From contig PHBY01000001.1 of assembly GCA_002840735.1 (NCBI GenBank), positions 1-64,000 of the forward strand: a stretch of DNA of 64,000 bases, read 5' to 3'. A program made the translations under genes and the position numbers. Source of the stretch: Chloroflexi bacterium HGW-Chloroflexi-2. GTDB taxonomy: Bacteria > Chloroflexota > Anaerolineae > Anaerolineales > Anaerolineaceae. Below, piece after piece: positions 1 to 64,000 of the stretch. The notes beneath the pieces are model-generated. The model did no database searches, had not been told where the DNA came from, and worked only from the letters and a program-made list of their open reading frames with translations. Each line of letters begins with the position of its first letter. Within the stretch, counting starts at the first letter, position 1.

Positions 1-189
1 CTATCGGTTTCTTTTTTTCCTTACCTAAAATATATTTTTCATTGTTGGATGGCAATTAATTTGGATTGCAATTTGAAATTAGACTTACAAATTTGAGTTT
101 TTGCAGGAAAGTCATCTTTCATTTTAGAAATTGATTCTCATTAAATTCTTGATATCTTTGGGTTCAATGATTTAAAAATTTTTGATAAC

Positions 190-1206
190 TTATATCTCAT
201 TAACGTAGGGGGTTAAATATTCCAGTCGTGCTTTTACTAATGATGGCAATGAATCCAAACAATAAAATGGTCCCACTCCTTCGGCTGTAAATGATGCGGA
301 TATGCTTCCCTGCAGAACCGCATCCACAGGATTTTGATTTGATCTTAAACCAGCCAGAAAACCTCCACAAAAAGAATCTTTCATACCGGTAGGGTTAAAA
401 ATTGTTGCTGGATAAAGTGGAATTTCAAATTTCTTGCGGGAGGTTCGATCCCACAATAGAAATTTGTTATCTTTTGTCACAATAACAATCATTTCACATC
501 CAAACACATCCAATTCTGATGTCATTTCCCACAACTCAGATGTTTTTCCATAAAAAAGATTCCTGATTTGTGTTTCGGTGCATATGAATGCACTGATATC
601 TTTTAGAATAGTCGGAACCAAATCTCCATATAAGGGGTTCATGTAATCATCAGCTGCCAATAATGATATTGTGGTGACATGTCCCTGGCGAAAAAAGGAG
701 GGCAATCTGGATTGAGAAGAGTAGTCCATTGAGCAAATATGCACGGCTGTAACATCCAAATAGTCAAATGGTATATCTTTAATTTTGATCGCTGGCATTG
801 AAAGGTTATTTTTCGGATTAATTGTTTCATTGCCAGAGTAACCTAAAAGCGTTTTGGGGAAGGGTTCTCCAATTCTAGAAAAATGGGAAATCGGATTACT
901 AGAATCAGGGTTATCTATTGTTGGGTAAGCGATAAAATTCCTCTGGTCAAAATAATCTTGTAATATTTGTATCCCACGAATGTCAAAACCTCGGTTTTCT
1001 GCTTCCTGTAACCACTCCAAGGGATATTCTTCATTCACGATTCCTAATAATCCTATGTCGTTGTCCCATAATCCAAGTCCTGCAGCAGAATAAAATCCAC
1101 TGCCACCTTTTATGTCTAAACAGGTTTTTCCATTCGGTAAAATAAGATAATCTCTTGAGAATTTACCTGCAACGATATAACGTAATATTGGAGTTGAAGA
1201 TTCCAT
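190..1206 (-). CDS. PfkB-family carbohydrate/nucleoside kinase
   Basis: Predicted cytoplasmic sugar or nucleoside kinase of the ribokinase/PfkB fold, 338 aa. The C-terminal family signature is present as NPTGMKDSFCGGF (from about residue 271); the usual GAGD is GMKD, so the catalytic Asp (about residue 277) is kept while the preceding anion-hole glycines are altered. An N-terminal GGSGFYSAAGLG stretch fits the substrate-binding GG motif. The ATG follows an AGGGGATCA ribosome-binding site. It lies just downstream of two small membrane-protein genes on the same strand. The substrate cannot be assigned; the altered GAGD makes this a divergent member. Confidence 0.8.
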   Translation of the reverse strand: MESSTPILRYIVAGKFSRDYLILPNGKTCLDIKGGSGFYSAAGLGLWDNDIGLLGIVNEEYPLEWLQEAENRGFDIRGIQILQDYFDQRNFIAYPTIDNPDSSNPISHFSRIGEPFPKTLLGYSGNETINPKNNLSMPAIKIKDIPFDYLDVTAVHICSMDYSSQSRLPSFFRQGHVTTISLLAADDYMNPLYGDLVPTILKDISAFICTETQIRNLFYGKTSELWEMTSELDVFGCEMIVIVTKDNKFLLWDRTSRKKFEIPLYPATIFNPTGMKDSFCGGFLAGLRSNQNPVDAVLQGSISASFTAEGVGPFYCLDSLPSLVKARLEYLTPYVNEI

Positions 1207-1249
1207 TGATCCCCTGGTTATTTGAGAAGTGTCTATTATAAGAACTTAA

Positions 1250-1459
1250 TTAACTTCTTTCACCAATATCAGAAATCAATTTTAAAACACCTAAAATGCC
1301 CAAACCAACTTTTACACCATCACCTGGGCTGATACTTGGGTGTTTCTCATTTTGTTCAGATCGTTGAAGTAATAGATAAGCAGCTAACAATCCGCTAAGA
1401 AGACCAATAAGACCTCCAACGAATAAAGTTTTACTTTTAGAAGATTCTGATTGACTCAT
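1250..1459 (-). CDS. small membrane protein, function unknown
   Basis: A 69-aa protein with one clear hydrophobic segment (GGLIGLLSGLLAAYLLL, residues about 15-31) after a short Ser/Lys-rich N-terminus, and a second weakly hydrophobic stretch near the C-terminus (VGLGILGVLKLI). A TAGGT ribosome-binding site lies 4 nt before the ATG. It sits between the 139-aa membrane protein and the PfkB kinase on one strand, so the three may be co-transcribed. I do not recognise a family. Confidence 0.6.
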   Translation of the reverse strand: MSQSESSKSKTLFVGGLIGLLSGLLAAYLLLQRSEQNEKHPSISPGDGVKVGLGILGVLKLISDIGERS

Positions 1460-1465
1460 AATTAC

Positions 1466-1885
1466 CTAAATTCTACCCTTCTTCCATATAGATTTGAGTG
1501 CGAAAAATTTTGATTTTGAATTAATAACTGGTGAAACAATTTTATTTGAGCCATTCATAATAAAGATAGCAATTTTCATTATAAAAACATAAAAATTCGC
1601 AAAATGAATGGGCAACCATTTTAATAATTTTGCCTGGACTAAAATCACAAGAATAAAAATAGCCAGCATTATTAGAGAGATGAATAGTGAAGGAACAATT
1701 AATAAAACCACGGATATATTTGCCCATTGTTGAACCGACTGAATGTTAGTGCCAGAAATAATGATGACCAATACAGCGACAATAATTACCAACAAAACAA
1801 AGGTTGTTATTGGCAAATAAATTTGTAAAAAATGTTCTTTTTGAGATTTTTCTTTTGATCCTTCGTTTTTATTTGTAGACCTCAT
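1466..1885 (-). CDS. membrane protein with two or three hydrophobic segments, unknown
   Basis: A 139-aa protein with a charged N-terminus (about 20 residues) followed by strongly hydrophobic stretches at about residues 24-47 (TTFVLLVIIVAVLVIII), 58-85 (LLIVPSLFISLIMLAIFILVIL) and 95-110. No catalytic motif is visible. The start is supported by an extended -10 (TGCTACAAT) ending 6 nt before the ATG, which suggests a leaderless mRNA. No family is recognised. Confidence 0.6.
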   Translation of the reverse strand: MRSTNKNEGSKEKSQKEHFLQIYLPITTFVLLVIIVAVLVIIISGTNIQSVQQWANISVVLLIVPSLFISLIMLAIFILVILVQAKLLKWLPIHFANFYVFIMKIAIFIMNGSNKIVSPVINSKSKFFALKSIWKKGRI

Positions 1886-1900
1886 AATTTTATTGTAGCA
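1886..1900 (-). promoter_or_regulatory. extended -10 element of a leaderless transcript
   Basis: Reading the minus strand, TGCTACAAT (1900 to 1892) is followed by six bases and then the ATG at 1885. Initiation 6-7 nt after a -10 would fall on the A of the start codon. No Shine-Dalgarno sequence is present. Confidence 0.55.
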
Positions 1901-1939
1901 TGAAAAATGATTCAGAATTTATCCGTAAATTATCTTTGA

Positions 1940-2569
1940 TTAAATTTCGGTCGTTAATATACGATAAATTTCTTCTTTTGGTATTGCTCCATCTCGAAGG
2001 ATTTTAACCTCCTCAGACCTGCAATCTACTACACTAGATGGAATTCCACCCTCACATTCTCCACCATCCAGAATCAGATCAACCAGATTACCAATTTGTG
2101 CCAGAACTTCATCAACTTTGGTAGTATTGGGAAATCCAGAGAGATTAGCTGAAGTCGTTGCCAGCGGGCCAATCCTTTCTGATAATTCCCGGACAAATCG
2201 ATCATCAGGAATTCGAATGCCGATAGAATTATCGATTGTTAGCGGTGCTTTTAAATCCTCACGCTTTTCCAGAATTAGTGTCAGTGCACCTGGCCAGAAA
2301 TATTTGATTAATTTCGTTGTATTTTCCGAAATTCTCGGAGAAAGGATTTTTATTTGATTCAAATTTGCTACCAGAACCGCTAATGCTTTGGTCTGATCAC
2401 GTCCTTTTACCTGGTAAATTCTTTCAATGGACTCAGGTTCATCAAACTTTGCAGCCAATCCATAGACAGTATCAGTAGGAAATACAATAAGCCCACCCTT
2501 ATTCAGGATGGAAACTGATTTTTCTAATGCTTTTTCAAATGATTTGCGAAGATCAATAATTTCTGGCAT
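1940..2569 (-). CDS. tsaC: L-threonylcarbamoyladenylate synthase (Sua5/YrdC/YciO family)
   Basis: Makes threonylcarbamoyl-AMP from threonine, bicarbonate and ATP, the first step of the t6A37 modification of ANN-decoding tRNAs. The YrdC fold is visible: GGLIVFPTDTVYGLAAKF near the N-terminus, the KGRDQTKALAVLV substrate loop, FWPGALTLIL, and GPLATTSANLSG. It is a YrdC-only (TsaC-length) protein without the Sua5 C-terminal domain. I chose the ATG at 2569, preceded by GAGGTG, rather than a longer in-frame start, because it lies immediately after the prmC stop. It is the third gene of a prfA-prmC-tsaC operon, all acting in translation. Confidence 0.93.
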   Translation of the reverse strand: MPEIIDLRKSFEKALEKSVSILNKGGLIVFPTDTVYGLAAKFDEPESIERIYQVKGRDQTKALAVLVANLNQIKILSPRISENTTKLIKYFWPGALTLILEKREDLKAPLTIDNSIGIRIPDDRFVRELSERIGPLATTSANLSGFPNTTKVDEVLAQIGNLVDLILDGGECEGGIPSSVVDCRSEEVKILRDGAIPKEEIYRILTTEI

Positions 2570-2570
2570 T

Positions 2571-3416
2571 TTACACCTCAATCCTGATAATGCGATCATG
2601 GGAGGAATAATCTTTTATGATCGATACAGTTGCTTTTGGGAGGTAATTCTTGGCTTTTTGAATAACGCGGGCTGATTGGTCAAATTGAATCTCCAATAGA
2701 GCCAATCCTGGCGAATTAAGGTGGGAAGGGATCTGTTCAATCAATCTATTGATGATCAATAAACCATCTTCACCACCATTTAATGCAAGGTCAGGTTCAA
2801 ATTTTGAAACTTTCAGATCACTTAAATGATCAGCAGGGATATACGGCAAATTCGCGACAATTACATCAAATTTCGAACCAATCCCGCTTAGACAATCCAT
2901 TTGAACGAATTCGAGATAATTAATGTTGTGATAATTTTTATTTCCCTTCGAAATATTCAACGCCTTTCTGGAAATATCAAGACCAAAACCTTTAATTTGG
3001 GAAAATCGCTTCAGTATGCTAATGATGATTATGCCTGAGCCACATCCGACATCGATCACTTTCATTGTTTTATTATGTCGATTAATCCATTCAATTGCAG
3101 TTTCAACCAAGAGTTCTGTTTCTGGTCTGGGAATTAATACATTTTCGTCAATAAAAAATTGATTTCCAAAAAATTCTATTGTTCCCAGCACATAAGGCAA
3201 AGGTATTCCTGCCAGCAAGGATATAATTTTTTCATTTAATTCATGGACTTTAGGTTGATCCAGAACAAAATTCGAATTTGTCAGGCACCAAGCAAGATCC
3301 TTATTGAGAACATTACACAGAATGGCATTGACTTCAATCTCAGCGATTTCACTGATTTCAGATAGAATTTTACTGGATTGATATCGCCATTCGGCGATAC
3401 TAATCGCCATCCTCAC
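2571..3416 (-). CDS. prmC: peptide chain release factor N5-glutamine methyltransferase
   Basis: Methylates the glutamine of the GGQ motif of release factors using S-adenosylmethionine. The class I methyltransferase motif DVGCGSGII and the catalytic NLPY (in place of the common NPPY) are visible, and the N-terminal helical domain is present; 281 aa is normal. It overlaps the 3' end of prfA, its substrate, which is the classical arrangement. The start is either the GTG at 3416 or the ATG at 3410; both overlap prfA and neither has a clear ribosome-binding site, so translational coupling is likely. Confidence 0.93.
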
Positions 3417-4470
3417 CTACTGCAGATAATCGCTCGGATTCACTTCTGATGGAAAGTTCATCAATAAAAATGTCAATTTCGCCATCGAGAACCGCTGGCA
3501 AATTATAAGAAGAAACATTTATTCGATGGTCTGTTACTCTATTCTGCGGATAATTATAGGTTCGAATCTTTTCAGATCGATCACCGCTCCCCACCTGTGA
3601 TTTACGATCAGCATCCAATTCGTTACTGCGTTTGTTTTCTTCAATTTCGTAAAGCCGTGCTCTAAGAATGCTCATTGCACGTAGTTTATTTTGTAATTGC
3701 GATCGCTCATCCTGACAGGCTATAACTATACCAGAGGGAAAATGTGTTATACGAACAGCTGTGGAGTTCTTTTGAACATTTTGTCCACCAGCTCCGGCAG
3801 ATTTAAACACATCGATACGAATGTCAGAAGCAGGAATATCAATTTCAAATTCTTCGACTTCAGCCAGAACAGCAACGGTGACTGTAGAAGTGTGGATGCG
3901 ACCAGATGATTCTGTTGTTGGTACTCGCTGAACACGATGTACACCGGATTCAAATTTCAAGCGTGAATAAGCACCAGAGCCTTTGACACTGAAGGAAATT
4001 TCTTTAATTCCTCCTATACCGATTTCATTTAAACTCAGAACTTCAATTTTCCAGTTTCTTTTTTCAGCATATCTGGAATAAATTCTAAACAATTCAGCCG
4101 CAAATAATGCTGCCTCATCACCACCAGCCCCGGCCCGAATTTCCATGATAACATTTTTTTTGTCTCTGGGGTCTGTCGGTACCAATAAAGTCTTAAGTTG
4201 GTGTTCCAGGCTTTCTAGCTTTTGTTCCAGATTTTCCAAATCTAATTGAGCTAATTCCTTTATTTCTTCATCATCCTCATCCAATAATTGCTTTGATTCC
4301 TTGATTTGCTCCCAGATAAGACGATATTGACGTGCTTTTTCATACACTTCTTCAATATCAGAACGCTCTTTTGAAATTTGAGCTGCTTTTTGATAATCAT
4401 CTCCCACATTTTCAAGAGCAAGAGACAATTCATTGTATTTCTCTTCTATAGACTTCACTTTATCTAGCAT
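3400..4470 (-). CDS. prfA: peptide chain release factor 1
   Basis: Recognises UAA/UAG and triggers peptide release. The peptidyl-hydrolysis motif GAGGQNVQ and the stop-codon-reading loop are present; the loop reads [14 protein letters not shown], so the RF1 PxT tripeptide is PTT rather than PAT. The N-terminal coiled-coil region ([11 protein letters not shown]) is intact. I prefer the ATG at 4470 to one four codons upstream because GAGTG lies at a suitable distance from it. It is the first gene of prfA-prmC-tsaC, behind an extended -10 promoter at 4518-4510. Confidence 0.95.
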
Positions 4471-4509
4471 TTTAACATTCACTCTTTAACTAAGAATTGG
4501 CAACTTGAT

Positions 4510-4518
4510 ATTATACCA
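4510..4518 (-). promoter_or_regulatory. extended -10 promoter of prfA-prmC-tsaC
   Basis: On the minus strand TGGTATAAT reads from 4518 to 4510, a perfect extended -10 about 40 nt upstream of the prfA start. No strong -35 was seen, which is acceptable for an extended -10. Confidence 0.55.
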
Positions 4519-4560
4519 GTGCCATCAATTAATTGCGAAAAACCAATAAAGAGTGAAACT

Positions 4561-5385
4561 TTATCCGAATCTTCCAGTAATATAATCCTCAGTCTCTTTC
4601 AATTTGGGATTCGTGAATAGTTTAGTTGTTTCATCAAATTCAACCAAAACACCAATTCTGTCTTCAATTTTTTCCCGATCAAGACTCATAAAGGCCGTAA
4701 AATCCGAAACACGACTGGCTTGTTGCATATTATGGGTAACAACTATTATCGTGTACTTTTCCTTCAATTCTTGCATTAATTCTTCGATTTTTAGAGTAGC
4801 AACTGGATCAAGCGCAGATGCAGGTTCATCCATTAATAAAATATCCGGAGAAACAGCAATTGCCCGTGCAATACATAACCGTTGCTGTTGACCACCCGAT
4901 AACGCATAAGCACTTTCTTTTAATTTGTCTTTAACTTCATCCCACAGTGCAGCTTGAATTAAGCTAGATTCAACCAATTCATCCAGATCACCCTGATACT
5001 TGTTGATTCTTGCACCAAAAGCAACATTTTCATAAATACTTTTAGGAAATGGATTGGGTTTTTGAAAAACCATTCCAATCTGTCTTCGGATTCTGACAGG
5101 GTCTTCACGCGAAGAATATATATTCTTACCTTTATAAATAATCTCGCCTTCCAAGGAAAATCCTGGAATAATGTCGTTCATCCGATTAAAGGATCGAATG
5201 ACCGAGCTTTTTCCACAACCTGAGGGGCCAATTAATGCCGTAATTTTATTTTTCGGTACCTGTAAATTAAAATTTTCCACTACTAATTTTCCACTATAGA
5301 AGATATTTATTTGGTTTGCACTTATGATCGTTACATTATCATGAAAATTGATTGAATAAGATTGGATATTTGATGTCAGATTCAT
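4561..5385 (-). CDS. pstB: phosphate ABC transporter ATP-binding protein PstB (copy 1)
   Basis: ATPase of the high-affinity phosphate importer. Walker [10 protein letters not shown], signature LSGGQQQR, Walker B ILLMDEP followed by ASALDP, and the switch His (VVTHNMQQ) are all present, and the order fits PstB. It carries about 30 residues before the ABC core that the second copy (8702-9481) lacks, so translation could start later. Only 4 nt separate it from the pstA stop, so it is the last gene of pstS-pstC-pstA-pstB. Confidence 0.95.
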
Positions 5386-5389
5386 ATAA

Positions 5390-6403
5390 TTACCATTTAA
5401 TTTCGAATTTTTTTCTTAGATAAATTGCTATGCCATTCATCAGGAATAATATTACTAACAATACCAAAATGCCTGCGGCGGCAAGATGAACTCGATACTC
5501 TGCTTGAGGTAATGTAATCCAGTTATAGATTTGTATTGGAATCACAGTAAATCGATCCCACACAGATCTTGGTAAAAACGGCACATAAGTAAATGCGCCC
5601 ATAATAATCAATGGGGCTGTTTCTCCAATAGCTCGACTAAGGGATAAAATCATTCCAGTCAAAATTCCTGGAAAAGCAATCGGTAAAACAAGTGTGCGAG
5701 TAACATGCCATTTTGTAGTTCCCAAAGCATACCCACCTTCACGAATCGAAGGAGGTACTGCTCGAATCGCTTCCCTTGAAGCAATAATCACAACAGGTAG
5801 GATTAACAGTGACATCGTAAGTGCCCCAGCCACCATACTTCTTCCAAATGGTAAGTGAATTTCTAACCAGGGAATATCAAATAAGAAAAATTTCCAACCT
5901 CCAGTAGCGCCACTCTCAATGGGTATATTGAACAGGTTAACAAACCAACTATTATTTGAGAAAATACCAAACATTCTACCAAATACAACCAAACCTAACA
6001 TCCCATAAACAATAGAAGGAACACCAGCTAAATTATTAATATTCAAATTTATAAAGTCGGTTAATCTGTTCTTTGGAGCATATTCTTCCAAATAAATAGC
6101 AGCACCAACGCCAACAGGAAAACTAAATAAACCCGTTAATAAAATTACAATAATACTTCCAGCAATTGCAGATTTCATTCCAGCGTTCTCTGGTTTTCGA
6201 GAATGATAATTTTCAAATAATTCTGGCCGTACCCATGCAAACCCTTCAACTGCAATATCAATTATTAAAACAGTTAGCATTAAAAGCGCAAATAGAACTG
6301 ATAGTAAAAGGATTACATTGAAGATTTTCTCCGCACGATTACGTCTCGAAATATTTTCTTTATAATGCTTGGTATCAATTGAGATTATTTTTTCAGCTTC
6401 CAT
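5390..6403 (-). CDS. pstA: phosphate ABC transporter permease PstA
   Basis: Membrane permease of the Pst phosphate importer, 337 aa, with six hydrophobic segments after a charged cytoplasmic N-terminus of about 25 residues. The coupling-helix (EAA-like) region [23 protein letters not shown] is clear. The start codon shares a base with the pstC stop (TAATG), indicating translational coupling. Confidence 0.94.
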
Positions 6404-7365
6404 TATTCATAAACCTCTCTAAACCTCTTTAATATGGACGCACTGATTATATTCATTACAAACGTCATCGTGAATAAAGTAGCTCCAACCGCGAATATCG
6501 ATTGACCATTGATGGATCCTGCTGGAGCATCTCCAAAACTAACTTGGACGATGAATGCAGTCATGGTTTGTATACCATCCAATGGATTCAATGTCATCCG
6601 AGGAGTTGCACCAGCTGCAATTGTGACTGCCATGGTTTCACCAATTGCCCGAGATATTCCAATAATGAATGCAGAGATAATCCCACTTAAGGCAGCAGGT
6701 ACTACAACTTTTGTCGAAACTTCAAATTTTGTAGCACCCAATGCATATGCTCCTTCACGCAATGACCTGGGAACAGCACGCATTGCGTCTTCACTAATGG
6801 ATGCGATAATAGGAATGATCATTATCCCTACCACAAATGCAGCACTAAAAGCATTAAAAAAACTAACTCGAATTCCTAATTGGTCTTCTAATACTCTTTT
6901 TAATATCGGTGTTACGAATGAAAGCGCAAAATATCCATATACAACTGTAGGAATTCCTGCTAATAATTCCAACAAAGGTTTTAAAACACTTCTTAATCTA
7001 TCAGAAGCATATTCACTTAAAAATATCGCACTACCTAGCCCTAATGGTAAAGCTATAGAACCAGAAATGACCGCAATCATCAATGTGCCGCGTATCAGCG
7101 GTCGTACACCAAAATTTTCTGGACTCACTTGGGATGCTAAAGGTCTCCAATTTGTACCGGTTAAAAACGTGATTAAATTTACTTCAGGTCGAAGAAAAAA
7201 GCCGATTGCTTCAGAAAATAATGAAACTATAATTCCTATGGTGACTAAAATTGAAAAAACACCACATCCAAAAAGGATGATTGCAATAATCCGTTCTCTA
7301 AAGTTCCTCACTCTTTGCGGGTTGTAAAAAGAAATGAACGAAGATTTACTAAGATTTTTCAACAT
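6403..7365 (-). CDS. pstC: phosphate ABC transporter permease PstC
   Basis: Partner permease of PstA with the same coupling-helix signature (AMRAVPRSLREGAYALGATKFEV) and six predicted membrane segments. I set the start at the ATG at 7365, preceded by AAAGGA; the longer reading would put coding sequence through the strong hairpin behind pstS. The final length of 320 aa is typical of PstC. Confidence 0.93.
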   Translation of the reverse strand: MLKNLSKSSFISFYNPQRVRNFRERIIAIILFGCGVFSILVTIGIIVSLFSEAIGFFLRPEVNLITFLTGTNWRPLASQVSPENFGVRPLIRGTLMIAVISGSIALPLGLGSAIFLSEYASDRLRSVLKPLLELLAGIPTVVYGYFALSFVTPILKRVLEDQLGIRVSFFNAFSAAFVVGIMIIPIIASISEDAMRAVPRSLREGAYALGATKFEVSTKVVVPAALSGIISAFIIGISRAIGETMAVTIAAGATPRMTLNPLDGIQTMTAFIVQVSFGDAPAGSINGQSIFAVGATLFTMTFVMNIISASILKRFREVYE

Positions 7366-7395
7366 AATCAAATATTGTCCTTTATTTTTCCACAA

Positions 7396-7433
7396 AATTG
7401 AGAGGCAGATGATTACCCATCTGTCTCTCAATT
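7396..7433 (-). terminator. intercistronic stem-loop between pstS and pstC
   Basis: A 16-bp stem (7396-7411 with 7418-7433, one mismatch) around a 6-nt loop lies just after the pstS stop, with only a short T-rich tail. Such hairpins commonly lower read-through or protect the 5' message so that the binding protein is made in excess over the permeases. Confidence 0.65.
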
Positions 7434-7454
7434 GAGGATGTTTCAATTTTTAAT

Positions 7455-8360
7455 TTATTGGATTGATCCTGCCAACAATTCCAAATTTGCTTCGTAAGTC
7501 CCTGTAGGCGGCATACTGTAGCCCACGTCACTCATAATTGCTGGTCCACCATCTGGTCCAAAGAAGAAGCGCACAAAGTACGTCCCATTCTTTACAGTCT
7601 CATCACTCGGTAATACTGCATTTCCATCACCATTGACAACTGAAACGGCTTTTACGCTGTCTTTGTTGTTGATGTAATAAGCATATCCAAAAAAGCCAAA
7701 AGCATATTTTTCATTTGCTATACCATCCAACAACACATTGTCATCACTTGAGAAGGTTGTGTTTTCGTCCTGGCGTAAATCCTCATCACCACTTACACCT
7801 TCAACTACTTCTGTCATATAATCTCGTGTCCCGGAATCTGGATCAGGAATGAAGAATAGGATCTCTTCTTCTGGATAGGATGGATCTAAATCTGACCATT
7901 TGGTGATGGTGCTGCTGGCACCTAACATGGCCGCTAATTGTTCTGCACTTATTTCAGTCAACCAGTCATTTTCAGGGTTCACCATCACAGTCAAACCATC
8001 TAATGCCACCAGGAATTCTACATATTCAATCCCATTAGACTGACATACTTCGATTTCCGAATCTTTAATCGGTCGAGATGCATCACTGATGTCTGTCTCT
8101 CCTACACAAAATACTTTGAAGCCACCACCAGTACCCGATAAACCTACAGATACTCGTACATTCGGTGCCACTATAGCGAATTCTTCTGCTACCGCTGTGG
8201 TGATGCTAACTGGTTCAGGTTCTGAAGCCTGAGTCGGTTCACCTTGATTTGATTCCGATTGACTGGGTGCTGGGGTAGCGCTAGATCCACTACAGGCAGC
8301 CAGTATTAATGACGAAATAACTAAAACCAACAATAATGAAACAATATTTTTACGCAACAT
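7455..8360 (-). CDS. pstS: phosphate-binding lipoprotein PstS
   Basis: Extracytoplasmic phosphate receptor of the Pst system, 301 aa. The N-terminus is a lipoprotein signal (hydrophobic core then LAAC lipobox at about residues 20-23) followed by a Ser/Pro/Glu linker. The periplasmic-binding-protein fold is suggested by [24 protein letters not shown] and [15 protein letters not shown], which match phosphate-contacting segments of PstS. An AAAGGAG ribosome-binding site precedes the ATG. It is first in the operon and lies behind a four-unit Pho-box-like array. Confidence 0.93.
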
Positions 8361-8413
8361 TCTTTTTTCTCCTTTTGTTATTTTTGCGTTTTCTCATCAT
8401 GCAAATATAACTT

Positions 8414-8457
8414 ACTCAACTTAACTGCAATTTAAGGGGAGGTTAAGGTTTGTTGAA
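8414..8457 (-). promoter_or_regulatory. Pho-box-like direct-repeat array upstream of pstS
   Basis: On the minus strand four units start at 8457, 8446, 8435 and 8424, exactly 11 bp apart: TTCAAC/TTCAAn, TTAACC, TTAAAT, TTAAGT. The 11-bp spacing and TT(A)A core match the geometry of PhoB/PhoP-class response-regulator sites. The array ends about 55 nt upstream of the pstS ATG. Function is inferred from position and spacing. Confidence 0.6.
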
Positions 8458-8551
8458 AGAATACGATTGGTTTGTTAATAATTGTTAATTATTTATTGGA
8501 TAAATATTTTATTAATCTGCTAAAACTAAGCTTTTCAGGATTGAGAATAAT

Positions 8552-8606
8552 TTAGAAATTTATTTACATTCTATTAACATGATTTTGAACTCTTATTAAT
8601 GGAGGG
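8552..8606 (+). promoter_or_regulatory. Pho-box-like direct-repeat array upstream of the second pstB
   Basis: On the plus strand units TTAGAA, TTTACA, TTAACA, TTGAAC and TTAATG start at 8552, 8563, 8574, 8585 and 8596, all exactly 11 bp apart. The TTTACA/TTAACA pair with a 5-nt spacer is like the TT(A/T/C)ACA PhoP boxes of Gram-positive bacteria. It lies about 100 nt before the pstB2 start and faces away from the pstS array. The rest of the 8361-8701 gap is AT-rich with no gene. Confidence 0.6.
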
Positions 8607-8701
8607 GCGGTAAAATCGTAAGATGTGGATTATGTGTGATTTAAATTACATTTTTATTTTATTATTTCGATTAAGATAAAATAAATCTATTAAAGGAAAT
8701 C

Positions 8702-9481
8702 TTGGTTTCGAGTTCAATGAAAATACAAATATCAGTAAAAAACTTTAATTTTTTTTATGGCAAATTCCAGGCACTGAGGGATATCAATTTTGAAATACCA
8801 GAACGGCAAATTACAGCCATTATTGGTCCTTCTGGATGCGGTAAAAGCACATTCATAAGATCCTTTAATCGTATGAATGACTTAATTGCATCTGTTTCTA
8901 CAAAAGGGGAAATAATCCTGGATGGTGAAAATATTCTTGAGCTCGATCCAGTTACCTTAAGGAAAAAAATTGGGATGGTTTTTCAAAGGCCTAACCCATT
9001 TCCTAAGTCAATTTATGAAAATGTAGCCTATGGTCCTCGAGCGCATGGGATTAAAAATAAAAATCAATTAGATGAGATCGTTGAAAAAAGCTTAAAAGAT
9101 TCTTTTTTATGGGATGAAGTCAAAAAGGACTTAAACAAGTCCGGTCTTTCATTGTCCGGTGGTCAACAACAAAGATTATGTATTGCCAGGGCGCTCGCTG
9201 TAGAGCCTGAAATCATTTTGATGGATGAGCCAGCTTCTGCCCTTGATCCAATCGCTACTTTGAAAATTGAAGAATTAATGCAAGAATTGAAACAGAAATA
9301 TACAATCGTGATTGTTACTCACAATATGCAACAGGCCGCCCGTGCTTCGGATTACACTGCATTTTTTAATATGCTGCCGGATCGTGCAGGGTATTTGGTG
9401 GAGCATGATTTTACCCAAAAAATCTTCACCAATCCTAAAGAAAAAATAACAGAAGATTACATATCGGGAAGATTTGGTTAA
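8702..9481 (+). CDS. pstB: phosphate ABC transporter ATP-binding protein PstB (copy 2)
   Basis: Second PstB, 259 aa, clearly paralogous to the first: Walker [10 protein letters not shown], signature LSGGQQQR, Walker B IILMDEP plus ASALDP, and the same VTHNMQQA switch region. It is transcribed divergently from pstSCAB, with phoU directly downstream. The start is either TTG at 8702, which has AAAGGA 4 nt upstream, or ATG at 8717, which is far from that site. It presumably shares the PstC/PstA permeases or replaces copy 1 under another condition. Confidence 0.93.
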
Positions 9482-9506
9482 CTCATTTCAATTGAAAGGT
9501 CATTTT

Positions 9507-10193
9507 ATGTCCAGGAAATTATTCTCTCAAAAAATTCAAAATATTAAAGATGAAGTTTTGTTACTTGGCAGCATGGTTGAAGAAGCTGTCCATAAGTCCG
9601 TAAATGCTCTCAAAATGAGAGATGCTAAATTGGCAAAACAAATTTATCAACATGACATTGAACTCAACGATAAAAGGTTTTCTATTGAAAATGCAATATT
9701 GATCGTGATAGCCACCCAACAGCCTATGGCTCGCGACCTGAGAGAATTAGCATCCATGTTAGATGTGATCAGTGAATTGGAACGTATGGGTGATTATGCC
9801 AAAGGAATTGCGAAGGTTGCAGTTAAATTAGAAAATGTGGAATTAAAAATTCCTATCAAAGAAATTGAAACAATGGCTGAATTGGCAATTGGAATGCTTC
9901 ATAAAGCACTCACTGCCTTCATTAATGAAGATGCAAAAACAGCAGCTCAAATTCCTTATGAAGATGATGCTGTTGATCGAATTTATGAAGATGTCTATCA
10001 CAAAGCAGTTGAATTAATGATGAGTGATCCCTCAAATGTAGATAATTCTAACTTGATCATTTGGGTCGGACATAATCTTGAAAGACTGGCTGATAGGGTA
10101 ACAAACATTTGTGAAAGAACTGTTTTTATTGCAACCGGTGAATTAATGGAATTAGAAGTTGATGAAGAAGATGATAAGCTAGAATTTGAATAA
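9507..10193 (+). CDS. phoU: phosphate signalling protein PhoU
   Basis: Negative regulator linking Pst activity to the PhoR-type sensor kinase. The two PhoU helical repeats are visible, each with the acidic metal-binding pattern (ELERMGDYAKGIAK at about residue 89 and NLERLADRVTNICER at about residue 192). The ATG at 9507 follows GAAAGGT, so I use it rather than an upstream in-frame start overlapping pstB. It lies 25 nt after pstB2 and ends just before an intrinsic terminator. The C-terminus is strongly acidic (EVDEEDDKLEFE). Confidence 0.93.
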   Translation: MSRKLFSQKIQNIKDEVLLLGSMVEEAVHKSVNALKMRDAKLAKQIYQHDIELNDKRFSIENAILIVIATQQPMARDLRELASMLDVISELERMGDYAKGIAKVAVKLENVELKIPIKEIETMAELAIGMLHKALTAFINEDAKTAAQIPYEDDAVDRIYEDVYHKAVELMMSDPSNVDNSNLIIWVGHNLERLADRVTNICERTVFIATGELMELEVDEEDDKLEFE

Positions 10194-10216
10194 TGAATAC
10201 CAGGAAAACAATATAC

Positions 10217-10249
10217 ATGCGCTTCAGAAAATGAAGCGCATTTTTATTT
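10217..10249 (+). terminator. intrinsic terminator after phoU
   Basis: A perfect 10-bp stem (10217-10226 with 10232-10241), 5-nt loop, followed by TTTTTATTT. Confidence 0.85.
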
Positions 10250-10305
10250 GAATATATGATTGATTTTATGGATAATTAATGGATGTTTTAAGAAAGGAGT
10301 CTTTG

Positions 10306-11256
10306 GTGGAAACCTCCGAAAAAATCATCATAAGATCTTATGTTGCAGATTTAATTAAATCCCAGATATCTTACTTAGAGAATCAAATTGAGGGCATTGT
10401 ATATGATGGAAATATTGAATTCTTACATCATACCCGGGTCATGAGTCGAAGAATTCGTAACACTTTAACCGTTTTCTCCTCTTTTATTGGTAAAAAAAAC
10501 TCAAAAAGATGGTTTACCTCATTTAAGAAACTGACTAAATCATTAACGAAGGAAAGAGATTTGGATGTTCAGATTGCATTCCTTGAAAAGGAAATATCGA
10601 ACATTTCAGAACAAAAGTATCTGACAGGACTACAAAGATTATTACTCAGGAAACAACAACTGCGTGAAAAAAAACAAACTGGTGTAAAGCAATCAATACT
10701 GGATTTTGAAAAAGAAAAAACTTTGACAGAAATTCAATTATTTATCGATAACAATCCATTTGATACTGAAAGTTTTTCTCCACCGAATGAGTTAAAACGT
10801 TTGGGCTATTTAGAAATTGAAAAATTAACCAAAATATGTTTTTCTTATGTTCCTTTTATAACCAGCCTAGATAATACAGAAGCTTTACATAGTTTGAGAA
10901 TTGCCATGAAAAACCTGCGTTATACAACAGAATTATTTAATCCAATTTATCCCCAATTAGATTCATTTATTTCCACCATGAAAAACTTCCAGGATGATTT
11001 AGGCGAAATTCATGATTATGATGTCTGGCTGACAGACCTTGATCGCTTTTTAGATGAGGAAAAACTAAGAATCAACAAATTTTATGGTCAAACCGGTCCA
11101 TTTAACTTTATAAAACCAGGAATTACTTATCTGATCGATGAAATTAAAAACCGAAAAATTATAATTCATGAAAAATTTTTGGAAAGATGGAACGAGCAAT
11201 TTCAAAATCAATTTTGGTCAAATTTGAGAATAATTTTTGAAAACTACGAAATTTAA
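10306..11256 (+). CDS. CHAD-domain protein
   Basis: CHAD domains are helical bundles rich in conserved His/Lys/Arg that bind inorganic polyphosphate. The typical entry motif HHTRVMSRRIRNTL (His with two Arg) occurs near residue 40, and a second copy-like segment ALHSLRIAMKNLRYTTELF lies near residue 200, matching the internal duplication of the family. There is no attached CYTH phosphatase domain. I chose the GTG at 10306 because AAAGGAG lies 6 nt upstream; a nearby ATG at 10279 lacks such a site. Its position after phoU suggests a role in phosphate or polyphosphate handling. Confidence 0.82.
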   Translation: METSEKIIIRSYVADLIKSQISYLENQIEGIVYDGNIEFLHHTRVMSRRIRNTLTVFSSFIGKKNSKRWFTSFKKLTKSLTKERDLDVQIAFLEKEISNISEQKYLTGLQRLLLRKQQLREKKQTGVKQSILDFEKEKTLTEIQLFIDNNPFDTESFSPPNELKRLGYLEIEKLTKICFSYVPFITSLDNTEALHSLRIAMKNLRYTTELFNPIYPQLDSFISTMKNFQDDLGEIHDYDVWLTDLDRFLDEEKLRINKFYGQTGPFNFIKPGITYLIDEIKNRKIIIHEKFLERWNEQFQNQFWSNLRIIFENYEI

Positions 11257-11289
11257 TTCGACTTAATCACTTTTTACAAAGAGGTAAAC

Positions 11290-12369
11290 ATGAGCCAATT
11301 ACAGACTCCGATCTCACCTTTAGATCAATTGACGAAAGATTTAGCAGCAACACAAAGGGAAGTTAATGATTTACAAAGCAAAGTAAATTTGTCTTTTATT
11401 CATGATAAATTGGAAGATTTACAAACCAAAGTAAATGGTTTAAATAAACGTATTGGCGACCTTCGCCAAAAAAACTATATATTTGACACTACCCTTGAGG
11501 TAAACGCCAAGGATTTTGTTAGACGCTGGCAACCAATTTACACCACAACCAAAGTAAGGCTTAACAAGGAATTAATCCAATTAAAAGCAGATATCAAACC
11601 AATCGAACAACAGCTAGTCAAAGCCACTACCAACCTAAATAATGTTACGCTAACACGTCAAATACTCGTTCCGCTAAAAGTAAGCGTTGAAAATTTATCC
11701 CAAAAAATCTCTGCTTCTGAAGTGCTTTTGCGTGGAATGTATGATTCATTTGAGCGAGAGTTAAATTCTTTTACTAAAAATCTCCTGAATATTGAATGGA
11801 CAGTAAAAGAGTTTGAATCCTCCAATATTAAATTACTACTGCATGAATTTCTGATTATGGGGGTAAAGGCTGTTTGGACCAGAGATGGAAAAGAGGATAA
11901 AGATGACCCTGGAGGTACCCTGTATTTAACAGATCAACGCATTTTCTTCGAACAAAAAGAAGAAGTAGCGACCAAGAAATTACTTTTTATTACAAAAGAG
12001 AGAGAATTACGTCAAGAAGTACTGATCGATATTCCTGTACAAATGATCGAATCAGTTCAAACAGCAAAACAAGGAATATTTAAGAACCAGGATTTTCTAG
12101 AAATCAATTTTGCTTCTGGGTCTCAATACAATTCCGCACAATTTCATATCCACAACCAAAACTGTGAAGATTGGAAGGGATTGATAAGCAAGGTTCAATC
12201 CGGGGATTTTGATAAGAACAGAACCGAAGAAGTTGATAAAGAAGTCATTGAGAAAATAAAAAATGCACCAACCATTTGTCCACAATGTGGCGCAACGATA
12301 GCCGTGACTATTTTACGGGGAATGGAACAATATTCCTGTGAATTTTGTGGTGCCATCATCAAATTATAA
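11290..12369 (+). CDS. coiled-coil protein with C-terminal zinc ribbon, unknown
   Basis: A 359-aa soluble protein in three parts. Residues about 10-170 are heptad-rich (DLQSKVNLSFIHDKLEDLQTK) and probably coiled coil. Residues about 185-300 have a GRAM/PH-like pattern (LLHEFLIMGVKAVW, GTLYLTDQRIFFEQ, IPVQMIESVQ). The C-terminus is a zinc ribbon with two CxxC pairs (CPQCG, CEFCG). AGAGG precedes the ATG. I do not recognise the full architecture; a membrane-surface scaffold is possible but is inference. It may be co-transcribed with the CHAD gene 33 nt upstream. Confidence 0.7.
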   Translation: MSQLQTPISPLDQLTKDLAATQREVNDLQSKVNLSFIHDKLEDLQTKVNGLNKRIGDLRQKNYIFDTTLEVNAKDFVRRWQPIYTTTKVRLNKELIQLKADIKPIEQQLVKATTNLNNVTLTRQILVPLKVSVENLSQKISASEVLLRGMYDSFERELNSFTKNLLNIEWTVKEFESSNIKLLLHEFLIMGVKAVWTRDGKEDKDDPGGTLYLTDQRIFFEQKEEVATKKLLFITKERELRQEVLIDIPVQMIESVQTAKQGIFKNQDFLEINFASGSQYNSAQFHIHNQNCEDWKGLISKVQSGDFDKNRTEEVDKEVIEKIKNAPTICPQCGATIAVTILRGMEQYSCEFCGAIIKL

Positions 12370-12489
12370 AATTAATTCACCGCATTTCTTTTGATTGGCG
12401 TGCATATAAAATTCTTATTTTTTGTTAACCTTTAGCTGATAATCGAAGATTACAATAAAAAGGAATGATAAGGTTTACAGGAGTTAAGA

Positions 12490-15054
12490 ATGAACTTGGA
12501 GAAATTTACACAAAAAGCACAACAAGCTATTATCAATGCCCAGGAAATTGCACAGGAAAATAATCATCAAAATATTGAAAATATTCATCTAGTAGCTGCA
12601 TTATCCAGGCAGGACGATAGTATTGTTCCAGCTATTATTACCAAAATTGCTGGAAGTATGATTGCGATTCGAGATGAAATTGAGAATGAATTTGAAAAAC
12701 GCCCAAAAATTTATGGTGCAACTGAACAGGTTGGTCTATCTAAACCTGCGAATGACACATTAAACAGTGCAGAAAGATTTGCAAAAGGCATGAAGGATGA
12801 TTATGTTTCTACTGAACATATCTTACTTGCCCTGACAGAAAGTTCTGATGCATCTTTGTTGAAACAATTCGGTATCACCAAGGATGCAGTCTTAAAAGCC
12901 CTGGTAGATATTCGCGGCAATCAACGTGTCACCAGTCAAAACCCGGAAGACACTTATCAGGCATTAGAAAAATATGGACGTGATCTCACATCCATGGCAC
13001 GTCAGGGAAAACTAGATCCTGTAATCGGCAGAGATGAAGAGATCAGAAGAATCATTCAGATACTATCCCGGCGCAGTAAAAATAACCCGGCATTAATCGG
13101 CGAACCTGGTGTAGGCAAAACCGCCGTCGTTGAAGGTTTAGCACAGCGCATTGTCAATGGTGATGTGCCTGAAGGGTTAAAACATAAGTCTCTTTTTCAA
13201 TTGGATATGGGTGCCCTGGTTGCAGGTGCAAAATATCGAGGTGAATTCGAGGAAAGATTAAAAGCAGTCTTGAAAGAAATTCAGAATGCTGAAGGGCAAA
13301 TTATCCTTTTTATTGATGAAATGCACACCGTCATTGGAGCTGGAGCAGCTGAGGGTGCTATGGATGCCGGTAATATGTTAAAACCTATGCTGGCGCGTGG
13401 TGAGCTGCATATGATTGGTGCAACAACACTGGATGAGTACCGCAAACACGTGGAAAAAGATGCTGCGCTAGAGCGTCGGTTTCAGCCCGTCATCATCAAA
13501 GAACCTTCCGTGGAAGACACCATCAGCATTTTACGGGGATTAAAGGATCGTTATGAAGTCCACCACGGAGTAAGAATCACCGATCCGGCTGTTATCGCTG
13601 CTGCCACATTATCAAATCGCTATCTTACAGATCGCAAATTACCGGATAAAGCTATCGATCTTATCGATGAAGCAGCTGCCCGTTTAAGAACAGAAATCGA
13701 CTCCAAACCTCAAGCATTGGATGAAATAGATCGAGATATCATGCAGTTGGAAATTGAACGTCAGGCATTGTCCAAAGAAACTGATACTGCCAGTAAGGAG
13801 AGACTGAAGAAAATTGAACATGATCTTGCAAATCTACGCGAAGAATCGAGTCAATTAAGCGCTCGCTGGAATATGGAAAAAGCTGCGATATCTGATCTAA
13901 GAGAAATTAAAGAAAAGATTGAGAACACTAACCTGGAAATTGAAAAAGCAGAACGGGTTTCTGATCTTGAAAAAGCAGCACGTTTACGTTATGGAACATT
14001 AAGGGAATTATCCGAAAAACGCTCAACCGCTGAGGAAAAGTTAAAACAACTTCAAGGGGTATCAGCATTGTTAAAAGAAGAGGTGGATGCGGAAGAAATT
14101 GCAGGCGTCGTTTCCAGATGGTCAGGTATCCCTGTGACTCGTTTAATGGAAGCTGAAATGCAGCGATTAGTACACATGGAAGAAGAGCTCCATAAACGTG
14201 TTATCGGACAGAATGATGCTATCAATACCGTTTCTAACACAGTTCGCCGCGCGCGAGCAGGTTTACAGGACCCAAACCGTCCGATCGGTTCATTTATTTT
14301 CCTTGGGCCAACCGGTGTTGGAAAAACTGAACTCGCACGCGCATTAGCCGAGTTTTTGTTCAATGATGAGCGATCAATGATCCGAATAGATATGAGTGAA
14401 TACCAGGAAAGACACACTGTATCACGATTGGTTGGCGCCCCTCCTGGATATATTGGTTATGATGAAGGTGGACAGTTAACTGAAGCGGTTCGCCGGCGAC
14501 CATATAGCGTTGTCCTGTTTGATGAAATTGAAAAGGCACATCCTGAGGTTTTCAATATTCTACTTCAGTTATTGGATGATGGCCGATTGACCGATGGGCA
14601 CGGTAGAACAGTTGATTTTAAAAACACAGTGGTGATCATGACCAGCAATTTAGGTGGTGGAATCTGGTACCAGGAAGACAACATCAGCATGGAGAAGATT
14701 CATGAAATTCTCCAGAATCACTTCCGTCCAGAATTCCTGAATAGAATCGATGAAATAATTACCTTCCATCGGTTGACCCGGGATGACTTGAAGCAAATTA
14801 TCAAAATCCAATTAGGTATCTTAACTGAAAGATTGAAAGATAGAGGATTAACCATTACGCTTCAGCCAGAAGTTCTGGAATATCTTGCTGAGGTCGGTTA
14901 TGATCCTGATTTTGGAGCTCGCCCACTGAAAAGGTCTATTCAGCGAGAAATCATGGATCCTTTAGCGATTAAATTGCTCACGTCCGAAATAAAGGATGGG
15001 CAAGAAGTTGTTGTGTCAAAGGATTCTAATAACCTTGTATTTGAAGCAAAATGA
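12490..15054 (+). CDS. clpB: ATP-dependent disaggregase ClpB
   Basis: Hexameric AAA+ chaperone that, with DnaK, extracts polypeptides from aggregates. The order is complete: Clp_N repeats (about 1-145), first AAA domain with Walker A GEPGVGKT and Walker B ILFIDE, a long coiled-coil middle domain (about 400-520) that separates ClpB from ClpA/ClpX, second AAA domain with GPTGVGKTE and VVLFDE, and the C-terminal D2 small domain. 854 aa is normal. CAGGAG precedes the ATG. No CIRCE element is visible upstream. Confidence 0.97.
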
Positions 15055-15101
15055 AATTTTACTGAAGTAGAAAGGGAAAATAAAGTTCCAGTTCTACTCA
15101 T

Positions 15102-15962
15102 TTAAATCCCTTGAAAAAGGTCTTTTTCTATTTTTTCAGCAGAAAAAGGTTCAGGGAATGCTCTCATGAATCGATCTTTACTTCCTAAAATCCTTTGAAG
15201 CCAACCCATCAATCCACCACTCACCCGACTTCCACCCTGGCTGGAATGGCAGGCAGACGCTTCATCACGTCGTTTAGCTACCTTGGTGTAATTAATAATT
15301 GCGTGCGTTGGAAAATGTACTTCCGCAATCGAAACAAGATCGATATCTTTATTTTTTCCAAATTTTCTGGGATCTTTTCCAACCAGGCGCAATAATTGGA
15401 CTGCCCATCTCAGAAAATCTTTAGGAATACTATGAAAATACAATTTCTTAATCTGATACGGTTGTTGATTTAGCTGATCCTGATAAGTTGGATCTGCAGA
15501 AAGTTTAAAAGCCTTGACAGTCGCTTCATGAATTTTTATGTGATCTGGGTGCCGGTACCCACCAATTGGATCAAAAGTAATCACAACATCAGGTTGAACC
15601 CGGCGAATAATCTGGACAACTTCCTCAGCAACTTTCTCAAAATTTGCTGAAAAAAAAGAATCAGGATGATGATTGTGTTCTGATCCAGCCATACCAGAAT
15701 CACGATAATTCAGAAAAATTACTTCTTTTATCCCCAAATTTTTTGCAGCACAGCGCAGTTCATATTCCCTTCTTTCAGCCGGTGAATTAAATCCCTGTAA
15801 GAATTCTTCATCCATTTCCCCCACTTCTCCCCGTGTTGCACAAATCAGGTATACATCCACACCTTCATCTGCGTATTTTGCCAGTGTGCCACCCATGCCA
15901 AATGTTTCATCATCAGGATGAGCCAAAACCGCCATCAAAGATAAATTTTTATTTAATTCCAT
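15102..15962 (-). CDS. PIG-L family N-acetylglucosaminyl deacetylase
   Basis: Zinc-dependent deacetylase of the LmbE/PIG-L family, 286 aa. The metal-binding AHPDDETFGMGG motif is at residues about 14-25, and the second His-containing motif GGYRHPDHIKIHEA follows near residue 134. Family members deacetylate GlcNAc conjugates in mycothiol or bacillithiol synthesis, or chitooligosaccharides; the substrate here cannot be read. It is separated from the MoeB-like gene by 15 nt on the same strand. Two further PIG-L enzymes occur at 35197 and 51106. Confidence 0.88.
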   Translation of the reverse strand: MELNKNLSLMAVLAHPDDETFGMGGTLAKYADEGVDVYLICATRGEVGEMDEEFLQGFNSPAERREYELRCAAKNLGIKEVIFLNYRDSGMAGSEHNHHPDSFFSANFEKVAEEVVQIIRRVQPDVVITFDPIGGYRHPDHIKIHEATVKAFKLSADPTYQDQLNQQPYQIKKLYFHSIPKDFLRWAVQLLRLVGKDPRKFGKNKDIDLVSIAEVHFPTHAIINYTKVAKRRDEASACHSSQGGSRVSGGLMGWLQRILGSKDRFMRAFPEPFSAEKIEKDLFQGI

Positions 15963-15977
15963 TCAATTGCTCAATTC

Positions 15978-17120
15978 TTAGTATAAAAAAGATTCTGGAT
16001 CAATTTCCCTTACCCAGGCATTTGTTCCACCAATGAGGTTAAATATATTCTGAAATCCTGAATTCCTCAGTTTTTGTACAACTCTACCTGATCGGATTCC
16101 ATTGCGACAATAAAATACAACGGGAACATTTCCGTCTGTAAACATTTCAGAATTGATTCGCTCATAAGGAATGTTCTCACTATTAGGAATTAGAACGACT
16201 TCACGCTCAATCGAATCACGAACATCAATCAGGCGAATATTATTTCCTGAGTCAATTGATGCCTTTAATTGTTGGACGCTCCATCCCCACTCCTCTGGAG
16301 AAGGGGTTTCCTGATCATGGATTTCACAAAAGAATTCTGTATCCTGTAAGGTTAAAATATCTGGATGTGTGCCACAGATTTTACAATTGGGATTCTTTCG
16401 TAATTGTATGGTTTGTATGGAAAGATCAATTGCATCATAAAGATACAATTTTCCAAAGGGATTGCTATCCAACCCCAGTATGAGTTTAATTACTTCTGTA
16501 GCCTGAAATGTTCCAACAGTGCCGGGTAAAACGCCAAAAACACCACCTTCACCGCAGCTTGGAACAACACCTGGAGGAGGAGGTGTCGGGAATACACAAC
16601 GGTAACAAGGTCCTTGTTGTGCATCAAATACACTTACCTGACCCTCAAAACGAAAAATTGATCCATATACATAGGTTTTTTTGTGAAAAACACAATAATC
16701 ATTTAATAAATATCGGGTGCTGAAGTTGTCACTTCCATCCACGATGATCTGGTAATTTTGACCAATTCTTTCAACATTTTCAGCGGTTAACATTTCATTG
16801 AATGTTTCAACTTTAACAAATGGGTTCAAATCCTCAAGATATTGTTTGGCTGAAGCAACTTTTGGAATGCCAATCTTTTTTGTAGAGTGAATGACTTGCC
16901 GTTGTAAATTTGAATCCTCTACGACATCATAATCAACCAGCCCAATCGTTCCTACCCCAGCAGCAGCCAGATACAATGAAATAGGTGATCCCAATCCCCC
17001 CGTTCCAACAATCAACACATTAGCATCTTTTAATTTTTGTTGCCCTGATAATCCTACTTGAGGAATCAGTAAATGTCGTGAATATCTTAAAACTTCTTGT
17101 TGACTCAGTTTTTGTGTCAT
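15978..17120 (-). CDS. MoeB/ThiF-type adenylyltransferase with C-terminal rhodanese domain
   Basis: Activates the C-terminal glycine of a ubiquitin-like sulfur carrier (MoaD/ThiS type) by adenylation and can then supply sulfur. The E1-like domain shows GTGGLGSPISLYLAAAGVG (nucleotide binding), the DSNLQRQVIHS segment, CYRCVFP and KICG (the two zinc-binding CxxC pairs). The last about 100 residues are a rhodanese domain with active-site loop YCRNGIRSG. 380 aa fits MoeZ/MoeBR proteins. GGAG precedes the ATG. A molybdenum hydroxylase in this window (30349) would need molybdopterin, for which this is one candidate sulfurylation gene. Confidence 0.9.
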   Translation of the reverse strand: MTQKLSQQEVLRYSRHLLIPQVGLSGQQKLKDANVLIVGTGGLGSPISLYLAAAGVGTIGLVDYDVVEDSNLQRQVIHSTKKIGIPKVASAKQYLEDLNPFVKVETFNEMLTAENVERIGQNYQIIVDGSDNFSTRYLLNDYCVFHKKTYVYGSIFRFEGQVSVFDAQQGPCYRCVFPTPPPPGVVPSCGEGGVFGVLPGTVGTFQATEVIKLILGLDSNPFGKLYLYDAIDLSIQTIQLRKNPNCKICGTHPDILTLQDTEFFCEIHDQETPSPEEWGWSVQQLKASIDSGNNIRLIDVRDSIEREVVLIPNSENIPYERINSEMFTDGNVPVVFYCRNGIRSGRVVQKLRNSGFQNIFNLIGGTNAWVREIDPESFLY

Positions 17121-17197
17121 ATTTATCTCCGCATAGAATCATACCAAAATAATTACCAATTTCAAACAGAACATAGGATGTTTCCAGATTTAGAAAA

Positions 17198-17212
17198 TGA
17201 TAAAATGAAATT
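17198..17212 (+). promoter_or_regulatory. extended -10 of a leaderless transcript
   Basis: TGATAAAAT ends 6 nt before the start codon of the DHH/CBS/nucleotidyltransferase gene. No ribosome-binding site is present. Position may be off by one base. Confidence 0.45.
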
Positions 17213-19864
17213 ATGGATATTATTCTGACTCATGAACAAGCAGATTTCGATGCCATTGCAGCATTAACAGCTGCGGCATTACTGGATGCAAATGCAATTG
17301 CAATCCTGCCAAATCGAATTAACCGAAATGTGCGTGCATTTCTGGATCTTTGCGGAAATGAGTTACCGCTTCATCAATATAAAGATATTTCTCCCATCAA
17401 AATTGACCACATTACACTCGTGGACACGCAAGCATTGGTCACCTTGAAAGGGATTTCAAAAAATACGACAGTTCATGTCATCGATCATCACCAAAAGAAA
17501 AAAGATTTACCCGAAAAATGGACAACCGTTTTTGAAAGTACCGGTAGTTGCACAACGATTTTGGTGGAGGAACTGAAAAAGAGAAATGGTACACTTTCTA
17601 TCTTCCTATCAACCTTATTTTTGCTTGGAATTTATGAAGACACCGGGTCTTTATCTTATGCCAACACGACACCAAAAGATTTACATGCTGCTGCTTACTT
17701 AATTGAAAAAGGTGCAAGTCTGGCAATAGCAAATCAATATCTCAATCCTCCATTGTCTGATCAACAACGAGCTGTTTACGATCGCTTACTGATGCGCACC
17801 CAACATTTCGATATCCACGGAAATAGAATTGTAACTGCAATGGCAGATGCCAGTGACCTGGATGAGGAGATTTCCAGCATTGCACACAAAATAAGGGATT
17901 TATTGGACCCTGAAGCTTTATTTTTATTGGTGAAATCTCAGGAAGGGCTGCGATTAATTGCCAGGTCAACCACCGACCAGATAAACGTTGGCAAAATTGC
18001 TCAACAATTTGGTGGTGGCGGCCATCCCAGAGCAGCTGCTGCTTTAATCCAGGTAGATGATGGAGAACCTCGCATTGAGAATATTTACACACAATTAATT
18101 GAAAAGCTACACGAATTTGTGGAACCAGCAATTTCAGCTGCTCAAATTATGTCCAAACAACCCTTGCTTATCACCCCGCAAACAAGTGCTGAGGAAGCGT
18201 CCCTCCTGATGAAACGCTATGGATATGAAGGATACCCTGTAGTTTCCGACGGGAAAATTGTTGGATTACTCAACAGCCGTAGCGTGGAACGATCTATTTC
18301 ACATAAGATGAATTTAACTGCTGCCAGTCTGATGGATTCAGGTGAAATTTTTGTTGAGTTAAAGGATTCTCTCGACAAAGTGCAACAGATTATGACAGAA
18401 TCTGGCTGGGGTCAAATCCCGGTACTGGATAAGAACAACGGTTCAATTGTAGGGATCATTACAAGAACAGATTTATTGAAAGCCATCGGTAAACCAAAAA
18501 CTACATTTGTGGATAGAAAGAACTTGTCTACTAAGCTGAATTCGGCCCTTCCTAAAGGGCATATCGCTCTCTTGAATCTGATCGCGAAACATGCCCAACA
18601 ACAAAAAACAGCAATTTATATTGTAGGAGGATTTGTCAGGGATCTTATTCTGAGCCGTCCTTCATTAGACTTTGATCTTGTTGTTGAAGGTGATGCTATT
18701 CAATTTACCCAGAGTTTATTAAAACAGTTTGGTGGTAAAGTCAACACCCATAAACGTTTTGGAACAGCTAAATGGCAAATATCCGATATTCATCAAAATT
18801 TAAGGGGAGATTATCCAGAATTTTCAGATGTAGATTTTTTTGACTTGCCAGAAACCCTTGATCTTATCAGTGCACGTACTGAGTTTTATGATTTTCCAAC
18901 TGCTCTTCCTCAAGTAGAACAAAGTAGTATTAAACTGGATTTGCATCGCAGAGATTTCACCATTAATACATTGGCCCTCAGATTGGATGGAAACCATTAT
19001 GGAGAATTGTATGATTACTGGGGTGGATATGAAGATCTTGACTCAGGCTTGATCAAAGTGTTGCATTCATTATCATTTGTCGATGACCCAACCAGGTTGA
19101 TACGGGCGATTCGTTTTGAACAAAGGTTTAATTTTCGGATTGAGGATCGAACGTTTCAATTAATGGAAGAAGCCAGAGATTTAATCAATCAGGTTTCAGG
19201 TGACAGATTAAGACACGAATTGAATCTGATCCTTTCCGAATCAGATCCGAAGCCCGCCTTACTTCGCTTACAGGAGTTAAATCTCCTGAAAGAAATTCAT
19301 CCGAATTTAAGCATCAATTCGGAAATTATTGAAAAAATGGTAAAAATATTAAAATTGCCAATTGATTCGATCTGGCAAATTTCGCCTTTCAATGGGACTA
19401 CAAAGATCAATATTAATCTGGCTTTCATCACCTGGTTCATGAATCTAGATACGAATCCCCGGTTAATCTGTAAGAGGTTACGTATGCCAGCGATCGTTAC
19501 AGAGTCCAGTATAAAAGGCCAGCAGTCACTAAAAATGATACTTAAATTGGTAAATAAGAAACCGAGCGAAATCACTGAGTACCTGGATTCCTTATCACCA
19601 TATGTTCTTTTTATCCTTTACCATACAATTGAAGACCATAATATTTGTGAACTGATTTTTAAATATATTTCTCATTGGAAAAAAGTAAAACCATTCACCA
19701 GCGGAGAAGATTTACAAAAAATGGGGATCACACCTGGTCCAGTTTATAAGCTAATTCTTTCCCGGCTACGCAGAGCCTGGTTAGATGAGGAAATTCGTTC
19801 CATCGAACATGAAAATATTTTTTTGGATGAAGTGATTGCTTCATTAATTGAACATGAAAAGTGA
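17213..19864 (+). CDS. DHH phosphoesterase - CBS pair - tRNA nucleotidyltransferase fusion
   Basis: An 883-aa multidomain protein. Residues about 1-300 are a DHH/DHHA1 phosphoesterase (ILTHEQADFDAIAA, TLVDTQ, HVIDHHQ, GGGGHPRAAAA). Residues about 310-430 are two CBS domains. Residues about 450-870 are a class II poly(A) polymerase/CCA-type nucleotidyltransferase: GGFVRDLIL, the catalytic DFDLVVEGDA, RRDFTINTLA and the RLIRAIRFEQRF neck helix. This architecture matches A-adding or CCA-adding enzymes of bacteria with split CCA synthesis. It likely matures or repairs tRNA 3' ends. Both tRNAs in this window lack an encoded CCA, so such an activity is needed. Confidence 0.9.
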   Translation: MDIILTHEQADFDAIAALTAAALLDANAIAILPNRINRNVRAFLDLCGNELPLHQYKDISPIKIDHITLVDTQALVTLKGISKNTTVHVIDHHQKKKDLPEKWTTVFESTGSCTTILVEELKKRNGTLSIFLSTLFLLGIYEDTGSLSYANTTPKDLHAAAYLIEKGASLAIANQYLNPPLSDQQRAVYDRLLMRTQHFDIHGNRIVTAMADASDLDEEISSIAHKIRDLLDPEALFLLVKSQEGLRLIARSTTDQINVGKIAQQFGGGGHPRAAAALIQVDDGEPRIENIYTQLIEKLHEFVEPAISAAQIMSKQPLLITPQTSAEEASLLMKRYGYEGYPVVSDGKIVGLLNSRSVERSISHKMNLTAASLMDSGEIFVELKDSLDKVQQIMTESGWGQIPVLDKNNGSIVGIITRTDLLKAIGKPKTTFVDRKNLSTKLNSALPKGHIALLNLIAKHAQQQKTAIYIVGGFVRDLILSRPSLDFDLVVEGDAIQFTQSLLKQFGGKVNTHKRFGTAKWQISDIHQNLRGDYPEFSDVDFFDLPETLDLISARTEFYDFPTALPQVEQSSIKLDLHRRDFTINTLALRLDGNHYGELYDYWGGYEDLDSGLIKVLHSLSFVDDPTRLIRAIRFEQRFNFRIEDRTFQLMEEARDLINQVSGDRLRHELNLILSESDPKPALLRLQELNLLKEIHPNLSINSEIIEKMVKILKLPIDSIWQISPFNGTTKININLAFITWFMNLDTNPRLICKRLRMPAIVTESSIKGQQSLKMILKLVNKKPSEITEYLDSLSPYVLFILYHTIEDHNICELIFKYISHWKKVKPFTSGEDLQKMGITPGPVYKLILSRLRRAWLDEEIRSIEHENIFLDEVIASLIEHEK

Positions 19865-20405
19865 GTTGATCCACACAAATCAATCAGAATCATTTTTATG
19901 GATAAACAAAGTCATTATCCGCCATTTAATTTTTTCTGATTTACCTCAATTGGAATGGAACGGAGAATATCAACATCTTCGTCAGGTTTATTTGAATGCA
20001 TATAAAAATAGAAACCAGGGAAAAAATGTTCTCTGGGTTGCAGATCTTCCTCAGGTTGGTGTCATCGGTCAGGTTTTTATACAACTCAATTCAGTAAGGA
20101 AAGATCTTGCGGATGGTTTTTTCAGCGCATATTTATATGCATTCAGAATTAAACCTGAATTTAGAAACACAGGATTGGGATCCCGAATGATCGGAGTAGT
20201 TGAAAAAGATCTGGTAAAGCGAAATTTTCGTGAAATTACACTAAATGTCGCAAAAACAAATAATCGAGCAATTCACCTATATGAAAGATTAGGATTTGAG
20301 ATTGTTGGGTCTGAACCAGGAGAATGGTCTTATCGCGATCATAATAACAAATTACAGAATGTAAGCGAACCTGCCTGGAAAATGGTGAAATCGATTTCTC
20401 AATGA
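19854..20405 (+). CDS. GNAT-family N-acetyltransferase
   Basis: A 183-aa GCN5-related acetyltransferase. Acetyl-CoA motif A is visible as RIKPEFRNTGLGSRMIGVVE, followed by the ITLNVAKTNNRAIHLYERLGF segment diagnostic of the fold. The ATG at 19854 overlaps the end of the upstream fusion gene by 11 nt; a TTG two codons earlier is also possible. The substrate is unknown; the RimI-like motif spacing fits protein or small-molecule acetylation. Confidence 0.85.
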   Translation: MKSELIHTNQSESFLWINKVIIRHLIFSDLPQLEWNGEYQHLRQVYLNAYKNRNQGKNVLWVADLPQVGVIGQVFIQLNSVRKDLADGFFSAYLYAFRIKPEFRNTGLGSRMIGVVEKDLVKRNFREITLNVAKTNNRAIHLYERLGFEIVGSEPGEWSYRDHNNKLQNVSEPAWKMVKSISQ

Positions 20406-20485
20406 TTTCTTTCTTCATTCCTTCATTATTAATTCCTAAAGTCATAGATTTTTCCACGAAGTCACTCGAAGAATCTGCTTATCAC

Positions 20486-20494
20486 TGATATAAT
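20486..20494 (+). promoter_or_regulatory. extended -10 promoter of the EF-G-like gene
   Basis: TGATATAAT is a perfect extended -10. It would give an mRNA leader of about 98 nt before the ATG at 20599. Confidence 0.5.
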
Positions 20495-20598
20495 AATGAC
20501 GTTTTGAGTGAATACCTTGACAATCTGCCTTTTTAACCATCATAATGATTGGTTTGAGAGGTTAGTTAGAAAATTATATTTTTAGAAGGGTTAGGTTC

Positions 20599-22662
20599 AT
20601 GAAAGAATATAAGACCGAGTCAATTCGTAACATTACATTCGCATCTCATAGTGGAGCTGGTAAAACAATTTTAGGAGAAGCATTATTAAATTTTACTGGC
20701 GCGATCAATCGCATGGGTAAAATTGAAGATGGCTCAACCATCTCCGATTTTGACGAAGAGGAACAGCGTCGTAGTATTTCCATTTACACCTCTGTTTTGC
20801 CTGTCGAATACAACGATCATAAAATAAATATTCTTGATACACCCGGTTATACAGATTTTCTTGGTGAAGAAATTTCCGCTTTACGTGTCTCTGATGGTGC
20901 AATTATTTTAGTTGATGCTGTTGCTGGTATTGAAGTTGGAACCGAATTAGCCTGGAATTATAGTGGAGAAAAGAATATTCCACGCTTTGTTTTGATCAAT
21001 AAAATGGATCGTGAGAATGCCAATTTTAAGAAGGTTTTTGATTCATTTCAGGAATTATCTGATGCCAGATTGCTTCCGTTACAATTCCCCTGGGGTGAGC
21101 AAACAGATTTTAAAGGTGTTATTGACCTGGTCAGTATGAAAGCATTCAAAGGCATTGGTACCGAGAGTGTGGAGATTCCAGCTGAATTTAAAGCAGCTGC
21201 CGAAGAAGCGCATGCAACAATCATTGAAGCTGCTGCTGAAGGTGCTGATGATTTGATGGAAAAATTCTTCGAAGCAGGTGTCCTATCACCTGAAGAAATT
21301 TCTCGTGGTTTAAAATCTGTAATCAAACAGGGAAGTTTTGTCCCAGTGTTTGTTTCTTCTGCAACCCTTCAGATTGGACTGGTGCCTTTATTAAATGCCA
21401 TCATCAACCTTATGCCTTCTCCAGTTGATGCTGGTCCTTACAAAGCGACAAATAAAGATTCTGAAGTTGAGATCACCTCATCTGATTCAGGCCCATTAGT
21501 TGCTTATGTATGGAAAACCACTGCAGATCCTTTTGTGGGAAAACAAACTTACTTCCGTGTTTATTCTGGTACAGTCAATTCCGATTCGCGTGTATGGAAT
21601 CACGACAAAGGTGTTGAAGAGAGATTTGGAACCGTCAGTATCCCAAGAGGTAAGGAAAATATTCCTGTAAAGACGGTTCATGCTGGCGATATCGCGATCG
21701 TCCCAAAATTATCCGAAACTGTCACTGGCAATACCCTAGGTGATAAAAGCACACCAATTATTTTGCCTTCTGCCAAATATCCGAATGCTCTATACCGTGT
21801 TGCTGTTTCTCCAAAAACTCAGCAAGACTCGGCAAAAATCAGTACGGTATTAAACCGTCTTTGTGAAGAAGACATGACTCTTTCCTGGACAATGGAATCC
21901 TCAACCCGCCAAACAGTATTGCAAGGTATGGGCGATCAGCATATAGAAGTCGCTGTTAGAAGAGCATCTTCCAAATTCCAATTAAATATTAATACCACTG
22001 AACCTAAAGTTGCTTATAAAGAAACCATTACCAAAGAAGGCGTAGGTGTCTACCGTCATAAAAAACAAACGGGTGGCGCAGGTCAATTTGGTGAAGTTCA
22101 CCTGAAAACACTTCCTTCTGAAGGTGAATTTGAAATGACCTGGGATGTTTTTGGTGGTGCTGTTTCTCAATCTTACTTTACCTCTATCCAAAAGGGTATT
22201 TTATCAACAATGAAGGACGGCATTATCGCTGGCTATCCTGTTTATGGTGTTCGCGTATCAGTCTTTGATGGAAAGGAACACCCAGTAGACTCAAAACCAG
22301 TTGCCTTTGAAATCGCTGGTCGCGAAGCCTTCAAAATCGCCTTCCAGGATGCGGGTCCAGTTCTCATGGAACCGATTATGAATGTTAAAATCATTGTTCC
22401 AGAGAATAATATGGGCGATATTCTCGGTGACTTAAACACCAGACGTGCCCGTGTTCAGGGCATGGATACTGACAAAGGTCGTTCTGTAGTCACTGCTCAG
22501 GTTCCTATGGCGGAAATGCTTCGCTACACCACCCAACTTCGTTCACTCACAGGTGGTCGAGGTATCTTCGACATGGAATTTGATCATTTCGAACGGGTTC
22601 CTGCTCACCTGCAACAAGAAATCATCAATGCACACAAACGCGAATTAGAAGAAAAAGAATAA
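20599..22662 (+). CDS. elongation factor G-like GTPase
   Basis: Translational GTPase of the EF-G superfamily, 687 aa. G1 is SHSGAGKTI (canonical EF-G has AHIDAGKTT), G3 is DTPGYTDF and G4 is NKMD; domains II-V follow, including the C-terminal EFG_IV/EFG_C region (GDILGDLNTRRARVQGMD). The divergent G1 and the EERRRSISI-like switch region group it with accessory EF-G-like proteins rather than the housekeeping FusA. It is a single-gene unit: own promoter about 100 nt upstream and an intrinsic terminator directly after. The precise role is unknown. Confidence 0.9.
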   Translation: MKEYKTESIRNITFASHSGAGKTILGEALLNFTGAINRMGKIEDGSTISDFDEEEQRRSISIYTSVLPVEYNDHKINILDTPGYTDFLGEEISALRVSDGAIILVDAVAGIEVGTELAWNYSGEKNIPRFVLINKMDRENANFKKVFDSFQELSDARLLPLQFPWGEQTDFKGVIDLVSMKAFKGIGTESVEIPAEFKAAAEEAHATIIEAAAEGADDLMEKFFEAGVLSPEEISRGLKSVIKQGSFVPVFVSSATLQIGLVPLLNAIINLMPSPVDAGPYKATNKDSEVEITSSDSGPLVAYVWKTTADPFVGKQTYFRVYSGTVNSDSRVWNHDKGVEERFGTVSIPRGKENIPVKTVHAGDIAIVPKLSETVTGNTLGDKSTPIILPSAKYPNALYRVAVSPKTQQDSAKISTVLNRLCEEDMTLSWTMESSTRQTVLQGMGDQHIEVAVRRASSKFQLNINTTEPKVAYKETITKEGVGVYRHKKQTGGAGQFGEVHLKTLPSEGEFEMTWDVFGGAVSQSYFTSIQKGILSTMKDGIIAGYPVYGVRVSVFDGKEHPVDSKPVAFEIAGREAFKIAFQDAGPVLMEPIMNVKIIVPENNMGDILGDLNTRRARVQGMDTDKGRSVVTAQVPMAEMLRYTTQLRSLTGGRGIFDMEFDHFERVPAHLQQEIINAHKRELEEKE

Positions 22663-22676
22663 TCTTCTCGCTGATT

Positions 22677-22713
22677 AAAGAGGTATTTCTTTGACAAGAA
22701 ATACCTCTTTTTT
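22677..22713 (+). terminator. intrinsic terminator after the EF-G-like gene
   Basis: A perfect 14-bp stem (22677-22690 with 22697-22710), 6-nt loop, running into TTTTTT. Confidence 0.88.
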
Positions 22714-22784
22714 CTTGTATTAATAGAACTTATGTGCTATTATAATCTTAGTAATACTTTTTAATATCAAGGAGCAATTGCATT

Positions 22785-23366
22785 ATGTTTTCAATTCAAA
22801 AAATTTTCATGGGTGTATTAATGGGATGCCTGATTCTGATATTTGCAGCAACAAGGTTGCTTTCCCCATCAGAAATTGTTTTAGCCTCACCTGAGAAAAA
22901 TATTGGACTATCATCGAAAATCAATCAAACTTCAATTGAAAGGAGTTTATCCTGCACAATCTCCTCCAAGTATCCAGAGAAAATTCAGCAATGGTGTAAT
23001 TTGATTGTTATGAATGCTGACATGTATTCCTTGGAACCAAATCTAATTGCAGCTGTTATGCTTCAGGAATCTGGAGGAAACAAAGATGCCTATAGTAGCT
23101 CAGGTGCGGTCGGGTTGATGCAAATTATGCCCAAAGATGGTATCGCTGAAAAATTCATGTGTATTAATGGTCCATGCTTTTCAAATCGTCCCACTATGGA
23201 AGAATTATTCGATCCAGATTTCAATATCGAATTCGGAAGTCGTATGCTCATTAATTTGTACGAAAAGTATGGAAATTGGCATGATGCATTAAAAGCTTAT
23301 GGTCCGATGGATGTTGGATATCAATACGCAGACATCGTGTTATCAATTTTTGAAAATTATCAGTAA
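22785..23366 (+). CDS. lytic transglycosylase (SLT domain), membrane anchored
   Basis: A 193-aa exported protein that cleaves peptidoglycan glycan strands. A signal anchor covers residues about 8-26 (MGVLMGCLILIFAATRLL). The SLT catalytic region follows: LIAAVMLQESGGN with the catalytic Glu, then SSSGAVGLMQIMP, and a late AYGPMDVGYQYADIVLSIFENY. AAGGAG precedes the ATG by 10 nt, and a TATAAT at 22741-22746 is a plausible -10. Confidence 0.87.
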   Translation: MFSIQKIFMGVLMGCLILIFAATRLLSPSEIVLASPEKNIGLSSKINQTSIERSLSCTISSKYPEKIQQWCNLIVMNADMYSLEPNLIAAVMLQESGGNKDAYSSSGAVGLMQIMPKDGIAEKFMCINGPCFSNRPTMEELFDPDFNIEFGSRMLINLYEKYGNWHDALKAYGPMDVGYQYADIVLSIFENYQ

Positions 23367-23379
23367 ATAAATTGAATCA

Positions 23380-23394
23380 TGTACAATTAAATTA
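23380..23394 (+). promoter_or_regulatory. -10 of a leaderless transcript
   Basis: TACAAT at 23382-23387, preceded by TG, lies 7 nt before the ATG at 23395. No Shine-Dalgarno sequence is seen. Confidence 0.5.
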
Positions 23395-23814
23395 ATGCAA
23401 ATAAAATTTCTGTATGTGATTTTTTTTATCGTGATCCTTCTCTCTTCTTGTTCTATCCATGAAGATCCCCGATCCATGGCTTCGACTCAAATTTCTCTGA
23501 CCTATGATGGCAACCAATGCCAACCTTACGAATCATTTGTTCCCCAGGGTCAGGAAATTGAAATAACATTAAACAATGAAAGCGAATTTGACATCACCTG
23601 GTACCTAATATTTAAACCGATCGAAGGGAAATTTGAGGATCAGGACCCGAAAAACATCCTTGCAACTGCAAGTGCCCTGGCTGGTCAAACTTCAGCATCC
23701 ACTTTTATAGCTCCAAATTTACCTGCCCGTTATGACAGTTTATGTATTCGTAATGGTGATTCTGATATAAGAGCTTTGACATATCTATTAGTTGTGCAAC
23801 CTTATGACGAGTAA
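23395..23814 (+). CDS. putative lipoprotein, unknown
   Basis: A 139-aa protein with a lipoprotein signal: hydrophobic IFFIVILL followed by SSC (Cys about residue 19). The mature part has a Greek-key-like pattern (QISLTYDGNQCQPYESFVPQGQEIEITLNNESEF) resembling cupredoxin-like domains, but no copper ligand set is evident. It lies 28 nt after the lytic transglycosylase with a likely promoter of its own. Family not recognised. Confidence 0.65.
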   Translation: MQIKFLYVIFFIVILLSSCSIHEDPRSMASTQISLTYDGNQCQPYESFVPQGQEIEITLNNESEFDITWYLIFKPIEGKFEDQDPKNILATASALAGQTSASTFIAPNLPARYDSLCIRNGDSDIRALTYLLVVQPYDE

Positions 23815-23860
23815 AAGTCAGTAATTTTACTCGACCCAGCCTTCCCAAAGAATTCAACAG

Positions 23861-23869
23861 TGGTATAAT
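23861..23869 (+). promoter_or_regulatory. extended -10 promoter of tRNA-Gly
   Basis: TGGTATAAT, a perfect extended -10, 12 nt upstream of the mature tRNA 5' end. Confidence 0.6.
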
Positions 23870-23881
23870 AACCCACGTTAC

Positions 23882-23953
23882 GCGGGAGTCGCCAAGTGGT
23901 AAGGCATTAGCCTTCCAAGCTAACATTCGCGGGTTCGAATCCCGTCTCCCGCT
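23882..23953 (+). tRNA. tRNA-Gly (anticodon TCC)
   Basis: Complete cloverleaf: acceptor GCGGGAG (23882-23888) pairs with CTCCCGC (23946-23952), anticodon stem TTAGC/GCTAA around loop CTTCCAA (anticodon TCC), T arm GCGGG-TTCGAAT-CCCGT. The 3' CCA is not encoded. Confidence 0.97.
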
Positions 23954-23960
23954 CCTAATA

Positions 23961-23985
23961 AACTGATCAATAGATCAGTTTTTTT
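23961..23985 (+). terminator. intrinsic terminator after tRNA-Gly
   Basis: An 8-bp stem AACTGATC/GATCAGTT with a 4-nt loop, followed by a T run. Confidence 0.85.
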
Positions 23986-23995
23986 CTTCTATACA

Positions 23996-25345
23996 TTAAT
24001 CTTTTTGAATAACAGGAACAAGAATTGTATAAACCGCCTGATAAACCAATGACTGATTAGAATAACCTTCAGAATTTAATCCCCCCAGAATATAAAGTCG
24101 GGTTTCATAAGGTAAAACAGCAGGTGAATCTCCAATTTCATTTGGTGCGGTTTCAACTTCTAACCAGGAATCCCTGGGAGGTAAATATTGGATGACGGGT
24201 AAGAATTCTTCATTCGAATTTTTTCCGCCCGCTGTATAAATCATATCAGCCAGGACAATTGAATTCATTCCATATCGGGCTTCAGGCAACTCTGCAGCAT
24301 CTTCCCAGGCATCTTCTCCTGATAGTTCTCTTTGGGGATAGTAAACAGTGTGATCAACTAAAATCCCTGACTCATTCTTACCACCCATCAAATGTATTTG
24401 GCCACCCAAAACAACTGCGGAAGAATAAGCTCTATTGGTTTCCATACTACCAAACAGGATCCACTCGTCTATTCCAGGATCAAAAACATAAATGCTATCC
24501 AGATAATTTTTTCCATCAAAGCCACCAAATAAATAAATCTTTCCTTCGTATGGCACCAATGCATAGGCACTGACAGGAATCGGTAACTCTCCACCTTCTT
24601 CCCACTTATTGCTTCTAGGATTGTAGATCAATAATCCAGATTTAACCTCATTCGTATTATCAATTCCACCAGGAAGGTAAATTCTCTCACCCAAAATGGC
24701 AACCTGAATGTCTTTCAATGCAATTGGGAGGTTGGCACCTTCAGTCCATGTATCATCATCTAAATCATAGATATGTAACTTATCAGATATAGAATTTTCA
24801 CTGACTCCGCCAAAAATCAAAAATTTATTTTCATAACGGACAAAACCCATATTGGATATGGCATCAGGTAAATTTTGAATGGTCGTCCATCGCTGTGAAC
24901 TCAATTCTTCCAATTCAGCTACTGTAATCCCTCTCTCGGGCTCATTTGAGGGAGACAACACGCGATTGAGTAAAAATCCTGCCAGAACAAGGATAATCAC
25001 ACCTAATCCGACGATTAGAAATAAATTTTTTTTTGAGGAGTTAACATTTGTAAGTATGTCTTGCTGTTGAACCTGCCAATTCATGTCATCAGCTGGTAAA
25101 ACTTCATTCCGAGTCCCAATCTGATTTACAACTCCTGGTGAATCAACCAGACCCATCCGAATCGCTGTCATGGTTGCTTCAGTTCTGGACAAAACCCCTA
25201 ATTTTCCAAAAATATTTCTTAAATGTACTTTTACAGTGTTAGGACTGATTGTCAAGGCATTGGCAATTTCTTTATTACTGGCTCCAGTTGCAACCAAACG
25301 AATAATTTCAATCTCTCGGTCGCTTAGTTCATTTTCATCAGTCAT
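23996..25345 (-). CDS. membrane-tethered LuxR-type regulator with extracytoplasmic Kelch repeats
   Basis: A 449-aa protein. Residues 1-65 are a LuxR/NarL helix-turn-helix (LSDREIEIIRLVATGASNKEIA, then SPNTVKVHLRNIFGKLGV). A linker leads to a single membrane span at about 106-127 (LFLIVGLGVIILVLAGFLL). Residues about 160-440 contain five or six Kelch motifs (e.g. LHIYDLDDDTWTEGANLP, IYVFDPGIDEWILFGSME, with LGGQIHLMGG) that form a beta-propeller outside the cell. There is no receiver domain. This suggests a one-component transmembrane transcription factor sensing an external ligand. The start is fixed by a TATAAT 6 nt upstream (leaderless). Confidence 0.87.
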   Translation of the reverse strand: MTDENELSDREIEIIRLVATGASNKEIANALTISPNTVKVHLRNIFGKLGVLSRTEATMTAIRMGLVDSPGVVNQIGTRNEVLPADDMNWQVQQQDILTNVNSSKKNLFLIVGLGVIILVLAGFLLNRVLSPSNEPERGITVAELEELSSQRWTTIQNLPDAISNMGFVRYENKFLIFGGVSENSISDKLHIYDLDDDTWTEGANLPIALKDIQVAILGERIYLPGGIDNTNEVKSGLLIYNPRSNKWEEGGELPIPVSAYALVPYEGKIYLFGGFDGKNYLDSIYVFDPGIDEWILFGSMETNRAYSSAVVLGGQIHLMGGKNESGILVDHTVYYPQRELSGEDAWEDAAELPEARYGMNSIVLADMIYTAGGKNSNEEFLPVIQYLPPRDSWLEVETAPNEIGDSPAVLPYETRLYILGGLNSEGYSNQSLVYQAVYTILVPVIQKD

Positions 25346-25357
25346 TTAATAATTATA
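25346..25357 (-). promoter_or_regulatory. -10 of a leaderless transcript (LuxR-Kelch gene)
   Basis: On the minus strand TATAAT (25357 to 25352) plus six bases leads directly into the ATG at 25345. It faces away from the nucleoside operon. Confidence 0.55.
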
Positions 25358-25536
25358 TCCTAGGTAAGGTTTGGAATTAATATCCTTAGATCACTGCTAA
25401 TTGGATTAATCATCCTGAAATGTCAGACAAATTACATATATTTCGAGAAAGGTCTTGATTTTTTGGGGAAAAGTTTATAAACTTATACTGAATTAAATTC
25501 TATAGAGATTAATTTTTTAATCACTTTTTTGTTTCG

Positions 25537-25630
25537 TATTATACTTTCCATGCAAATTCCATACGCAAATTAATGCAATTGCGTTTTCCCAACTTAATTA
25601 GAATTCCATTACCAGGAGGTGAAATTCACG
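25537..25630 (+). promoter_or_regulatory. promoter region and candidate operator of the nucleoside/nucleobase operon
   Basis: The 360-nt gap before the BMP lipoprotein holds a TATTAT -10 candidate at 25537-25542 and, about 20 nt downstream, an inverted repeat ACGCAA (25563-25568) / TTGCGT (25579-25584) that could bind a repressor. An AGGAGG-GTGAAATTC stretch near 25615 looks like a strong ribosome-binding site but leads only to a seven-codon GTG frame. I see no other gene in the gap. Confidence 0.35.
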
Positions 25631-25705
25631 AAAAGTAATTGATCATTATGGTCTGTAGTCGATTTTTATCAATCCAAATCTATTTAACCAAGGAGAAGTT
25701 CCAAA

Positions 25706-26722
25706 ATGAAGCAACTAAAAGTTATTCTTGTATTCGCCCTATTACTTACTGTGCTGCTTTCAGCCTGTAAACCAGCTGCAACAGCGCCAGAAGTAACGAC
25801 CAGCGATGTCCCATTGTTCTTTGGTGCATTTGCCACCGCCATTGAAGAACCCTGGGATGGTGTTATCCACACTGCCTTAAAGAAAGCTGCAGAAGAAGGC
25901 AAAATCAAGTATGAGTACACCGATGATATTGGTTACTCTGGTGATATGGAAAGAATCTTGCGCGAAGTTTCTGAAAGCAAGAAACCCGCAGCAATTTTTG
26001 GTGATGCTTTTGGTAATGAAGAAGCTGTCCGCCGTGTTGCCAAGGACTACCCTGAAATCGCTTTCGTATTCGGTTCAGGTTTTGGGCCATCTGAACCCAA
26101 CGTTGCGGTATTTGACAACTGGATCCACGAGCCTGCTTATCTTTGTGGTTTAATGGCTGGTGGATTAACTGAAACAGGTGTAATTGGTGTTGTTGGGGGT
26201 CTCCCAGTACCTGAAGTTAATCGTATCGTTAATGCTTTCATTGAAGGTGTCAAGGAAGTAAATCCGGATGCCACAGTGCTTGTTTCTTTCATCAACAGCT
26301 GGTTTGATCCGGCTGCAGCAAAAGAAGCTGCTCTTGCCCAGGTCGACAATGGTGCTGACGTTCTCTTTGCTGAGCGCTTTGGCGTTATTGACGCTGCTGT
26401 TGAGAATGGATTGTATGCATTTGGTAATATGAGTGACCAATATGAATTGGGACCTGATCATGTTGTCAATAGCCCGGTTTGGAACATGACTCCAACTGTC
26501 GAGTATGTTATCAATCAGGTCAACGGTGGCACTTTTACCGCCCAGGATCTAAAAGATTTCAGTATGGTTGGTAAAGGTGGAGCTTCACTTGCTCCATGGC
26601 ATGGTATGGACGCAAAATTACCAGCTGATGTTCTAAGTCTGGTTCAACAACGCGAACAAGAAATCAAAGATGGTCTCTTCCGTGTGAACATCGCAGAAGA
26701 AGCTCCAGCTGGTTCAAATTAG
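25706..26722 (+). CDS. BMP-family ABC transporter substrate-binding lipoprotein
   Basis: Nucleoside/nucleobase receptor of the PnrA/Med family, 338 aa. Lipoprotein signal with hydrophobic VFALLLTVLLSAC (lipobox LSAC). The BMP fold is seen in GDIGYSGDMERILRE-like segments, PEIAFVFGSGF, PAYLCGLMAGGLTETGVIGVVGG and the hinge WFDPAAAKEAALAQVDNGADVLF. AAGGAG precedes the ATG. The ATPase and both permeases follow. Downstream catabolic genes suggest a purine- or pyrimidine-type substrate. Confidence 0.92.
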   Translation: MKQLKVILVFALLLTVLLSACKPAATAPEVTTSDVPLFFGAFATAIEEPWDGVIHTALKKAAEEGKIKYEYTDDIGYSGDMERILREVSESKKPAAIFGDAFGNEEAVRRVAKDYPEIAFVFGSGFGPSEPNVAVFDNWIHEPAYLCGLMAGGLTETGVIGVVGGLPVPEVNRIVNAFIEGVKEVNPDATVLVSFINSWFDPAAAKEAALAQVDNGADVLFAERFGVIDAAVENGLYAFGNMSDQYELGPDHVVNSPVWNMTPTVEYVINQVNGGTFTAQDLKDFSMVGKGGASLAPWHGMDAKLPADVLSLVQQREQEIKDGLFRVNIAEEAPAGSN

Positions 26723-26731
26723 ATCTACTAT

Positions 26732-26812
26732 AATGTCAGGGCTTACCACTTTTCACCTGACATTATTATTTATATAGAAATTTATCTCTCCCCTCTTTAT
26801 AGAGGGGAGAGA
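26732..26812 (+). other. two intercistronic stem-loops behind the binding-protein gene
   Basis: The first is AATGTCAGG (26732-26740) with CCTGACATT (26756-26764). The second is a perfect 12-bp stem (26785-26796 with 26801-26812) around TTAT, ending 16 nt before the ATPase start. Neither is followed by a proper T run, so they more likely stabilise the upstream message or reduce read-through than terminate fully. Confidence 0.6.
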
Positions 26813-26827
26813 AATATCGGAGAAAAA

Positions 26828-28327
26828 ATGTACATTGTAGAAATGCAAAAGGTCACCAAAATATTTGGTGAACTGGTGGCGAACGACCATGTCGATTTTC
26901 AGCTTCGCAAAGGTGAAATTCACGCTTTATTAGGTGAAAATGGAGCCGGAAAAACTACATTGATGAGGATTTTGTATGGTCTTTATCAACAAACAACCGG
27001 TGATATTTTCATTGATGGCGAGAAAGTTACAATAAATTCACCTAAGGATGCCATTAGAAAAGGTGTTGGAATGGTTACGCAACACTTTGCTCTGGTACCT
27101 CCAATGACAGTGGCTGAAAATGTTGTACTTGGTTACACAAATAGCTTCGTACTAGATCAAGCAGCGATAGAAAAAAAGGTGGGCGAAGCGGCAGACCAGT
27201 TCAGTTTGGATATAAATCCAAAATCCATCGTCAGACATCTATCTGTAGGTCAAAGACAAAGAGTTGAAATCCTGAAAGCATTGTATCGCAATGCCAAAGT
27301 TTTGATTCTTGATGAACCTACAGCAGTCCTTGTACCTCAAGAAGTTGATAGTTTATTTGATACACTTAATCGACTTCGAAAAGATGGTTTATCGGTTATT
27401 TTCATTAGCCATAAATTAGATGAAGTTACAAAAATTACTGATCGGGTCACTGTCCTACGGGATGGAAAATCTATTGGTACGGTTGATACAGTTAATGTTA
27501 CTCAAAAACAATTAGCAGCTATGATGGTTGGTCGTGATACATTTGGTGTTACCAGACAAACCGAAATTAATCCTGATAACAAGAAAATATTAGAAGTTGA
27601 AGACCTATGTGTATTGGATGATAAAGGTCTTCCTGCTTTGAAGAATTTAAAATTATCAATCCGATCTGGAGAAATCCTGGGAATCGCTGGTGTTGGCGGT
27701 AATGGTCAGAAGGAACTTGCTGAGATCTTAAGCGGTGTTAAATCGCCCACCAGTGGTGTAATAAAAATAAATGATAAAAATTTGGTTGGTAAAGATCCCT
27801 CAGAATTTTCAAAAATGGGTATGGGTCGCATTCCAGAAGATAGACATGAAGGGGTCGTTGGCGATCTGACAGTATATGAAAATCTTGCACTGGAACATTT
27901 AGATGAATACTCAAAAAATGGTTTCCTGGACAAACAGGCAATTCGAAAGAATGCAGATGAGTTGATTAAGAATTTTCAAATAAAAGCAAAACCAACCGAT
28001 AGAATTCGAACGCTCTCTGGTGGGAATATGCAAAAAGTGTTGTTAGCAAGAGTTCTTTCAAGACAACCTGAAGTGGTTATCGCACCACAGCCCACCAGAG
28101 GACTTGATGTAGGAGCGACGGAATATGTCCGTCAACAATTATTGGAGCAGCGATCCAGAGGTGCTGCGGTCATGCTGATATCAGAAGACCTGGATGAAAT
28201 TTTGAGCATATCTGACCGGATTGCGGTTATATACGAAGGTGAAATTGTCGGAACAATCAATGCTCAGGATGCAACGCCTGAAAAATTAGGGTTAATGATG
28301 ACTGGTGCACTCAGAGAGGAGGCATAA
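26828..28327 (+). CDS. nucleoside ABC transporter, dual ATP-binding protein
   Basis: A 499-aa protein with two fused ABC domains, as in YufO/RbsA-type importers. The first has Walker A GENGAGKTT, signature LSVGQRQR and Walker B VLILDEP. The second has the degenerate nucleotide loop GVGGNGQKEL, signature LSGGNMQK and the IAPQPTRGLDVG segment lacking the catalytic Glu, which is normal for this family. The stop overlaps the start of the first permease. Confidence 0.94.
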   Translation: MYIVEMQKVTKIFGELVANDHVDFQLRKGEIHALLGENGAGKTTLMRILYGLYQQTTGDIFIDGEKVTINSPKDAIRKGVGMVTQHFALVPPMTVAENVVLGYTNSFVLDQAAIEKKVGEAADQFSLDINPKSIVRHLSVGQRQRVEILKALYRNAKVLILDEPTAVLVPQEVDSLFDTLNRLRKDGLSVIFISHKLDEVTKITDRVTVLRDGKSIGTVDTVNVTQKQLAAMMVGRDTFGVTRQTEINPDNKKILEVEDLCVLDDKGLPALKNLKLSIRSGEILGIAGVGGNGQKELAEILSGVKSPTSGVIKINDKNLVGKDPSEFSKMGMGRIPEDRHEGVVGDLTVYENLALEHLDEYSKNGFLDKQAIRKNADELIKNFQIKAKPTDRIRTLSGGNMQKVLLARVLSRQPEVVIAPQPTRGLDVGATEYVRQQLLEQRSRGAAVMLISEDLDEILSISDRIAVIYEGEIVGTINAQDATPEKLGLMMTGALREEA

Positions 28328-29397
28328 TGGAAAACAATGAAAAACCTCGATGGCGCCTGGTAAAGACGGACAACCCACCTTTTTGGGTCAAACCGCTCGT
28401 TCCTGTCCTCGCATTGATTGTGACTTTTATTCTCACCTCTGTTTTGATTTTATTAGCGGATGCAAATCCATTTGAAGCCTATTATTATTTTCTATTTGCT
28501 CCCCTTGAAAATAAAGTTTCTTTATTGGAGATCCTGGTCAAATCCACTCCATTAATGATAACAGGTGTGGCTGTTACTTATGCATTTGCTACAGGATATT
28601 ACAATATTGGTGCTGAAGGTCAATTGTACGCTGGTGCGATTGCAGCTACTGGAATTGGTATGTCTATGCATGGAATTCCAGCAATTGTTGCTTTACCATT
28701 AATGATAGTCGGTGGATTCGTTGCAGGAATGGCCTGGGCACTGATCCCAGCCTTGCTAAAAGTAAAACTGGCTGTCGATGAAGTAGTAACAACTTTGTTG
28801 ATGAACTCCATCATGGCGTACATCGTCAGTGCAATTTTGAACGGTCCCTGGAGGGACCCAAATTCGGGATGGCCTCAGTCGCCTGATATTGCACCTTCTG
28901 CAGTGTTCTTTAAACTGATTCCCCGCTCAAGATTAAATTTTGGATTCATTTTGGCGATTGTCCTGATCTTAATCTTATGGATTGTTATGACACGGACTTC
29001 ATTTGGTCTCAAAATGCGTGCAGTGGGATTGGGAAAACCAGCAGCGAAATTTGCTGGTATTAAAGTTAACCGAACAATCCTCACAGCGGCGTTAATCAGT
29101 GGTGGTATTGCAGGAATTGCTGGTGTTGCAGAAGTCGCAGGAATTCATTTCCATTTGATTGGAGAACTTTCACCTGGTTATGGTTATACAGGCGTAATCA
29201 TCGCTACTTTAGGCTCATTGAATGCTTTCGGGGTTGGTTTGGCAGCATTATTTTTCGGCTTGGTTGAAACAGGTGCGCAGACCCTCAGTCGAGCGATGGG
29301 TGTGCCTGTCTATTTAGGTGAAGTTACCCAGGCTACTATGCTCTTGGTCGCTTTAGGTATGTTATTGTTACAAAGATATCGAATCAGGAGGATGTGA
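28327..29397 (+). CDS. nucleoside ABC transporter permease (first)
   Basis: Membrane permease of the BPD_transp_2 family, 356 aa, with about nine hydrophobic segments. The conserved ATGYYNIGAEGQLYAGAIAAT stretch (about residue 80) and the coupling region MRAVGLGKPAAKFAGI are typical of BMP-linked permeases. It overlaps the ATPase stop by one base. Confidence 0.92.
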   Translation: MENNEKPRWRLVKTDNPPFWVKPLVPVLALIVTFILTSVLILLADANPFEAYYYFLFAPLENKVSLLEILVKSTPLMITGVAVTYAFATGYYNIGAEGQLYAGAIAATGIGMSMHGIPAIVALPLMIVGGFVAGMAWALIPALLKVKLAVDEVVTTLLMNSIMAYIVSAILNGPWRDPNSGWPQSPDIAPSAVFFKLIPRSRLNFGFILAIVLILILWIVMTRTSFGLKMRAVGLGKPAAKFAGIKVNRTILTAALISGGIAGIAGVAEVAGIHFHLIGELSPGYGYTGVIIATLGSLNAFGVGLAALFFGLVETGAQTLSRAMGVPVYLGEVTQATMLLVALGMLLLQRYRIRRM

Positions 29398-30320
29398 TGG
29401 AAGTATTTCTCGTCAATCTAATCGCAGCTACATTTCGTGTCTCCACCCCCATCCTACTGGCAGCCATTGGAGAAACTTATTCGGAACGAGCTGGTATTCT
29501 GAACCTGGGAATTGAAGGCATTATGTTTTTCGGTGCCTTCATGGGCTTTTTTGTTGCCGATAAAAGTGGTTCTTTATGGTTTGGATTACTAATCGCCATT
29601 CTCAGTGGAGTTGCCGCAGGTCTTTTGATGGGTCTTCTTACTGTCTCATTAGGTGTAAATCAACATGTTTCCGGTCTTGGAATAACTATTCTTTTAACTG
29701 GATTATCTTTATTTGGATTTCGTCTGGTTTATGGTGGTCGATCAACACCGCCTTCAATCCCCTCATTTCAAGCGATAAATCCATTTGGAGACATTCCTGT
29801 TTTAGGCACAATAACCCAACAATACTTATTGACATATATCACTTTTTTGGTAATTGTTCCATTGGCGTGGTTCATCCTCTATCGAACAAATTTCGGATTG
29901 AATATTCGTGCTGTCGGTGAAAATCCAGAAGCTGTCGATGCAGCAGGTGTTAGTGTTTATGTTGTCCGTTATTCTGTTTTAGCGATAGGTGGTGGATTAA
30001 TGGCTGCTGGGGGAGCTTTCCTATCCCTTGCTCAATTAGGTGCCTTTACTCATGGAATTATTGCTGGACGTGGATGGGTTGCTATTGCAATTGTGATTTT
30101 TGGAAATTGGTCGCCAGTAAAAGTTATGGGGGGTGCGTTAATTTTTGGTGGGACTTTTGCATTACAGTTGCGTCTACAAGCAATGGGACTGCAATTACCT
30201 ATTCCTTACGAATCATTCCTTGCGTTGCCTTACATTGTCACGATTATTGCCCTGGTTTTAGCAGGTAGAAATGCGTCATACCCTGCTGCTTTGCTAAAGC
30301 CTTATAAACGGGAAGGATAA
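29397..30320 (+). CDS. nucleoside ABC transporter permease (second)
   Basis: Second BPD_transp_2 permease, 307 aa, with the family's SERAGILNLGIEGIMFFGAF and the coupling segment IRAVGENPEAVDAAGV. AGGAGG ends 5 nt before the ATG at 29397; a GTG at 29394 is the alternative start. With the preceding three genes it completes a BMP-type importer. Confidence 0.92.
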   Translation: MEVFLVNLIAATFRVSTPILLAAIGETYSERAGILNLGIEGIMFFGAFMGFFVADKSGSLWFGLLIAILSGVAAGLLMGLLTVSLGVNQHVSGLGITILLTGLSLFGFRLVYGGRSTPPSIPSFQAINPFGDIPVLGTITQQYLLTYITFLVIVPLAWFILYRTNFGLNIRAVGENPEAVDAAGVSVYVVRYSVLAIGGGLMAAGGAFLSLAQLGAFTHGIIAGRGWVAIAIVIFGNWSPVKVMGGALIFGGTFALQLRLQAMGLQLPIPYESFLALPYIVTIIALVLAGRNASYPAALLKPYKREG

Positions 30321-30348
30321 TAAATCTTTCTAGAAAGGAGAAATCTGT

Positions 30349-32679
30349 ATGAGTTACAAATATATCGGTAAATCTTACAACAGACCTGATGCAATCAATA
30401 AAGTAACAGGGAAAGCACAATATCTTGATGATATTCGTTTGCCTGGAATGCTCCATGCGGCAATCTTACACCCTGAGTATGCTCATGCCAGAATTATTTC
30501 AATTGACACATCTGAAGCAGAAAAAATGCCTGGTGTTGTAAAAGTAGTGACTGGTAAAGGGTGTAAATTACATTATGGGGATAATATCAAAGATCTTGTC
30601 CCTATGGCTGATGAAAAAGTAAGATACATTGGAGAACCCGTTGCAGCAGTTGTCGCTGACACAACATTCAACGCCCAGAAAGCCCTTGAGAAAATCAAGG
30701 TTGTTTATGAACCTTTACCTGTCTACATTGATGCCCGTGATTCAATGCGTGAAGATGCAGTTTTAATTCATGAGGAGAATGGTGATTATTGGCATCTTCC
30801 TACTCTAAAACCCCAATCTGGGACAAATGTCGCCAATCTTTACCAATTAAAAAAGGGGCAGGGCAAAGATGGATTTTCAGAAGCGGATGTGGTCGTCGAA
30901 GGTGATTTCCTCTACCCATTTGGGTCCTGTGCAGCAATAGAACCTCATGGATCAATCGTCTGGTTTAAAGAAGACAATACAATCGAAGCCTGGTCCTCAT
31001 CCATTTGTCCATTCATTATTCGACAGGATCTGGCACATTCCTATGGTGTACCAGAATCAGATGTTCGGGTTCATATCCCGGATATTGGTGGGTGTTTTGG
31101 CTACAAGTCAGACATCACCGTAGAACAAACGGTAGCTTATATCGCCAGTTTTGTCCCTGGATATCCTGTGAAATGGGTTGCTTCCCGTAAAGAAGATTTC
31201 ACAAGCACATTGCTCGGACATGGCATCCGAATGATCATGAAAATTGGGGCAAAGAAAGATGGGAAACTGGTTGCGATGGAAACTAAGGTGTTACACTCCG
31301 GCGGTGCTTATGCTGATACTGCCGTAAATGTAACGATTGCAGCTACTCATAATTGCACTGGTCCGTATGAATTCGATCATTGTGATCTGACTGGTTACAC
31401 GGTTTATACGAACACCCCACCTGTTGGTGCATATCGAGGATATGGACACCAGGAAGCTCAGTTTGCGACCGAAAGATTAATGGAAATTCTAGCGAGAAAA
31501 TTAGGGATGAATTCGTTTGAATTAAGGAAAATGAATTATCTCTGTGAGGGAAAAGTAAACTCGCTTGGCGAAATGATGTGGAAAACGAACGGCGATATGA
31601 AAGCCTGTGCAGAGAAAGTTCAGAATCTGGTTTTCTCAAAAGAATCTTTGCATGAAGATGAAAACTTTTATTATGGTCGTGGCTTTGCTGCATTGATGAA
31701 ATCACCAAAAGGCGCTCCATTTTCAACCAAAGGGTGCTATATCAAGATGAATATTGATGGGAGCATATCCATCAATATGGGAGGTGCAGAAGTAGGTCAG
31801 GGCTTACGTACGATTGTTCAGCAAATTGCGGGAGAGGCTTTACATATTCCTCCTGAGCGCATCAGAGTCTACAATGAGATTGATACTCAATATTCTCCTT
31901 ATGAATGGCAGACTATAGGATCAATGTTCACCACCCAGGGCGGGCGTGCTATCATTAGAGCTGCAGATAAATTGATTATGGTCTTGAAGCAGACCGCTGC
32001 CCAGGTACTTAAAACTGATGTGGATTATCTGGATTATGACGGTGAATACGTATTTCTGAAAAACGACCCCAGCATACGCGTCGCGGTTCCGGAACTCAGT
32101 CGCGGTTATATAACCAGTGATGGAATTACCATTGGAGAAGTAGCACAATCGGTTTCCGATGCCCGTTTGCCGCGCTATTCAAACCCGGATCAGAATGGTC
32201 AGGGTAGTTTAGGTGTTGAATACACTTTCGGCGCTCAGGCTGCGGAGATTAGAATTGAGAAAAAATCTGGTAAGATTTTCGTAGATCATTTCGCCTCGAC
32301 TTTTGATGTTGGTCAGGTGATCAACCCATTACAAATCCGTGGATCAGTGATGGGTGGTGTTTTGATGGCAATTGGAGCAACCTTGTATGAAAAGGTAGAA
32401 TTTGATCAGGATGGAAAAATAACCAATCCTCATTTCTTTAAATATCATTTACCCACTTACAAAGAAGCACCTCAGCAGACCGTTGATTTTATCGAAAACC
32501 CAGGTACGGTTGGTCCATTTGGCGCTCGCGGCATTGGTGAACACCCTGTGATTGGCCCAGCACCAGCGATTTTGAATGCGATTTATGATGCTATTGGCGT
32601 CGACTTCTTCGAGATTCCTGTCACTCCGGAAATAATCAAAAAAGCATTAGCAAATAAACAACAAAAGGAGTATGCATAA
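30349..32679 (+). CDS. molybdenum hydroxylase large subunit (xanthine dehydrogenase family)
   Basis: Molybdopterin-binding catalytic subunit, 776 aa. Visible are the N-terminal ald_Xan_dh domain (RPDAINKVTGKAQYLDDI), GGCFGYKSD, the AYRGYGHQE loop, the GQG loop (EVGQGLRTIVQQIAG) and the C-terminal GARGIGEHPV with the catalytic Glu. It hydroxylates an aromatic heterocycle or aldehyde. It is followed with a one-base overlap by the 2Fe-2S subunit. The transporter upstream and deaminase-like enzyme downstream favour a purine-like substrate. Confidence 0.9.
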   Translation: MSYKYIGKSYNRPDAINKVTGKAQYLDDIRLPGMLHAAILHPEYAHARIISIDTSEAEKMPGVVKVVTGKGCKLHYGDNIKDLVPMADEKVRYIGEPVAAVVADTTFNAQKALEKIKVVYEPLPVYIDARDSMREDAVLIHEENGDYWHLPTLKPQSGTNVANLYQLKKGQGKDGFSEADVVVEGDFLYPFGSCAAIEPHGSIVWFKEDNTIEAWSSSICPFIIRQDLAHSYGVPESDVRVHIPDIGGCFGYKSDITVEQTVAYIASFVPGYPVKWVASRKEDFTSTLLGHGIRMIMKIGAKKDGKLVAMETKVLHSGGAYADTAVNVTIAATHNCTGPYEFDHCDLTGYTVYTNTPPVGAYRGYGHQEAQFATERLMEILARKLGMNSFELRKMNYLCEGKVNSLGEMMWKTNGDMKACAEKVQNLVFSKESLHEDENFYYGRGFAALMKSPKGAPFSTKGCYIKMNIDGSISINMGGAEVGQGLRTIVQQIAGEALHIPPERIRVYNEIDTQYSPYEWQTIGSMFTTQGGRAIIRAADKLIMVLKQTAAQVLKTDVDYLDYDGEYVFLKNDPSIRVAVPELSRGYITSDGITIGEVAQSVSDARLPRYSNPDQNGQGSLGVEYTFGAQAAEIRIEKKSGKIFVDHFASTFDVGQVINPLQIRGSVMGGVLMAIGATLYEKVEFDQDGKITNPHFFKYHLPTYKEAPQQTVDFIENPGTVGPFGARGIGEHPVIGPAPAILNAIYDAIGVDFFEIPVTPEIIKKALANKQQKEYA

Positions 32680-33161
32680 TGGTTGAAAAGATTAGTTTTA
32701 CCATCAATGGACAGCTCCGGGTTGTGGAAGTTGATCCAGAAATGATGTTGATAGATGTGATTCGCGAAATCCTGAATTTGACTGGTACAAAACGAGGTTG
32801 TGATAATGCAACTTGTGGAACCTGTACGGTTGTTATTAATGGGAAAGCGACCAAAAGCTGCAATACACCGGTAAGCAAAGTCGCTGGTGCAGAAATTCTG
32901 ACAGTCGAAGGATTAGCCAGAGGAAAAGAGTTGCACCCGATACAAAAATCAATTTCTGAGTCTGGAGCAATTCAATGTGGCTTCTGTACGCCAGGTATCG
33001 TTATGGAGTTATATGGTTTGTTAGAAAACAAACCTGACGCATCGGAATTAGAAATTTCTAATTCATTGAATAAACATCTTTGTCGCTGCACTGGTTTTGA
33101 ACCAATAAAAGATGGTGCGCTAATGGCACAGAAAATAATTCAAGACAGAAACAAAAACTAA
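32679..33161 (+). CDS. molybdenum hydroxylase 2Fe-2S subunit
   Basis: Electron-transfer subunit with two [2Fe-2S] clusters, 160 aa. The plant-type ferredoxin cluster is CDNATCGTC plus a later Cys (about residues 44-65), and the second cluster is CGFCTPG with CRC (about 102-140). It is adjacent to the large subunit. No FAD-binding (CoxM/XdhB-type) gene lies in the operon. Confidence 0.93.
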   Translation: MVEKISFTINGQLRVVEVDPEMMLIDVIREILNLTGTKRGCDNATCGTCTVVINGKATKSCNTPVSKVAGAEILTVEGLARGKELHPIQKSISESGAIQCGFCTPGIVMELYGLLENKPDASELEISNSLNKHLCRCTGFEPIKDGALMAQKIIQDRNKN

Positions 33162-33188
33162 AAAATTATTTCCAGGAGGTGAATTCTC

Positions 33189-34394
33189 ATGACATACGAT
33201 TTATTAATTAAAAATGCTGTAACCAGAACTTCTCAAGGAGAGAAATATCAGATTGCCATTCAGAATGGAAAAATCGCCAAAATTGATGTAAAGGTGGAAG
33301 GTGATGCGCAGAAAGTTATCGATGCCGAAGGAAAATTAGTAACCGAATCCTTTGTGAATGGTCACCTGCATCTATGTAAAGTTTATACCCTTTCAATGAT
33401 GGATGAAGCAGCGATGGGAGCCTATACAGATGGTTCCATGGGGGGAGCTATGACAGCGATTGAATTGGCAGCGAACGTAAAAGAACAATATGACGAAAGC
33501 TGGATCATTGAAAATGTACGCAAAGCGCTCAATTTGGCTGTGAAATTTGGAAATACACACATTCGTGCTTTCGCAGACACAGACACAAAAGCCAAATTGG
33601 AAGGTATAAAAGCCTTAATTCGAGCCAGAGAAGAGTACAAAGACCGAGTCAAAGTGGAAGTTGTCGCGTTTCCGCAGGATGGTGTCGTCAGAGATCCAGG
33701 CGCAGAAGAATACATTGAAGCAGCCATGAAATTAGGCGCTGATGTGGTGGGGGGTATTCCATGGATCGAATATACCGATGCTGATGCCCAGGAACACATT
33801 GACAGGATGTTTGCCATAGCAAAAAAATATGACAAACCAGTCTCCATGTTAATTGATGATGCGGGTGATCCAACCCTCAAGACTCTGGAGATGTTAGCAG
33901 TAACCACAATAAAAAATGGTTGGGAAGGCCGTGTAACAGCCCAGCACAGCCGCGCAATGGCACTCTATCCAGAACCATATTATCGAAAAATTGAGTATTT
34001 GCTGAAACGAGCACAAATCGGTGTTGTCTCCGATCCACAGACAGGTCCTTTGTATGCCCGTGTTAAAGATCTCTACAAAGCTGGTGTCCGCATCGCCTTA
34101 GGCCAGGACGATATTGCAGATGCTTATTATCCATTTGGTCGTAACAATATGCTGGAAATTGCATTTCTGGCAGCCCATTTGATGTGGATGAATAGCCGTC
34201 AGGAAATGGAAATTCTTTATGATTTGATCACTACCAATGCTGCTCAGGCATTGGGTGCTGAAGGGCACAATCTTAGAGAAGGTGGAAATGCAGATCTTGT
34301 CGTTCTGAATGCTGAGTCAGTTTGGGAAGCAATCTGGAACCATGAAGCACCCCTATATGTAATCAAAGCAGGTAAGGATATCACTGCCCGATAA
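33189..34394 (+). CDS. cytosine-deaminase-like amidohydrolase
   Basis: A 401-aa member of the amidohydrolase superfamily, closest by eye to bacterial cytosine deaminase. The HxH metal motif is GHLHLCK (about residue 58), AQHSRAM provides a metal His, and GQDDI gives the metal Asp. The CodA HCDE segment is replaced by LIDD, so one His ligand and the proton-shuttling Glu are altered. AGGAGG precedes the ATG. As the last gene of the nucleobase operon it may act on a hydroxylated or cyclic-amide product. Confidence 0.85.
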   Translation: MTYDLLIKNAVTRTSQGEKYQIAIQNGKIAKIDVKVEGDAQKVIDAEGKLVTESFVNGHLHLCKVYTLSMMDEAAMGAYTDGSMGGAMTAIELAANVKEQYDESWIIENVRKALNLAVKFGNTHIRAFADTDTKAKLEGIKALIRAREEYKDRVKVEVVAFPQDGVVRDPGAEEYIEAAMKLGADVVGGIPWIEYTDADAQEHIDRMFAIAKKYDKPVSMLIDDAGDPTLKTLEMLAVTTIKNGWEGRVTAQHSRAMALYPEPYYRKIEYLLKRAQIGVVSDPQTGPLYARVKDLYKAGVRIALGQDDIADAYYPFGRNNMLEIAFLAAHLMWMNSRQEMEILYDLITTNAAQALGAEGHNLREGGNADLVVLNAESVWEAIWNHEAPLYVIKAGKDITAR

Positions 34395-34435
34395 TTACCA
34401 TTGCTGATCTCTGGTGAACGCTGCATCAGAGATTC

Positions 34436-34469
34436 AAGAGGCTGATGTATTTAAAATCAGCCTCTTTTT
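34436..34469 (+). terminator. intrinsic terminator of the nucleobase operon
   Basis: An 11-bp perfect stem (34436-34446 with 34456-34466) with a 9-nt loop and a T run. Confidence 0.87.
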
Positions 34470-34531
34470 GTTTCCTGAATTTCGAGGTATTAAAGTAATT
34501 CAGACTTCCCTTTGATTAATTCGGAAAAATT

Positions 34532-34604
34532 GTATCATCTCAATAAATCGGGGCAAGCGGGTGTTTTTGGCGTGCGGACGCACGCCAAAAACACCCTGAC
34601 CGCT
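34532..34604 (-). repeat. dispersed palindromic repeat, copy 1
   Basis: Read on the minus strand, this begins AGCGGTCAGGGTGTTT, forms an 18-bp perfect stem around a 2-nt turn (34559-34576 with 34579-34596), and ends GATTTATTGAGATGATAC. Copy 2 at 53800-53872 has the same length and flanks. Weaker similarity extends about 20 nt to either side. The 302-nt gap here otherwise holds only the operon terminator and the tRNA promoter. Confidence 0.85.
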
Positions 34605-34676
34605 AATTATTGAAAGGACACGAAAAATTGAATAAATATTATTCAGTATTTTTTTCCACTGAAATATTCTTTGTGA

Positions 34677-34682
34677 TATAAT
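34677..34682 (+). promoter_or_regulatory. -10 of the CAU tRNA
   Basis: TATAAT 14 nt before the tRNA 5' end; TTTCCA about 18 nt upstream is a weak -35. Confidence 0.55.
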
Positions 34683-34696
34683 TTTCGAAGCCGAGG

Positions 34697-34768
34697 GGGC
34701 CCGTAGCTCAGCGGCAGAGCGCGCGGCTCATAACCGCTTGGTCGAAGGTTCGAATCCTTCCGGGCCCA
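34697..34768 (+). tRNA. tRNA with anticodon CAT, probably Ile2 (lysidine type)
   Basis: Acceptor GGGCCCG (34697-34703) pairs with CGGGCCC (34761-34767), and the T arm is GAAGG-TTCGAAT-CCTTC. The anticodon loop is CTCATAA. G1-C72 and the lack of three GC pairs in the anticodon stem exclude initiator tRNA. The CGGCTCATAACCG arm and A73 resemble bacterial Ile2 more than elongator Met. CCA is not encoded. Confidence 0.9.
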
Positions 34769-34811
34769 CAAAAATAATTATTTAGAAAATCAGGTCATAC
34801 TGATTTTTATT

Positions 34812-35120
34812 TTAAGGAATCCACTGACCCAGATCGTCCCACGCATATTCTAGATGGGCATAAATAGTTTTTCCTAATTTCTTTTTTACCCTGCGAAGTG
34901 TGAACTCCATTAATTTCTCTCCCCCAATTTCATTCAGCCTTTTTCCAATTTCAATTGCCCGTACATGACGGCATTGCGCATTAAAAGAACCGCCTGGTCT
35001 TTCTGATAAATAATCCTCAGTTTCACCTATGCGAAGTAACTCAGCGATTAATCGATCAACATCATTTTTGGCATGCGCAGGACAGGGCACAATGCCCACC
35101 AAATCTGCAAGGAAACTCAT
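34812..35120 (-). CDS. conserved-looking small protein, unknown
   Basis: A 102-aa soluble, mostly helical protein with a clear AAGGAG ribosome-binding site. The N-terminus contains PCPAHAKNDVDRLIAELLRIGE and the middle NAQCRHVRAIEIGKRLNEIGG, with a Cys/His pattern (C..H, C..H) that could bind metal. It ends in the aromatic YAWDDLGQWIP. It stands alone between a tRNA and a divergent PIG-L gene. No family is recognised. Confidence 0.7.
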   Translation of the reverse strand: MSFLADLVGIVPCPAHAKNDVDRLIAELLRIGETEDYLSERPGGSFNAQCRHVRAIEIGKRLNEIGGEKLMEFTLRRVKKKLGKTIYAHLEYAWDDLGQWIP

Positions 35121-35196
35121 TTTATTCTCCTTGAATACTACTTAAATTTTAAATAATCATTAAAATGATTTTATCACGATTGAAATTTAGGAATCT

Positions 35197-35925
35197 ATGC
35201 GATATATTTTCATTTCTCCTCACCTCGATGATGTCACTTTATCCGTTGGCGGTATTGTGAACAGCCTTGTCATTAATAAAATTGATACGGAGATTTGGAC
35301 TTTTTTTTCTGGTTCTCCAGATGATGAAAATCTTTCAGACTTTGCATCATCGTTGCACAAAAGATGGAAATTGCCATGGAATGCGCCAAAAATACGACGT
35401 TTAGAGGATATTAAAGCCAGTAAGACACTTGGAGCTCGATATAAGCATTTTGACCTCCCTGATTGTATTTATCGAAAAGATCTGGATGGCAATCCTATTG
35501 TAAGAGAAGAAGATGATTTGTATCAGCCGATCCCTTCATCTCAACAATTTCTGGTCAATAAAATCTCTGATGAAATAAATCGTAGAGTGACAACTGATGA
35601 CATTATTGTTTCACCGATGGCAATTGGTAATCATATTGATCATCGCATCATTGTTGCTGCTATTAAAATATTGTCACCCTTCTCTTTACTCTTTTATGAA
35701 GACTATCCATATGTTGTTAAATCTCTTTCTTCTTCTATTAACAATTCAAAATTAACACCGATTAAATTTGATTTACAGGAAGAAAATATCAAAACCTGGC
35801 ATGCAGCCATCGCTGCTTATCAATCTCAAATCAGCACATTTTGGAAAAATACAAATCGAATGAAAGAGGAAATTAATGAATTTGCGGACCGTGGGGGAGG
35901 AAAAAACTTATGGAAATTTTCCTGA
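35197..35925 (+). CDS. PIG-L family deacetylase (second)
   Basis: A 242-aa member of the PIG-L/LmbE family. The zinc site is SPHLDDVTLSVGG at residues 7-19, differing from the AHPDDE of the other two copies by having no Glu after the Asp pair. The second motif is GNHIDHRIIV near residue 147. The substrate is unknown. AGGA precedes the ATG. It lies just upstream of the eight-gene membrane locus but is separated by that locus's own promoter. Confidence 0.82.
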   Translation: MRYIFISPHLDDVTLSVGGIVNSLVINKIDTEIWTFFSGSPDDENLSDFASSLHKRWKLPWNAPKIRRLEDIKASKTLGARYKHFDLPDCIYRKDLDGNPIVREEDDLYQPIPSSQQFLVNKISDEINRRVTTDDIIVSPMAIGNHIDHRIIVAAIKILSPFSLLFYEDYPYVVKSLSSSINNSKLTPIKFDLQEENIKTWHAAIAAYQSQISTFWKNTNRMKEEINEFADRGGGKNLWKFS

Positions 35926-35948
35926 TATCGTTTATTAAATGAATTCTT

Positions 35949-35963
35949 TGCTATACTTAATTG
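35949..35963 (+). promoter_or_regulatory. extended -10 of a leaderless transcript, start of the eight-gene membrane locus
   Basis: TGCTATACT ends at 35957, six bases before the ATG at 35964. No ribosome-binding site is present. This would be the promoter of the 36-44 kb locus. Confidence 0.55.
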
Positions 35964-36209
35964 ATGCAGATCAATCAAAATAACTGGCACCATTGGGCTC
36001 AATACTTGCAACGGTATCATCTGTTAGGATTATTTCGATTTTTATTGGATGCAACCGGTCCTGTAAGGATTGTTGCAGCCCAATCATTATGGATGACACA
36101 ACCTTTTGTTCAAAATTCAATCATAAGCCAATTGGCTTCAGTATTGGAAGATCAAGAACAATCGAAAGCATTTCTGGAATATGTAAATAATAGGGAATTC
36201 AATGAGTAG
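35964..36209 (+). CDS. small helical protein, first gene of the membrane locus
   Basis: An 81-aa soluble, helix-rich protein: an aromatic N-terminus (NWHHWAQYLQRYHLLGLFRFLL) and an acidic C-terminus. The segment LLDATGPVRIVAAQSLWMTQPF is reminiscent of a short HEAT-like helix pair. The start is fixed by the extended -10 six bases upstream. It overlaps the next gene by 8 nt. No family is recognised. Confidence 0.6.
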   Translation: MQINQNNWHHWAQYLQRYHLLGLFRFLLDATGPVRIVAAQSLWMTQPFVQNSIISQLASVLEDQEQSKAFLEYVNNREFNE

Positions 36210-36951
36210 TACCATATTGTCATTTTTTTTGATCTTCATACTAATTATCCTGATTGTAGGGAGCATTTTCTATTTTTCTTCAATAAAAAACCGCTTCGAA
36301 ATTAGAAAACATTCTTCAATACTCAATCTACGGAAATCAATTGGTTTATCCATTGAACACGGTAAAGGGCTCCATATTTCTCTTGGAAAATCTGACCTAC
36401 ATAATATCCATGGAGCTGCTTCATTAGTCGGTCTTGAAACATTAAACCAGATCATTGATCAAAGCATCTTGAGTGATAACCCCCCAGTAACAACAGCAGG
36501 AAGTGGAGAATTAACCCTATTAGCCCAAACCAAACATCAAAATGTGTTAATTGACAAATCAAGTTCTACTTCAGATTTTCATTCACATGCATATTTAACT
36601 GGAGCTACAAACCTGAGTTACATTGCTGGTGTTATCCCACCATCTTCTGATGAAGATTTATCTACTCAAATCTTTGTTGGAAACATTGGACCAGAAATTG
36701 GATTGTTACTCGATGCTAATCAAAAAAAGAGCCATTTTTCTCTACCGGCAACAGATAGCCTGGAGGGACAATCCGTAAGTTTTGCTTGTTCTGATGACGC
36801 TTTGATAGGAGAAGAAATTTTTTCAATTCCTGCCCAAATGTCTAATAATTTGAAATTTAAGGTTTCACTGTTAATTCAAGATTTCTTAAGATGGCTTGTT
36901 ATTGCCATAATACTGTTTGTGCTTTTCTTCAAAATTGTTGGGCTGCTATGA
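36202..36951 (+). CDS. membrane protein with N- and C-terminal spans, unknown (DUF6754-like?)
   Basis: A 249-aa protein with one span at residues 4-26, a soluble middle region of about 190 residues, and a C-terminal span at about 228-247. The middle part includes IEHGKGLHISLGKSDLHNI, AASLVGLETLNQIIDQ, AGSGELTLLAQ and FVGNIGPEIGLLL. This order reminds me of the uncharacterised DUF6754 family, but that is recollection and not a search. It shares ATGA with the next gene, so translation is coupled. Confidence 0.65.
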   Translation: MSSTILSFFLIFILIILIVGSIFYFSSIKNRFEIRKHSSILNLRKSIGLSIEHGKGLHISLGKSDLHNIHGAASLVGLETLNQIIDQSILSDNPPVTTAGSGELTLLAQTKHQNVLIDKSSSTSDFHSHAYLTGATNLSYIAGVIPPSSDEDLSTQIFVGNIGPEIGLLLDANQKKSHFSLPATDSLEGQSVSFACSDDALIGEEIFSIPAQMSNNLKFKVSLLIQDFLRWLVIAIILFVLFFKIVGLL

Positions 36952-37568
36952 AAAAGATTATTCTTGTTATTGTCTCTTCTTTGTCAGGTCTATTATTAAT
37001 CCTGGGATTGTTTTTCCCAGGAACTATTTTGGATAGAATCCGAATATATATTTTAGATTGGGCGATCATAGTTGGGGCAATCGCACTGGCTATAGCGATT
37101 ATCAATTTATTATCTGTGCATTGGAATAAAGTCTTCACCAATGAAAAACGCGATTACGCCAGCCCTTTTTTTATTGTCGGTTTTGTTACAGTTATTTTGA
37201 TTGGAATATTGTTGGGACCTAATAACCAATTTTTTGTCGACCTTACAAGCACCACAATTATTACTGTTGAAGCAAGCTTGCTTGCTGTTCTTGCCTTGAC
37301 GCTTAGCCTGGCAAGTTTCCGTTTCTTTACAAAAAAACAAAATCTTTTAGCCATTGTTTTTGGAATATCGACAATCATATTTTTACTTCTTTTCAGTGGT
37401 ATCTTATCCCTGGGAGAAAATATTCCTCTGATAAAAGCACTGAATAATGCATTAAACTCGTTACCGATAGCCGGTAGTACAGGTATTCTAATTGGTATAT
37501 CTTTAGGTGCAATTCTGACAAGCCTGAGAATTTTCTTTGGATTTGATCGACCTTATGACAGGAAATAA
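36948..37568 (+). CDS. polytopic membrane protein, unknown
   Basis: A 206-aa protein with about six hydrophobic segments and short loops (IILVIVSSLSGLLLILGLFF, WAIIVGAIALAIAIINLL, and so on). I set the start at the ATG that overlaps the preceding stop (ATGA). A conserved-looking SPFFIVGFVTVILIGILLGPNNQ lies in the middle. The stop is followed without a gap by the PDWL-repeat gene. No family is recognised. Confidence 0.65.
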   Translation: MKKIILVIVSSLSGLLLILGLFFPGTILDRIRIYILDWAIIVGAIALAIAIINLLSVHWNKVFTNEKRDYASPFFIVGFVTVILIGILLGPNNQFFVDLTSTTIITVEASLLAVLALTLSLASFRFFTKKQNLLAIVFGISTIIFLLLFSGILSLGENIPLIKALNNALNSLPIAGSTGILIGISLGAILTSLRIFFGFDRPYDRK

Positions 37569-40091
37569 ATGACAGATAAAATTACTTGTCCACAATGTAA
37601 AACTGAGAATAACTTTTCTTCAATAAAATGTGTTAATTGTGGGTTTAATTTCCAAATTAATTCTGTTGACTCAGGTTCCGAACCTGACTGGTTAGCTTTA
37701 TTAAGAGATTCCAATAATGAAGATCAATCGACTGAGTCTAATTTACCAGACACAAATGAAAATTTTTTTGACCTGAATGGGAGGTCAGATGATGAGGTTC
37801 CAGATTGGTTAAATAGAATCAGAGATATTAAACAATTTGATGAAGATTTCAAAAAAATTGAATCTGGAAAGACTGAAGAGCTTCATCCTCTAACTTCTAC
37901 TGATAATTCTGATTTAGTTAATTCATTGCGAGATGAAGATCAACATCTTGATGAAAATTCAATTGATTGGATAGCGAGTTTACGCGATATTCAAAAACCA
38001 GTAGACGAAGAACAATTATTAAATTCAGAAAAAGATGATGAAAGCCATGACGAAGAAATTTCAAACCTGCCACCTGAAATGGATGAAATTAAAAAAGATT
38101 GGCAAATTGAATTCCCTATTTCTTTAGAATTAGAAAATGATGAAAATGTTACTCCAGCTGAAGAATTTCCTGATTGGTTGAGTAATATTACAAGTAAGTC
38201 GAAGAATGATGAAAATTTAAACGATCTAGAAATACCTAATTGGTTAACACCCAATCAGGAAGTACCAATTGATAGAGCCAATACCCCAATAGAACCGTTT
38301 AACCTTCCTGAATGGCTTTCCAAAACTAACTTTCTGGTTGATGAAGAACCAAAAGAAAGCTCTGAATTAGAAAGATCCGACGAAACAGAAAATCTTCCTG
38401 ATTGGATCAATGACATCAATCAAAATAAAGAAAAGAAAACTTTGGATGAATCACCTTCAGATGAAGAATCAGAAGGAAGCGTTGAGGCAACATTCGATTC
38501 TGTTTTATTATTCAACAAATTAGATATGTCACCAGAATCAAAAATAGGTGATGAATTCAAATTAGATGAATTTGATTCTGAACTCAACGAATTAGAACAA
38601 AAAATAAACGCTTTAGAAAGAGATCAACCAGAAGAACCAGCTTTCATTCTTGATGAATCTGAATTAAAAAGTCTATCTGTAAAACCATTTATCGGTATCG
38701 ATGAAAGCGAAGATTGGTTTGATAATATTCAACTTCCTACGACCAGTGATGATTTGATAGAAGTTGATCCTCATCACCATAAAGTAAAACCGAAAATAGA
38801 AGAAGCAGACAAACACGTTCTACCATTCAAGTTCGATAATGTTCCTGATTGGTTAGAAAACATCGATTTTGATTACAATGAGATTGAACCGTTGCAATCG
38901 ATGGAAGAGGAGAAAATTTCTGATTCTTCTGATGTGGATAATATCGAAAAAGGGAAACTACCGGAATGGTTAAAAGCTATCAGACCAATTGAAGTTGTTT
39001 CACCTGATATTTCGAGATTGAAATCACAGAAAATAATTGAGAAGTCTGGTCCTTTAGCTGGATTACAGGATGTCTTGACTTCGGAAAGCATTACCAAAAC
39101 CTATTCACCTCCACCAGCTTATTCTGTAACGATTGATGTAACTGATAAGCAAAAATCCCATGTAAGAATTTTAGAAGAAATTATTTCTCCGGTAGTGCAA
39201 TTTAATAAATCAAAAAAGAAATCAAAAACGATATTGCATCGAATGGAATTTATCTTAATTCCTGCATTTCTATTATTAATTATCACCTATTCATTATTCG
39301 TCGATCATACCAATTTAAAATTTCCAGAAATTTTACCGGCTGAAGCAGTCAGATTCCACAATCTTGCGACAGGATATCTGAACCGAAATCAGTCCCCAAG
39401 TCATGTTTTGGTTGTATTTGAAACTGAAGCCAGTTCTTATCCTGAAATTAATTTAATTTCAGTAGGATTTTTTGAGAATTTGTTTTTAAATAACCATTGG
39501 GTTACTTCTATTGCCACCAACCCGAATGGTGTTTTAGTATCAGAAAGAATATTGCGAGACTCTTACCTTAATGTTCCTTCTTATAATTTTGAGGAGAGAA
39601 ATACAAATCTTGGATATTTGCCTGGCTATGGTATTGGTATTCAGGCATTTCTTTCCAATCCCAAAACGACTTCACCTGGGATTGATTTAAACCTTAATAT
39701 TTGGGAAAAGCCACCTCTTTCTGAGATTAATACAATCAATGATTTCGACATGATCGTCCTGGTAACTGATAATTCTGAAAACGCCAAACTATGGATTGAG
39801 CAAATTAATTTACTCGTCCCAGATTCAGATTTATTATTAATTTCTTCAGCAAAAGCATCACCTTTATTACAACCATATTTACAAACAAATCAAATTGATG
39901 GGATGTTGAGTGGAATTATCGGTGGGCTGGCTTTCAACCTGCTCTCTCAATCTGAAATGAACAACATCGGTAGATATTGGGCAATTCTTCAACTCGGAGC
40001 AATTGTTTTTGTGTTTTACATTCTGGCTGGTGGTGTTATTTCAATTTTCAAAAAAGCTTTAACATCCGATAATATTGAGAAAAATAAATGA
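37569..40091 (+). CDS. zinc-ribbon protein with about ten PDWL-like repeats and two membrane spans
   Basis: An 840-aa protein. It begins with a zinc ribbon (CPQCKTENNFSSIKCVNCGF). A very acidic region of about 500 residues then carries short tryptophan motifs of the form (V/L)PDWLxxI at about residues 38, 77, 132, 200, 222, 246, 276, 380, 425 and 464. A span lies at about 558-577, an extracytoplasmic domain of about 220 residues (HVLVVFETEASSYPEINLI) follows, and a second span lies at about 802-826. The tail would be cytoplasmic and the domain outside. Not a family I recognise; the repeats look like docking motifs. It overlaps the next gene by 4 nt. Confidence 0.75.
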   Translation: MTDKITCPQCKTENNFSSIKCVNCGFNFQINSVDSGSEPDWLALLRDSNNEDQSTESNLPDTNENFFDLNGRSDDEVPDWLNRIRDIKQFDEDFKKIESGKTEELHPLTSTDNSDLVNSLRDEDQHLDENSIDWIASLRDIQKPVDEEQLLNSEKDDESHDEEISNLPPEMDEIKKDWQIEFPISLELENDENVTPAEEFPDWLSNITSKSKNDENLNDLEIPNWLTPNQEVPIDRANTPIEPFNLPEWLSKTNFLVDEEPKESSELERSDETENLPDWINDINQNKEKKTLDESPSDEESEGSVEATFDSVLLFNKLDMSPESKIGDEFKLDEFDSELNELEQKINALERDQPEEPAFILDESELKSLSVKPFIGIDESEDWFDNIQLPTTSDDLIEVDPHHHKVKPKIEEADKHVLPFKFDNVPDWLENIDFDYNEIEPLQSMEEEKISDSSDVDNIEKGKLPEWLKAIRPIEVVSPDISRLKSQKIIEKSGPLAGLQDVLTSESITKTYSPPPAYSVTIDVTDKQKSHVRILEEIISPVVQFNKSKKKSKTILHRMEFILIPAFLLLIITYSLFVDHTNLKFPEILPAEAVRFHNLATGYLNRNQSPSHVLVVFETEASSYPEINLISVGFFENLFLNNHWVTSIATNPNGVLVSERILRDSYLNVPSYNFEERNTNLGYLPGYGIGIQAFLSNPKTTSPGIDLNLNIWEKPPLSEINTINDFDMIVLVTDNSENAKLWIEQINLLVPDSDLLLISSAKASPLLQPYLQTNQIDGMLSGIIGGLAFNLLSQSEMNNIGRYWAILQLGAIVFVFYILAGGVISIFKKALTSDNIEKNK

Positions 40092-40756
40092 ATCAAGATC
40101 AATTTTTCTGGTTACTATTTAGTTTCATTTTGACAATAATGGTCTTTAGCTATATTTTTGGTGATAACCCTTTGTTTAGAATCGCAACCTATTTATTTAT
40201 CGGTGTTGCTTCAGCTTATGTATTTGTTTTAATTTTTTATCAAGTCTTAATTCCTAAATTGATCATGCCAATCTTTACTGGTGATACCACGCAAAGGATA
40301 ATTCAAATTATTCCAATAACTTTATCAATCCTTTTATTCTTCAAATTATCCAAAAGAACAAGTTCCGTTGGGAACATTTCACTGGCGTTTTTAGTGGGAA
40401 GTGGTTCAGCAGTCATCTTAACCAGTGCATTTTCTGGCACTTTGTTGCCTATGATTGATATGATCACTGAACCTTTTTCTTTGAACTCATTAAATTTCCA
40501 GAAATTAATTGGAGGTAGTATTCTTTTACTTGGTGCAATTTCATCATTGCTGTATTTTCAATTTTCAACCATCATAACTTCCGACAATCAATCTATATTT
40601 TCCAGGTTTATGCACTACTCAAAAACGGTAGGCACAGTATTTATCGGCATAACACTTGGGTCAATTTTTGCAGGTGTTATCATTTCATCCATGCTAGCTT
40701 TAATTGAAAGGCTAAACTTTATCATTACATTTATTTATAATTTGATGAGTGGGTAA
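40088..40756 (+). CDS. polytopic membrane protein, unknown
   Basis: A 222-aa protein with about six hydrophobic segments (FFWLLFSFILTIMVFSYIF, FRIATYLFIGVASAYVFVLIFY, and so on) and a conserved-looking VGNISLAFLVGSGSAVILTSAF. The ATGA overlap with the PDWL gene and the 6-nt gap to the GlmL-like gene place it inside the same operon. No function can be assigned. Confidence 0.65.
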   Translation: MNQDQFFWLLFSFILTIMVFSYIFGDNPLFRIATYLFIGVASAYVFVLIFYQVLIPKLIMPIFTGDTTQRIIQIIPITLSILLFFKLSKRTSSVGNISLAFLVGSGSAVILTSAFSGTLLPMIDMITEPFSLNSLNFQKLIGGSILLLGAISSLLYFQFSTIITSDNQSIFSRFMHYSKTVGTVFIGITLGSIFAGVIISSMLALIERLNFIITFIYNLMSG

Positions 40757-40762
40757 GAAAAA

Positions 40763-42499
40763 ATGAGTGAATTAGTTGAATTAGCCTCTGTTCTCGGAAT
40801 TAAAATTGACATCCACACAACAAAATTGTTTCTATTTGATGTGGTAGATGGGAAATTTCATTTGTTAGCAACCAGTGAAGCTGACACATCTTATAAACCT
40901 CCTTATAACGACATTAGGGAAGGATTTTTTAAAGCTGTTGACAATCTACAACAAATTTCTGGAAGAATGTTAATCGATGATGATATGAATGTGATTGTTC
41001 CAAGCCAAACAGATGGTAGTGGAATTGATCAAGTTGCCTTTACCTACGGGTTTTTAGATCAGATTTCCATTATCACAGCTGGTTTATTGGAGGGTGTATC
41101 GATTTCCAGTCTGACAAATTTAATAAATTCAACCCATATGAAACATTCAGATCAAATCAGTTTAAACGACCCTAGAAAAATTGACGAGATATTATCTTCT
41201 GTCATCAATCACAGACCAGACTTAATTTTACTGTCTGGAGGCACGGAAAATGGTGCAAATAAATCTGTTTTAAGAATGATGGAAATCATTTTATTTTGTA
41301 TCAAACATTTACCGAAGGAAAGAATACCAGAATTAATTTATGCTGGAAATTCATCTATTGCTGCAAAGATCCAGGAAATGTCTTCTCCTTTTGCGAAATT
41401 ATCCATTACAGAAAATATCAGACCAACTTTAGAAGACGAAAATTTGACACCTGCTTTAACCTTTATAAATGAGTTAAGCTCTCAAATAATGGCAAAAAAA
41501 ATTCCTGGGTTCGAGTATTTATTCAGCTTGACGAGATCTGCACCTCTCCCATACAACCAGGCAAATGGGATCATGACAAAATTTCTAAACAAATTAAGTA
41601 ACGAAAATAATGGCAATATTTTAGTCATTGATTTGAGCAAAGAAATTATTTTAATGGCTGGTAGCAATAATGGCTCCCTACAACAAAATACAGTGGAAAA
41701 TTCGTTATTTAACAATCCGGAGCGTTTTATTTCAGAAACAAATATTCGTGATATATCAAATTGGTTACCAAAAAATAAAGAAAAAGATTTTATTAATGAT
41801 TATGTTTGGGGTAAATCCATCAGGCCTTACACTATCCCGAATGATAAAGATGAACTATTTATTGAAATCAGTATAATAAAAAACTTAATTCGGAAAAATT
41901 ATCAACAATTTAATAATAAGTTTGGAAATTCATTTGATTATTGGAACCAGATTGTGATTAATGGGGATTATTTATCCAAATTTGAAAATCCAAATGATAT
42001 TGCCCTCATTCTTCTAGATGCTATTCAACCAAAAGGTGTTACAAATTTGTTTCTTGACCAACATGGTATTTTGCCTGTCCTCGGAAGTATTGCTGTTGAT
42101 AATCAAATTTTACCTATCCAAATATTGGAAGGTTCTTCTATCAGTCTTTTAGCAAAAGTGTTTTCGATCCAATCCAAAGCTAAAATTGGAACACCTCTTT
42201 TAAAAGTCAGGCTCGAATTCAAAGATGGTACGTATTTAGAAGAACAAATCGTCAAAGGCACGATCACAAAATTACCAGTAATGGCTGGTCAAATTGTAAA
42301 ATTATTCTTTGAACCACTAATCAATATTAATATGAACCAATTCGGAAAAAATATCGATAAAGGCCTTATTATTCAAGGTGGTATAAGCGGAGTAATTTTT
42401 GACGCTCGCGGAAGACCGATCCCATTGCAGAAAAATAATGCTGAACGATTCGACCAATTCCAAAAATGGTACAAGAGTATGGATATTGACTTGGCATAA
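40763..42499 (+). CDS. GlmL/MutL-like ASKHA ATPase homolog
   Basis: A 578-aa protein resembling GlmL (MutL), the accessory ATPase-fold protein of adenosylcobalamin glutamate mutase. Seen are an N-terminal phosphate-1-like stretch (LGIKIDIHTTKLFLFDVVDG), DLILLSGGTENGANKSVLRMMEI, a central RSAPLPYNQANGIMTKFL and VIDLSK. The N-terminal motif lacks the usual DxGsT signature, reading KIDIHTT. No glutamate mutase genes are nearby; the neighbours are membrane proteins of unknown function, so it probably powers or regulates them. Confidence 0.75.
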   Translation: MSELVELASVLGIKIDIHTTKLFLFDVVDGKFHLLATSEADTSYKPPYNDIREGFFKAVDNLQQISGRMLIDDDMNVIVPSQTDGSGIDQVAFTYGFLDQISIITAGLLEGVSISSLTNLINSTHMKHSDQISLNDPRKIDEILSSVINHRPDLILLSGGTENGANKSVLRMMEIILFCIKHLPKERIPELIYAGNSSIAAKIQEMSSPFAKLSITENIRPTLEDENLTPALTFINELSSQIMAKKIPGFEYLFSLTRSAPLPYNQANGIMTKFLNKLSNENNGNILVIDLSKEIILMAGSNNGSLQQNTVENSLFNNPERFISETNIRDISNWLPKNKEKDFINDYVWGKSIRPYTIPNDKDELFIEISIIKNLIRKNYQQFNNKFGNSFDYWNQIVINGDYLSKFENPNDIALILLDAIQPKGVTNLFLDQHGILPVLGSIAVDNQILPIQILEGSSISLLAKVFSIQSKAKIGTPLLKVRLEFKDGTYLEEQIVKGTITKLPVMAGQIVKLFFEPLININMNQFGKNIDKGLIIQGGISGVIFDARGRPIPLQKNNAERFDQFQKWYKSMDIDLA

Positions 42500-42523
42500 T
42501 TATTGCAACTTCTTCATAAAAAT

Positions 42524-43573
42524 ATGGAAACTCTAAACTTTCACACACTCGGATTAGCAAAAATTCAAAGAACAAGAATATTTCCTGGAAGAGGAGATGT
42601 TTTAGTAAGAGTTGGACAAAAAGTAGATGCATCAGATGCAATCGCTGAATTTTTCCCTGAAGAGAAATTTATGATTGTTAATGTTAGAAAAGAATTAAAT
42701 TTCAAAAATTCAGATGATGCCCGCAGATCTATCAACGTGAGAGTTGGGGATAAATTAACAAAAGGTGATTTGATCGCTCAATCTTCTGGGACTTTATCAA
42801 AATCATTAAAAGCTCAAAATGATTCTGAAGTCGTAAATATCATTGGAAGCCAGATTGTGCTACGTTTGATGCAGAGACCAAAAGCAGTTTTAGCAGGATT
42901 TGAAGCAATCGTCACTGAAATTCTTCCTTTCCGAGGTGTTGTAATCGAAACTAATGGGGCACTCATTCAGGGGGTCTGGGGAAACCAAAAAGCAACATCC
43001 GGGTCATTCATCACAATTATGCAAGATATGTTTGAAGAACTAACACCTCAAAAGATTGATGTGACATTCAGGGGTTCAATTGTTTTAGGTGGCTATTGTG
43101 CCAATAGCGAAGTATTTAAAGCTGCAGAGGAATTGAATATTAAAGGTTTGATACTTACCAGTATGAGTGCATCCATTGCAAATGCAGCACTCAATTGCAA
43201 TATTCCGATTATATTGTTAGAAGGATTTGGACCTATTCCCTTGAATGAAAGAGCCTTCGAATTACTGAAATCGAATGAGAAAAAAGTTGTATCACTCAAT
43301 GCAATATATGATGTCAAAAAATTCGAAAAACCTGAAATCATCATACAATTACCTGTAGAAGCAAATCCACCTGTTGAAGGACAGGAATTGAGAAATGGTT
43401 GTGTGGTACGTGTAAATTCCGGACCCGATCAAGGTAAAGCTGGAGTTATTAAGAAGATAAATCCATCTAAAACGAAACTTAACAATGGTATCCGTACTGT
43501 TTGTGCAATAATAGAATTCAGTGATGAAGATCAGATTTCTGTGCCGCTTGCGAATTTGGATATCCTGGAGTAA
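42524..43573 (+). CDS. unknown soluble protein with biotinyl-like and KOW-like segments
   Basis: A 349-aa soluble protein. The N-terminus has two glycine/valine-rich beta-hairpin repeats (GRGDVLVRVGQKVDASDAIAEF and INVRVGDKLTKGDLIAQS) like biotinyl/lipoyl-type barrels. A middle alpha/beta domain includes GVVIETNGALIQGVWGN. The C-terminus (VVRVNSGPDQGKAGVIKKI) looks like a KOW motif. I use the ATG at 42524 rather than an upstream TTG. It follows the GlmL-like gene by 24 nt and is probably its partner. No family is recognised. Confidence 0.65.
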   Translation: METLNFHTLGLAKIQRTRIFPGRGDVLVRVGQKVDASDAIAEFFPEEKFMIVNVRKELNFKNSDDARRSINVRVGDKLTKGDLIAQSSGTLSKSLKAQNDSEVVNIIGSQIVLRLMQRPKAVLAGFEAIVTEILPFRGVVIETNGALIQGVWGNQKATSGSFITIMQDMFEELTPQKIDVTFRGSIVLGGYCANSEVFKAAEELNIKGLILTSMSASIANAALNCNIPIILLEGFGPIPLNERAFELLKSNEKKVVSLNAIYDVKKFEKPEIIIQLPVEANPPVEGQELRNGCVVRVNSGPDQGKAGVIKKINPSKTKLNNGIRTVCAIIEFSDEDQISVPLANLDILE

Positions 43574-43603
43574 AGTATTAAGTATTATTTTAAGGAGAAA
43601 GCT

Positions 43604-44242
43604 ATGGAACCCACACAATTAGAAGACAATGATTTATTTGAAGAAGAACCTTCACCAGAAAAACCAAATGGAAATGGTTCCAGTAACAAACCATTCATTA
43701 TTGGTGTTGGTATTTTAGGTGCAATCGTTGTTTTCTCCATTTTAGCTATCATTGCTTATGTGATTCTATTCCGACCAAAAACAACATCTGATTTACAGAA
43801 TCAGGCAGCAGAAATTCAGGCGCAAAACACTGCCATTTCCTTAATCGCATCTCAGACAGCTGAGGTTGAACAAAAAGTTTCCACGCAAAAAGCAGCTCCT
43901 TCGACAACACCTGTTGCACCTAGCCCAACATTAGTCGTGGCAATGCCCACAGCCACGTCTGATTCTGGTTCACAATCAACTTCTGTAGCAGGTCAGGACC
44001 CTGCCATTCGAACGGCAACAGTAGCAGCCTTTCAAACTCAGGCAGCCGCAACCCTGATGGGTACTCAGGTATCGGTCGGTACTCAAATTGCTTTGGGTAC
44101 CCTGGTTCCCCAAGTGACTCCTACGACCCTGCCGACTGCAGGTTTTATGGATGAAGTTGGTTTACCTGCACTTTTAGGGGCCGCCATAGCCTTGATCGTA
44201 ATCATTTTCCTCGTTCGAAAATTACGTTTTTCAACCAATTAG
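43604..44242 (+). CDS. bitopic membrane protein with Thr/Gln-rich stalk and LPTAG-like tail
   Basis: A 212-aa protein. An acidic cytoplasmic N-terminus (about 30 residues) is followed by a span at about 32-56. A Ser/Thr/Gln/Ala-rich stalk contains repeats of the type TQxAxGT. The C-terminus reads LPTAGF, a few residues, a hydrophobic span (LPALLGAAIALIVIIFLV), then RKLRF. That tail layout resembles a sortase sorting signal. It is the last gene of the locus and is followed by a terminator. AAGGAG precedes the ATG. Confidence 0.65.
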   Translation: MEPTQLEDNDLFEEEPSPEKPNGNGSSNKPFIIGVGILGAIVVFSILAIIAYVILFRPKTTSDLQNQAAEIQAQNTAISLIASQTAEVEQKVSTQKAAPSTTPVAPSPTLVVAMPTATSDSGSQSTSVAGQDPAIRTATVAAFQTQAAATLMGTQVSVGTQIALGTLVPQVTPTTLPTAGFMDEVGLPALLGAAIALIVIIFLVRKLRFSTN

Positions 44243-44265
44243 AAATCAAACTTATTAAAATAAAG

Positions 44266-44287
44266 ATCCCCCTTTCGGGGGATTTTT
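44266..44287. terminator. intrinsic terminator between converging genes
   Basis: A 7-bp stem ATCCCCC/GGGGGAT around TTTC with a T run on the plus strand; the A-rich left flank gives it some function on the minus strand too. It ends the 36-44 kb locus. Confidence 0.85.
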
Positions 44288-44309
44288 GAATATCCAATTT
44301 TACGTGAAA

Positions 44310-45770
44310 TTAACGAACTGATTCAGCGATTTGTTCTCCGTATGTAATCATTGCTTTGACCATTTGTTTTGATCTTCCTTCTGCGTAGACACGTAAAACC
44401 GGCTCGGTACCAGATGGCCGGATTAACAACCACGAATCATCCGCAAATAAATATTTGACACCATCTAATGCTGAAATTGAATTCAGTGTTTCCCCGCCAA
44501 TTGACTTTGGTGCATCCTGGGTTAAACGATCAACCATTTTCTGTTTTGAAACTGGTAATTTCAATCGAAGATCCTTACGTTCATACTCAGCAGGTCCAAC
44601 TTCTGTCAATAGATTCTCCACTAATTCATACAAACCGGTTCCAGATTCAGCCACAATTTCCAATAAAAGTAAACCCATGGCAACACCATCACCTTCCGGG
44701 ATATGACCTTTGAATGAAATACCACCGGATTCTTCACCCCCAATTAGTACTTCTTCTTTCAACATATAATCTGCAATGTGATTAAATCCAACTGGTGTCT
44801 CATGAACTGTTAGTCCATATTTATTTGCCAGTCTGTCAATCATTCCCGTGGTAGAAACAGTACGAACGACTGATCCGGTCATATGTTTCTTCTCAACCAG
44901 ATATTTCAAAGCCAAAGACATAATTTTATGAGGATCGACAAAATTTCCCCTCTCATCCATGGCTCCAATCCGATCTGCATCACCATCTGTTGCCAGTCCT
45001 AAGCATCCCAAACCTGTACTGATAGCTCCAGCCAGGGCTCCTAAATTTATAGCAATTGGTTCTGGATGAACTCCACCAAACCCCGGGTTCATTTCACCTC
45101 GAATTTCCACAACCTCAGTTCCACTCCCTTGAAGAATGGAACGAATAGCCCCACGACCCGAACCATACATTGAATCTACAACTATCCTTTGTGGATTATC
45201 AGCAATAATATCAAAGTCAATCAGGTTATTGATATGTTCAAAATAAGGTGGAATTGGATTAAATTTTTGAATTAAATTCAAATTTTTTGCTTGCTGATAA
45301 TCCATCAAGTTAGGTCCACGGGCTTGTGCCTCATTATCATTTAAAAAAACTTCAACTTTCCGGCATTGTTCGGGTAATGCTGAGCCTCCGAAAGCAGCTT
45401 TAAGTTTTAGACCATTATATCTGGGAGCATTATGTGATGCTGTGATCATGATTCCAGCAATCGCATTGAAATGTTTTACAGCATACGAAATAGCAGGAGT
45501 TGGTGCATCTGCCCGACTGAGGTAAACACTATATCCATTTCCAGCCAAAACTCTCGCGACATCATTAGCATATCGATCTGATAAAAAACGAGTATCGAAT
45601 CCCACAACCATTTTTCGGGAATCTGGTCCTGGTCCTAAAGAAGAACCGTTCATCCATGATTCAGTCGCTACTGCATCGGCAATTGCCTGAGTTACCAAAC
45701 GTAAATTATTAAATGTAAATGTATCAGAAATTACTGCTCTCCAACCATCGGTGCCAAAACTTATTGTCAT
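44310..45770 (-). CDS. phosphoglucomutase/phosphomannomutase family protein
   Basis: Alpha-D-phosphohexomutase, 486 aa. The active-site phosphoserine loop is ITASHNAPRYNGLK, the Mg-binding loop is TDGDADRIGA, the sugar-specificity loop is GGEESGGISFKGH, and the C-terminal phosphate-binding loop is RPSGTEPVLRVY. The GEESGG loop favours glucose/mannose phosphates. AGGAGT precedes the ATG. It probably feeds cell-envelope polysaccharide or glycogen metabolism. Confidence 0.93.
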   Translation of the reverse strand: MTISFGTDGWRAVISDTFTFNNLRLVTQAIADAVATESWMNGSSLGPGPDSRKMVVGFDTRFLSDRYANDVARVLAGNGYSVYLSRADAPTPAISYAVKHFNAIAGIMITASHNAPRYNGLKLKAAFGGSALPEQCRKVEVFLNDNEAQARGPNLMDYQQAKNLNLIQKFNPIPPYFEHINNLIDFDIIADNPQRIVVDSMYGSGRGAIRSILQGSGTEVVEIRGEMNPGFGGVHPEPIAINLGALAGAISTGLGCLGLATDGDADRIGAMDERGNFVDPHKIMSLALKYLVEKKHMTGSVVRTVSTTGMIDRLANKYGLTVHETPVGFNHIADYMLKEEVLIGGEESGGISFKGHIPEGDGVAMGLLLLEIVAESGTGLYELVENLLTEVGPAEYERKDLRLKLPVSKQKMVDRLTQDAPKSIGGETLNSISALDGVKYLFADDSWLLIRPSGTEPVLRVYAEGRSKQMVKAMITYGEQIAESVR

Positions 45771-45792
45771 TGATTACTCCTTTGAATTTTTG

Positions 45793-46992
45793 TTACCATT
45801 CAGGTTCAGGGGTCGCTGACACAATCAAACTGCGCATAATCCACCCATCAACCTGATCTATAAATCTGATATGAACCCAGGTTGCTCCATCAATCACCTC
45901 TATCTCGTCAAGAATCTGCACTGCTGTTCCATTCAAAACAGTTCTAACAATTCTCGCATCAAATCCGGGCTCTTCTCGTATATTTGCCCCATCACCTTCA
46001 GGGGATCTCACTTCTGCCCAAATGATGGTCGGAAGTGGCGTAAGCGTAATGGTGGCTTTTGAAGTCGGAATTAAATTCAACGTCTCAGTCGGTTTTTCTT
46101 GTTCAACCAATGATATTGATTGTGTATTTGTTGGGCTTGGAAGAATTGGTGAAATCTGACTTAAAGAATTATTTTCAATAACCATCATATTCTCAGTCTC
46201 TAGTATGACTTCTTTGTCCATTTGAAGGATATCCGGTTTAAAAAAGATAACCCCTACAACCGCCATTAAAATGATAAGACTCATAATTCCCCAGCTATTT
46301 TTTATACTGACCGGGCGAATCTTATAGGCTAATAATATCCCCACTCCAAATACAATAGCTATACCGAAATACTGCAAAAACGTGATCATTCCAATCAAAA
46401 ATTGGGTTCGTAAACCCATGCCAAAGGCAAATCCCGAAGAAACCAACGGTAAATAAAAGCTATACGCAAGTGCTACATTTGCCACCAAAGAAGCCTGCCG
46501 CGGGTTTCGGATGATTGTTGATACCATGATGAGAATGCCAACAAAAAGTAACAATAAACCTGACCAATTAAACTCGATAAAATATTCCCAGATAATAAAT
46601 TCTCGTTCTGGAAATTGCCTGGCAATAAAACCTGAAAATCCTCCGACAATGAAAAAACTGACAAAATTCAGAAGAAGAGAAATTAGACCGATTTTTAGAA
46701 ATTTTAGGGAACCTAAATTAAATCCAAACGCCAAACCTAATATTGGAGACACGATGGGGGTTATCAAAATGGCTAACATAAATAATGGAAATTTGTCCAA
46801 TAATAAGGCAAGAGAAATTAATAATAATGAAATTGCTCCAACCAAAAAGGTCTCGACATTTATCTCCAATCTGTGGCTTAATTGATCTAAAAAACTATTA
46901 AAGCCTGTAGGTCCAAACTGAGACCATCTTGAATCTTTACTTCTGAATTCACTTTTTGACACTTTGGAGTGTTTCTCATTTTGTTGGTTCAT
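45793..46992 (-). CDS. polytopic membrane protein with C-terminal SH3b domain (DUF389-like spans)
   Basis: A 399-aa protein. Residues about 50-270 hold seven or so hydrophobic segments; the segment LLLDKFPLFMLAILITPIVSPILGLAFG resembles DUF389 membrane proteins. A Ser/Thr/Pro linker follows, and residues about 320-390 are a bacterial SH3 (SH3b) domain with ANIREEPGFDARIVRTVLNGTAVQIL and WVHIRF, which usually binds cell-wall peptides. The start overlaps the HAD-gene stop (ATGA). Confidence 0.75.
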   Translation of the reverse strand: MNQQNEKHSKVSKSEFRSKDSRWSQFGPTGFNSFLDQLSHRLEINVETFLVGAISLLLISLALLLDKFPLFMLAILITPIVSPILGLAFGFNLGSLKFLKIGLISLLLNFVSFFIVGGFSGFIARQFPEREFIIWEYFIEFNWSGLLLLFVGILIMVSTIIRNPRQASLVANVALAYSFYLPLVSSGFAFGMGLRTQFLIGMITFLQYFGIAIVFGVGILLAYKIRPVSIKNSWGIMSLIILMAVVGVIFFKPDILQMDKEVILETENMMVIENNSLSQISPILPSPTNTQSISLVEQEKPTETLNLIPTSKATITLTPLPTIIWAEVRSPEGDGANIREEPGFDARIVRTVLNGTAVQILDEIEVIDGATWVHIRFIDQVDGWIMRSLIVSATPEPEW

Positions 46993-47459
46993 CTGCGTAA
47001 TGTAGCAACCAATCTCATCGGGTTTTGAACCAATTTTAAAGCAGTTAAACCATCTTTGACCACTACATCAGATGACATTATTGCGTCGATCGATGTTCCC
47101 TCTTCTGAGAACACACATATCCCGATGGCAGCTTCTTTCAGCATCTCCGAATCATTTGCTCCTTGTCCAATGGCTATCACTTTTTCTGGACCTAATTGTG
47201 ATATAAAGTCCTTTTTTTGTTGGCTCTCGTTTCCTTTTTGAATGATCTTTGCTTCAATCCCTAATTCAAAATCGATAATACTTTGTTTTGCATGAGAATT
47301 CGCTGTGATCAAAAAAACTTTTAATCGATCCTGTATCTTCTTTATAACAGTAGAGATACCAGGTAATAAAACCCCATCAATTGCTAATGTGCCATTTACA
47401 TCACAAACTAAATATTCTATTTGAAAAATACCTTGTCCAGGTATGTTCATTTCTATCAT
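46989..47459 (-). CDS. HAD-superfamily phosphatase, soluble P-type-ATPase-like
   Basis: A 156-aa HAD hydrolase. Motif I is DVNGT (nucleophile Asp), motif II is LITANS, and motif III/IV is GQGANDSEMLKEAAIGI. The arrangement without a cap domain matches soluble proteins resembling the catalytic domain of P-type ATPases. I set the start at the ATG at 47459 because TATAAT lies 6 nt upstream on the minus strand, indicating a leaderless mRNA; an ATG three codons later is possible. Confidence 0.8.
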   Translation of the reverse strand: MIEMNIPGQGIFQIEYLVCDVNGTLAIDGVLLPGISTVIKKIQDRLKVFLITANSHAKQSIIDFELGIEAKIIQKGNESQQKKDFISQLGPEKVIAIGQGANDSEMLKEAAIGICVFSEEGTSIDAIMSSDVVVKDGLTALKLVQNPMRLVATLRR

Positions 47460-47471
47460 AAGGCAATTATA
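47460..47471 (-). promoter_or_regulatory. -10 of a leaderless transcript (HAD gene)
   Basis: On the minus strand TATAAT (47471 to 47466) is followed by TGCCTT and the ATG at 47459. Confidence 0.55.
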
Positions 47472-47508
47472 ATACAGACTTATTACAAGGAAATCGTAGA
47501 GAATAATT

Positions 47509-48552
47509 ATGAAAATTACTAAAGTAACAACATTATTGATAATTGTTTTAGTCGTATTTGTTTTGAGTGCATGTGTAAATAATGCACCCACACAACCTCA
47601 ACCAACCAGCACAGATTTGGTTGAACCAACACTATTAGAATCTTCTACACCAACAACCCCTGTAGAAACACAGGTGATTGAAGAATCAAAAAATATATTT
47701 ATCCATTTAGAAAAATCTAACTATTTTTTTCCAGACCAAACTGCACTCACTCAACTTTCTTCTTCTATGACGGAAATGGGTTATGAAGTGCTCTCCAGCA
47801 TTGATCTTCCTGGTTCTGAGCAGTCTTTTTCTTTTGCTTTACTCTTCGAGCCTTCTCAGGAAACAATGTCTCAATTTCAATCCAAAAATATAGAACACTT
47901 CCTGGTAGTACAGGAAAGAGGGATTGTGAATTTTGAAAAACCGACCACTTTTTTTGAAATTTCACCTGCAGATCGATTATTTATTGCAGGTTATCTCTCT
48001 GCATTGATTTCTAATGATTGGAGGGTTGGTGGATTATTGCCCCCAATATCTTATCAAAATACTACCGCTGATAAGGTTTTTCAAAATGGGGTCGTTTTTC
48101 TATGTGGGCGTTGCGCTCCAACATTTGGACCAATTGTAAAATTTCCAATGAGTGCTTTACTTTCAAATCCTGAGGACAATGAATCAACTTTACAAACCTA
48201 TGGAGAGATTTCAACCAGCAAAATAAACACCCTGTATATTCCTTCTTCTTATTTATTCGATGATTTGGTTATCCTGCTTAAACAATCAGGTGTAACCATC
48301 GTGAGCGACGCTATACCAGGCGTCGACAAATCAGATTGGATTGATTATGCAATCGTCGATAATTTGTCTGACTTGATCTTGAATGCAATTTCTGAAACTG
48401 GTCCGCAAGAAGGATTGGTAACAACACCAGTCGAGTTTTCTATATACGCAACCGTCAGGGAATTATCTCCTGGCAAAACCAATTTCATCAATGATATGAT
48501 CCAAAACTTACAAGCAGGTTTCATCTCCCCTTATCAAATTCCCAATGAATAA
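47509..48552 (+). CDS. BMP-like extracytoplasmic lipoprotein
   Basis: A 347-aa protein with a lipoprotein signal (hydrophobic LLIIVLVVFVLSAC, lipobox LSAC) and a Pro/Thr linker. The segment DRLFIAGYLSALISNDWRVGGLLPPI resembles the domain-2 entry of BMP/PnrA receptors (usually RTAFLAGYLAA), but later BMP motifs are weak. No transporter genes adjoin it. It may be a divergent nucleoside-binding protein with a role other than transport. The promoter is shared divergently with the HAD gene. Confidence 0.6.
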   Translation: MKITKVTTLLIIVLVVFVLSACVNNAPTQPQPTSTDLVEPTLLESSTPTTPVETQVIEESKNIFIHLEKSNYFFPDQTALTQLSSSMTEMGYEVLSSIDLPGSEQSFSFALLFEPSQETMSQFQSKNIEHFLVVQERGIVNFEKPTTFFEISPADRLFIAGYLSALISNDWRVGGLLPPISYQNTTADKVFQNGVVFLCGRCAPTFGPIVKFPMSALLSNPEDNESTLQTYGEISTSKINTLYIPSSYLFDDLVILLKQSGVTIVSDAIPGVDKSDWIDYAIVDNLSDLILNAISETGPQEGLVTTPVEFSIYATVRELSPGKTNFINDMIQNLQAGFISPYQIPNE

Positions 48553-48608
48553 TGGGAATAAAGAAAGAAATAATTCTTCTTGACTTTCAAGCGAAAGTCC
48601 TTAAAATC

Positions 48609-48617
48609 TGTGATAAT
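48609..48617 (+). promoter_or_regulatory. extended -10 promoter of the T-box/trpS unit
   Basis: TGTGATAAT resembles an extended -10. A TTGACT at 48580 is too far upstream (26 nt) to be its -35. Confidence 0.4.
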
Positions 48618-48620
48618 ATC

Positions 48621-48872
48621 GTATCAATAGCGATGAAAAGGGATCGTCCTGATACATGTCGTACAGAGAATAGTCACTGCTGAGAAGACTATCGAACAAA
48701 ACAGGATGTTTGGTCCTTGGAGCTGCAAGATGAATTGAGTAATCTTTGCCGGTCAACTACCGTTATCAGGGAATCTGTTAATTTTTCGCAGATGAGTGAG
48801 ATACTTTGTATCTAATTGGGGTGGTACCGCGGACCAGTTTTCGTCCCCTTCGAATACTGGTCATTCTTTTTA
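48621..48872 (+). ncRNA. T-box leader upstream of trpS
   Basis: The hallmark T-box GGTGGTACCGCGG lies at 48820-48832, with TCGTCCCC at 48841-48848; GGGG/CCCC form the antiterminator. The competing terminator is GACCAGT (48832-48838) with ACTGGTC (48856-48862) and a T run. Upstream, an ATAGTC/GACTAT hairpin carrying GCTGAGAAG fits the distal Stem I. Two TGG triplets (48711-48713 and 48718-48720) are candidate tryptophan specifiers. Binding of uncharged tRNA-Trp would allow trpS read-through. The 5' end is approximate. Confidence 0.88.
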
Positions 48873-48896
48873 ATAACTTTGAAATGAGGTAACGAT

Positions 48897-49883
48897 ATGA
48901 GCAAAAAAGGAAGAGTTTTCTCAGGCGCAAGACCAACTGGTAGACAACATTTAGGAAATTATCTGGGTGCAATGAAAAATTATGTTGCATTACAGGAAGA
49001 TTATGATTGCGTTTACTCTGTTGTGGATATTCATGCCCTGACAACTTTGGAGACTACCCAAAATCTAAAATCAAACACACTTGACATGGTTCTTGATTGG
49101 TTAGCTGCGGGAATGGATCCTGAAAAATCAATCATTTTTGTTCAATCGCATGTGCCTGAAGTAATGGAATTACATACGATCTTATCCATGGTTACTCCAT
49201 TGGGTAAATTGACTGATTTACCAACTTTTAAAGACAAAGTTCGTGAGCAACCCCACAATATAAATTATGGTCTGGTTGGTTATCCAGTACTGATGGCTGC
49301 CGACATCGCGCTTTATAAAGCTGATACGGTGCCCGTTGGTGTGGATCAAGCTCCTCACATCGAGTTTACAAGAGAAGTGGTTCGCTCCTTCAATTATCGA
49401 TATAATTGTGATGTCCTGGTAGAACCGCAAATGAAAGTTACCGAGTTTCCAAAGGTGATTGGTATTGATGGCCAACAAAAGATGAGTAAGAGCCTTGATA
49501 ATCATATTGAAATGGCCAGCACTCCAGAGGAAATGAATAAACGGGTCATGATGATGGTGACAGATCCGCAGCGTCAACGAAGATCAGATCCCGGGAATCC
49601 GGATGTATGCAATGTATTTTCCTTGCACAAAATCTTTTCCAGCCCTGAGGAAGTAAAGATGATCGACAAAGAATGTCGATTGGCTGGCATTGGTTGTGTG
49701 GATTGCAAGAAATTGCTCGCAAAGAATCTTAATGCCCATCTGGAACCTTTCCGAGAACGACGAGCTGAATTTGAAAAACACACGGAGGATGTGGTCGATA
49801 TGCTCAATGACGGAGCCGAAAGAGCTAGTGTGATTGCTAAGAAAACGATGCAGGAGGTTCGCTCTGCAATCGGTTTACTTTAG
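48897..49883 (+). CDS. trpS: tryptophanyl-tRNA synthetase
   Basis: Class I synthetase charging tRNA-Trp, 328 aa. The HIGH-equivalent is GARPTGRQHLGNYLGA near the N-terminus and the KMSKS loop is QKMSKSLDN (about residue 194). The DxxDQxxH-like VGVDQAPHIEFTRE binding segment is present. It is controlled by the T-box immediately upstream; dtd follows after 36 nt. Confidence 0.96.
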   Translation: MSKKGRVFSGARPTGRQHLGNYLGAMKNYVALQEDYDCVYSVVDIHALTTLETTQNLKSNTLDMVLDWLAAGMDPEKSIIFVQSHVPEVMELHTILSMVTPLGKLTDLPTFKDKVREQPHNINYGLVGYPVLMAADIALYKADTVPVGVDQAPHIEFTREVVRSFNYRYNCDVLVEPQMKVTEFPKVIGIDGQQKMSKSLDNHIEMASTPEEMNKRVMMMVTDPQRQRRSDPGNPDVCNVFSLHKIFSSPEEVKMIDKECRLAGIGCVDCKKLLAKNLNAHLEPFRERRAEFEKHTEDVVDMLNDGAERASVIAKKTMQEVRSAIGLL

Positions 49884-49919
49884 AATTATTTTATTTCAGT
49901 AACAGAAAGGATTTATTCC

Positions 49920-50360
49920 ATGCGAGCTCTGATTCAACGCATCAGCAGAGGTTCTGTTACCGTTGATCAAAGAATTGTTGCTGATGAAGTTGGCATCGGT
50001 TTGATGATCTTTCTTGGTGTCGGTCATGAGGACAATCAAGAAAAAGCCAGGATTTTAGCGAAAAAAATTGCCAATTTACGGATTTTTGGAGATCATGAAG
50101 GAAAAATGAATCTCTCAATTCAAGATATACAAGGACAAGCGATTGTGGTTTCGCAATTTACCCTATATGCTGACACGAAAAAAGGAAACAGACCATCTTT
50201 CATTGACGCAGCTAATCCAGAAAAAGCTGATCAACTGGTTAATTATTTTGCAGATCAATTGAGATCATTTGGAATCCCGACACAACAAGGAGAATTTGCA
50301 GCCCATATGATGGTTTCATTGGTCAATGACGGCCCGGTTACCATCTGGATTGAAAATTAA
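49920..50360 (+). CDS. dtd: D-aminoacyl-tRNA deacylase
   Basis: Removes D-amino acids (and glycine mischarged on tRNA-Ala) from tRNA, 146 aa. The active-site SQFTLYADTKKGNRPSF motif and the C-terminal NDGPVTIWIE (Gly-cisPro region) are intact. GAAAGGA precedes the ATG. It overlaps the 3' end of the converging PyrD-like gene by about 45 nt. Confidence 0.95.
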   Translation: MRALIQRISRGSVTVDQRIVADEVGIGLMIFLGVGHEDNQEKARILAKKIANLRIFGDHEGKMNLSIQDIQGQAIVVSQFTLYADTKKGNRPSFIDAANPEKADQLVNYFADQLRSFGIPTQQGEFAAHMMVSLVNDGPVTIWIEN

Positions 50361-51101
50361 AGAATTTCTCCAAATTAGTTCATGTCCTTGAAAATTATGA
50401 GCTCCAATTTCTAATAGACTGGATATCTGCGATTCCTGTAGAATGCCAACTCCGGCATAGATCGGTTTTTCATATGATGTTAAGTGCTGAACTGCGCGCA
50501 AGGTCAAAGGAAATATCGATCTTCCATATAGTCGTCCATGAAAATATTGATCATTGTGCTTTAATACACCCCTGGGGGCTTGAATACTGATTGCCACAAT
50601 CTCAGAAATTAAGACTAGCTCCAACCATTCCTGGAAAACAAACTCAAAGGGCAGACTGAGAATAATGGGTAACTCACCCATCGCAGCCTGGATATTTGAT
50701 TCAATTTCTGCTTCTTTCAGTGAGGAATCAATGCCTAACTCTAGCGCAGCAATATTTTCAATACTTTCAAGTGACCTGACTATTTTTTCGATATTGTGTG
50801 GTTCATCCGATAATATATTTACACAAACAGGTAAATTTGCGTTTTCCCATGATTTTCGATATTGAAGGATAACTTTCTTCAATCCCGGATTTGGGTGACC
50901 AGTATGAACCATAAAACCACCCTGAAATGGAATGATGCTTCTTTGTGTGGCTGGCTTTCTGGGATAATAACTGATAGGATTGGTAATAAAAAGTGCAATT
51001 TCTGGAAAATGATTTAGCAATCCCCGACCAGGTAAAAAACCAGCAGTTCCTGTAGCATTCATCCATTTTCCTGGGATTAGAAAATCAAGATCCGACTTCA
51101 T
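50316..51101 (-). CDS. dihydroorotate-dehydrogenase-like protein, degenerate
   Basis: A 261-aa TIM-barrel protein resembling class 1B PyrD. Matches by eye: NATGTAGFLPG (N-terminal loop), NPISYYPRKPATQ, FQGGFMVHTGHPNPGLKKVI (usually GLxNxG), GRLYGRSIFPLTLRAVQHL (usually GLSGPAIKPIALR) and KPIYAGVGILQ. The substrate-binding NxSCPN loop and its catalytic residue are not found; that region reads ALELGIDSS. It is encoded with a PIG-L gene and a PyrK-like gene. The activity may not be dihydroorotate oxidation. Confidence 0.75.
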   Translation of the reverse strand: MKSDLDFLIPGKWMNATGTAGFLPGRGLLNHFPEIALFITNPISYYPRKPATQRSIIPFQGGFMVHTGHPNPGLKKVILQYRKSWENANLPVCVNILSDEPHNIEKIVRSLESIENIAALELGIDSSLKEAEIESNIQAAMGELPIILSLPFEFVFQEWLELVLISEIVAISIQAPRGVLKHNDQYFHGRLYGRSIFPLTLRAVQHLTSYEKPIYAGVGILQESQISSLLEIGAHNFQGHELIWRNSLIFNPDGNRAVIDQ

Positions 51102-51105
51102 TTCA

Positions 51106-51852
51106 TTACCTTCGATTAATAAGATTCTTTTGAATTTCAGGCAAATTTTTCAAAACATCTTTTGTGCCATTCGCAAAATGATAACTTTCTTCCGTTTGAA
51201 TCACTTCAGAAACGCTCACTGATTTACCTAATTCCTTCGATTTTCTACGAACAAATAAATCGTGCTGACTTTTGTGACAGAATGCCGCATGTATCTTTTC
51301 TTTGATCACCGAAGACACATCGATGATCCAATCAGCCTGATCAGCTGTGTTGAGAATATGTGGTTTTGGGGAATTGTCATAATATGCCTGAACTGTATAC
51401 CAGGGCATCTCTGGAAATTCACTTTGAATAATTTTTAGAGCAGCCTGGTAAACGGTCATGTGACCAGGATGGCCATATTCTCCATTACTGCCATGTGTTA
51501 TTAACAGGTCAATATCGTTGGTTTGTAAATAATCCTTCAACTCGATTTCTAATTTTTCTTGATCCTGCGTAAAAGAAAAAAGTGAGTTATCAGGTCCAAC
51601 CAATGGATCTACATAATCCAGAAATTGAAGAGATTTACCTCCGAGCTCTTCCACAGCACAAGCTAATTCTAATTCTCTTAATGATCCCAACTGTGCCTGG
51701 GTACAGAGGGGAGGTACTCCGCATTCCCCTCCTTCTCCACGGGTACAGCTCAGAAATTGGACATCATGGCCTGATTTTGACAATATTGCTAATAATCCAC
51801 CGCACAACATTGTTTCATCATCTGGATGGGCAAAGAAAACAAGTATGTTCAT
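51106..51852 (-). CDS. PIG-L family deacetylase (third)
   Basis: A 248-aa zinc deacetylase. The N-terminal FFAHPDDETMLCGG motif and the second motif NGEYGHPGHMTVYQAA (about residue 121) are complete; CTRGEGGECG sits between them. The start overlaps the PyrK-like stop by one base, and the PyrD-like gene follows after 4 nt. It is the most canonical of the three PIG-L copies here. Substrate unknown. Confidence 0.88.
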   Translation of the reverse strand: MNILVFFAHPDDETMLCGGLLAILSKSGHDVQFLSCTRGEGGECGVPPLCTQAQLGSLRELELACAVEELGGKSLQFLDYVDPLVGPDNSLFSFTQDQEKLEIELKDYLQTNDIDLLITHGSNGEYGHPGHMTVYQAALKIIQSEFPEMPWYTVQAYYDNSPKPHILNTADQADWIIDVSSVIKEKIHAAFCHKSQHDLFVRRKSKELGKSVSVSEVIQTEESYHFANGTKDVLKNLPEIQKNLINRR

Positions 51853-52517
51853 TAAAACTCCAGTTCATTTAAATTAAAGACTGTTCCATGTCGGCAGGAC
51901 CGAATCCAACCTTTTTTTGTTTTGACCGAGCAAACCATGCACTGCGCATCACCAGTACAAAGAATTGGACAATAAATTAAAATTTCTGTAGGGATGCCTG
52001 AATTAAATATTCTTTTTAAAAATTCTTTTGATTTTTCCAGATGATCTCTTTTGATCTCGATCAGGACACAACCGGCCCACAACAGGTTTTCATCCAGCAT
52101 ACCAGGAAAAACAATTTCCACAGAATTTGGTAAAACCACATTCATATCATCAACCATGTATGCAACATTTTTTCCCATGGAAACACATTGATCGATCACT
52201 GGGTTCAGACCTCCATGGGATTGCAGCAAACTAATACATAATATATTTTGAAAATTGAAATAATTTGAAAAACCCGAACCTATCGGTCCTTTAACAATTA
52301 ATTGGTCGCCTATTTCCCAATTTGCATCTTTCGGTTTCACAAAATAAATATCATCGAGGTGTAAAGCGAAATAAATAGGAATCAAGCGATCATCTTTTTC
52401 AGGATTGTAAACAATTAAAAATTGCCCCGGTTTTATCGAGGTTAACTTCATTTTGAGTGAGATTAATTGCAGGTCACCAAAATTTCGAATGATGGAAATT
52501 TCTGTTTTTTGTTTCAC
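51852..52517 (-). CDS. PyrK-like iron-sulfur flavoprotein reductase subunit
   Basis: A 221-aa ferredoxin-reductase-type protein resembling PyrK, the electron-transfer subunit of class 1B dihydroorotate dehydrogenase. The beta-barrel start (SIKPGQFLIVYNP) and GPIGSGFSNY are present, and the C-terminal cluster motif is CTGDAQCMVC plus a later Cys (GWIRSC); the first spacing is x5 instead of the usual x4. It starts at a GTG with TAAAAT 6 nt upstream, suggesting a leaderless mRNA. Confidence 0.78.
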   Translation of the reverse strand: MKQKTEISIIRNFGDLQLISLKMKLTSIKPGQFLIVYNPEKDDRLIPIYFALHLDDIYFVKPKDANWEIGDQLIVKGPIGSGFSNYFNFQNILCISLLQSHGGLNPVIDQCVSMGKNVAYMVDDMNVVLPNSVEIVFPGMLDENLLWAGCVLIEIKRDHLEKSKEFLKRIFNSGIPTEILIYCPILCTGDAQCMVCSVKTKKGWIRSCRHGTVFNLNELEF

Positions 52518-52529
52518 GAGATAATTTTA
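52518..52529 (-). promoter_or_regulatory. -10 of a leaderless transcript with GTG start
   Basis: On the minus strand TAAAAT (52529 to 52524) is followed by TATCTC and the GTG at 52517. Confidence 0.45.
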
Positions 52530-52667
52530 CAACAATACAGATTGATATTCACTAACAAAAAAACAAATTGTGTCATTCCAAAAATATAAAATAATCAATA
52601 AGATGTTTTTAAAAGGAGTATGTGGATTATAATTCGTGAGTCAATCATCTAAGAAGGAGTAGATAAT

Positions 52668-53732
52668 ATGAATATTGCAAGTTCATTTCGTTTGGTAGCG
52701 ACAATTTTATGGGTTGGTTCTGTTGGCTTCTTGGTATTTGCCATGTTGCGATCTAGCCAAAATAAACCTATTCGAAGAAGTGGTTTAACGATTGTTGTCG
52801 CTTTTGTAGTCTCATTAATTTTCAGCTTGCTTTCCATGGGAATGGTTTTTGTCGAACCTCAGGAGCGTGGAATTGTGATTTCTGCTGTTTCTCCTTTAGG
52901 TTACCGGGAACAGGCCTTACAACCCGGGCTTCAATGGATCATTCCTGGGCTTGAAAATGTAAAACGATATCCGATTTCCAAACAAAGTTATACGATGTCG
53001 ATTGCGCCGTCAGAAGGGGCTTACCTGGGAGATGATTCAATCACAGCTCGTACTTCGGATGGTCAGCAAATTTATGTTGATGCTTCAGTCATTTACAGTA
53101 TTAATCCAGCGGACGTCATCAAAGTTCATATCGAATGGCAGGATCGTTATGCGGATGGATTGGTTCGGCCTGTTGCTCGTGCAGTAATCAGGGATGCCGT
53201 CAGCCAGTTTGGTGTCGAGGAAGTGTATTCCAGCAAGAGAGATGAATTGACTCTGCTGATCACCGAAAATATGGTTGAAAAATTATCACAAAATGGTTTG
53301 ATCATGGATCAATTCTTGTTAAGAAATATCACATTCTCTGATGAATATGCAGCCTCAGTGGAACAAAAACAGATAGCCGAACAGCTTGCGCAACAGGCGA
53401 AATTTGTTGTTGAACAAAAGAAACAGGAAGCAGAACAAGCTCGGCAAACCGCTGAGGGTTTGGCAGATGCAGCTGTTATTCGATCCAAAGGCGAAGCAGA
53501 AGCTAGATTGATCCAGGCAGAAGCAGAAGCCAAAGCGTTGTTATTGATTGCGGATGCTGTTAAAGATCGATCTGATTTGTTAACCTATCAATATATTACT
53601 AAATTGGCTCCCAATATCCAAACCATGTTATTACCGGCCAATTCACCATTCCTGTTTCCATTACCGGACATGAATGTGACTGAAAATCAAACGCCACCAA
53701 TTATTACTTCTGAAACAGAGCCAATACCATAA
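52668..53732 (+). CDS. SPFH/prohibitin-family membrane protein
   Basis: A 354-aa protein. Two hydrophobic segments (about 5-25 and 38-62) precede the SPFH/band 7 domain (about 65-250; VEPQERGIVISAVSPLGYREQALQPGL). A heptad-rich region with Gln/Ala/Glu-rich sequence (about 225-300; EAEARLIQAEAEAKALLL) follows. Such proteins oligomerise on membranes and scaffold proteases or lipid domains. AAGGAG precedes the ATG. It is a single-gene unit ending at an intrinsic terminator. Confidence 0.9.
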   Translation: MNIASSFRLVATILWVGSVGFLVFAMLRSSQNKPIRRSGLTIVVAFVVSLIFSLLSMGMVFVEPQERGIVISAVSPLGYREQALQPGLQWIIPGLENVKRYPISKQSYTMSIAPSEGAYLGDDSITARTSDGQQIYVDASVIYSINPADVIKVHIEWQDRYADGLVRPVARAVIRDAVSQFGVEEVYSSKRDELTLLITENMVEKLSQNGLIMDQFLLRNITFSDEYAASVEQKQIAEQLAQQAKFVVEQKKQEAEQARQTAEGLADAAVIRSKGEAEARLIQAEAEAKALLLIADAVKDRSDLLTYQYITKLAPNIQTMLLPANSPFLFPLPDMNVTENQTPPIITSETEPIP

Positions 53733-53739
53733 AGTCAAA

Positions 53740-53782
53740 AAAAGAACGTCCTTCGAAAAAATTGAGGACGTTCTTTTTTTTT
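53740..53782 (+). terminator. intrinsic terminator after the SPFH gene
   Basis: An 11-bp stem AAGAACGTCCT/AGGACGTTCTT (53740-53750 with 53765-53775) followed by a long T run. Confidence 0.9.
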
Positions 53783-53799
53783 GTGTCTTTCCAGAAATA

Positions 53800-53872
53800 A
53801 GCGGTCAGGGTGTTTATGGCAGGCGCACACCTGCCATAAACACCTACTTACCTGGATTTATTGAGATGATAC
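53800..53872 (+). repeat. dispersed palindromic repeat, copy 2
   Basis: It begins AGCGGTCAGGGTGTTT, has a 15-bp perfect stem (53809-53823 with 53830-53844) around CGCACA, and ends GATTTATTGAGATGATAC. It is the same length (73 bp) as copy 1 at 34532-34604, on the opposite strand. Where the stem sequences differ, both arms have changed together. It lies between the SPFH terminator and selD. Confidence 0.85.
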
Positions 53873-53900
53873 TTTTTTTATCAAATTTCAGAATTAACCT

Positions 53901-53906
53901 TATAAT
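53901..53906 (+). promoter_or_regulatory. -10 of a leaderless selD transcript
   Basis: A perfect TATAAT seven bases before the ATG at 53914. No ribosome-binding site is visible. Confidence 0.55.
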
Positions 53907-53913
53907 TGACTTC

Positions 53914-54975
53914 ATGAATGAAAAAAGTACTTCTGGGAAACAAATAAGATTATCTTCTCTTTCCAATTGTGCTGGTTGAGCTTCCAAATTAAATGCGGAG
54001 ACGCTATCGCAAGTTTTGCGACCAATAGGAAGTATATTCAATGCACAGGACTATCCTGATCTTCTGGTAGGAATTGAACCTCCAGATGATGCAGCTGTAT
54101 GGAGAATAGACGAAACCAGATCTATCGTTGTCACCACAGATTTTTTCACTCCGGTGGTTGACGAGCCGTATGATTATGGAGCAATTTCGGCTGCCAATAG
54201 CCTGTCCGATATTTACGCCATGGGTGCAGATCCTTTTCTGGCATTAAATATCGCTGCCTTCCCGCCTGAATTACCAGCTGATTTTTTAAGCCAGATTATT
54301 AGAGGTGCTGCTGAAAAAGCAAAAGAAGCAGGCGTAATCATTGCTGGTGGTCATACCATTCAGGACAAAGAACCCAAATTCGGACTGGTCGTGATTGGCA
54401 TGGTTGAAACTCATAAAATTCTGACAAAATCAGGTGTTCAGCCGGATGATATACTAATTCTCACCAAACCACTGGGAATGGGTGTAACAACAACAGCCAA
54501 TAAAGCAGAAAAAGCAAAGAAAGAAGATATTGAAGAAGCCAAATTTTGGATGAGAAAGTTGAATAAAATTCCCTCCAAAATAGCCACACAATTAAACCTG
54601 AAAGCAGCTACAGATATTACTGGTTTTTCCTTGTTAGGACACGCATACGAAATGGCAAATTCCTCAAAAGTTGGGATTATTTTCAACTCACATGATATTC
54701 CATTCATAAAAGGTGCAAGATATTACGGCGAAAAATGGTTTTTTGCCGGGGGAGCTGCAGATAATCGTTTGTTTTACGAAAAATATGTCGAGTTTTCCAC
54801 GGATATCGATGAAGTCAACAGAATGTTACTTTTCGATCCACAAACTTCTGGTGGGCTCCTTTTAGCATGTCCACCCAATAAATATTCGGAATTTGAGGTA
54901 GCAGCCAAAAACCAAAATATGCCTTATTGGAAAATTGGTCATGCATTTCATGGAACCGGGATAATTGTTAAATAA
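53914..54975 (+). CDS. selD: selenide, water dikinase (selenophosphate synthetase) with in-frame TGA read as selenocysteine
   Basis: Makes selenophosphate from selenide and ATP for selenocysteine synthesis. From the ATG at 53914 the frame reads RLSSLSNCAG-TGA-ASKL and continues into the known SelD body (DDAAVWRID, TTDFFTPVVDEPYDYG, NSLSDIYAMGADP, GGHT, DITGFSLLGHA, DPQTSGGLL). The TGA (53977-53979, residue 22) falls at the position of the essential Cys17 of E. coli SelD (AGCGCK), and Lys25 matches the catalytic Lys20. Conventional calling would start at a TTG at 54016 and lose this active site. A hairpin 33 nt after the TGA can serve as the bacterial SECIS. The full length of 353 aa is typical. 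Confidence 0.9.
54007..54021 (+). promoter_or_regulatory. candidate bacterial SECIS hairpin in selD
   Basis: TCGCAA (54007-54012) pairs perfectly with TTGCGA (54016-54021), leaving GTT in the loop. The loop G lies 33 nt after the TGA, inside the 16-37 nt range reported for bSECIS elements with a loop G. Confidence 0.5.
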
Positions 54976-55026
54976 TATTAAGTAAAATTTGATCCTGTTG
55001 GGATGAAATATAAGAAGGTATTCAGA

Positions 55027-56652
55027 ATGGATTTCGAATTTAATTCAAAGCGTTCAGCAGTTTATGGAACAAACGGAATGGTTGCCAGTTCCCAACCTTT
55101 AGCTACAGCAGCCGGTATTGAAATTCTGAGAAAAGGTGGAAATGCAGCCTCAGCAGCCATTGCTGTTGCAGCTGCTTTGAACGTAACAGAACCAACATCA
55201 ACCGGATTAGGTGGTGATGTATTCGTTCTTTATTATTCCAAGGAAACCAGTCAGGTGTATGCATTGAATGGATCTGGAAGAGCACCATTTGATCTATCCT
55301 TGGAAAAATTGGAAAAAGAAGGATTCAAAGAACTTCCGCCCTACCATCCATATACGATCACGGTACCAGGTGCCTGTGATGCCTGGTTTACATTAAACGA
55401 ACGATTTGGCAATCTTCAAATGGATCAAATATTATCCCCAGCCATCCAATTAGCAGAAAATGGTTATCCCGTTGCTCCTATTACATCCTATTTCTGGCAA
55501 TCTGCGGCTAAAAGGCAATTAAAAACCGGATTAAATGGAGATCAGTTGCTCATAGAGGGAAATGGTCCAAAACCAGGTCAAATTTTCAGGAATATAGGTC
55601 TCTCCAGAACTTTCAAAAAGTTGGCAGAAAATGGTAAAAATGAATATTACAAAGGAGAAATTGCATCTGCAATTGTTGATGTGATTTCTAAAGCCGGAGG
55701 GTGTCTCTCATTAATGGATCTGGAAAGCCACCACAGTGATTGGGTTGATCCCATTTCCGTTGATTTTCAAAATGCCAGAATATGGGAATGTCCCCCGAAT
55801 GGTCAAGGGTTGGCAGCACTAATTGGAATTAACATTTTAAAACAATTAGACCTTGAATCAGCTTCTAAATCTTCACCCCTTCGATACCATTTCCAGATCG
55901 AAGCAATGCGACTGGCATTTTCGGATGCCTGGGCATTCATTAGCGATCCCGAATTTTATTCCATTCCATTGGAATGGTTATTATCCGAAGATTATGCCCG
56001 GCAAAGATCAAAACATATCAACCCCGTCCGATCCAATAAAGAAATCCAACATGGCACCCCACCATCGACGTCAGATACTGTTTATTTTTGTGTGGTAGAT
56101 CAAATGGGAAATGCCTGTTCCTTCATCAATAGCAATTACATGGGTTTTGGCACCGGGATAGTTCCTTCTGGATTTGGATTCTCATTGCAGAATCGTGGAC
56201 ATAATTTCTCTTTACAAAAGGGGCATCCAAACCAGTTGGAAGCGCATAAACGCCCATATCACACGATCATTCCAGCAATGGCTACCGATCCAAATGACAA
56301 TCAATTATTCGGTCCATTTGGTGTCATGGGTGGCTTCATGCAACCTCAGGGTCATCTTCAGGTTGCCTGTAATTTATTTTTGGATCAAATGGATCCACAG
56401 ACAGCGCTGGATCTCCCACGTTTTTGCATTTTGCCTGAAAGTTCTTCTCACGAAATTGCCCTTGAGGAAGGTATCCCGATAAAAACCATGTCTGCACTGG
56501 CTGAAATGGGGCATGTTATCAAACCTGTCAGTGGAATGAACCGGGCATTGTTTGGAAGAGGTCAGGTAATATTAAGAGACAAGGAAGGCATCCTGGCTGC
56601 CGGAAGTGATCCCCGCGCAGATGGATGCGCAATGACTTTTATATCCGCATGA
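55027..56652 (+). CDS. gamma-glutamyltransferase family protein
   Basis: Ntn-hydrolase that transfers or hydrolyses gamma-glutamyl groups (glutathione-like substrates), 541 aa. The N-terminal GMVASSQPLAT and GGNAASAAIAVAAALNVTEP motifs are present. The autoprocessing region is SDTVYFCVVDQMGNACSF, placing the nucleophile Thr at the DT pair, and the late GPFGVMGG motif is present. No signal peptide is seen, so it is probably cytoplasmic, unlike secreted GGTs. AAGAAGG lies 7 nt before the ATG at 55027. It shares ATGA with uvrC. Confidence 0.9.
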   Translation: MDFEFNSKRSAVYGTNGMVASSQPLATAAGIEILRKGGNAASAAIAVAAALNVTEPTSTGLGGDVFVLYYSKETSQVYALNGSGRAPFDLSLEKLEKEGFKELPPYHPYTITVPGACDAWFTLNERFGNLQMDQILSPAIQLAENGYPVAPITSYFWQSAAKRQLKTGLNGDQLLIEGNGPKPGQIFRNIGLSRTFKKLAENGKNEYYKGEIASAIVDVISKAGGCLSLMDLESHHSDWVDPISVDFQNARIWECPPNGQGLAALIGINILKQLDLESASKSSPLRYHFQIEAMRLAFSDAWAFISDPEFYSIPLEWLLSEDYARQRSKHINPVRSNKEIQHGTPPSTSDTVYFCVVDQMGNACSFINSNYMGFGTGIVPSGFGFSLQNRGHNFSLQKGHPNQLEAHKRPYHTIIPAMATDPNDNQLFGPFGVMGGFMQPQGHLQVACNLFLDQMDPQTALDLPRFCILPESSSHEIALEEGIPIKTMSALAEMGHVIKPVSGMNRALFGRGQVILRDKEGILAAGSDPRADGCAMTFISA

Positions 56653-58511
56653 TAGAGATTTCTGAAACATTACAGGGAATCCTGGATACACTCCCCAATA
56701 AACCTGGTTGTTATCTCATGAAAAATAAAACCGGGAATATTATCTATGTCGGTAAAGCTGTAAATTTACGTCATAGAGTTCGCTCATACTTCCATGATAA
56801 TGGAGGACAGCATCCACGTACCCGTCAACTGGTACAAAATATTATCGATATCGAATGGATTGTTGTTGATACTGAATTAGAGGCACTCATCCTGGAGATG
56901 ACCCTGATCAAGAAACACCGGCCAATTTACAACATCCGACTGAAAGATGACAAACGCTACCCATACATTAAAGTCCATTGGGCGGATGCTTTCCCAAAAA
57001 TTTCAGTCACACGACGAATGGTCAATGATGGTTCAAGATATTTTGGTCCTTATACTTCTGTCTGGGCAGTTCACCAAACGCTGGATGTATTGCGCAAGAT
57101 CTTTCCTTATCTGACCTGTGACAGAGAGATTACCGGTCAGGATAAACGCGCTTGTTTATATTACGACATCAAGTTATGCAGTGGACCCTGTATTGGAATG
57201 ATCAATAAACACAATTATCGAAATATGATCAACGACCTGTGTGAATTTCTGGATGGCAGAACCGAAGAAATTGTAAATCGACTGGAACTGGATATGAATG
57301 AAGCAGCAGAAAGCATGGCATTTGAAAAAGCAGCTACTATCCGTGACCAAATTCGCGCTATCAATCAAATTGTTGAAAAACAAAAAGTAGTTTCTACTGA
57401 GGAAAAAGACTCTGATATTATCGCTTTGGCCAGAGAAGACCGGGATGCCTGTGTTCAAATATTCTTTATTCGCAATGGAAAGTTGATTGGTCGCGAGTAT
57501 TTTATTCTGGAAGGCACAGAAGAAGCCCAGGATCAGGAAGTGATAAAAGAATTTCTGAAGCAATTTTATTCCGAAGCAGCAAATATACCTTCCACCGTTT
57601 TACTTCCAAATGACATAGAGGAAATGAATATCATTCGTCAATGGCTTAACACCAAACGAGGTGGTGACAAAATTGACATCATCGTTCCACATGAAGGCAC
57701 TCCTGTTGAATTAATGAACATGGCAAAGGAGAATGCTGTTGAAACACTGAAAGCTTTGCGATCTCAATGGGAAGCTGACACCAATCGCCAGGAAGAAGCT
57801 TTGGCCGATCTACAGGCAGTATTTCAATTGTCTGAACCGCCAAACCGCATTGAATGTTACGATATCTCCAACACACAGGGAACAGCTTCTGTGGGAAGCA
57901 TGGTAGTTTTCACGCAAGGAGTTCCCAATCGCAAACTTTATAGAAGGTTCAATATCAAAACTGTGGAAGGCCCTGATGATTTTGCCAGCATGGAGGAAGT
58001 CTTAACCAGAAGATTCAAACGTTGGTTTAATGCTCAGGAAAATCACAATATCGGAAGGAAAGTCGATGAATCGTTTGCCCTTCTCCCAGATATATTAATT
58101 GTCGATGGCGGAAAAGGGCAATTGGGCAAAGCAATAAAAGTGCTTGAAGCGTTCAATCTCACAGAAAAAATTAAATTAGTAGGGTTGGCAAAACAGGAAG
58201 AAGAGCTATTCTTCCCTCATCGACCTGACTCAGTAAAATTACCAAGAAATTCTCAGGGCTTGTATTTGATCCAACGTATTAGGGATGAGGCACACCGTTT
58301 TGCAATCACCGCCCATCGAAAACGCAGAACCATCATGGGATTGGCATCTCAACTGGATAAAGTACCCGGTATTGGATCGCATCGCAGGAAATTATTGCTC
58401 AACCATTTTGGATCGATTGAAGGCATCATTAACGCCAGCGACGAAGAATTATTAAGTCTACCTGGGATCCACGCAGGTATTGTTGAGGCAATTCGAAATT
58501 ACCTTGAATAA
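56649..58511 (+). CDS. uvrC: excinuclease ABC subunit C
   Basis: Makes both incisions in nucleotide excision repair, 620 aa. The order is complete: GIY-YIG nuclease (GCYLMKNKTGNIIYVGKA), a Cys-rich segment (CLYYDIKLCSGPC), the UVR UvrB-binding helix pair (AFEKAATIRDQIRAI), the RNase H-like second nuclease (ECYDISNTQGTASVGSMVVF, DGGKGQL), and C-terminal helix-hairpin-helix repeats (VPGIGSHRRKLLL). I use the ATG at 56649 that overlaps the upstream stop. Confidence 0.96.
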   Translation: MIEISETLQGILDTLPNKPGCYLMKNKTGNIIYVGKAVNLRHRVRSYFHDNGGQHPRTRQLVQNIIDIEWIVVDTELEALILEMTLIKKHRPIYNIRLKDDKRYPYIKVHWADAFPKISVTRRMVNDGSRYFGPYTSVWAVHQTLDVLRKIFPYLTCDREITGQDKRACLYYDIKLCSGPCIGMINKHNYRNMINDLCEFLDGRTEEIVNRLELDMNEAAESMAFEKAATIRDQIRAINQIVEKQKVVSTEEKDSDIIALAREDRDACVQIFFIRNGKLIGREYFILEGTEEAQDQEVIKEFLKQFYSEAANIPSTVLLPNDIEEMNIIRQWLNTKRGGDKIDIIVPHEGTPVELMNMAKENAVETLKALRSQWEADTNRQEEALADLQAVFQLSEPPNRIECYDISNTQGTASVGSMVVFTQGVPNRKLYRRFNIKTVEGPDDFASMEEVLTRRFKRWFNAQENHNIGRKVDESFALLPDILIVDGGKGQLGKAIKVLEAFNLTEKIKLVGLAKQEEELFFPHRPDSVKLPRNSQGLYLIQRIRDEAHRFAITAHRKRRTIMGLASQLDKVPGIGSHRRKLLLNHFGSIEGIINASDEELLSLPGIHAGIVEAIRNYLE

Positions 58512-58695
58512 GGTATTCTTCTTTTAAATATTAAAACAAATTCAATTGTCTGATTATAACCGATGGGTGCCGCCATTCTCTGCACCGTCAGGATGGTAGT
58601 ATAATTTAAAGGTGTTATTATCTGCCAAATGTCAAATAAAAGAAGGCGCTTCTTGCACCCTCTGATAATAAACGAACTATTATTTGGAGGACACC

Positions 58696-59145
58696 ATGAA
58701 CCTGTTTGATGTAATCGCCAACACAATTAATCATATCCATCCTTTGCTCACCGATTTTCCCGCAGCACTTCTTCCGGTTAGTGTAGGACTGAGCCTGGCT
58801 TCACAGCGTTGGCCCAATCTGCGCCAGAGCGCCTGGATCACCTTGATCCTCGGGACTGCCGGTGCAATTCTTGCGTTTGTTTCAGGGGACGCCACGGCCG
58901 AAGCGCTATCTGCGCCGTTGCAGGCCCTGGTCCAGCCCCATCAAATTCTAGCCATCTTGACTACATTGACGTTTTTGGGCTTGACAATCTGGCGTTGGCA
59001 AGCGCAGCGCAAGGGCAAAGAAGTAATCGGCACATTGCCTTATACAGTGCTTTCCGTCGTCGGATTGGGGTTGTTGATCGTAACCGGTATGTATGGCGGC
59101 AGCCTCGTCTTCGAACAAGGCTTGGGAGTAAGCGTCCTTCCATAA
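58696..59145 (+). CDS. DUF2231-like membrane protein in a GC-rich patch
   Basis: A 149-aa protein with four hydrophobic segments. The N-terminal INHIHPLLTDFPAALLPVSVGL matches the HP-LxxFP motif of DUF2231 proteins. GGAGG precedes the ATG. Codons are much richer in G and C than those of neighbouring genes (e.g. GCGCCGTTGCAGGCCCTGG), and the following 300 nt share that composition. Probably acquired from another lineage. Function unknown. Confidence 0.75.
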   Translation: MNLFDVIANTINHIHPLLTDFPAALLPVSVGLSLASQRWPNLRQSAWITLILGTAGAILAFVSGDATAEALSAPLQALVQPHQILAILTTLTFLGLTIWRWQAQRKGKEVIGTLPYTVLSVVGLGLLIVTGMYGGSLVFEQGLGVSVLP

Positions 59146-59322
59146 AAACATAAAGTGCTTCTCCTGGCACGGTAAACACCGGATAGAGTCCAAGGGCTGG
59201 CACTTCGTTGCGCATATATCCGGCTACTCCCGTCGCACTGGAGGTGACAGCCACAACAGTAGCCTCACCCCCGAGGTCCCGCAGCCTACGCAGCTTGTTG
59301 CAACAGAGATTGTCGATCCGGC

Positions 59323-59455
59323 TCAGGTTGTCCCTGGTTGCCGTATGGCATCGGGGTGGTGGTCCTGGTTACCCTGACCGAGCTTGCAGATGGTCAATTG
59401 CGGAATGCGCAAGTAAGTTGAGACTTCTTCAGTAGTCCATAACTGTGTCGGCCAT
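59323..59455 (-). pseudogene. remnant of an excisionase-type helix-turn-helix gene
   Basis: On the minus strand, GAGGTGAGCA precedes an ATG (59455) whose frame stops after eight codons. Shifting by one base gives LWTTEEVSTYLRIPQLTICKL, a typical MerR/excisionase-family DNA-binding start, which then loses its expected wing and stops near 59323. I read this as a frameshifted gene fragment. The rest of the 59146-59676 gap is GC-rich up to about 59460 with no intact gene, then returns to AT-rich sequence holding the rplS promoter. Confidence 0.5.
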
Positions 59456-59597
59456 TGCTCACCTCGCTAATAAAATTGAGATTATCACAGTTACTCCAAT
59501 GATTATAGATCGGGAAAAGAAAAGGAAATTCAAATCGAAGGCCAGTTTCATCTCCAATCCATTTTTGAAAATTTGCCTTTACGGAAAAATAATCTCA

Positions 59598-59626
59598 TGT
59601 TATAATCTGCATTCGCCCATCAGGGC
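59598..59626 (+). promoter_or_regulatory. rplS promoter and leader hairpin
   Basis: TGTTATAAT (59598-59606) is a perfect extended -10 with TTTACG 17 nt upstream as a weak -35. The early leader forms CGCCC-ATCA-GGGCG (59613-59626). The leader of about 64 nt could be an autoregulatory L19 site, but I cannot show this. Confidence 0.5.
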
Positions 59627-59676
59627 GATTTATATTGTTAATTTGAAAATTTAACCATTTGGTAAGGAAAAAAACA

Positions 59677-60024
59677 ATGGATCAGATCTTAAAATCATTA
59701 GAAGCCCCTATAAACCCCAACATCCCAGATCTACGGACTGGTGATGTAGTCAACGTCCATGTGAAAATTAAAGAAGGCGCTCGTGAGCGCGTTCAGGTTT
59801 TCAAAGGTACAGTTCTTTATAAACATAATAATGGTACCAATTCAACCTTCACAGTTCGCCGTGTTGCCAGCAACGGAATTGGTGTTGAGCGTACATTCTT
59901 AACCCGCTCCCCACGAATTGAAAAAGTTGAAGTAGAACGTCATAGCCGGGTTCGTCGCGCAAAACTCTACTTCTTACGCAAACGAACTGGTAAGAGCGCA
60001 CGTCTCAAACAAAAATTCAATTAA
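59677..60024 (+). CDS. rplS: 50S ribosomal protein L19
   Basis: Large-subunit protein at the interface with the 30S, 115 aa. The family's RTGDVVNVHVKIKEGARERVQVFKG, GIGVERTFLTRSPRIEKVEV and RRAKLYFLRKRTGKSARLKQ are intact. TAAGGA precedes the ATG at 59677; a TTG 18 nt upstream is in frame but overlaps that site. It stands alone with its own promoter and terminator, without the usual rpsP-rimM-trmD neighbours in view. Confidence 0.97.
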   Translation: MDQILKSLEAPINPNIPDLRTGDVVNVHVKIKEGARERVQVFKGTVLYKHNNGTNSTFTVRRVASNGIGVERTFLTRSPRIEKVEVERHSRVRRAKLYFLRKRTGKSARLKQKFN

Positions 60025-60049
60025 TTTCAATCGTTTCGTGATAACATTA

Positions 60050-60079
60050 AAGGTGCAATCCTGAGATTGCACCTTTTTT
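60050..60079 (+). terminator. intrinsic terminator after rplS
   Basis: An 11-bp stem AAGGTGCAATC/GATTGCACCTT with a CTGA loop and a T run. Confidence 0.9.
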
Positions 60080-60103
60080 ATGTATCACAAAACAGGAGAA
60101 AGA

Positions 60104-60823
60104 ATGCAGCCTATCATTGGAATAACAGCCGGAAAAGATCGCAGTGATACAACAATTCAAAAAATCTGCTTAATTGACAAATATTCGTATGCCATTTCTG
60201 CTTCAGGAGGAATCCCATTCGTTATACCCCCGGATATCTCTACTCACTCGATTGAAACCATAATAAGTCGTGTCGATGGAATTATGATCACCGGTGGTGG
60301 TGATATCGAAACCAAAAGGTTTAATGGGCAAGATCACCCGCGGGTGTATGGTGTCGAAACTGATCGGGATAATCTGGAAATTGAATTGGTTCAAGCTGCT
60401 GAATCGAGCGGCAAACCGTTACTGGGAATTTGTCGGGGTATTCAGGTCATCAACGTGGCACTCGGGGGAGATTTATTGACAGATATTCAGGATCAAAAAA
60501 CCGATCCATTAAAACACGATTGGTTCCCGGATTATCCACGCAATCGGTTATCTCATTCTGTCGAAATCAAATCTGGTTCCTTATTAAATAAAATTCTTGA
60601 AATTTCCATAATCGATGTAAATTCTCTACACCATCAGGCAATAAGAAATCTATCCAATAAATTATCAGCAACCGCTTTTGCTCCGGATGGCATCATAGAG
60701 TCCGTTGAAAACAGAGACCATCTTTTTTTCCTTGGGGTTCAATGGCATCCTGAATGGTTATTCGATCTTGAAACCACCAAAAAATTGTTCAAAGCTTTTA
60801 TTCAGGCAGCAAAACACGAATGA
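60104..60823 (+). CDS. gamma-glutamyl-gamma-aminobutyrate hydrolase family protein (class I amidotransferase fold)
   Basis: A 239-aa class I glutamine-amidotransferase-like hydrolase of the PuuD/peptidase C26 type. The nucleophile elbow is GICRGIQVIN (Cys), with the His/Glu pair in QWHPEW near the C-terminus. GGGDIETKRFNG is the family's substrate-loop region. AGGAGA precedes the ATG at 60104. The stop overlaps the murI start (ATGA). Substrate may be a gamma-glutamyl compound; the exact one is unknown. Confidence 0.87.
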   Translation: MQPIIGITAGKDRSDTTIQKICLIDKYSYAISASGGIPFVIPPDISTHSIETIISRVDGIMITGGGDIETKRFNGQDHPRVYGVETDRDNLEIELVQAAESSGKPLLGICRGIQVINVALGGDLLTDIQDQKTDPLKHDWFPDYPRNRLSHSVEIKSGSLLNKILEISIIDVNSLHHQAIRNLSNKLSATAFAPDGIIESVENRDHLFFLGVQWHPEWLFDLETTKKLFKAFIQAAKHE

Positions 60824-61671
60824 ATAAACTAACATTTTTCCCAAAAAACACTATTGGCATATTTGACTCAGGTGTAGGTGGGTTATCAGTCCTGCGGGAG
60901 ATTCGCAACCAAGTTCCTGATTCACCCATCATTTATTTTGGTGATCAATTTCATGTTCCATACGGACAAAGAGAATTGGACGAAGTTTATTCTCTTTCAA
61001 GGGTAATTACCCAATTCCTATTGAATTTAGGTGCTGGAATCATTGTCGTTGCCTGCAATACAGCTTCAGCAGCAGCATTATATCCGTTACGCGAAGAATT
61101 TCAAGGCATTCCATTTGTTGGCATGGAGCCAGCCGTAAAACCAGCTGCAGAAAAAACACATTCTGGCAAGGTTGGCGTTTTAGCTACACCAGCAACATTT
61201 CAAAGTAAATTATATAATTCGGTTGTTGAAAGATTTGCAAAAAATGTGAAGATTTATCAAAATACCTGTTCAGGACTGGTTCAGGAAATTGAAAAGGGTA
61301 ATTTCTCGGGTATTGAAACAAGAAATATCCTTGAAAATGCTTTATATCCAATGCTGGAAAATGAAATCGACTCTATTGTTTTGGGTTGTACTCATTACCC
61401 ATTTGTCATTCCACTGATAAAAGAAATCGTCGGACCAGACGTGACGGTTATTGACCCTGCCCCAGCTGTGGCAAAACAGACGATGAGAATATTGTCCAAA
61501 GACATTGATTCTGGTGCTAACAAGAATAAAAATAACACCATTTTATTGACCAGTGGATCCATTAAGGAATTCAAAAATTTTATTAATCTGATTGATATAA
61601 ATAATTATGAAATACATCAGGTCAAATGGTCACAGGATAAAAGCGAAATCAACATCGTACACGAAAAATGA
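60820..61671 (+). CDS. murI: glutamate racemase
   Basis: Supplies D-glutamate for peptidoglycan, 283 aa. The two catalytic cysteines are in VVACNTASAAAL and LGCTHYPF, and the N-terminal GIFDSGVGGLSVL and PYG substrate loops are intact. It overlaps the upstream hydrolase gene by 4 nt. Its presence indicates a peptidoglycan wall, consistent with the lytic transglycosylase at 22785. Confidence 0.95.
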   Translation: MNKLTFFPKNTIGIFDSGVGGLSVLREIRNQVPDSPIIYFGDQFHVPYGQRELDEVYSLSRVITQFLLNLGAGIIVVACNTASAAALYPLREEFQGIPFVGMEPAVKPAAEKTHSGKVGVLATPATFQSKLYNSVVERFAKNVKIYQNTCSGLVQEIEKGNFSGIETRNILENALYPMLENEIDSIVLGCTHYPFVIPLIKEIVGPDVTVIDPAPAVAKQTMRILSKDIDSGANKNKNNTILLTSGSIKEFKNFINLIDINNYEIHQVKWSQDKSEINIVHEK

Positions 61672-61719
61672 TTAGGAGAGAGATTTGATATACTAAGATT
61701 ATAAATTTTTGAGGAGAAT

Positions 61720-62265
61720 ATGATTGAATTAAACTTAGATCCCTGTACAAAACTCACTACCGATGCTATTGGAAAACCAGGTCAAAGAACATTTTTTATT
61801 CAAGGGGAAACCGATAACGAGACGATCACACTGATTTACGAAAAGATACAATTACAATCCCTTATTGTAGCGACTATACGGTTTTTTGAAAATATACACG
61901 AAAAATATCCTGATCTCCCTAATGAAGCGGGAAAATTTTCTGAACCAGATATGCGAATTACTCCTCCTGTTGATCCACTATTTAGAGTCGGGGATCTCAA
62001 CTTGTCATTTAATCCTGATCAGGATAAGGTTTGCGTTGTAGCTAAAGAAATTATTCTTGAACAAGAAGACCCTGCTTCTCAAGTGACGGCGCAGGAAGAA
62101 GCACGTATTGTTAATTATTGGTGCTCAAGAGATCAATTAAGCCAATTTGTAAATTGGGGTGTTGAATTACTGCAACAAGGGAGACCAATCTGTCCTTTAT
62201 GCAATGAACCGATAGAACCTGAAGGACACTTGTGTCCAAAAAAGAATGGACATAAAAAACACTAA
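61720..62265 (+). CDS. DUF3090 family protein
   Basis: A 181-aa protein matching the DUF3090 pattern: an N-terminal IGKPGQRTFFIQGE, central DPLFRVGDLNLSFNPDQDKV, and a C-terminal CPLCNEPIEPEGHLCP zinc-ribbon-like segment with three cysteines. The family is known mainly in Actinobacteria and Chloroflexota; its biochemical role is not established. GAGGAG precedes the ATG. It overlaps the SCO1664-like gene by 20 nt. Confidence 0.88.
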   Translation: MIELNLDPCTKLTTDAIGKPGQRTFFIQGETDNETITLIYEKIQLQSLIVATIRFFENIHEKYPDLPNEAGKFSEPDMRITPPVDPLFRVGDLNLSFNPDQDKVCVVAKEIILEQEDPASQVTAQEEARIVNYWCSRDQLSQFVNWGVELLQQGRPICPLCNEPIEPEGHLCPKKNGHKKH

Positions 62266-63001
62266 ATTGTCGGAAATAAAAACAAAACAGATCGTTCAGA
62301 TTCTGCAATATGGTACTCTGACTTTAGTTGGTCAGGCATTACGCGGATCCAATTCAACATTCTTAACACAGGTTACAGACAAAAATTTCTCAGTTCAGGC
62401 GATCTATAAACCATCAAGAGGTGAAAGACCTTTGTGGGATTTCCCAGATTTCACGTTGGCTCAAAGAGAGGTAGCCGCCTTCATTGTTTCACAATTGTTG
62501 GGTTGGAATCTCGTCCCGGCAACTATTTTCCGTGTTCAACCCGCTATATATGGGAAAGGCTCTTTACAACTCTTTATTGAACATGATCCCACATTACATT
62601 ATCTCAATGCTCCTATAAACAATCAGATATTATTTATGAAAATAGCCATTTTTGATTTAATCATCAATAATGCTGATAGAAAATCAGGCCATGTTATCTT
62701 TGACTCCAACCATAAACCATGGTTGATCGATCATGGATTGAGTTTTAATCATGAATTTAAACATCGAACAGTCATTTGGGATTTTGCAGGGCTGTTAATT
62801 CCAGATGAATTGAAAAGAGAAATTCAAAACTTTATCAATAAAATGCAATCTGGAAAATTATATTTGGTGAGAAAATTAAATATGTTATTATCTGAATTAG
62901 AAGTAACCTCTTTGATCAATAGAGGACTATACTTGATAAACCAGGCAGAATTTCCACATCCAGAACCAAACCGGAGATCCTACCCCTGGCCACCAATTTA
63001 A
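62246..63001 (+). CDS. SCO1664 family protein (PI3/4-kinase-like fold)
   Basis: A 251-aa protein whose motifs resemble a small lipid/protein kinase fold: FDLIINNADRKSGHVIFD holds a catalytic-loop-like D..K..H, and KPWLIDHGLSFN provides the DFG-equivalent. In Actinobacteria this family sits next to DUF3090 and the mycothiol ligase mshC. Here the pair is kept but no mshC is in view. Substrate unknown. Confidence 0.85.
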   Translation: MDIKNTKLSEIKTKQIVQILQYGTLTLVGQALRGSNSTFLTQVTDKNFSVQAIYKPSRGERPLWDFPDFTLAQREVAAFIVSQLLGWNLVPATIFRVQPAIYGKGSLQLFIEHDPTLHYLNAPINNQILFMKIAIFDLIINNADRKSGHVIFDSNHKPWLIDHGLSFNHEFKHRTVIWDFAGLLIPDELKREIQNFINKMQSGKLYLVRKLNMLLSELEVTSLINRGLYLINQAEFPHPEPNRRSYPWPPI

Positions 63002-63015
63002 CATCGGAGGAAAAA

Positions 63016-64000
63016 ATGCGTCAAGTTTCAATCGCTTTAATGGGTTTTGGGAATGTAGGGCAGGCTTTTACAAGCTTGCTTTTAAAAAAACAGGAAACGC
63101 TAAAAAAAGAGTTTGAATTAGAATTTATCGTTACCGGGATCTTTACCAGAAATCATGGTGCAGCTATTAATTCCGGTGGCGTAAATTTAACCAGAGCGTT
63201 GGAATTTATTTCCCAAGGAACTTCATTAGCAAACTTATCAGAAGATAATCGGGAATTTTCGCCAGAAAGTTTTATTCATGGAAGTTCAGCTGAAATATTC
63301 GTCGAATGTACTCCATTAAACCCATACGATGGTGAACCAGCCCTGTCTTACAATAAAATTGCTCTTAATCGCGGAAAACATGTTGTAACAGCCAACAAGG
63401 GACCGGTAGTATACGGTCACAAAGAATTATCGAAACTGGCTGTGGATCGAAGAAAAGGTTTTTATTTTGAATCTGCCGTTATGGATGGCGCACCTATTTT
63501 CTCCCTCTTCCGAGAGACATTACCGTTGATCGAACTCAAAGGATTTTCGGGTATTCTAAACTCCTGCACAAATTATCTCCTGGATCTGATGAACGCAGGT
63601 GCTACATTCGAAGAAGCAGTAATTCAAGCTCAGAGCATTGGGATTACCGAAACTGATCCAAGTGCAGATATCGATGGATGGGATGCTGCTGTAAAGGTTG
63701 CAGCATTGGTTTCCGTCCTGATGGGAATTTCCATAACTCCACACCAGGTAGATCGCAAAGGGATCCGCGAGGTGACACCAGCAATGATTAAGACAGCCCA
63801 AGAGAATGGAGAAAAATGGAAATTAGTCTGTACTGCCAAACGACAGGGAAGTCAATTAATCGAAGTCAGTGTTCAACCTCAGACTGTAAAGGCAGATTCT
63901 CTGCTATATATGGTCAACGGAACAAGCTCATTTGTTCAATTCGAGACTGATGTGCTGCCTGGTCTGGGGATTCTTGAAAAAGATCCTGGTCCATTAACAA
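63016..64000 (+). CDS. hom: homoserine dehydrogenase, 5' part (runs off the window)
   Basis: Reduces aspartate semialdehyde to homoserine for threonine and methionine synthesis. The visible 328 residues contain the NAD(P) loop MGFGNVGQAF, the catalytic-lysine segment VTANKGPVVYG, and the DPSADIDGWDAAVKVA substrate motif. CGGAGG precedes the ATG at 63016. The 3' end lies beyond position 64000, so a C-terminal ACT domain can neither be shown nor excluded. Confidence 0.93.
   Translation, partial: MRQVSIALMGFGNVGQAFTSLLLKKQETLKKEFELEFIVTGIFTRNHGAAINSGGVNLTRALEFISQGTSLANLSEDNREFSPESFIHGSSAEIFVECTPLNPYDGEPALSYNKIALNRGKHVVTANKGPVVYGHKELSKLAVDRRKGFYFESAVMDGAPIFSLFRETLPLIELKGFSGILNSCTNYLLDLMNAGATFEEAVIQAQSIGITETDPSADIDGWDAAVKVAALVSVLMGISITPHQVDRKGIREVTPAMIKTAQENGEKWKLVCTAKRQGSQLIEVSVQPQTVKADSLLYMVNGTSSFVQFETDVLPGLGILEKDPGPLT

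Follow-up and report, generated by a model that had tools for sequence, protein, structure and literature searches.

In E. coli SelD, Cys17 is the selenide-binding site and a Cys17-to-Ser mutant is inactive (PMC3956282), and removal of the catalytic N-terminal loop left a Leishmania SelD construct unable to complement SelD-deficient E. coli (PMC7595633). SelD proteins that contain selenocysteine (Sec) have long been known and are described as widespread (PMC4561486; PMC13188914), with Sec in 19% of the SelD genes of one reference set (PMC4561486) and the SelD motif listed as UxxK in Table 1 of PMC13188914. The SelD considered here is encoded in a window of 64,000 bases, which corresponds to bases 1–64000 of contig C7 (335,217 bases) in a 4.1-Mb genome. 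Its best match among solved SelD sequences was that of Aquifex aeolicus (2yye; 215.9 bits), whose motif, SSGCAAK, is also without a second cysteine; the E. coli Cys-SelD (3u0o) was related over residues 9–342 (207.0 bits). Relative to the E. coli protein, the window SelD has Sec in place of Cys, a hairpin within its coding sequence, and no second cysteine, whereas the solved Aquifex chain differs from it in having Cys at the Sec position and Ser, rather than Cys, at −3; we take the natural residue at that position of the Aquifex protein to be Sec. With the Sec-SelD/SPS2 group (TIGR00476) it shares a full-length match, Sec where E. coli has Cys17, UxxK, and a SECIS-like hairpin downstream, and it departs from that group in its motif, CAG-U-ASK, in which Ser replaces the second cysteine of E. 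coli and a Cys stands at −3 from Sec. The gene is selD, for selenophosphate synthetase (selenide, water dikinase), which activates selenium, and its product is almost certainly itself a selenoprotein in which UGA 53977 is read as Sec. Such a protein is a known kind of selenoprotein and ordinary biology, and its presence here is well supported at the sequence level.

The frame that opens at ATG 53914 contains a single internal stop, TGA 53977–53979, before its TAA at 54973–54975, and translation with that TGA read through gives a 353-residue product in which Sec would be residue 22, flanked as NCAG-U-ASKL. With C substituted for Sec, this protein scored 352.9 bits against the TIGR00476 profile (profile positions 1–310 of 311; curated cut-off 125 bits), compared with 329.8 bits for residues 30–353 alone. 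A phmmer comparison with solved SelD sequences aligned U22 with Cys17 and Lys25 with Lys20 of the E. coli protein (3u0o; numbering obtained by counting along the alignment), so that U22-A-S-K25 falls on E. coli Cys17–Lys20 as a UxxK/CxxK catalytic motif. The first-pass annotation had described a frame open from ATG 53914 save for one TGA, had placed that TGA at E. coli Cys17 with a Lys three residues on, and had noted a hairpin with a loop G 33 nt after it; the sequence and its translation, the alignment to 3u0o, and the hairpin at 54007–54021 agree with it on all three points. Ordinary gene finding cuts Sec-SelD genes short, and a gene finder that takes this TGA as a stop yields a SelD from which the active site is missing; the reading given here is a useful annotation correction. 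Feature coordinates are collected in Table 1, in which the sequence counts refer to 96 distinct homologous sequences, defined below.

Table 1. Coordinates of features at and immediately upstream of selD (positions in the window).
Feature	Position	Strand	Basis or detail
Perfect 16-bp inverted repeat with terminal A and T runs	53737–53780		Between the upstream ORF (52668–53732) and selD
selD coding sequence	53914–54975	+	ATG 53914–53916 to TAA 54973–54975
Cys19 codon TGT, three residues before Sec (C-x-x-U)	53968–53970	+	Cys in 82/86 TGA-bearing and 9/10 Cys-bearing sequences
In-frame TGA, predicted selenocysteine codon matching E. coli SelD Cys17	53977–53979	+	Alignment; TGA in relatives
Lys25 codon (equivalent to E. 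coli Lys20), K of the UxxK motif	53986–53988	+	Lys in 96/96 distinct sequences
Bacterial-SECIS-like apical hairpin UCGCAA-GUU-UUGCGA	54007–54021	+	6 bp; loop GTT 54013–54015
TTG opening the conventional ORF; not accepted as the true start	54016–54018	+	Program-made ORF list

A SelD match at E ≤ 1e-50 was found in 315 of 400 genomes of the phylum, and conservation was counted from the best 150 of these matches. By hand count, 133 of the 150 listed matches, the window included, span a TGA (132 with one, and one with two), and the remaining 17 are free of it. In 60 of the 133 the TGA was located, each time at the same codon; the corresponding codon was read in 10 of the 17 stop-free matches and was TGC or TGT, coding for Cys, in all 10. 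The in-frame UGA thus aligns with Cys in homologues. Altogether 100 loci were read, which after removal of four duplicates left 96 distinct sequences, 86 with TGA and 10 with TGC or TGT, a ratio that is not a frequency, the 10 Cys loci having been picked for the lack of a stop. Within a set of 80 named loci, which overlaps the unnamed set by several loci, TGA was present in all 34 assigned by name to Chloroflexota and in 14 of the 46 others, and it occupied the position in 30 of 30 loci of the series L009–L038, in which L009 is the window's own. The nearest named relatives by SelD are Chloroflexi bacterium HGW-Chloroflexi-3, with 93% identity, and two Anaerolineaceae assemblies with 91 and 79%, and on this basis the organism is taken to be an Anaerolineaceae bacterium of the phylum Chloroflexota. 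A cultured relative, Ornatilinea apprima (L146), also has the TGA.

This conservation bears on where the protein starts. If translation began at TTG 54016, the start given in the program-made ORF list, the product would be a SelD of 319 residues that lacks the catalytic loop at its N terminus, and the frame upstream would be untranslated; inspection of the sequence revealed no strong Shine–Dalgarno motif before ATG 53914. However, the three nearest relatives (L010, L011, and L012) differ from the window by 2, 3, and 6 changes in the 15 codons before the TGA, all of them synonymous; extending the comparison to 21 codons gives synonymous/nonsynonymous counts of 3/0, 4/1, and 6/1, and five more distant loci (L013–L017) have 2–4 nonsynonymous changes in the same 15 codons. 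The TTG column, which falls on the 3′ side of the hairpin stem, holds a start codon (ATG, GTG, or TTG) in 17 of the 86 TGA-bearing sequences, and the failure of the loop-less Leishmania SelD to complement E. coli (PMC7595633) also speaks against a protein of this form. The region 5′ of the TTG, on whose conservation in Chloroflexota relatives the first-pass annotation had made its reading depend, is conserved, and we consider a TTG start highly improbable.

The genome encodes a tRNA-Sec with a TCA anticodon (C7:144326–144418; 69.9 bits, gathering score 47), SelA (C7:246883–248205; 546.4 bits), and SelB (C7:187713–189596; 349.7 bits over positions 2–580 of 581), all on the window's own contig. 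The expectation that the organism decodes Sec, for which a search of the genome for selA, selB, and selC had been proposed, is supported by the presence of all three genes. One SelD match in the genome lies above the family cut-off, and three others score 55.0, 40.5, and 29.3 bits. The same genes weigh against a reading in which the TGA specifies a standard amino acid, by a reassigned code or by leaky read-through, for which nothing speaks beyond the open frame itself. TGA ends 11 of the 47 long ORFs in the window, which rules out a general reassignment of the code, and the residue is Cys in the 10 relatives without TGA whose codon was read; we judge this reading to be about as improbable as the TTG start. 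Less probable still is that the gene is a pseudogene or that the TGA is a sequencing error that resequencing would remove, since 86 distinct sequences, including that of the window, have a TGA at this codon, with the frame conserved on both sides; no observation favored either possibility.

Across 69 genomes, SelA scored above cut-off in 37 of 40 with a TGA-containing SelD, in 16 of 17 with a stop-free SelD, and in 1 of the 12 that gave no SelD match (absence being defined at E 0.001 for five of the 12 and at E 1e-50 for seven). SelA therefore accompanies SelD whether the latter has Sec or Cys. The three TGA-SelD genomes without SelA over the cut-off comprise two that are 77 and 84% complete and one in which SelA lies in two adjacent pieces. 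In one genome of the same family as the window (G023), the SelD codon is TGC and there was no SelA match; the simple reading would be that Cys replaced Sec and that Sec decoding was lost. Together with the TGA-bearing relatives and the Cys-bearing relatives that keep SelA, G023 makes up a natural series for studying the exchange of Sec and Cys in SelD. Another genome of the family (G406, 99% complete) has SelA at E 5.1e-153 and no SelD match at 1e-50.

The hairpin downstream of the TGA was compared with the published bSECIS model, for which a figure legend in PMC13188914 gives a loop of 3–9 nt, an upper stem of 4–16 bp, a G at loop position 1 or 2, and a distance of 16–37 nt from the UGA. The selD hairpin lies within this geometry, with a loop of 3 nt, a stem of 6 bp, G as the first loop base, and a spacing of 33 nt between TGA and loop. 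The same legend sets an energy limit of −7.5 kcal/mol at most; the selD hairpin alone has −4.8 kcal/mol and is weaker than this if the hairpin alone counts, and the hairpins of L010 and L011, with one more pair, have −7.5 kcal/mol. The 54-nt region reaches −9.7 kcal/mol, yet its fold does not surpass those of shuffled versions (z −0.23; 75 of 200 as good).

Counting sequences and not independent events, the seven hairpin pairs form in 87.4% of cells over the 86 distinct TGA-bearing sequences, against 27.2–57.6% in six slid versions, and double-change cells number 36 against 4–22; extra pair types (16) barely exceed those of the best slid version (15). In the Cys genes, 58.6% of 70 hairpin cells pair. 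The top pair, which joins the third position of a Gln/His codon to the first position of a Leu codon, is G-C in 55 sequences, A-T in 8, and non-standard in at least 19. The loop begins with G in 82 and continues with T in all 86 TGA genes, but this G-T is part of a Val codon and GT is also found in 8 of the 10 Cys genes, so the conservation of the loop is not independent evidence. When each gene was set against 200 synonymous versions of itself, the best hairpin at 16–37 nt beat 95% of them in 58 of the 86 TGA genes, with 28 failing to do so, as compared with 1 of the 10 Cys genes. For the window selD, none of 200 synonymous versions was as stable with third-position GC weights, and 60 of 2000 were with window codon usage. 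A hairpin of −4.8 kcal/mol or better follows 24 of 735 TGA triplets sampled in the window and none of 11 ordinary TGA stops. Read together with the A of its last pair, the apex is AGUU, and many relatives have GGU at the same place. An outer stem around the hairpin, GCUUCC/GGAAGU, is complete in the window and L011 and has five of six pairs in L010; it pairs in 43.2% of cells over the 86 sequences and is thus not conserved. A search against Rfam at E up to 10 returned 11 matches, all below gathering scores and none of them to a SECIS model.

The reading frame, the machinery genes, the conservation of the TGA, and the constraint on the hairpin can all be read from the DNA itself. On the Sec reading that we prefer, the ribosome would start at ATG 53914, and UGA 53977 would be served by SelB and Sec-tRNA-Sec because SelB would recognize the hairpin at 54007–54021, with translation continuing to the stop at 54973. 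Sec22, in the N-terminal loop, would then supply the catalytic selenol, with Lys25 as the conserved lysine beside it, and the enzyme would convert ATP and selenide to selenophosphate. As SelA needs selenophosphate to make Sec-tRNA-Sec, we propose that this SelD depends on its own product.

Relative to the Sec position, all 86 TGA genes have Lys at +3 and Ser, Ala, or Gly at +2, and 82 have Cys at −3, whereas the 46 named loci from outside Chloroflexota have Gly (35) and in a single instance Cys (L160) at −3, and Cys (32), Ala (13), or Ser (1) at +2. Nine of the 14 Sec-SelD sequences outside the Chloroflexota set also have no second cysteine, so its absence is not special to the lineage; Cys at −3 occurs in one of the 14 (L160), and across the loci compared it is a mark of the lineage, although a minor feature. 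One may speculate that Cys19 and Sec22 (C-x-x-U) form a selenenyl-sulfide, serving as a built-in redox switch or in the hand-over of selenide, in a cell whose only recognized SelD needs Sec to make Sec. We regard this as rather unlikely; eight of the nine outside Sec-SelD sequences without a second cysteine also have no Cys at −3, from which it follows that Sec-SelD does not generally require a partner thiol, and this lowers the odds of a Cys19–Sec22 pair. L160, titled Pleurocapsa minor, a cyanobacterial name, has a SelD with TGA and a C-A-G-U motif of the Chloroflexota type; it was counted with the non-Chloroflexota loci despite that motif, and its title may be unfit for the assembly. SelD-like matches of 41–47% identity also lie in open frames of 742–796 residues in five genomes (G034:C204, G022:C18, G011:C21, G016:C1, and G035:C54), perhaps SelD fused to another domain, and two long SelD matches per genome were seen in G011, G031, and G055, and at L149 and L151.

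Further candidate users of Sec were found elsewhere in the genome. Four of its 12 AhpC/TSA matches contain a TGA (L211, L214, L215, and L218, on contigs C2, C39, C34, and C14), in the contexts FTFV-U-PTEL, GFA-U-PHC, AFT-U-PFC, and HLG-U-LPC, at what is presumably the catalytic cysteine site. In each of the four, a hairpin lies 17 or 25 nt after the TGA, with a loop of AGUU as at the selD apex, and of 2000 synonymous versions 13 (L214), 12 (L215), 50 (L211), and 118 (L218) were as stable, which marks the L218 hairpin as weak. We consider these four genes probable further selenoproteins. Sec-FdhA was considered as another and set aside: none of the FdhA matches, two above the cut-off and seven weaker, has an internal stop. 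No SelU match, as a sign of selenouridine use of selenophosphate, was found at E 0.001, and no PF02662 match, as for an MvhD-type protein, was found. The corrected selD, the sel genes, and the four UGA-containing AhpC/TSA genes together indicate selenoprotein synthesis in this Anaerolineaceae lineage. A table passage in PMC1794560, which does not carry their names, already counts three selenoproteins in Chloroflexi.

Two inverted repeats precede selD. The one at 53737–53780 (Table 1) probably acts as a terminator between the upstream ORF and selD. The other, at 53809–53844 just 5′ of selD, is a perfect 15-bp repeat with a 6-nt loop; a reversed control pattern gave no matches in the genome, and the repeat itself gave one more copy, with three mismatches (C37:109971–110004). 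It is perhaps a second terminator.
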